DNA from: a virus
Reading direction: 5' to 3' (one strand)
Virus record (IMG/VR): IMGVR_UViG_3300035665_000261
Span: 1 to 22,224 of that record
DNA: 22,224 nt
Part shown: in pieces, positions 1-22,224 of the stretch
Position numbering within the stretch: the first letter of the stretch is position 1
Layout: each line of letters starts with the position of its first letter
Notes under the pieces: generated by a model
The model's database searches: none
The model's input: the letters and a program-made list of their open reading frames with translations, nothing else
Told to the model about the DNA's origin: nothing
Made by a program: the position numbers and the translations under genes

Positions 1-127
1 TTCCGGCAAAGTAATTTGTAACAGCAAGGAGTAGAGCAAGCAGGCTAATAGAAACCGCAGCAAGAGCCTTGACATGCGCTTCCCTTTCTGAACGGCTTGC
101 ACCTTCCGGCGGCTTCCTGAAACTCAT
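1..127 (-). CDS. Small membrane protein, 3' end cut by the window edge
   Basis: An ATG at 127, overlapping the upstream TGA as ATGA, opens a frame that runs to base 2 without a stop. The 42 visible residues are a charged N-terminus (MSFRKPPEGASRSEREAHVK) and one hydrophobic span (about 21-40, LAAVSISLLALLLAVTNYF). The rest is outside the window. The four-base overlap and a membrane start like those of holins, spanins or small envelope proteins make it a real gene of the same group as the two before it, but its class cannot be told. Confidence 0.6.
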   Translation of the reverse strand, partial: MSFRKPPEGASRSEREAHVKALAAVSISLLALLLAVTNYFAG

Positions 128-618
128 TGCTGTACCTTGTCGAGTAAGTAGTAACCCACCCCAATCAGGGCGGTTGCCACGAAGGCAATACCTGCCCCGT
201 ACTTCACGTTGAGCATAAACTCCTGCTGTCGCAGGCGGTGCTCACGCTCCTTCTTCTCGCGCTCCTTCTTGAGTCGGATGCGCTCCATGATCATCTCGTT
301 GTAGACGCTCTCACCGTAGTGAGCGACGATCAGAATCTTGAGTTCGTACTCCTGCTTGATCAGCGCCTGCTTGTGCATCGTGATCTGCAAGGCTTCATTC
401 TCAATGCTGTCGTCGTGCAGCAGCCGCTTGAAGACCGAGGGCTTCTTGTTGGCCTTCTCGTTGGCTAGGCGGTTGAAGTCCCCGAAGGCGCCGTACCACT
501 TGCCGATCTGACCGGCAACATCTTGAATCTCGCGGCCTGTGGCGACGAGTTTCTTAACGGCACCAAAGGCAGCGTTTGCTGCCGATACTGCTGCGAGGAT
601 GCCGGTGATGGGTTCCAT
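124..618 (-). CDS. Membrane-anchored protein with C-terminal span
   Basis: A 164-residue protein. The N-terminal 40 residues are Ala/Gly-rich and weakly amphipathic. The middle is a long charged helix (MHKQALIKQEYELKILIVAHYGESVYNEMIMERIRLKKEREKKEREHRLRQQEFM). A hydrophobic span near 140-159 is followed by LLDKVQQ, giving a tail-anchored layout. I recall similar proteins near fibre genes of marine phages, without known function. It could be an internal virion protein that enters the cell membrane or a lysis factor; neither is shown. Its stop overlaps the next ATG as ATGA. Confidence 0.75.
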   Translation of the reverse strand: MEPITGILAAVSAANAAFGAVKKLVATGREIQDVAGQIGKWYGAFGDFNRLANEKANKKPSVFKRLLHDDSIENEALQITMHKQALIKQEYELKILIVAHYGESVYNEMIMERIRLKKEREKKEREHRLRQQEFMLNVKYGAGIAFVATALIGVGYYLLDKVQQ

Positions 619-621
619 ACA

Positions 622-897
622 CTACTTGCTCCCCTTGGCGATGCGTTCGCGTTCCTCAAGCAGCCTGACCTTGACCTGAAGGTCGTTGATGTGCGTCATC
701 AGTTGCTCTTTCAGGATCGCCCTGCGCTCTGCGCTGATAGGACTGTCAGTAGGAACTCCCTCTTTCGTGATGAGGGCAGGCATCTGTCCCTCAATCTTGG
801 TCAGACGCTCAGAGAAGGATGCAACCTGTCCCAGCAGCCAAGCAAGCGCAGCCACCACGATGGGAATAACTGCCTTGAGAACATCTGACCATGCCAT
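622..897 (-). CDS. Small membrane protein with coiled coil (holin-like topology)
   Basis: A 91-residue protein with one N-terminal hydrophobic span (about 7-26, LKAVIPIVVAALAWLLGQVA) and a charged helical tail that includes heptad-like stretches (RRAILKEQLMTHINDLQVKVRLLEERERIAKGSK). This topology is seen in many small phage membrane proteins, including some holins, but one span and a long coiled coil do not identify a class. It follows the fibre genes, a common place for lysis genes. The ribosome site TAAGGAGG contains the stop of the 2418-907 gene. Confidence 0.72.
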   Translation of the reverse strand: MAWSDVLKAVIPIVVAALAWLLGQVASFSERLTKIEGQMPALITKEGVPTDSPISAERRAILKEQLMTHINDLQVKVRLLEERERIAKGSK

Positions 898-906
898 AAA
901 GCCTCC

Positions 907-2418
907 TTAATACCCAAACATTCTTACGCATATCAAAGAATTAGTGCCTCTATCAGTCATAGAAATAGTGTCAGAGAACGAGGTAGTGCTCTGGCTATAG
1001 ATTTTGTAGCCGACCCAGAACGTATTATCTGGCCCAGCTACATAAGTAGCCCCAGAGAACGTAGTGTCGGTACCGGTGCTAATACCGGACGAACCGTAGA
1101 ACATGGAAAACACAATAGGGATACCGTCTGCGTACCCATCTACAGATGTATCAGACACGGTAACTGAAGAAGGTGTGGCAGTAGTATTAAACCCACCGGA
1201 CGAAACATCTGAACCTGAAGTAGTTCTGGAATATCCACGACTACCTCTAAATACAAGAATAATCTTCTTGTTGGTGTCTCCATTCATGCCAGTAAGAGTA
1301 GTACCGGCATCTGCTGGATTCGTTATTACTTTGTAGCTGATATTGTAACGACCGTAGGTGCCCCCGCTCTGAGTAAGTATAGAAGTGAATCCAGAAGGAG
1401 TAACAGCGGTTGGAGTAGAAGTGGAAGAAAGAGCTTGATCAACCAATACAACAGTATCTCCAGTTGTCACACCAGACGGTATATTTATAGTTGAAGAAGA
1501 ACTAGCTCCTGTACTTACGCACGAAACAGTGTTGATAGACACATTTGTAGTTGGGAACGAAGGAGAGTTACCCCACAGAATTCGCAAAGCCCCAGCACTT
1601 CCGGAGTCACCGCTGCCTCCAGAGCCGTTGTTACCTCTAGCGCCTGAGCCAGAGCGACCGGGGTTTATAGGCCCAGAGAGAGATCCGCCTAAAGAAGACC
1701 CCAATCTTCCAGAAGCTGAAACGCCGGTACCGGCAGCGCCTCCGGTACCTTCTCCATAAAAAAATGTACCGCCGCCATAAGCAATACCGCCGCTGCCGTA
1801 GTAACTACCGCCGCCACCACCTCCAGAGCCCGCAGTGGGCGGATCATTAGTGACGTTGTCGTACCCGCTACCACCTACGCCAGAATATCCAGCAGCACCG
1901 CCACCACCCCCACCGTAAGCAATGGAAGCATCTTCACCTGCGCCACCATCACCACCAGAGTATTTAACGTCGCCTACGCCAAGAGTCGAACTTCCACCCT
2001 GACCACCACCATTGAGTCCACCCCCGTCACCACCTTTAGCAAGCAACAAATTAGTGGCACTGCGCCGAATATAAGAATCACCGCCGGGGGAGCCCCCAGT
2101 TCTAGAACTGACCCCCCCTGTCCCTCCAGCACCTCCAGCACCAACTACTACAGTCAAAGTTTCGCCGGGAGTTACGGATAGATTGTTTACGTAGGATAGG
2201 GCACCGCCACCGCCACCGCCACCGCCATCACCACCTGATTGGCCTATGCTACCGGCGCCGCCAGCACCGCCACCGATAGCGACGGCAGTTATCTGGTACA
2301 CCCCAGACGGAACCACAATTGAAAAGGACCCGTTGGACCAAAAAGTAATGCCCCCTACTTCTGTAGTGGGTGGGGCAGAGGGTATAGCGTTGATAGCGCC
2401 CTTACCAGCAGCGAACAT
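907..2418 (-). CDS. Large glycine-rich tail protein, fourth adhesin-like gene
   Basis: A 503-residue protein in two parts. Residues 1-about 285 have a short beta start (VGGITFWSNGSFSIVVPSGVYQITAVAIGGGAGG) followed by many Gly-rich runs (GGDGGGGGGGGALSYV, GGAGGTGGV, YGGGGGGAAGYSGVGGSG). This is similar in design to the three paralogues upstream but too divergent to call a simple duplicate. Residues about 290-503 are a Gly-poor Ser/Thr-rich beta domain (INIPSGVTTGDTVVLVDQAL...FRGSRGYS...DRGTNSLICVRMFGY) that recurs at the C-terminus of phage tail proteins. The start uses TAAGGAG plus five bases with the upstream stop. It is probably receptor-binding, inferred from neighbours and composition. 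Confidence 0.7.
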   Translation of the reverse strand: MFAAGKGAINAIPSAPPTTEVGGITFWSNGSFSIVVPSGVYQITAVAIGGGAGGAGSIGQSGGDGGGGGGGGALSYVNNLSVTPGETLTVVVGAGGAGGTGGVSSRTGGSPGGDSYIRRSATNLLLAKGGDGGGLNGGGQGGSSTLGVGDVKYSGGDGGAGEDASIAYGGGGGGAAGYSGVGGSGYDNVTNDPPTAGSGGGGGGSYYGSGGIAYGGGTFFYGEGTGGAAGTGVSASGRLGSSLGGSLSGPINPGRSGSGARGNNGSGGSGDSGSAGALRILWGNSPSFPTTNVSINTVSCVSTGASSSSTINIPSGVTTGDTVVLVDQALSSTSTPTAVTPSGFTSILTQSGGTYGRYNISYKVITNPADAGTTLTGMNGDTNKKIILVFRGSRGYSRTTSGSDVSSGGFNTTATPSSVTVSDTSVDGYADGIPIVFSMFYGSSGISTGTDTTFSGATYVAGPDNTFWVGYKIYSQSTTSFSDTISMTDRGTNSLICVRMFGY

Positions 2419-2427
2419 GACTACTCC

Positions 2428-3630
2428 TTACGGCGTGTAGTTCTGGCCAACAGTGGTGCCGTACCAGTTGGTGCCGTCGGCGAAGAAGCTAAAGATGTCC
2501 ATACGCGAGGCAGTGGATGTTACCGTGGGAGCGGTGCCACCGGGCCACTTAACTGCGTTGAACGAACACGTAAAACTACCCGCTCCGGTCTTTAGCTGCA
2601 CCAAGAAGCTTTTCCCAGCCGTAGCAGTCGGCATCGTGATCGTCGCATTACCCGTAAGCGTGAGCACCTGAATGGTGCCGTTAGCCAGATCAAGAGTAAG
2701 CGCGGTGCCGGTGTTGGCAGTGAAAGTTGTCTCGGTGTAGTTGGTGATTGTGGGGTTAGTCAGCGTCTTGTTGGTCAGCGTCTCCGACCCAGTCGGCGTG
2801 ACGTAATCTGTACCCGCTACCGCCGCAGCAAAGCCAGAACCCGTACCCTTGAGCACACCACTGAGCGATGTAGTCACCGCCAACGTGCCCGAACCTGTGA
2901 CCGGAGAGTTGCTTACGGTAAAGCCAGTCGGCATAGACAAGCCGACGGAGGTAACCGTACCGCCACCACCGCCGCCAGCGGCGGCAATCGTGATAGAGCC
3001 GGGACCGTTCGTGATGGTGATGTTAGACCCAGCCGTCAGCGTGGCTTTGGCGAGCGTGTTGCCTGTGCTATTACCAATCAACAACTGACCGTCCGTGTAG
3101 GAGGTCTGGCCCGTACCGCCGTTTGCGACCGCCAAGGTACCAGCAACAGTAACCGCACCAGATGTGGCTGAACTAGGAGTCAGACCGGTAGAGCCGAAGC
3201 TAATCGTAGAGACGTTGCTACCGCTAACACCAGAAGCAATAAGTACAAAGTCAGTGCCAGTCCACGCAACTAGCGCACGAACACCCGTTGATATCGTGAC
3301 GCCAGTGGTAGCAGAGCCTTTGACGACCACGCTCGCATTTGACTGGTTGTCTACGATGTAGGCTTTGCTGCTACTAGGGGCAATGATGTTGCGAGTCACG
3401 CCGGGTGACCCAGTAGGTACAAGGATTGCGCACCGCGCTTGGTTGGTAGCGCCCGACCCAGTGGTCGTCAGCGTCCAATCACCAGAAGTGACACTAGCCG
3501 TTGCCGTGGCTGCAATGGCGTCTTCAACAAGCTCCGTGATGCTGTTGTTGACAACGTTGCCCCATGCGCCGTCAAGCTCGCCTTCGACTGGGAGCGCAAA
3601 GCCCAGAAGTGATGTGTAAGCAGTAGTCAT
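2428..3630 (-). CDS. Tail-fibre protein with ANGGTG and TNKTLTNPTITN motifs
   Basis: A 400-residue beta-rich, Thr/Ser/Gly-rich protein. The N-terminus (AYTSLLGFALPVEGELDGAWGNVVNNSITELVEDAIA) is a phage fibre opening I recall from environmental phages. Residues 164-217 carry GTLAVANGGTGQTSYTDGQLLIGNSTGNTL...SNITITNGPGSITIAA, a very common fibre motif. Then come a Gly run (219-224) and GVLKGTGSGFAAAVAGTDYVTPTGSETLTNKTLTNPTITN (258-297). The C-terminal domain (VLTLTGNATITMPTATAGKSFLVQLKTGAGSFTCSF...FSFFADGTNWYGT) is typical of trimeric fibre ends. Ribosome site TAAGGAG; its own stop forms the site of the next gene. Confidence 0.8.
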   Translation of the reverse strand: MTTAYTSLLGFALPVEGELDGAWGNVVNNSITELVEDAIAATATASVTSGDWTLTTTGSGATNQARCAILVPTGSPGVTRNIIAPSSSKAYIVDNQSNASVVVKGSATTGVTISTGVRALVAWTGTDFVLIASGVSGSNVSTISFGSTGLTPSSATSGAVTVAGTLAVANGGTGQTSYTDGQLLIGNSTGNTLAKATLTAGSNITITNGPGSITIAAAGGGGGGTVTSVGLSMPTGFTVSNSPVTGSGTLAVTTSLSGVLKGTGSGFAAAVAGTDYVTPTGSETLTNKTLTNPTITNYTETTFTANTGTALTLDLANGTIQVLTLTGNATITMPTATAGKSFLVQLKTGAGSFTCSFNAVKWPGGTAPTVTSTASRMDIFSFFADGTNWYGTTVGQNYTP

Positions 3631-3676
3631 GTAGTGCTCCTTAGCCTACGAAATTGTCGTACCAAACACGTCGAAA

Positions 3677-3692
3677 TGGTAGCGGGCTACCA
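3677..3692 (-). other. Short inverted repeat at the stop of glycine-rich copy 3
   Basis: TGGTAGC and GCTACCA form a near-perfect palindrome that includes the TAG stop codon (minus strand), followed by ATTTCGA. It lies at the start of the 56-base gap before the fibre gene at 3630. The stem is only six or seven pairs and the following T tract is short, so it is at most a weak attenuator or mRNA-end structure. The rest of the gap holds only the TAAGGAG ribosome site. Confidence 0.3.
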
Positions 3693-4535
3693 CGTCCATA
3701 TAGCCACCATGCCGCCACCCCCACGACCGCCGATACCTAAAGCTCCAAACCTACCAGCGCCGCCGCCCCCACTACCGATGCCTCCCCTACCACCAGCAGT
3801 ACCGGTGTTACTGCCGTTCGTAGTACCACCAGTGCCACCAAACCCAAGCAAGTTGGGGCGAAATATAGAGCGCCCATTTCTACCGGGGATGGTGCCGCCC
3901 GCTGTGGTTGAAGGTAGCGTCGGGTATAGCCCGGCAAGAACAAGCGCTGCATCAAAGCCTACCTGACCACCGGTACCTGCGGCTGCTCCCGCACCTCCGC
4001 CACCCCCAAGAAACGGCGCGGTTGTTGATAAGCCGGTTACGAGGCCACCATTGTCTGAAGGACCGCCGCCAACACCTCCGTTTGTACCTACAAGACTATT
4101 CCAAAGACCTGTAGCGGCAAAGGGAGAACCAGTGAATGCAACACCACCGGCACCGGCAGTCACTGCCGTTGTGCCGCCAGTACCGCCGTTAGCAGAAAGC
4201 AATGTGTACCCTGTTCCGGACACAGGGTCCACCCCAAATCGTTGATATACAACTGAGGACGCGCCCCCGTTAGAGTTGCTAGCCCCCCCTACCCCTACTA
4301 CGGCACGAAGCTGATCTGGGACAAATAACGCAGGGCCAAGCCAATTAGTTAGTGAGCCGCCACCTCCGCCACCGCAGCCGTTAGCAGAGCCACCCCCCGA
4401 ACCGCCTCCACCCCCTGCACCGACCAACAAGATGCGAACCATGGACGCGCCACGTGGCTTTATCCAATCACCGGTAGCAAAGAACTCTTGGTAGTTGCTA
4501 GTCTGTGTAGTGGGTATACCAAATACGTCTAGCAT
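3687..4535 (-). CDS. Glycine-rich adhesin-like protein, copy 3
   Basis: A 282-residue paralogue, the most glycine-rich of the three. It opens MLDVFGIPTTQTSNYQEFF, close to copy 1, then WIKPRGASMVRILLVGAGGGGGSGGG, then LGPALFVPDQLRAVVGVGGASN, equivalent to VPDVLDIRVGIGG in copy 2. At least ten Gly-rich runs follow, and it ends GIGGRGGGGMVAIWTW. No collagen-like G-x-y periodicity is seen; the runs are GG[TAS]GG-type, as in polyglycine-II adhesins. An inverted repeat (TGGTAG...CTACCA) covers the stop codon at 3692-3677. The tail-adhesin role is inferred. Confidence 0.68.
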   Translation of the reverse strand: MLDVFGIPTTQTSNYQEFFATGDWIKPRGASMVRILLVGAGGGGGSGGGSANGCGGGGGGSLTNWLGPALFVPDQLRAVVGVGGASNSNGGASSVVYQRFGVDPVSGTGYTLLSANGGTGGTTAVTAGAGGVAFTGSPFAATGLWNSLVGTNGGVGGGPSDNGGLVTGLSTTAPFLGGGGGAGAAAGTGGQVGFDAALVLAGLYPTLPSTTAGGTIPGRNGRSIFRPNLLGFGGTGGTTNGSNTGTAGGRGGIGSGGGGAGRFGALGIGGRGGGGMVAIWTW

Positions 4536-4538
4536 AAG

Positions 4539-5354
4539 TCACCATGAAATAACCATAACCATGCCGTCGCCGCCCAAAACACCATTTAGAGGTGTAGAAA
4601 GCGTAGTAGCAGCCCCAGTCCCCCCACCGCCTATGCCCGAATAAGTAAACGTGTTAGGAGTCCCGCTGTATCCGGGGGGTGTCATGGGCACAGTCGTAAG
4701 AGGTGTAAGAACAGTAAATCCATTGACGTTATAGTTAGGTGCACCATTTGTATAGTACCCATACTGCCCGTCAATGTAACCAAATCTATCGGCTGCGCCG
4801 CCAGCACTAATCGGGGTGGTAGTGGACACTACAAACTGACCTGTGTTAGCAGTCTGCCCAGTCTGCCCGCCGGTACTTTGATATACTCCCATACTCGTAA
4901 AAAACGTACCAGAAGCTGCGCTAGCGCCAGCCCCTCCAATACCAAACCTAGTAATAGTAGATGGGCCAGTACCGGTACCGCCAGCAGATCCGGCGTTTGC
5001 AGATATAAGAGTTATGTTGTTGTAAAGTACTGAAGTAGTGGTCGCTGCCGCAGAGGGCCTACCGCCAATACCAACTCTTATATCCAATACATCAGGCACA
5101 AGAAACGCTGGTATAAGAAAAGAAGTAATGCCCCCACTTCCACCACCCCCACCAAAACCAGCAATACCGCTCGTGGTGTCACTAACAGCAGTCCCGCCAA
5201 TGCCGCCGGGGCCAATCAATACAAAATAGACCATGCCTACCCCTACGGGCTTGGTCCACGATTGCTCGTTAAAAGTAGTGTTAGTAGAGGGCGGGGCTGT
5301 AAAAGTGCTTACATAAGCACCTTGTGGTGTGGGGTAATTAAACGGGTAAGTCAT
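4539..5354 (-). CDS. Glycine-rich adhesin-like protein, copy 2
   Basis: A 271-residue paralogue of its two neighbours. It opens MTYPFNYPTPQGAYVSTFTAP, has W-TKPVGVGMVYFVLIGPGG at about 33-51, then GFGGGGGSGGITSFLIPAFLVPDVLDIRVGIGGRPS, and ends GGDGMVMVISW. Gly runs are fewer than in copy 3, and the central Thr/Asn/Tyr-rich part (FGYIDGQYGYYTNGAPNYNVNGFTVLTPLTTVP) is unique to it, which fits a variable receptor-contact region. The ATG follows the upstream TAA by one base, so re-initiation is likely. Function is inferred from composition. Confidence 0.65.
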   Translation of the reverse strand: MTYPFNYPTPQGAYVSTFTAPPSTNTTFNEQSWTKPVGVGMVYFVLIGPGGIGGTAVSDTTSGIAGFGGGGGSGGITSFLIPAFLVPDVLDIRVGIGGRPSAAATTTSVLYNNITLISANAGSAGGTGTGPSTITRFGIGGAGASAASGTFFTSMGVYQSTGGQTGQTANTGQFVVSTTTPISAGGAADRFGYIDGQYGYYTNGAPNYNVNGFTVLTPLTTVPMTPPGYSGTPNTFTYSGIGGGGTGAATTLSTPLNGVLGGDGMVMVISW

Positions 5355-5355
5355 A

Positions 5356-6138
5356 TTACCAACTCACTATAGCAACAAAACCCGGACCACCTATGCCGCC
5401 AGCAAGCGCGTCTTCTCCGCCGCCCCCACCGCCAGAGCCAACACCACCCCTGCCCCCCGCAGTACCAGCGAGATCAGTAGTAGTACCTCCGCCACCACCT
5501 AAGCCTAAAAATAGAGGGCCGTAAATACTTAGCCCATCGGAACCAATCGCAGTCCCCCCGGCAGTAGCACCGGGCACAGTCCATCCCGGCCCGGTGACAG
5601 CCCCTCCCGGCGAAAGAGAACTAGCTGATCCACTAGCTCCTCCGGTTACCGCTACAGTACTGTAAGTAAGATCCACTGCGGTAGAACCAGAACCCGCCGC
5701 GCCAGTCTGCCCAGTAGTAGCAGTTCCAACAGCAGCTACTTGGGACAAACTACGAAATAATATACTGAAGCCACCACTACCGCCAGTAACGCCAGAGCCT
5801 GCGTTACCGTTACTGGCTTGCACTAATCCAAAACTAGATGCGGTGGGAGAAATATATATGTTAGCGTTGCTGGAATCAAAGCGAACGTATAAAACATCTT
5901 GAATAAATTGCGCAGCGCAACTATACGTTACTATTCCTCCTGAACCACCCCCAGCCCCACTTAATGCGGCAGCGCCCGCAGCGCCATTACCACCGCGACC
6001 AACTGCGATTATGAAAACTTGACTAACACCCCGAGGTTTAGTCCACATCTTCGGGTCAGCACTCACGGAATTAGCCGGACCAAAGAACGTCTGTACGTTA
6101 CATGAACTTGGACTAGGGGTGTTAAAGGTGTCAAGCAT
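5356..6138 (-). CDS. Glycine-rich adhesin-like protein, copy 1
   Basis: A 260-residue protein, first of three tandem paralogues. The N-terminus (MLDTFNTPSPSSCNVQTFFGP...MWTKPRGVSQVFIIAVGRGG) is a short beta domain with the shared W-x-KP-x-G-V-x-x-V motif. The middle has several Gly-rich runs (GAGGGSGGIV, GGSGGFSIL, LGLGGGGGTT, GGVGSGGGGGG) and the end is GGIGGPGFVAIVSW. Gly-rich runs spaced by short hydrophobic strands are what is seen in gp38-type phage adhesins, where they pack as polyglycine II helices with exposed loops that bind the receptor. Adhesin function is inferred. Confidence 0.65.
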   Translation of the reverse strand: MLDTFNTPSPSSCNVQTFFGPANSVSADPKMWTKPRGVSQVFIIAVGRGGNGAAGAAALSGAGGGSGGIVTYSCAAQFIQDVLYVRFDSSNANIYISPTASSFGLVQASNGNAGSGVTGGSGGFSILFRSLSQVAAVGTATTGQTGAAGSGSTAVDLTYSTVAVTGGASGSASSLSPGGAVTGPGWTVPGATAGGTAIGSDGLSIYGPLFLGLGGGGGTTTDLAGTAGGRGGVGSGGGGGGEDALAGGIGGPGFVAIVSW

Positions 6139-6316
6139 TAGTCAAACCCCAAGAAGGAGCTTCAACATTTGTGGCTACGCAGGTGTATTCAACCTTTTCT
6201 TCTGGTTCAACAAGTTTGCCGTCAGCGCGATAAACACCTATGCAATACCCGTTGTCCATCTGCATGTACCCCGTAGAGTCATCAGAAAAAACAATAGCCC
6301 ACCATTGCGTATTCAT
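6131..6316 (-). CDS. Small hypothetical protein
   Basis: A 61-residue soluble protein starting MNTQWWAIVFSDDSTGYMQM, with NGYCIGVYRADGKLVEPEEKVEYTC in the middle and two cysteines. I do not recognise it. It shares one base with the upstream stop (TAATG) and overlaps the next ATG by eight bases, so it is embedded in the operon and most likely translated. It could be a small accessory or chaperone for the glycine-rich adhesins encoded directly downstream, but this rests on position only. Confidence 0.6.
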   Translation of the reverse strand: MNTQWWAIVFSDDSTGYMQMDNGYCIGVYRADGKLVEPEEKVEYTCVATNVEAPSWGLTNA

Positions 6317-6753
6317 TAGTAATCTCCTGCAATTACAACAATGCTATACCCTGTACCGGCAGCGCCGGTCGAGGTGCCAAAAGTAACGTACAGCAAATAG
6401 TTAGGGTCGAGCGCAAAGTTCATCGGTATCTCGAAGATACTAGATGCTGCCGTCTGCGATAGCGTATTGGCGGGCAGCGTGATTTCATCGTACAACCAAG
6501 TGTTCGTGGCGCTAGTTGTGGTAGAAGTAGAAATGAATACGCGACAAACAGTAGCGGCAGGAGAACCGACAGGGCGTAACCTAACTTTTTGTATGTAAGA
6601 ACCGTTTGCCCCGGCGGTGAACGCTTTGTACAGAGTGCCGGAGCCATCTAGCGCAGTGTTGGCAGTCGGGCCAACAACAAGACCGGCGTTATTCGTAGCG
6701 ACGGAATCTACTGCTCCGGTCGCAGAAAAGATTGGTTGGGTATTTGCGGGCAT
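6316..6753 (-). CDS. Conserved small virion structural protein (MPANTQPIFS type)
   Basis: A 145-residue beta-rich protein: MPANTQPIFSATGAVDSVAT, LYKAFTAGANGSYIQKVRLRPVGSPAATVCRVFIST, NTWLYDEITLPANTLSQ and EIPMNFALDPNYLLYVTFGTSTGAAGTGYSIVVIAGDY. I recognise this as a recurrent family in aquatic phages, found near fibre genes, which points to a structural role such as a tail or fibre accessory protein. The ribosome site TGAGAGG overlaps the upstream stop. The stop codon overlaps the next ATG (TAATG). Confidence 0.78.
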   Translation of the reverse strand: MPANTQPIFSATGAVDSVATNNAGLVVGPTANTALDGSGTLYKAFTAGANGSYIQKVRLRPVGSPAATVCRVFISTSTTTSATNTWLYDEITLPANTLSQTAASSIFEIPMNFALDPNYLLYVTFGTSTGAAGTGYSIVVIAGDY

Positions 6754-6762
6754 GGTTACCTC

Positions 6763-7116
6763 TCAAGGAAGAATGCAGTTGACAGTCAACGCACGGGACA
6801 AGCCGTACGGGACGGTGATTTCAGCGGGGAATGTTACAAAAACCGCCTTGGTGCCAGCACTGAAGTTGACTTTAGCAGTACCCGCAGAAGACGATATGAC
6901 GACGTTGCGGCTCAAGGTAGTGCCGCTAGACGTGTAAGTACCAACGCCTACCTCCCACTCTGTACCCGTCTGAGCCGCAATGCAGTAGTACGTATCATTG
7001 CCGTTGCCGATTGCAGCGAACGACTGGAATCCCGTGACCGCCCCGCCCAACGTAATCGTGCCTGTACCGATAGTGGTTGTAGTCTCTTTTACTCTGTCTT
7101 TGAGAACAAACGCCAT
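6763..7116 (-). CDS. Small structural protein, paralogue of the 9617 gene N-terminus
   Basis: A 117-residue protein whose first 100 residues (DRVKETTTTIGTGTITLGGAVTGFQSFAAIGNGNDTYYCI...WEVGVGTYTSSGTTLSRNVVISSS) match the N-terminal module of the 291-residue protein encoded at 9617-8742. It has a short own tail (TVPYGLSRALTVNCILP) instead of the large C-terminal domain. DNA similarity is also visible near the starts of both genes. The ribosome site TAGGAG contains the stop of the repeat-protein gene. It may be a stand-alone collar or attachment unit, or the remnant of a truncated fibre gene. Confidence 0.75.
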   Translation of the reverse strand: MAFVLKDRVKETTTTIGTGTITLGGAVTGFQSFAAIGNGNDTYYCIAAQTGTEWEVGVGTYTSSGTTLSRNVVISSSAGTAKVNFSAGTKAVFVTFPAEITVPYGLSRALTVNCILP

Positions 7117-7124
7117 AGCTGCTC

Positions 7125-8678
7125 CTATCGAGTGTCTATTTCATCCCAATTGGGGTTCTGTGTATCCACTACATCCTGCCAATTAGGTGCTTGGACAGTC
7201 GTTACATCTGCCCAACTAGCTGTCTGTTGAGCGCTCACAGCTTGCCAGTTTGGCGTCTGGGTATCGTCGATGTTGCCCCAGTTGGGGGTCTGCGTGTCAT
7301 CAATGATCTCCCACAGGAACCGAGCAAACGTCGCATCCGTGGCAATCGCGCTCTCTTCGAGGCTTGCAAGATACGACATTATGGTTGTCGGCGCAACCGT
7401 GCCAACAGCCGTGTCCTCCACTACCGGATTCAGAGACGCATTGGTCGGTATAGAGTCCGTAGCGGAAGCCGATTCAACAATGTCAGCAGCAAAACCTTGG
7501 AGGGCGCTAAATTCGTCAGAAGCGGTAGCCGTTTCCGCCACTACAGGGTTAAGAGATCGGCTGGGCGTTATTTCATCTGTGCCCGTTGCAGAATCCTCAA
7601 CAGAAGAAACAAAACTAGCGGCGGCATCAACAGAGTCAGATGCCGTAGCAGACTCTTCTACTGAGGCTTCAAATACAGCGAACGCACTGAACTCATCAGT
7701 TACGATGCTAGTGTTGTGCGATACTTCAGAATAGAAATCTGCAAAAGCGGCAGGGGTATCTGTGCCGGTAGCAGTCTCTTCAATGAGCCGTTCGTTAGTA
7801 GGTATTAGTGCGGTAATTACTGCGTCAGTAACTGTCGCAGTTTCAGCAACTACCGGACCTTGCGAAGCCAGAGTAGAAACTTCATCCGAAGCACTAGCAG
7901 TCTCATCGACCACCGTACCCTGCGCGGCCAACGTACTGACAACGTCAGAAATTGAAGCCGAATCCTCAAGGGATACGTCGTGATCCAAAAAGGCGTTGAT
8001 AGAATCAGCGCCAGTCGCGGATTCAGCTACTACTGCTTCGTGCGTTTGAAGGGAACTGACTGAATCAGATGCGTGCGCATCTCCTAAAACGTCGCCGTTG
8101 TTGCTTACCTCACTGCTTACAACAGCAGACGCCGTAGCAGTCTCAGTTATTACAGTAGCGTAGTCATTGTTGGCTTCAACTACATCAGAGGCATTTGCGG
8201 ACTCATCAACATCTGTTCCAAACGTCTGAAGCGCATCGACAGAATCAGAGCCGGAAGCGTGTTCATCTATATCCGAATTAAACTCTGCACCGGCGCTGAC
8301 AGAAACCGTAGCAGTAGCAGTTTCGTCTACTGCTCGGCTGTACTCAGCAGCGCAATCAATTACGTCAGATGCAGTCGCGTCTTCCGCTATTACCGAAGCA
8401 AGTGTTAGTGACGCACTTACAGAATCGCTAACAGACGCGGCTTCGTTTACGGCTGCGCCATAGTCTATTGATGACGAAGGCGCGTCGGTAACAGTAGCGG
8501 TTTCTACTGTTGAGCCCTCGAAGGCATAGACGCCTTCTTGGACTGTAGTGGCGTATGCATCTGCTGTGTATGCGTTTACGCCGAACCAACCTCCACCCTC
8601 TTCAACTACCCGTCCGCCGGAAGGGGAAGTGGAGATTGCCGATAATGCAGTAGAGGCTAATGGATTTATACCAAGCAT
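7125..8678 (-). CDS. Repeat-built tail/fibre protein (20-residue and 11-residue repeats)
   Basis: A 517-residue, acidic, Ala/Ser/Thr-rich protein. After about 55 unique residues (with GGRVVEEGGGWFGVNAY), residues 56-458 are about twenty copies of a 20-21-residue unit with core V-x-E-[ST]-A-[ST]-A-[ST]-D-x-V-[SD]-A and a variable half. Residues 459-513 are five copies of an 11-residue unit [VI]-x-x-T-Q-x-P-N-W-x-x, and the protein ends IDTR. It has no cysteine-rich or catalytic region and only two cysteines at most. Such regular repeats suggest an elongated rod or beta-solenoid fibre. The ribosome site is weak (GAAGTG), in contrast to its neighbours. It sits between two proteins that share an N-terminal module. 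The tail-fibre role is inferred. Confidence 0.7.
   Translation of the reverse strand: MLGINPLASTALSAISTSPSGGRVVEEGGGWFGVNAYTADAYATTVQEGVYAFEGSTVETATVTDAPSSSIDYGAAVNEAASVSDSVSASLTLASVIAEDATASDVIDCAAEYSRAVDETATATVSVSAGAEFNSDIDEHASGSDSVDALQTFGTDVDESANASDVVEANNDYATVITETATASAVVSSEVSNNGDVLGDAHASDSVSSLQTHEAVVAESATGADSINAFLDHDVSLEDSASISDVVSTLAAQGTVVDETASASDEVSTLASQGPVVAETATVTDAVITALIPTNERLIEETATGTDTPAAFADFYSEVSHNTSIVTDEFSAFAVFEASVEESATASDSVDAAASFVSSVEDSATGTDEITPSRSLNPVVAETATASDEFSALQGFAADIVESASATDSIPTNASLNPVVEDTAVGTVAPTTIMSYLASLEESAIATDATFARFLWEIIDDTQTPNWGNIDDTQTPNWQAVSAQQTASWADVTTVQAPNWQDVVDTQNPNWDEIDTR
7140..7304 (-). repeat. Five 33-base coding repeats (PNW unit)
   Basis: Five contiguous 11-residue units: DDTQTPNWGN, DDTQTPNWQA, SAQQTASWAD, TTVQAPNWQD and VDTQNPNWDE, each preceded by I or V. 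The Trp is kept in all five and PNW in four. They close the repeat protein just before its stop. Confidence 0.88.
7305..8513 (-). repeat. About 20 degenerate 60-base coding repeats (20-residue unit)
   Basis: Twenty consecutive units of 19-21 residues read E[ST]A[ST]A[ST]D at the same phase, for example DETASASDEVSTLASQGPV and EESATASDSVDAAASFVSS. Third-codon positions differ between copies, so the array is old or held by protein-level selection rather than freshly duplicated. Confidence 0.88.
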
Positions 8679-8741
8679 GGCTGCACTTCGGTATTAAAGA
8701 GTCAAGTCACTTTATTTGGATAAAGCTGCCTCAACCATAGG

Positions 8742-9617
8742 TTACGCCCACCCACCAATGTTAGTGTTAGTGGCGGCAGTAAACGCAGCTACGGGCGAAA
8801 TTTTGAAGTGGCTACCGATCTGGGCAGTATACGCCCCGCCCGGCGCAGCAGACAAAGAATACTGCGGTATGAACGTACCGCCCGTAGTAACAGCCACAGT
8901 GCCTTGAACAGAAATAATTAACGTTTGCACCGCGGTGGTAAGCGCAGCCGTCTGCACAATGGCTGTAGCCACTGCTGGAAACGCCATGTTAGTAGGTGAG
9001 CCTACGGTAGTCAGTGATGTAGCATTCTGCTTTACTAGCGTTCGGTAGCCTATTGCGTTGAGTACAGCAGTGCCACCAAACAGAGTAGATACCGTGTGCG
9101 ATGTAGTACCTGCGGTCTTTGACAGCACATACAACCCCTCAAACTGATACAAAGTAGCGCTTGCAAGGGTAATACTTACACCAAAAACCGACTGGGCACC
9201 TGTGGCGTTAGCTCCTGCTACTGTGTTAGCCAGACGGAAAAAGTATTCCATTGGCACAGTGCCAGTATTGGTACCAGCTAAGCCGTCGCGTATGTATCCA
9301 AGCTCATCGCCATATACTGCGCGGTCAGCGGGATAAGTACCAAATACAGTAGATGTGCCAGTAAGACTAATGGCGTTTCCGGAGTTAGAAGACGCCAATA
9401 TAGTAGTCCTAGCCAGCGTCGACCCCGCCGATGTGTAGGTGCCAATACCTACTTCCCAGTCAAGACCGTTACCAGAAGTGATCGTGTAATAGGTCGTGTT
9501 GCCGTTGCCGATGACGGAGAACGACTGAAAGCTAGCTACCGCCCCGTTTAAGGTTATGGTACCCGTGCCTGTAGTGCTCGTAGTCTCCTGAACACGGTCG
9601 TCAACAACAAGCGGCAT
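8742..9617 (-). CDS. Tail-fibre-like protein with shared N-terminal module
   Basis: A 291-residue Thr/Gly/Ala-rich beta protein. Residues 1-100 (DRVQETTSTTGTGTITLNGAV...FQSFSVIGNGNTTYYTI...WEVGIGTYTSAGSTLARTTI) are clearly homologous to the 117-residue protein encoded at 7116-6763. The remaining part has YFFRLANTVAGANATGAQSVFGVSITLASATLYQFEGLYVLSKTAGTTSHTVS and ends KISPVAAFTAATNTNIGGWA, a C-terminal domain I recall from phage tail proteins. The N-terminal module probably attaches to the tail and the C-terminal domain is the exposed part. The following gene begins 63 bases after its stop. Confidence 0.72.
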   Translation of the reverse strand: MPLVVDDRVQETTSTTGTGTITLNGAVASFQSFSVIGNGNTTYYTITSGNGLDWEVGIGTYTSAGSTLARTTILASSNSGNAISLTGTSTVFGTYPADRAVYGDELGYIRDGLAGTNTGTVPMEYFFRLANTVAGANATGAQSVFGVSITLASATLYQFEGLYVLSKTAGTTSHTVSTLFGGTAVLNAIGYRTLVKQNATSLTTVGSPTNMAFPAVATAIVQTAALTTAVQTLIISVQGTVAVTTGGTFIPQYSLSAAPGGAYTAQIGSHFKISPVAAFTAATNTNIGGWA

Positions 9618-9626
9618 GGCCTATCC

Positions 9627-10205
9627 TTAGCCTGCGAGACTGAAGGTATACGTTACGTTCAACGTGTCACCGTTAACCACGCTACGGTCGCCGGGGGCTT
9701 GGAAGTCAGCCGCCGAGAACAGCGTGCCAGTAGTGCCGCCTTTCACGTCGTCGCTAGTCAAGAACGCGCCACCAATAGTAGTAGTGCCGTTGATGCTATA
9801 CGTCGCCTTGTTAGCCGTGTTAGTAACGACCGAAGGATTGGCGTTCGTCGCAGCAGCGAAAACAGCGGCGGGGCGAGTAGACTGGCTGTACGTAGTGTTT
9901 TCTGTCCAGCCAATATGCGAAGCCATCGTATCGCTGGAGGCGGGGTTATTGGAAGAAGCAGCCCCGTACAACCCGATGTACCACGAAGTAATAGGCGTAG
10001 TGGAAGTGAGAGCGGCACCAGCCATGTATTGCAGGCCCACGTTCACCACGAGGTTAGGTGTCTCGGCGACCCACTTGAGGTTGCCGTCCTTGTCGTAGCA
10101 CTCAACAATGTACTTGCCGGTAGCCTTAGCGCCTTCAGTGGCTCCAGTGTTTGCCGTCAGACCACCGCTAACAACTTCAGCGGCTCGTGCTTTTTCGATG
10201 GACAT
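9627..10205 (-). CDS. Conserved virion structural protein (YIVECYDKDGNLKW type)
   Basis: A 192-residue protein. After a low-complexity N-terminus (about 25 residues) comes KYIVECYDKDGNLKWVAETPNLVVNVGLQYMAG, then SWYIGLYGAASSNNPASSDTMASHIGWTENTTYSQSTRPA, and a beta-rich C-terminus with GAFLTSDDVKGGTTGTLFS and GDTLNVTYTFSLAG. Versions of this motif set occur in many phages and prophages as a presumed structural protein near tail or fibre genes. It has no enzymatic motif. The ATG follows TAAGGAG plus five bases, with TAA being the upstream stop. Confidence 0.75.
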   Translation of the reverse strand: MSIEKARAAEVVSGGLTANTGATEGAKATGKYIVECYDKDGNLKWVAETPNLVVNVGLQYMAGAALTSTTPITSWYIGLYGAASSNNPASSDTMASHIGWTENTTYSQSTRPAAVFAAATNANPSVVTNTANKATYSINGTTTIGGAFLTSDDVKGGTTGTLFSAADFQAPGDRSVVNGDTLNVTYTFSLAG

Positions 10206-10214
10206 AATGACTCC

Positions 10215-10634
10215 TTAGTTGGAAGACCGAATCAAGGCGCTGTTGGCATCATTGACCGGCATGACGATAGTGAAAGTGGCAACCGAGGTCTTGTCAGACC
10301 CGAAATCCAACACTGCAATAGACTTGTTGGCCTTACTTGCGTTGTAGATCAAAGCACAACGAGCCGTGAATACACCGGGATTCCACTCCACGTTATCAAA
10401 GTCCACGTACGCCGTATACAAAAAACTACTAATAGTCGTTCCGGTTAGCACCTTTCCGCCCGCAGTGTATCCAGTGCCGGTGATCTCGTTGCTAGTCGTG
10501 TACACCGTAGTATCTGCGTTCAGATCAGCATTAGCCGTGTACAAAGCAATCTTGAGCACATCCACGGACAAGTCGTGGGTGCCTAAGTAAAGCTCCTTTT
10601 TGAAGCTAGTGGTTTGAGTCTGTACGATGCTCAT
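10215..10634 (-). CDS. Conserved virion structural protein
   Basis: A 139-residue beta-rich protein: SFKKELYLGTHDLSVDVLKIALYTANADLNADTTVYTTSNEITGTGYTAGGKVL, then a VDFDNVEWNPGVFTARCALIYN strand pair and SIAVLDFGSDKTSVATFTIVMP. I recall this pattern as a widespread phage protein in tail or fibre-adjacent positions, probably structural and perhaps a ring or nozzle component. There are no helices of note. It overlaps the previous gene by one base, and its stop forms the ribosome site of the next gene. Confidence 0.75.
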   Translation of the reverse strand: MSIVQTQTTSFKKELYLGTHDLSVDVLKIALYTANADLNADTTVYTTSNEITGTGYTAGGKVLTGTTISSFLYTAYVDFDNVEWNPGVFTARCALIYNASKANKSIAVLDFGSDKTSVATFTIVMPVNDANSALIRSSN

Positions 10635-11284
10635 TAGTTAACCGCCAGCCGTACTTGACCGTCACGGTATGCATCCATACGCTGCTTGCCATCGCCCAAG
10701 TTCTTCAGCAGGGTAATGGACTGCACGTACATTTTCTCGTAGAACTGAACCAAGTCGGGCTCGCCCTTCATGAAGCGAATGGCTTCAACCAGAGCGGCGT
10801 TAAGCAGCGCAGAGTCAAAGTTGTCGCCAAGCCACGACGTACCCGAAACAACAATCGAAGTCGGGTAGTAGTAATAGTGCAGTTCCGCCGTTAGTGCAGA
10901 ACTAGGAGTTGGGCCAAGAATAAAAACTAGCTCGTCCTCGTTGTCTGAACGAGGACCAAAAATAGCGTAGTGTTTAGGTATACCCGTAACGGTGGGGTTA
11001 GGGTAAGCCTCCCGCATGAAGTTCACGTCCTTGTTTAGCAAGTAGACGTACTCCCCATCAGGCTTCACAACGGCCAAGGAATACACCGACAAAAAGTCAG
11101 TCGGGCACTGAAGGTACTTGTTGTTGGAAGTCAGGGAGCCCGTGACGTTTCTGCGCAGGTTGGCAAGCTGCACCGTGTTGTAGATACGTTGCTCAGCCTG
11201 CTTCGTGAACAAAGCATACTGATCCTCCGTAAAGGTGTTTTCGCAGATGTCTGCGATGTTTGCCTTCAACTCGGTGTAGTTCAT
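10634..11284 (-). CDS. Head-tail adaptor-like protein (SU10 adaptor-like)
   Basis: A 216-residue protein. The N-terminal helices (YTELKANIADICENTFTEDQYALFTKQAEQRIYNTVQL) and then LRRNVTGSLTSNNKYLQCPTDFLSVYSLAV form the typical opening of SU10-type adaptors. Central strands (ELVFILGPTPSSALTAELHYYYYP) and a C-terminal helical pair (DNFDSALLNAALVEAIRFMKGEPDLVQFYEKMYVQSITLLKNLGDGKQRMDAYRDGQ) complete it. Such proteins form a ring under the portal. This is the second adaptor-like gene here, so the two may form stacked rings. The ATG follows a weak GTGAGG site, and the stop overlaps the next ATG by one base. Confidence 0.7.
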   Translation of the reverse strand: MNYTELKANIADICENTFTEDQYALFTKQAEQRIYNTVQLANLRRNVTGSLTSNNKYLQCPTDFLSVYSLAVVKPDGEYVYLLNKDVNFMREAYPNPTVTGIPKHYAIFGPRSDNEDELVFILGPTPSSALTAELHYYYYPTSIVVSGTSWLGDNFDSALLNAALVEAIRFMKGEPDLVQFYEKMYVQSITLLKNLGDGKQRMDAYRDGQVRLAVN

Positions 11285-11291
11285 CTATGCC

Positions 11292-11552
11292 TCACGCCAT
11301 TGGGCCACGAGCCATCGTTCCCTTGGTAGCACAGCCGGTACCACGAATCTTGATGCCGGAAGTCTTGGGTGCCGGGTCGTAGCCGTCTCGGGTAATGTTG
11401 CCTACCGACATGTTTATGCGGTTTGCGACGGTTGGCTCCGCAGTAGCGCCGTTGCCAAGAGCAACCTTGCCACCCTTCATCGTGTGCGGCTCGGCATAGA
11501 CCTTGGCGTCGCCAACTTCTTTGCCGCCCATCTTCTTGCTGAACTTAGCCAT
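11292..11552 (-). CDS. Small conserved basic protein (GIKIRGTGCATKGTMARGPMA end)
   Basis: The frame is open to an ATG at 11609, but that would overlap the upstream gene by 56 bases. The ATG at 11552, one base after the upstream TAA and behind AAGGGTGG, gives MAKFSKKMGGKEVGDAKVYA and an 86-residue product. The C-terminus SGIKIRGTGCATKGTMARGP is a motif I recall from many environmental phages, sometimes at the end of unrelated small proteins. It is basic and Gly-rich with no membrane segment. Function is unknown. Confidence 0.75.
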   Translation of the reverse strand: MAKFSKKMGGKEVGDAKVYAEPHTMKGGKVALGNGATAEPTVANRINMSVGNITRDGYDPAPKTSGIKIRGTGCATKGTMARGPMA

Positions 11553-11553
11553 C

Positions 11554-11757
11554 TTAGCCACCCTTCTTATAGGTGAACGAAGACTTTTTCTGGTTGGCAA
11601 CCTTGGCAAGATTGCGGCCCAGCGCCTTCATCTGTGCATTGGTCTTACCGCCCTTGGCAAGCTTAGTCATGGGTTGACCGGGGTGTTTTGCTTTTTCATG
11701 CTTATGCACGGCCCCAGCAATCATCTTCTTGTCTTGCGCGAGATCTTTCTTGTCCAT
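11554..11757 (-). CDS. Small lysine-rich protein
   Basis: A 67-residue, highly basic protein: MDKKDLAQDKKMIAGAVHKHEKAKHPGQP, MTKLAKGGKTNAQMKALGRNLAKVANQ and a KKSSFTYKKGG tail. About a quarter of residues are lysine. The ribosome site TAAGGAG is formed by the stop codon of the upstream zinc-ribbon gene, followed by five bases and ATG. I recall similar lysine-rich small proteins in marine phage genomes. Function is unknown; the charge suggests DNA or membrane-surface binding. Confidence 0.75.
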   Translation of the reverse strand: MDKKDLAQDKKMIAGAVHKHEKAKHPGQPMTKLAKGGKTNAQMKALGRNLAKVANQKKSSFTYKKGG

Positions 11758-11766
11758 ATCGACTCC

Positions 11767-12183
11767 TTACGTCGTTTGGATGGTTACTGTACCAACAGAG
11801 GCAATTGCCACCAAGTAGTTTGGCGTCAACCCTGCATCAGTTCCTCTAGCCCCTCCAACGGGGTTCCACCCCCATTGGATGTCCCGAGAGCCGCCAGTGG
11901 GTACACCACCGTACGGATTGTCCGGATCTAGTTGCAGTCCGTTCACCCCCGCAGTTACATACGTGCTGTCCTTGCGCGGGTTGCGCACAGCTTGCGGGTC
12001 GTCCACCGGATACATACCAAGCTGCAACTGCGGATGGTCTGGATCCCAGCATTCTTGGCAAACCAGCAAATTGAAAATCTTGGTCTTAATGACCTCTTTG
12101 CGCAGCGTCTTCAGTTTGAACTGTTGACCGCAGCGGTCGCACATGGCGATGCTGAACTTGCCAGAGGCGAAGCGATTACCCAT
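11767..12183 (-). CDS. Zinc-ribbon virion-module protein
   Basis: A 138-residue protein with four cysteines in two pairs, C15-x2-C18 (CDRC) and C42-x2-C45 (CQEC). They are separated by a basic segment, FKLKTLRKEVIKTKIFNLLV. This is a classic Cys4 zinc-ribbon. The following WDPDHPQLQLGMYPVDDPQAVRNPRKDS stretch is a conserved block I recall from phage proteins next to adaptor genes. The C-terminal half is a flexible Gly/Pro/Thr segment, and the last 20 residues are beta-like. It probably binds Zn and may contact DNA or tail proteins; the partner is unknown. Start TAATG overlaps the adaptor stop. Confidence 0.8.
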   Translation of the reverse strand: MGNRFASGKFSIAMCDRCGQQFKLKTLRKEVIKTKIFNLLVCQECWDPDHPQLQLGMYPVDDPQAVRNPRKDSTYVTAGVNGLQLDPDNPYGGVPTGGSRDIQWGWNPVGGARGTDAGLTPNYLVAIASVGTVTIQTT

Positions 12184-13118
12184 TAGGTATACCCCCCGCC
12201 AATAAACATCTGCCGGGGCACAAACCGCACTGCGGCCTTCTCGCGGTCTTCGCCCGCAGCTAGGTCAAACTGCTCGTCGTACGCTTGCTTGAGCATCGGG
12301 AGTCGGTCGGCCAAGTCAGGCTGCTTCATCGCAACGTAGTACGCCAACCCCGCAACCACACAGGGCAAGAAGCGGAAGTTCATGTCTGCCGTAGCCACTC
12401 CCGACCCAGCGTCTTGGATACGGCGCAGTCGCCAGTACACAAAAGTGTAAGTGGTGCTGTTGTCCGGCGTCGGCCAGACAGTGACGGCGGGCAGGTTGGG
12501 GTTATAGACCGTAGTGCCGTTGGTATGCGAAGCGGCAGTCGTGCCGTTCTGTGCACGGAACACACCGCCCAGCGTGTTGTCGCTGTTGATGTACCCGTAG
12601 TAGATATCTTCGCTGTCAAGCCGGATAAAGCCAGCAGCCGGAAGGCTTGTGGTGTCGCTGAGCGTGATCGTCGTGGTGGAGCTATTGATGGTGCCCACCA
12701 ATGTCGCGTTGGCCGGGCTCACCTGCCCGCTCATGCGTTGCACCCAGACTTGTATAGGACGAGCTTGCTGTAGCTTGTTAGGGATCGTAGCGTACGTAGA
12801 AACGCTAATACGGGTGATGGTCAGATCCGCCTGAGTAGACGAGGAGTTAGCCCCCGTGCGGATGACATGTTCCATCAAGTCGATGGTGTCAGTCGGCAGT
12901 GCGTACGTGTTGAGGCCGGGGGTCAGCGTGAAGCTCCCCTCCTCAATCGTCCACATGTTAATGCCCCGGTTCTGCCACTCGATAGTCATCAAGTTCATGG
13001 AACGACGTGCAGTACGCAGGTCGTAACCAGAACGCATCTCTCGGCCAGCACGCTCGAACGCTTCCTCGGCTAGATCCGTGAAGTCAAGGTCGAAAGTGGT
13101 GGTACCGGTGGTGGTCAT
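12183..13118 (-). CDS. Head-tail adaptor-like protein with an internal beta insertion
   Basis: A 311-residue protein. The N-terminal helices (LDFTDLAEEAFERAGREMRSGYDLRTARRSMNLMTIEWQNRGINMWTIEE) followed by FTLTPGLNTYALP and a C-terminal helical bundle (FRFLPCVVAGLAYYVAMKQPDLADRLPMLKQAYDEQF) resemble the adaptor proteins that join portal and tail in podoviruses (P22 gp4 / SU10 adaptor-like). The conserved strand TVWPTPDNSTTYTFVYWRLRRIQDAG lies at 213-238. Between the two halves, residues about 131-208 form an Ile/Thr/Gly-rich beta module (GFIRLDSEDIYYGYI...GVFRAQNGTTAASHTNG) that looks inserted. It overlaps the next gene by one base (TAATG). The adaptor role is inferred. Confidence 0.65.
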   Translation of the reverse strand: MTTTGTTTFDLDFTDLAEEAFERAGREMRSGYDLRTARRSMNLMTIEWQNRGINMWTIEEGSFTLTPGLNTYALPTDTIDLMEHVIRTGANSSSTQADLTITRISVSTYATIPNKLQQARPIQVWVQRMSGQVSPANATLVGTINSSTTTITLSDTTSLPAAGFIRLDSEDIYYGYINSDNTLGGVFRAQNGTTAASHTNGTTVYNPNLPAVTVWPTPDNSTTYTFVYWRLRRIQDAGSGVATADMNFRFLPCVVAGLAYYVAMKQPDLADRLPMLKQAYDEQFDLAAGEDREKAAVRFVPRQMFIGGGYT

Positions 13119-13355
13119 TTAGCGGAACCTCGCGGTTTTCTTGGCGACGGCTTTAGGTTGAGCTACGAACTGCTTGCCGGAGGCTTTGCCTGCTCGCTTT
13201 GCTCGGGTTGAGGCGGCGTACTCTTGGGGCGAGAGAGCTTTGATCGCAGCTTCTGGAAGATACCTTTCACCCGTGTCAGAAGATCGTTTACCACTTTTGG
13301 TTCTCCATTTCTGAGCGGTCCAGTCCTTCAGCGACTGCTGCGACTTTTTAGTCAC
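13119..13355 (-). CDS. Conserved small basic protein (SLKDWTAQKWRTKSGK type)
   Basis: The frame extends upstream to 13508, but the first 51 residues are Arg-rich and unlike a protein; they are the shadow of the previous gene. I choose the GTG at 13355, which overlaps the upstream stop (GTGACTAA) and follows AAGGGTGG. The resulting 78-residue protein reads KKSQQSLKDWTAQKWRTKSGK, TGERYLPEAAIKALSPQEYAASTRAKR and GKQFVAQPKAVAKKTARFR, a family I recognise as common and uncharacterised in marine phages. It is very basic. The next gene's ATG follows its stop directly with no gap. Confidence 0.82.
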   Translation of the reverse strand: MTKKSQQSLKDWTAQKWRTKSGKRSSDTGERYLPEAAIKALSPQEYAASTRAKRAGKASGKQFVAQPKAVAKKTARFR

Positions 13356-13635
13356 GGTAGCCGCCACCCTTAGCTTTGTACTGCTTAGCCAGAAGCTGCG
13401 CCTTGCGAGCACTCCACTGACCTGCCGCCGTGCCTTGCGTAGCCTGCCCCTTGATCTTCTCAAAGAGCGACTTGCGCATACCGGGCTTGGTGTAGTTTCC
13501 GGCCTCATTGACCTTGGACTTCACCTCACCGCCTTCAGCGTACTGCTCAAAGTCAGTGTCGTCGCGGCGAGCCTTGCGCTTACCGCTGGGCATCTTCGAG
13601 GGCATGATGGCCCCCATACCGCGACTGGGCATCAT
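13348..13635 (-). CDS. Conserved small basic protein (VNEAGNYTKP type)
   Basis: I place the start at the twin ATG codons 13635/13632, one base after the upstream stop and behind GGGGAAG. An ATG at 13662 would add nine residues inside the upstream gene. The roughly 95-residue product has a Met/Pro/Lys-rich N-terminus, then KSKVNEAGNYTKPGMRKSLFEKIKG and GQWSARKAQLLAKQYKAKGGGYRD, motifs I recall as highly conserved among cyanophages and other marine phages. It is strongly basic and has no membrane span. Its function is unknown. Its last bases overlap the GTG start of the next gene. Confidence 0.82.
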   Translation of the reverse strand: MMPSRGMGAIMPSKMPSGKRKARRDDTDFEQYAEGGEVKSKVNEAGNYTKPGMRKSLFEKIKGQATQGTAAGQWSARKAQLLAKQYKAKGGGYRD

Positions 13636-13636
13636 G

Positions 13637-13963
13637 TCAGCACTTCCCCATCTTGCCGCCACCGGCCATCTTGATCATCGTGCCCTTGGTCTTGCCCTTG
13701 ATGGCAACGCCATCGCGGCTCGGAGCAGCGGTCTTAACAGCGCCCATCTTGGCAGTCGTCATGCCCTTCTTTTGCATGACGCCACCGCCCATAGCCATCT
13801 TCTTTGCCTTCATTTCGGACTCCTTGTTGGAAAATTTACGGCCCTTATCGGCCTGAACAAACTCTTCTCCCACGGACTGTGGGACGCCTGCTTTCTTGGC
13901 GAACTTGGGGTTGTTAGCCACCGCCGCCATGAACCTGTGCTGTTTTCCGCTAACTGAGGGCAC
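13637..13963 (-). CDS. Conserved small basic protein (KQHRFMAAVANNP type)
   Basis: A 108-residue protein starting at GTG (13963), seven bases after an AAGGAG ribosome site and overlapping the previous gene by 14 bases. The N-terminal half (SGKQHRFMAAVANNPKFAKK...VGEEFVQADKGRKF) is the conserved part and recalls a phage family found near capsid genes. The C-terminal half is low-complexity Met/Lys/Gly (MKAKKMAMGGGVMQKKGM, IKMAGGGKMGKC) and ends in cysteine. Calculated charge is strongly positive. Function is unknown; an internal head or DNA-contacting protein is an inference from charge and position. Confidence 0.78.
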   Translation of the reverse strand: MPSVSGKQHRFMAAVANNPKFAKKAGVPQSVGEEFVQADKGRKFSNKESEMKAKKMAMGGGVMQKKGMTTAKMGAVKTAAPSRDGVAIKGKTKGTMIKMAGGGKMGKC

Positions 13964-14198
13964 TTCGTTGCTCCTTCATGTAAGCATCCAACTTACCCTC
14001 AAGACGATCCAACCGAGCAATCACCCGGTTCATATCGTCGTGTACGTCCGACTTCGTGACGTACTCCTTGGCGATCTCCTCCCGCGTACGGTTGAGAAGA
14101 ATCTGAATGCGCTTCACCTCGTCCGCATGCGACTTGATCACCCAGAGAATGATCGCCGACAGGAAGGACAGGATGACGTTCCATATCAGCAGTTCCAT
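13950..14198 (-). CDS. Small membrane protein with coiled coil
   Basis: An 82-residue protein with one N-terminal hydrophobic span (residues about 3-21, LLIWNVILSFLSAIILWVI). A charged helical tail follows with heptad-like spacing (DEVKRIQILLNRTREEIAKEY, then DMNRVIARLDRLEGKLDAYM). The topology, with a short outside end and a long cytoplasmic or periplasmic coiled coil, recalls small holin-like or spanin-like proteins. It sits among virion genes rather than in a clear lysis cassette. Function is not assigned. Confidence 0.75.
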   Translation of the reverse strand: MELLIWNVILSFLSAIILWVIKSHADEVKRIQILLNRTREEIAKEYVTKSDVHDDMNRVIARLDRLEGKLDAYMKEQRSALS

Positions 14199-14440
14199 GC
14201 TCGCAAACTCTTGTTAATCCTCGAATTCGGATCGCTTGCGGTTTTTGCGCTCGTCAACTTCTTTTTCATCCCTTTCATACGGGCGCAGAAAGAGTCTCGG
14301 CGTGGACCGCCCTCCGGCTGTGGAGCCTTCAGCCCCGGCTTGCCCGGATTCGCGGCGTTGTAGGAGGCTCGCCCCTTGGCGTTCAGACCGCCCTTGGGGT
14401 TCTTTCCTTCCGAACGCTGCCATGCCGGGGACTTAGCCAT
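14186..14440 (-). CDS. Small basic protein, DUF6321-like
   Basis: An 84-residue Lys/Arg/Gly/Pro-rich protein. MAKSPAWQRSEGKNPKGGLNAKGRASYN at the start and SFCARMKGMKKKLTSAKTASDPNSRINKSLRAWNC at the end match my recollection of the DUF6321 family, common in aquatic phages. Its function is unknown. The high positive charge suggests nucleic-acid or acidic-protein contact. It ends in cysteine and has a second cysteine near residue 52. Its ATG lies within the end of the upstream gene and its 3' end overlaps the next gene by 13 bases. Confidence 0.8.
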   Translation of the reverse strand: MAKSPAWQRSEGKNPKGGLNAKGRASYNAANPGKPGLKAPQPEGGPRRDSFCARMKGMKKKLTSAKTASDPNSRINKSLRAWNC

Positions 14441-14714
14441 AGAACACCGTTGCAGCGGTGCCGGTGCCGTTGGTCACATAGATGCCCGTCTCAGCAAGAA
14501 TGCCCTCGCCGGGAAACAGCATGTACAGCGATCCTGCGGCAGCAGCCGGTGTAAACGAGAACAGCGTGGCCCCACCATTGCCGTCCGTAATCGAGATGTT
14601 CCCGGCAGACGAGGTGTAGGTCAGCGCAAGCGCTTTGATGCGGGCACGAAACGACGTGACAGCCGTACTGGTTGCCGCCGCCGCTGTGCCCGATTTAACG
14701 TCGGTCTGCATCAT
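14433..14714 (-). CDS. Small hypothetical beta-rich protein
   Basis: A 93-residue protein that may start at either of two adjacent ATG codons (14714 or 14711) after a TAGGAG ribosome site. It is Ala/Thr/Gly-rich and lacks long helices: VTSFRARIKALALTYTSSAG, then ISITDGNGGATLFSFTPAAAAG, then GEGILAETGIYVTNGTGTAATV. The alternating pattern suggests a compact beta-sandwich, as in small head decoration or stabilising proteins. No catalytic residues are evident. It overlaps the next gene by eight bases. Confidence 0.7.
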   Translation of the reverse strand: MMQTDVKSGTAAAATSTAVTSFRARIKALALTYTSSAGNISITDGNGGATLFSFTPAAAAGSLYMLFPGEGILAETGIYVTNGTGTAATVFYG

Positions 14715-14729
14715 GGTGATGCGCTCCTA

Positions 14730-15014
14730 TTAAGCGGCAACAGCCAGACCGGTCTTGATGTCAATCCAACTGGAACCCTTGCCAAAGCAAACCGTGCCTG
14801 CGTTGGTGTTGGCATTGGAGACATAGATCAAACCGCCAACCACAACGGTGGGCAGAGTGGTCGTGGTGTAGGCCGTAAGAACAGGCATGCCGGTCACGTT
14901 ACCCGTGACGTTGCCGGTCACGTTACCCGTGACGTTGCCAGTCACGTTACCCGTGAGGGCGCCGATGAAGCCGTTGTCCGATGCAACTGGGCCGGAGAAG
15001 GTAGTGCGTGCCAT
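14730..15014 (-). CDS. Small virion protein with TGNV tandem repeats
   Basis: A 94-residue protein beginning MARTTFSGPVASDNGFIG, a phrase I associate with small structural proteins of environmental phages. Residues 21-42 are five tandem copies of Thr-Gly-Asn-Val plus a final TG. A beta-rich C-terminus follows (TTTTLPTVVVGGLIYVSNANTNAG..CFGKGSSWIDIKTG). A strong Shine-Dalgarno (GAGGAG) precedes the ATG. There is no membrane segment. It is the first gene after the terminator and leader. A decoration, head-surface or fibre-tip role is possible, but nothing in the sequence settles it. Confidence 0.7.
   Translation of the reverse strand: MARTTFSGPVASDNGFIGALTGNVTGNVTGNVTGNVTGNVTGMPVLTAYTTTTLPTVVVGGLIYVSNANTNAGTVCFGKGSSWIDIKTGLAVAA
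14889..14954 (-). repeat. TGNV coding tandem repeat (12-base unit)
   Basis: Five and a half copies of a 12-base unit encode TGNV. At DNA level adjacent units alternate in codon choice, giving a clear 24-base period (CACGTTACCCGTGACGTTGC). Each unit also contains short inverted repeats (CACG/CGTG). This looks like a slippage-prone array inside the gene. Confidence 0.85.
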
Positions 15015-15033
15015 TGAAGGCTCCTCAAATTGC

Positions 15034-15076
15034 GCTTGCTGTCTGTGAGGTCAGTCCGCCAAGTCGGTCAGCAAGC
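15034..15076 (-). promoter_or_regulatory. Inverted repeat in the leader of the 15014 gene
   Basis: Within the longest non-coding gap (15015-15162), perfect 8-base arms GCTTGCTG and CAGCAAGC (minus strand, 15076-15069 and 15041-15034) enclose a 27-base loop. They lie about 20 bases upstream of the ATG at 15014. A further G-U pair extends the stem in RNA. No poly-U follows, so it is not a second terminator. It could be a leader hairpin that stabilises mRNA or a protein-binding site. The gap otherwise holds the terminator and the ribosome site GAGGAG. Confidence 0.4.
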
Positions 15077-15100
15077 AGGTTGAAAATCTTGGGACTGTCG

Positions 15101-15132
15101 AGTTTATACACCTACCACGGAAAAAAGAAAAG
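15101..15132 (-). promoter_or_regulatory. Weak candidate promoter downstream of the capsid terminator
   Basis: The minus strand carries TATAAA (15108-15103), preceded directly by GTG. About 17 bases further upstream there is only a T-rich hexamer in place of a -35 box. A promoter is expected here because a strong terminator separates the capsid gene from the genes after it, but the -35 match is poor. It is offered as a candidate only. Confidence 0.25.
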
Positions 15133-15152
15133 GGGGCCGAAGCCCCCTTTCC
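15120..15152 (-). terminator. Intrinsic terminator after the major capsid gene
   Basis: Read on the minus strand, the sequence forms GGGGGC-TTCG-GCCCCC (15147 down to 15132) flanked by AAA and TTTT, followed by CTTTTTT. This is a perfect G/C-rich stem, extendable by A-T pairs, with a UUCG tetraloop and a U-rich tract, the textbook form of a rho-independent terminator. It starts about 16 bases after the capsid stop codon and should end or attenuate transcription before the connector genes. Confidence 0.9.
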
Positions 15153-15162
15153 GTAGAACCAC

Positions 15163-16071
15163 TTAGGCTCCGGGCGAACCGAAGATACCCAGCGGGTCCG
15201 AGACACCGAAGCTGTAACGCTCGCGGGCCTTGTAACGGACGTTGCCGGTATCAAAGTCGCCGTCCATACCCGTGCTCATCGGAGTACGAACAAAGTGCTT
15301 CAGACCGTTAGGCACGTCCGTGGTCAGGAACCAAGCGTTCGTATCGGTCAAGAAGTGATTAACGGTGTAACCCTCAGGGATCGAGCCGTTGTTCTTCAGC
15401 GCGTTGATGTCGTTGTCGGCGGTAGCCACGCGAAGCTCGGTTTCGAGCAGGCGGGTTGCCACGAACATCAGGGCCGGAGGAACAATCAGCTTGCGGGGCT
15501 TGGCAGCGATCAGCAGACCACGTTCGTCCGTCCACCCGGCGATCTGAATGACCGCGTTTTCGAGGGACGTTTCGTTGAGGTCAGCACCCACGGTGGGGCG
15601 ATTGCTGTTGGTACCACCGCTGATCAGCGGATGCGCCGTCGAGAACAGGCTGACGCCGTCGCCATAGGTGACGCCGGAGTTGAAGCCTTGGTTCAGGATG
15701 GAAGCAGCCTTGACCTGCTTGGTGTACGCCATGGCACGAGCCAGAGCCTTGGTATACCGGGACGACAGAGAGTCGTACAGGTTGTCCTCGACCGCCTCTT
15801 CGGTGATCGAGAAACCCATGGCGATGGTTTCGTGGTTGTAGCGAGCGGTCCAAGCTTCCTGCGCATTGTCATAAGCAATCGCAGCGCCTTCGTTCTTCAC
15901 CGGAGCGGCGGAGAAGCCAGACAGCTTGGTTTCCTCTTCAAACGAGCGCTCAGAGGTCTCCGTTTCGTAGATCTCTTTGTGCTCTTCGCCGTAGCGAGCG
16001 TACTCCAAACCAAACAGGGCGTTCAGACCCGGCAGGAGTTCCTTCAGTAGTTGGGCACGAGAAATTGCCAT
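15163..16071 (-). CDS. Major capsid protein (HK97 fold, Mu gpT-like)
   Basis: A 302-residue protein, a normal size for an HK97-fold capsid subunit. Its core matches the Mu gpT layout as I remember it: an early EYARYGEEHKEIYETETSERS segment, then ETIAMGFSITEEAVEDNLYDSLS, then the helical SSRYTKALARAMAYTKQVKAA. Next come GDGVSLFSTAHPL and, in the C-terminal half, KPRKLIVPPALMFVATRLLETELRVAT. The Shine-Dalgarno AAGGAG is strong and partly formed by the upstream TAA stop. A strong intrinsic terminator lies about 16 bases after the stop, as expected for a highly expressed gene. No protease gene or obvious N-terminal delta domain accompanies it. Confidence 0.82.
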   Translation of the reverse strand: MAISRAQLLKELLPGLNALFGLEYARYGEEHKEIYETETSERSFEEETKLSGFSAAPVKNEGAAIAYDNAQEAWTARYNHETIAMGFSITEEAVEDNLYDSLSSRYTKALARAMAYTKQVKAASILNQGFNSGVTYGDGVSLFSTAHPLISGGTNSNRPTVGADLNETSLENAVIQIAGWTDERGLLIAAKPRKLIVPPALMFVATRLLETELRVATADNDINALKNNGSIPEGYTVNHFLTDTNAWFLTTDVPNGLKHFVRTPMSTGMDGDFDTGNVRYKARERYSFGVSDPLGIFGSPGA

Positions 16072-16084
16072 TTTGAGTTACTCC

Positions 16085-16954
16085 TTAAATGCCGGTTGCA
16101 AAGGCATACGAGTGGTAACCCTGATTCCACTTGACCAGAACTTCGGGGAAGCCCACGAAGGTCAGTTCAGAACCAGAGGCCAGCGTGATAGCGCTCGACA
16201 CAGTAACGGTCGTGCCGTTCACGTTCGTCACCGTGATGTAGTTACCGGCAAGAGAGCCAGTGCCAGTCGGGCAGATCAACTGCATACCAGCTTGCAGGCC
16301 AGTAACAGCAGCAGCCAGCGTCACCGTGGTGCTGGAGCCAGAGGTGCTGCCGGTGCCCGACAGGGTCACAGCAGTCTCAGGCACAACGCCCACAACACGG
16401 AAGGGCAGACCAGTGGCAACAGTCACGTTACCGGTGCCGTTGGTAGGCTGGTCGCCCGACACGCCCATCGCGGAGTTACCCGTGGTGGTGCTACCGGCGG
16501 TGCCTGTCACGCAGTACACGTTGTTGCCAACGAAACTTTGTGCGGCAAAGCCAACGGTGGTGGCGGTGTTGCTCAGACCTGCGGAGGGCTGACCAACCAT
16601 CACAGCCTTGAACACTGCGCGGTCGTCATCAACGATGAAAGCCGTGATGTCGTTAGCCAGAACATTACCGGGGTAATACTGGGCGAACAACTTCTGACCC
16701 GTCGAGGGGTTGGTGTACGAGCAGCCCACGAAAATACCAACCTGACCGGCGCGAGCCGTCGTCGTGGTAGACGTGGTCATGCCAGTCAGCACAACAGTGC
16801 CGTTGGCAATCAGTTCAACGAGGTCGCCATTGAAAATGGCGGTTCCGTAGTTCCGAGCAATCGGAAGCTGACGGATTGCGCCCGCGTAGGGTAGGCCGTT
16901 TAGTTCGTTAATCGGCTTGAAACCGTACGCGGCGTCAACAGAGGGATAAGCCAT
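16085..16954 (-). CDS. Probable capsid accessory/structural protein
   Basis: A 289-residue beta-rich protein. It begins MAYPSVDAAYGFKPINELNG, then QLPIARNYGTAIFNGDLVEL and VGIFVGCSYTNPSTGQKLFAQYYP, patterns I associate with a structural protein next to the capsid gene in environmental phages. Around residues 195-265 there is a Gly/Ser/Thr/Val-rich stretch (GSTSGSSTTVTLAAAVTGLQ...VTNVNGTTVTVSSAI) that looks like an inserted Ig-like or other beta-sandwich module. The last 20 residues return to the conserved core (EVLVKWNQGYHSYAF). Its stop codon is part of the Shine-Dalgarno of the capsid gene, so it is probably made in large amounts with the capsid protein. Decoration protein is the best guess; a second capsid-lattice protein is the alternative. 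Confidence 0.7.
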   Translation of the reverse strand: MAYPSVDAAYGFKPINELNGLPYAGAIRQLPIARNYGTAIFNGDLVELIANGTVVLTGMTTSTTTTARAGQVGIFVGCSYTNPSTGQKLFAQYYPGNVLANDITAFIVDDDRAVFKAVMVGQPSAGLSNTATTVGFAAQSFVGNNVYCVTGTAGSTTTGNSAMGVSGDQPTNGTGNVTVATGLPFRVVGVVPETAVTLSGTGSTSGSSTTVTLAAAVTGLQAGMQLICPTGTGSLAGNYITVTNVNGTTVTVSSAITLASGSELTFVGFPEVLVKWNQGYHSYAFATGI

Positions 16955-16968
16955 GTTGGACTCCTAGA

Positions 16969-17424
16969 TTAAGTGCCTTTGCCAAAAGTCACCTTGGATT
17001 TCTTGTCCGCAAACAAGGGCATCCGAGGGTCGTTCTCGCGCATGAAGTTGCTGTCGACAGAGCGCATTTGCGAATCGGCTTGGTTCAGGTAGTAGTCGTT
17101 TCGCTGCTCAGTCAACTCAACCGGGGTTTTGCAAAGAAGAAGCCCGCCAATCTCGATACCGTCGGGGAACCGACCGTTCGGGTTAGACAGGACGCGCAGC
17201 TTGGGCTGCGTAGAAGCCTTAACGGGCTCCCAGCCTTCTTGCATCTTGGCGGAAATATGGGCCGGATCAGCGGTGCCGAAGATGCTCAAACGAATCCACC
17301 GAAATGCATAGCCCGGCTCGGGTTCCGGCTCAGGCAGCAGTTGGGGCGGCGTCCACTTGCGTGCAGGGCGCGCCGATTCTTCACGGGTTTCAAGCTCTCG
17401 GGTCAAACGATTAGATTCAGCCAT
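16969..17424 (-). CDS. Conserved phage protein of unknown function in head module
   Basis: A 151-residue soluble protein. The N-terminus is charged and proline-rich (RKWTPPQLLPEPEPEPGYAF), followed by RWIRLSIFG...MQEGWEPV, then IEIGGLLLCKTPVELTEQRNDYY. It ends in RENDPRMPLF...KSKVTFGKG. I recall this motif set from a widespread uncharacterised family beside capsid genes of marine phages. Two bases separate its ATG from the scaffold stop, with a Shine-Dalgarno (GAGGAAA) inside the upstream gene, which implies coupled translation. No enzymatic motif is seen. A minor capsid or assembly role is inferred from position alone. Confidence 0.75.
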   Translation of the reverse strand: MAESNRLTRELETREESARPARKWTPPQLLPEPEPEPGYAFRWIRLSIFGTADPAHISAKMQEGWEPVKASTQPKLRVLSNPNGRFPDGIEIGGLLLCKTPVELTEQRNDYYLNQADSQMRSVDSNFMRENDPRMPLFADKKSKVTFGKGT

Positions 17425-17426
17425 GA

Positions 17427-18359
17427 TTATTTCCTCATTTCTTCCGCAACCTTACGAGCATAGAGTTCCAGAGGAACACCAAGCCGCTTGGCGATTTCAA
17501 CCTGCGATTTCGTCAGCACGATCTTTTTAGGCGCTGTGCTGCGCGACGCAGGAGCTACTACGTTCGATTTACGGGACGAAGATGACGCATTCGCCTGTTT
17601 GTCGGAGTCAAACGACTCCGGAAACACTTGCCGCATACGGGCGTTAACCCGGTCGTAGTACTCGTCTGATGTGGGGTCAATACCGGATTTGATGAGCTTG
17701 TTATGCAGAGCAAGCGCAAAGCCCGTCATTTCCTCGTCTTGACCAAACCACCGATTCTCTTTCTGCCACTCTAGCGCACGGGAATCCGGTTGAGGTGCAG
17801 ATACATTTTGCTCGGGTTGTACAACAGGAGTTTCTTGTTGTAAAGGGGCTGGCTTAAAATTGTTCACGCGCTCAGCCTTCATTTTGGCTGCGGTGAGTTC
17901 TTCTTGAGCCGCCACTAGAGCGTCGGAATCTCCTGCTTCGTACGCTTCTTTATATTTGCGCTTAGCGACTTCCAAGTCGTTGGCAACTACGCGCTTAGCC
18001 TGTTCGAGCAGTGCTTGTTGCCCCTGCGAGAGAGAACCTTTGAGCTTCTTGTTCTCTTCGACAATGGCCTGAGCCGCACGAATAGCCTCTTCCTTTTCAC
18101 GGAGAGCAGCCTCTTTGGCCCGTCGCTCTTCGTGATAACCCTTAGTAAAGTGCTGGATTCGCTTACGAACACCCTCGTCGTACTTCGCCAATTCATCGTC
18201 GGCGAAGTCCTTCGGGGGCTCCTTCATAGGCGAACGGCCCCTATCTCCTTCGGGCGTGTCGTCTACGACCTCAATATCGTCCTCGACGGAAAACTCAATG
18301 CTGTCTTCCTTTGTTTCCTTTTCGTCGGGGAACTTGAACTCTTCTTTTCCTGCGGGCAT
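17427..18359 (-). CDS. Scaffolding-like protein (acidic, coiled coil)
   Basis: A 310-residue hydrophilic protein with a strongly acidic N-terminus (residues 1-65) and a long Glu/Lys/Ala-rich predicted coiled coil (about 70-190). A Pro/Gln-rich linker follows, and the C-terminus is basic and ends in LTKSQVEIAKRLGVPLELYA. This layout, with an acidic helical body and a short C-terminal segment able to bind capsid, is typical of internal scaffolding proteins, which guide procapsid assembly and leave before maturation. Its place upstream of the capsid gene supports this. The start is preceded by TAAGGAG, in which TAA is the stop codon of the co-chaperonin gene. Homology to a characterised scaffold is not shown; the call rests on composition and synteny. 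Confidence 0.65.
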   Translation of the reverse strand: MPAGKEEFKFPDEKETKEDSIEFSVEDDIEVVDDTPEGDRGRSPMKEPPKDFADDELAKYDEGVRKRIQHFTKGYHEERRAKEAALREKEEAIRAAQAIVEENKKLKGSLSQGQQALLEQAKRVVANDLEVAKRKYKEAYEAGDSDALVAAQEELTAAKMKAERVNNFKPAPLQQETPVVQPEQNVSAPQPDSRALEWQKENRWFGQDEEMTGFALALHNKLIKSGIDPTSDEYYDRVNARMRQVFPESFDSDKQANASSSSRKSNVVAPASRSTAPKKIVLTKSQVEIAKRLGVPLELYARKVAEEMRK

Positions 18360-18369
18360 GGCTTACTCC

Positions 18370-18771
18370 TTACGCACGGGTGATACCACGGGGGTCTTGG
18401 ACCACAGCTTCAACGGAGTCATCGTTGATGATCCGAAACTCTTTGCCGTGGATCTTGATGCGAGTGCCAGTGTTGGGGCGAACCAACACAAAGTCGCCTA
18501 CCTTGCAAGATGCTCCACTGGGGAAGCGCTTCTCGTCCTTGTAAGCGTCCGGCCCGATCTTGACGACAAACAGGACGGGCGATAGCACTTCTTCGTAGTG
18601 CATCGTCTGGCCCGCTTTCACGAGGCCGCTTTCGTACTGTTCGTCAATCTCCGGAAGAACGCACAGGAGGTGGTAGGTGGCGGGGTCGGGGACTTGGCGA
18701 GCCTTCTCCTCTGCCGTTGCGGGCAGGGTGGTTGCGGTTTCGCCGTCTTGGCTTACAAGGATTTCACTCAT
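18370..18771 (-). CDS. GroES-like co-chaperonin (phage Cpn10)
   Basis: A 133-residue protein. From about residue 34 to 127 it follows the Cpn10 beta-barrel pattern: HLLCVLPEIDEQYESGLVKA at the start, a VLSPVLFVVKIGPDAY strand pair, GASCKVGDFVLVRP, then GTRIKIHGKEFRIINDDSVEAVV. The first 33 residues are an extra acidic, probably disordered extension. Phage co-chaperonins such as T4 gp31 replace or assist host GroES so that GroEL can fold the major capsid protein. Position inside the head module, two genes before a scaffold-like gene and four before the capsid gene, fits that role. The sequence where GroES carries its mobile loop is short and not GroES-like, so contact with host GroEL cannot be predicted. 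No phage GroEL gene is in the window. Confidence 0.82.
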   Translation of the reverse strand: MSEILVSQDGETATTLPATAEEKARQVPDPATYHLLCVLPEIDEQYESGLVKAGQTMHYEEVLSPVLFVVKIGPDAYKDEKRFPSGASCKVGDFVLVRPNTGTRIKIHGKEFRIINDDSVEAVVQDPRGITRA

Positions 18772-18961
18772 CGTCGTCTTGCTCCAGTTTTCGCACGAGG
18801 TCGGTTACGTAAGAATGCGCGAAGGAAAGACCCCGGATTTCCCCGCACATGAATCGGTACTCAGCATGGTCTTTGGCCGCGCCTGAAGCAAGGGCATCGG
18901 CCAAACTTTTTTGTCGCTCTTCTATCTCTCTGAGGACCACAGAGAAAACAGTCGCTGCCAT
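18764..18961 (-). CDS. Small conserved hypothetical protein
   Basis: A 65-residue, probably all-helical protein with an acidic C-terminus (EQDDDE) and a central EYRFMCGEIRGLSFAHSYVTDL segment resembling small proteins I recall upstream of phage co-chaperonin or scaffold genes. The ATG at 18961 follows a good Shine-Dalgarno (AAGGAG) that lies inside the end of the glycosyltransferase gene. The 3' end overlaps the start of the co-chaperonin gene by eight bases, so the two are probably translated together. No catalytic motif or membrane segment is visible. Its function is unknown; a small assembly partner is possible by position only. Confidence 0.75.
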   Translation of the reverse strand: MAATVFSVVLREIEERQKSLADALASGAAKDHAEYRFMCGEIRGLSFAHSYVTDLVRKLEQDDDE

Positions 18962-18963
18962 AC

Positions 18964-19917
18964 TTACTCCTTATTAGCCCAAGGCCCGACACGGGCCGTT
19001 TCGGTCAAAGTCTTCGTTTTGTAGTCAATACCACAAAATGCAGCGTAATCCTCTACAGACCGCCTGCGGCCCGCACCGTAAATGCCCATTGGACGGCTAT
19101 CCACAAGCTGCTGAAACCGAGTCTTGGCTTGCTTGTCGCGCTCCCACCAACGTACTGCACGGTCTTTATCGGCTGTTTCGTCCCAGTGCTTTGTCCGCAC
19201 AACAGAGCCATCCCCCGTGTCATAGAGGTGGTAGACAGGGAGATTGGGCGGATGGAAGATGTCCCACCCACGAGTAAATGCGCGAAGCGCCAGCGCTTGC
19301 TCCTCACCCGTGAAATACGCGCAAGGGTCATAAGGCACCTCGGACACGAAGTTGCCCGGAGCAAACAGACACCCGGCTCCAATGTGGAAACCACGTACGG
19401 GCTTGGTCGTGTCAAACGGCACGGCGTTAAACGCCAACGCTAAGTGCCCGTCCTCAAAGCTGTGTGTAGACGGGACTATGTGCACTAGCGCACCTTCAGT
19501 AGCTTTTAGTTTTACTCGTTCCCCGTTCTTGATCTCGTAGGCATGCGGGTAGCTGGAAAGGAGCGGCTTTCGAGCCTGTTTACGGGCCTCATGCCACTGC
19601 TCGACAAAGTACTCGTCCCAGTTCGGCTCGAACATCATGTGCGAGTCAATCTGAAAGAACCAATCTTCACCGTCATACAGAGTCATCGCCACTGACCGCG
19701 CCCAACAAGCCCCTCGGGACTGATTGGGCTCCACACGCAAGTAGCGAATGAATGGGGCCGCGTTCTCGTCAAAGCGCAGCCTACGCTCTTCGGTCTGCTG
19801 CTCAACAACACCAATGCGAAGGCGATCCGCCCTTGACACAGTGTCAAAGGCGTTCTGTATGGTGTACGGCAACTCAGGGTCGCAGTACGACGCAATACTG
19901 ATGAAGATAGTCTTCAC
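18964..19917 (-). CDS. Glycosyltransferase, GlcNAc-transferase (Skp1 GnT1 / GT60-like) family
   Basis: A 317-residue protein starting at a GTG codon (19917) that overlaps the portal stop as GTGA. It opens with IFISIASYCDPELPYTI (residues 4-20) followed by RIGVVEQQ. It then has the QIDSHMMF...NWD block near residues 89-101 (a DxH-type metal/nucleotide-sugar site) and a G.H.GAG..FAPG segment near 177-187. An acidic segment, DPCAYFTGEEQALALRAFTRGWD, follows near 197-219. This order is typical of the Pfam GlcNAc family (PF11397), whose founding members are eukaryotic enzymes adding GlcNAc to Skp1 hydroxyproline. There is no signal peptide or membrane span, so it should act in the host cytoplasm. 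Its place between portal and co-chaperonin suggests a virion protein as acceptor, but acceptor and donor sugar are unknown. The fold is confident and the substrate is not. Confidence 0.85.
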   Translation of the reverse strand: MKTIFISIASYCDPELPYTIQNAFDTVSRADRLRIGVVEQQTEERRLRFDENAAPFIRYLRVEPNQSRGACWARSVAMTLYDGEDWFFQIDSHMMFEPNWDEYFVEQWHEARKQARKPLLSSYPHAYEIKNGERVKLKATEGALVHIVPSTHSFEDGHLALAFNAVPFDTTKPVRGFHIGAGCLFAPGNFVSEVPYDPCAYFTGEEQALALRAFTRGWDIFHPPNLPVYHLYDTGDGSVVRTKHWDETADKDRAVRWWERDKQAKTRFQQLVDSRPMGIYGAGRRRSVEDYAAFCGIDYKTKTLTETARVGPWANKE

Positions 19918-22224
19918 TCGTCGCTCTTAGGCTTCTCTGCTTGACGTTGCTCAGCCATACGCATCTGCGTCATTTGCTGCTGAAGTTTGAGCGCATCTGA
20001 CTGGCGTTTGAACGTCATGTCCTGCTCATGCTCAGCGGCTCGCTGCTGCATCTCCATCGCGTGACGCTGCTGATCAGCCTGCTGCTGCGCGGCTTGCTGT
20101 TGCTGGGCCATCTGCATCTCCTGCTGTGCGCGGGCAGCGGCCACAGCCGGGTCTTCACCCTGACGGCTGGCAATCTCCTGCGCCCGAAGCTGCAACTCCT
20201 GCTGCTTAATGGCAAGCTCGCCCTGAACTTTCTGCGCCTTGGTCTGAGCGTCCTGCTGCTTGATCTGCAACTCAGCCTGCTGAAGCTGGATGAGCGGATC
20301 TTGCGCTTGCTGCTGAGCCTGTTGCTGCTGAGCCATCGCCTGTGCCTGCTGGGTAAGCTGGACTGCGGCTTGTGCCACCAGACGCGACAACTGCACTTCA
20401 ACGTCCTCAGGCAGCGACTCATTGGGCGGGGGCAGTTGAACGCCAAGCTGCTCTTCGATCTGCATCCGGTACTGGAACGCAAGGTGCTCGTTGATGTGCG
20501 CCATGACTGCGGCCTGCATCTGCTGAGCCATCGGCGACTGACCAACCATCTGCGCGATGCTGGGGTTCTGGATGAACATCATGTGCGCAGCGATGTGCGC
20601 GTTGTGGTCTTGGTACAGGAACGCCTTCGTCGGCTTGCCGTTGAGGAACGCCATGTTCTCCGACACCGGGTCTTTGGGCGTCATGTCGTCATCAATAGGC
20701 ACGAGCTTGTCGGCGTTCTTGATGCCCAAAACTTCAAGCATCTGGCGGTGCAACTGCGGCAGGTCGTAGATCTGCGGAGCGCCTTGGGCCAACTGGATCG
20801 CAGCTTGATACTGCATGATCCGCTGGGCCATCGTGCTGCTGTTGGGGTCCGACACGGGGATGACCTCCACCATGTCGTAGTCACCCTGCTTGGCCTTGCG
20901 CGAACCCTCAACCGGCTCGTAGTCGTAGTCGGTCGGCGTGTAGTCGCGGATGATGCCCTTGAGAAGCTTGAACTCCTGCTTCATGGCGTAGTGCACGCGA
21001 GCCTGCACCGCACTCATCAGCTTCAACTGGCGCTCCAAGAGAGCCAGCGTCGTGCCTACAGGTGCTTGCGCAGACATGTCCGAGACTTTCATCTCGGAGA
21101 TCGAACCCAGTCGGCGACCTTCCTCGGTGATCTGATTGAGCAGGGCAAGCAGAACCTGCGACGGCTCCTTGTACGGCAGCGGCATGATGTTGTCACGCAC
21201 TGCCCCGCTGGGCACGTCTACGTCGCGGAACTCACCCGGAGCAATCGGGGTGTCGTCTCCCTTGATGCGAAGGCCACGAGCCTTCAGTCCACCCGGAAGA
21301 TTGCTGAGAGTACCGGCATCAACCAACTGCCGGATGAGAGAAGTGCCAGCACGAGCGTATCCACCAATAATGTGGATAAGACCCATACCATAAGCGCCAA
21401 ATCCGGGGATGTACGTGTACTGGACGAAGTGTTGGCGCTTGAGCTTCTTGTCGTCGTCAGGGTTCCAGTTGCGGCGGATCGCAAGGACATTGTTGGTCCC
21501 CTTCTCGATGGTGATGACGTACGGCAGAGCGATCCCATCATCGTCCTTGAGCGGATCGCTGTCGATCACCCGATCAACGTGGATCTCATAGACCTGATAG
21601 CGGTCATCGTCGGTCAGGCTGTAGCCTTGCTCTTCGGCTTTCTTTTTCTCCACATCCGTATGGATGCTGATGGGGTCGCCCAAGTCGATGTCGCGGTAGA
21701 ACCCTTCTACCTGCAACTTCTTCATGTCGTTCGGAGTCTTGCGCATGATGTGCGTCACGCGCTCGGCGTTGAGGATGCTCGACGCCCCGTACGGCATGAT
21801 GATCTCTTCGGCGGGGATGAACATCGCCACCTGCCGTCCCAAGCCGGGGTCGAAGTAGACCTTCTTGAACGCAGCGCCTGCAAGGCCCAGCGAGTACAGC
21901 ATGCGCTCGTGCTCCGGGCGATACTCAGGCATCACCTCGGTAAGCTGGTAGTTCATGTCGTCGCGGACACGCTCAGCAGCTTCTTCCTTGAGTTTGGTGA
22001 TAGCACCAACGATCTCGGTCTTGACCGGACCCGCAGCGGGGAACGTCTCGATGATGGTGTCAGACTGGAAGCGCACAGCGGCTTCAGTCAAGATGGTGGA
22101 GTACACGCCACACGCGCCGTTCCACGGCTCGGTGCGCTCCTCATACTTCATGCCCAAGACCTCAAGGCCCTTGACGAACGTATCGACCCAGTCCTTGCGG
22201 CTGGCGATGTCGGCATCAACCTCA
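19914..22224 (-). CDS. Portal protein (P22-like), 5' end cut by the window edge
   Basis: The frame is open from the right edge; a methionine at 22157 is internal, because about 24 codons upstream of it stay in frame and read like the rest of the protein. About 770 residues are visible, in the size range of podovirus portals, which form the dodecameric ring through which DNA enters the head. The N-terminal part has the RDDMNYQL...MLYSLGLAG...KKVYFDP...FIPAEEIIMPYGA pattern that I associate with portals of environmental phages. The last 170 residues or so are very Gln/Ala-rich and predicted helical, comparable to the C-terminal helical barrel of the P22 portal. The stop codon overlaps the GTG start of the glycosyltransferase by four bases. 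The terminase gene probably lies just beyond the right edge. The portal call rests on family resemblance and gene order. Confidence 0.85.
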   Translation of the reverse strand, partial: EVDADIASRKDWVDTFVKGLEVLGMKYEERTEPWNGACGVYSTILTEAAVRFQSDTIIETFPAAGPVKTEIVGAITKLKEEAAERVRDDMNYQLTEVMPEYRPEHERMLYSLGLAGAAFKKVYFDPGLGRQVAMFIPAEEIIMPYGASSILNAERVTHIMRKTPNDMKKLQVEGFYRDIDLGDPISIHTDVEKKKAEEQGYSLTDDDRYQVYEIHVDRVIDSDPLKDDDGIALPYVITIEKGTNNVLAIRRNWNPDDDKKLKRQHFVQYTYIPGFGAYGMGLIHIIGGYARAGTSLIRQLVDAGTLSNLPGGLKARGLRIKGDDTPIAPGEFRDVDVPSGAVRDNIMPLPYKEPSQVLLALLNQITEEGRRLGSISEMKVSDMSAQAPVGTTLALLERQLKLMSAVQARVHYAMKQEFKLLKGIIRDYTPTDYDYEPVEGSRKAKQGDYDMVEVIPVSDPNSSTMAQRIMQYQAAIQLAQGAPQIYDLPQLHRQMLEVLGIKNADKLVPIDDDMTPKDPVSENMAFLNGKPTKAFLYQDHNAHIAAHMMFIQNPSIAQMVGQSPMAQQMQAAVMAHINEHLAFQYRMQIEEQLGVQLPPPNESLPEDVEVQLSRLVAQAAVQLTQQAQAMAQQQQAQQQAQDPLIQLQQAELQIKQQDAQTKAQKVQGELAIKQQELQLRAQEIASRQGEDPAVAAARAQQEMQMAQQQQAAQQQADQQRHAMEMQQRAAEHEQDMTFKRQSDALKLQQQMTQMRMAEQRQAEKPKSDE

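Follow-up and report, generated by a model that had tools for sequence, protein, structure and literature searches.

Phage fibres are usually trimeric, and repetitive fibre proteins in which the number of repeats varies are a known kind. In SU10 (Kuravirus), the long tail fibre proteins gp12 and gp13 are numbered directly after the adaptor, gp11 (PMC9509320). The fibres of this phage are trimeric and have a coiled coil close to the dock; in the nozzle's fibre dock loop, three tryptophans in a pseudo-threefold arrangement bind the three chains of a short fibre (PMC9509320). HTVC027P is an HTVC023P-type phage that has been placed in the Podoviridae, and curli modules are present in pelagiphages of this type (PMC9599517).

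Three phage proteins, all annotated as 'hypothetical protein', resemble in architecture the protein described here: WJZ48131 of DSL-LC04 (OR003939), UOF80312 of the Caudoviricetes phage ct7L0027 (MW202675) and gp55 of Roseobacter phage CRP-345 (MZ892990). They share with it a β-type array with a period of about 20 residues and an N-terminal WG/YG or NPF-like motif; their repeat, however, is TGVxATGxVG, which profile comparison could not relate to the E[TS]AT[AG][ST]D repeat of our protein. DSL-LC04 is also alike in its Trp-x10-Trp end and in a gene that follows the adaptor and phrog_644 genes, whereas the C-termini of the ct7L0027 and CRP-345 proteins differ. In the PHROGs collection, phrog_12240, to which no function is assigned, matches the repeats of two relatives (L045, E 4.7e-18; L010, E 3.9e-7) but neither the protein described here nor most members of its family.

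This protein is encoded in the DNA of a virus, IMG/VR record IMGVR_UViG_3300035665_000261, of which positions 1 to 22,224 were analysed; 'the window' denotes this whole stretch of 22,224 nucleotides. Its likeness to SU10 gp12/gp13 lies in gene position and adaptor family (SU10_adaptor). The Trp dock of SU10 may serve as an analogy for a Trp docking element, and is not evidence of a relation.

The repeat gene and its surroundings

The gene and its modules are the following.

7125..8678, minus strand: gene of the modular repeat protein (ORF listing, ATG start, 517 aa)
8505..8678, minus strand: N-terminal module, residues 1-58, with the LGINPLASTALSAIS motif and EGGGWFG (N-terminus comparison)
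7314..8504, minus strand: array of twenty repeats of about 20 residues, residues 59-455 (repeat analysis, family consensus)
7128..7316, minus strand: C-terminal Trp module, residues 455-517, LWEIIDDTQTPNWGNIDDTQTPNW..., six Trp at an exact 11-residue spacing

A sequence-only reading of this DNA had placed a fibre-like protein of repeats at 7140-8513. The feature does lie inside that interval, but the coding strand is the minus strand and the gene spans 7125-8678; read on the plus strand, the interval is interrupted by many stops. About twenty units of near-constant length had been claimed, and the repeat analysis bears this out, with cores from residues 59, 79, 99 and so on to 442, and with units of exactly 20 aa in 18 of 20 cases, the other two being 22 aa (279-300) and 21 aa (301-321) long. 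The last unit extends into the Trp module, all units together covering residues 59-461. Autocorrelation relative to shuffled sequences gives z scores of 12.7, 10.7 and 11.5 at lags of 20, 40 and 60 residues, respectively. The core proposed for the units, E[ST]A[ST]A[ST]D, occurs in its strict form just four times, but a looser consensus, [ED][TS]A[TS][AGV][ST]D, holds; at core position 5 the 20 units have Ala (10), Gly (5), Val (4) or Ile (1). The array is strongly acidic, with 74 Asp and Glu residues against four Lys and Arg, and near-invariant Glu and Asp return in each unit. At the DNA level the units have diverged (mean identity 44%, maximum 62%), so the array is old rather than an assembly artefact, and it has presumably been maintained by constraint on the protein. 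An identical protein (100%) is encoded on a second contig of 12.8 kb (locus L009).

Neither Pfam, NCBIfam nor PHROG searches gave a match for the protein, and no known fibre domain is detectable; for want of a named fibre domain it is filed here as fibre-like and not as a member of a named family. Used directly as a query, it retrieved nothing from phage genomes or PDB sequences. An alignment of its own repeat segments, in contrast, led to 162 viral places, from which 80 IMG/VR loci were analysed, L009 with its identical copy among them. The genomic surroundings shared with these loci include the following genes of the window.

10634..11284, minus strand: tail adaptor, SU10_adaptor PF24175 (Pfam E 2.5e-19), which anchors the conserved block
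8742..9617, minus strand: fibre-like protein, upstream neighbour, with an N-terminal domain of about 104 aa like that of annotated phage tail fibres
6763..7116, minus strand: downstream neighbour, a second copy of the fibre N-terminal domain, matching the same places as 8742-9617
2428..3630, minus strand: fibre protein with a LLGFALPVEGELDGAWG domain, a homologue of which follows the repeat gene in many relatives
15163..16071, minus strand: major capsid protein (MCP; Pfam and PHROG matches)

The repeat gene sits within the tail/fibre part of the structural block, in the order adaptor, phrog_644 protein, phrog_8123 protein, an optional fibre domain, repeat protein and fibre protein. Across the 80 loci the phrog_8123 gene is found upstream of the repeat gene in 73, the adaptor gene nearby in 68 and a fibre gene in 67. 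On the 5′ side, homologues of 12183-13118, 11767-12183, 11554-11757, the adaptor, 10215-10634 and 9627-10205 occur in this order, and on the 3′ side the homologue of fibre gene 2428-3630 is common. The optional element corresponds to 8742-9617, which has a homologue in just 11 of the 80 loci and whose N-terminal domain has tblastn matches in CRP-6, CRP-603, Venkman and others; in the window this domain lies on both flanks of the repeat gene, perhaps as the trace of an earlier duplication or insertion there. When fourteen longer virus records were examined, all Trp-module matches fell into one ORF per record, within about 1-9 kb of the adaptor gene.

The capsid protein of Pelagibacter phage HTVC027P shares 66% identity with the window MCP. 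Among 11 records with an MCP match, nine have an MCP 82-95% identical to that of the window; the remaining matches are G014 with 68% and G015 with 87% over a partial MCP.

Several other features of the window deserve mention in their own right. Four glycine-rich proteins are encoded on the minus strand (907-2418, 3687-4535, 4539-5354 and 5356-6138), with three of the genes in tandem. Of these, 907-2418 and 4539-5354 score above the cut-off of Pfam Gly_rich_2 and 5356-6138 slightly under it; the four look like a paralogous set of fibre-tip proteins or adhesins. A GlcNAc-type glycosyltransferase (PF11397, E 2e-51; 18964-19917, minus strand) directly adjoins the portal gene, a place that seems unusual for it. 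Finally, a 24-bp tandem repeat at 14888-14956, within a 94-aa ORF (14730-15014), encodes NVTGNVTGNVTGNVTGNVTG.

The repeat family and its variation in length

In nearly all of the 80 loci the arrays have a 20-residue spacing, in proteins of 196-903 aa. Neighbouring cores are exactly 20 residues apart in 707 pairs, and most of the other spacings are either multiples of 20, left by cores that the pattern missed, or short ones due to overlapping chance matches. The consensus of this repeat, which we call type A, is E-[TS]-A-T-[GA]-[ST]-D-x-[VI]-S-A-x-x-x-[FY]-x-x-x-[VI]-x, with the low variability at positions 1-7 arising in part by construction, the units having been collected by a pattern fixed on these positions. 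Type-A proteins combine a core at 20-residue spacing, a Trp-x10-Trp end and a characteristic gene place; the window protein has all three, and the repeat proteins of the family are only 31-39% identical to it, against 82-95% for the MCP in nine of the eleven records.

A second repeat, type B (TGVxATGxVGxVT), lies between the same ends in L106, L130, L136, L158, L164 and phage DSL-LC04. Profile comparison detects no homology between types A and B, with shallow profiles of five and three sequences. As a query, the type-B protein of L136 retrieved matches; a hand-assembled type-B query, which retrieved none, is left out of account. In G011, whose MCP is 85% identical to that of the window, type-B repeats are found in the gene at the same place. 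At the same genomic place L170 has an ORF of 2297 aa (1939-8832). It opens with a giant domain of repeated YWVGGTGNWSSTTKWS-like segments, no Pfam family matching its first 1620 residues, and continues with about 27 units of type A and the Trp module. The array is hence swappable for an unrelated 20-residue repeat, and a giant repetitive domain can replace the short N-terminal motif.

The two ends differ in how far they are conserved. In relatives, MFGINPFSAAPFGATA and GGWGSGTWGQAGWG correspond to the N-terminal module of the window protein. The recurrent N-termini are of two kinds, FGxxPFxxxPF (in the window LGINPLASTALSAIS) and GGWGSGTWGQAGWG, and some proteins carry both. At the C-terminus, the module tryptophans are residues 456, 467, 478, 489, 500 and 511. 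Five 11-residue PNW units had been proposed here; five intervals at a spacing of 11 are indeed present, but just four end in PNW and one is ASW. That the Trp tail is a separate module has held up: the W-x10-W end recurs in relatives, in 60 of 62 distinct complete proteins from the family loci, and is found also in L160, which has ten Trp units and almost no array. At least 500 Trp-module relatives were confirmed among viral contigs. The Trp end is the more widely conserved, but UOF80312 and CRP-345 gp55 have a similar N-terminal motif and another C-terminus; attachment to the virion could be through either end. A type-B repeat protein in L169 (1-642) has a different Trp-rich C-terminus, YWNGFWWQTYPVRVWNGSAWVQKPLRHWTGTAWE, and Trp-based end modules are therefore of more than one kind.

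A change of length by gain or loss of repeats had been suggested from the sequence, and a comparison of copy number between relatives agrees, the differences being in whole units. In proteins with a GGWGSGTWG N-terminus, the distance from this motif to the first tryptophan of the module is 19 modulo 20 in 40 of 53, a count that is not to be read as a probability since these proteins are related by descent. Core lengths in this class are 119, 179, 199, 239, 279 and 299, and the Trp tails of the GGWGSGTWG proteins are mostly 29, 40 or 62-63 aa long, in steps of 11. Close pairs (L022/L049, L103/L113, L025/L062, L023/L086 and L067/L105 among those compared) illustrate the same point. L103 and L113 differ by exactly 80 residues, or four units, with near-identical ends and an upstream gene that is 98% identical; L022 and L049, whose upstream genes are 92% identical, have arrays 80 residues and Trp modules 22 residues apart in length; and L046 and L047 differ by 40 residues. 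Where close pairs are cleanly anchored, 80 residues is the commonest step and 40 or 60 are rarer. A second WG motif in the middle of some proteins can place the anchor on the wrong copy, producing spurious differences of 90, 170 and 189. Overall, the arrays of the family comprise about 6 to 40 units.

The 903-aa member L045, searched with tblastn against phage records for the isolate behind phrog_12240, gave no match. Bacterial genomes yielded 96 and 18 pattern matches and no confirmed relative, and with them no link to a prophage or host. No description of the repeat family was found in the literature searched, most subscription journals being outside reach. The family is large and almost undescribed, occurs in aquatic viruses, and is without a name, profile or structure. 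Neither the repeat family, with a fixed 20-residue pitch common to two unrelated repeats, nor its Trp module had a credible match in Pfam or NCBIfam, and in PHROGs the single unnamed cluster phrog_12240 matches a few members.

Predicted fold of the array

AlphaFold2 models computed from family alignments for the window protein and for L049 are both all-beta, with two strands per unit. In the L049 model, strand one runs from position 18 to 4 and strand two from 7 to 15, with two-residue turns at 5-6 and 16-17. The L049 model has a mean pLDDT of 54.0 and the window model one of 52.2; a stretch at residues 220-290 scores better (block means 66-74). Foldseek matches in the PDB are weak (best E 0.03 and 2.3 for the two models). 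With a structural aligner, both models lie nearest to right-handed parallel beta-helices at Z about 16: the window model matches GH110A with Z 16.9 over 261 residues at 3.2 Å, and the L049 model reaches Z 16.4 and matches the P22 tailspike with Z 13.8 over 212 residues at 3.7 Å. Such pectin-lyase-like helices, including the P22, HK620 and CBA120 TSP3 tailspikes, align over most of the modelled array; in contrast to them, the two low-confidence models have far more regular coils and no catalytic domain, and sequence identity is about 10%. PDB profile matches to designed helical repeats were set aside as effects of composition and period, the models being all-beta.

It has been reported that AlphaFold2 over-predicts beta-solenoids for repeats, stacked uncompensated charges being a warning sign (PMC11795689). 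The strongly acidic array may carry this sign, which counts against the solenoid model. Neighbouring units are no more similar to one another than distant ones, so this comparison gives no independent sign of stacking. Even/odd alternation of hydrophobic residues along the unit is not significant (p 0.39), because the near-invariant Glu and Asp share the phase of the hydrophobic residues. The two models agreeing on a parallel beta-helix is, at this low confidence, agreement and not proof, and the regular beta-solenoid put forward in the sequence-only reading stays a prediction.

A trimeric beta fibre, such as a triple beta-spiral or triple beta-helix, with the monomer model as an artefact, is a serious competitor that we rate only somewhat below even chances. 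It would fit the near-strict 20-residue spacing with almost no loop insertions (the 707 exact steps), the low monomer pLDDT together with the documented bias of AlphaFold2, and the usual trimeric state of phage fibres; against it, two monomer models of different proteins share the fold type. The alternative bears only on the fold and does not conflict with a role as a fibre. The rise of a solenoid coil is 4.8 Å, and if the solenoid is true, twenty coils would give a rod of about 10 nm; a trimeric spiral would probably be longer. Should the 20-residue unit not be a pectin-lyase-like coil, it would be an undescribed fibre fold.

Proposed role in the virion

Taken together, sequence and gene order lead us to favour, with moderate confidence, a tail-fibre-type shaft segment, the phage being a short-tailed relative of the HTVC023P/HTVC027P group; the virion location, fold and oligomeric state of the protein are what we infer. 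Each 20-residue unit would contribute two short beta strands and two tight turns and stack into a rigid rod, and the array would set the reach and stiffness of the appendage. The Trp module may dock the protein onto a partner, either the tail or a neighbouring fibre protein. The array would be free in length and type because only its pitch and its ends are constrained, and its fast change relative to the capsid would reflect exposure at the phage-host interface, although rapid divergence alone does not prove host exposure. With several fibre-like genes nearby, position is compatible with more than one appendage, and with either end of it, as the part that the protein would form.

Position in the structural block, plasticity in length and fast divergence would be explained equally well by a head fibre or capsid decoration, in which the Trp module binds the capsid surface and the array projects outward, and in CRP-345 the type-B protein is encoded three genes after the coat protein. 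We nevertheless consider this unlikely: in the group of the window it is the adaptor gene and not the capsid gene that precedes it, fibre genes come next, and the database searches, Pfam and PHROG among them, found no sequence link to a known head fibre. Less likely again is a low-complexity, largely disordered acidic linker or spacer that forms no ordered rod. Such a linker would account for the richness in Ser, Thr, Ala, Asp and Glu, the low pLDDT and the Trp tail, which falls on the disordered side of the charge-hydropathy boundary. The arrays themselves, however, are on the folded side in 70 of 70 family members, the period is exact over hundreds of units, and both models have a regular beta pattern; the ordered structure put forward in the sequence-only reading is in line with this, no disordered chain being predicted. 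A secreted or surface amyloid-like (curli-type) product outside the virion is highly improbable: curlin repeats have a period close to that of the 20-residue unit and some weak BFVD fold matches are named 'Curlin associated', but Pfam scans gave no curlin-repeat match, a missing profile match being no proof in itself, no secretion genes were noticed among the window genes scanned, and the gene is placed inside the head-tail block.

For the tail-fibre-type shaft, a broader proposal can be made, albeit tentatively and with the odds against it: aquatic short-tailed phages may possess an 'interchangeable rod' system, in which conserved ends hold one of several unrelated, swappable repeats of the same pitch on capsids that are 82-95% identical.

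Such a gene, or its Trp end, occurs in hundreds of contigs of uncultivated viruses, where capsids that are close relatives come with a natural length series of one rod, from about 6 to 40 units. This series would allow a direct test for selection on fibre length and for host contact as its driver. The Trp module is a candidate docking module to be sought in other phages, and the interchangeable rod, if true, would let a phage exchange the length and type of its shaft while the docking parts stay the same.
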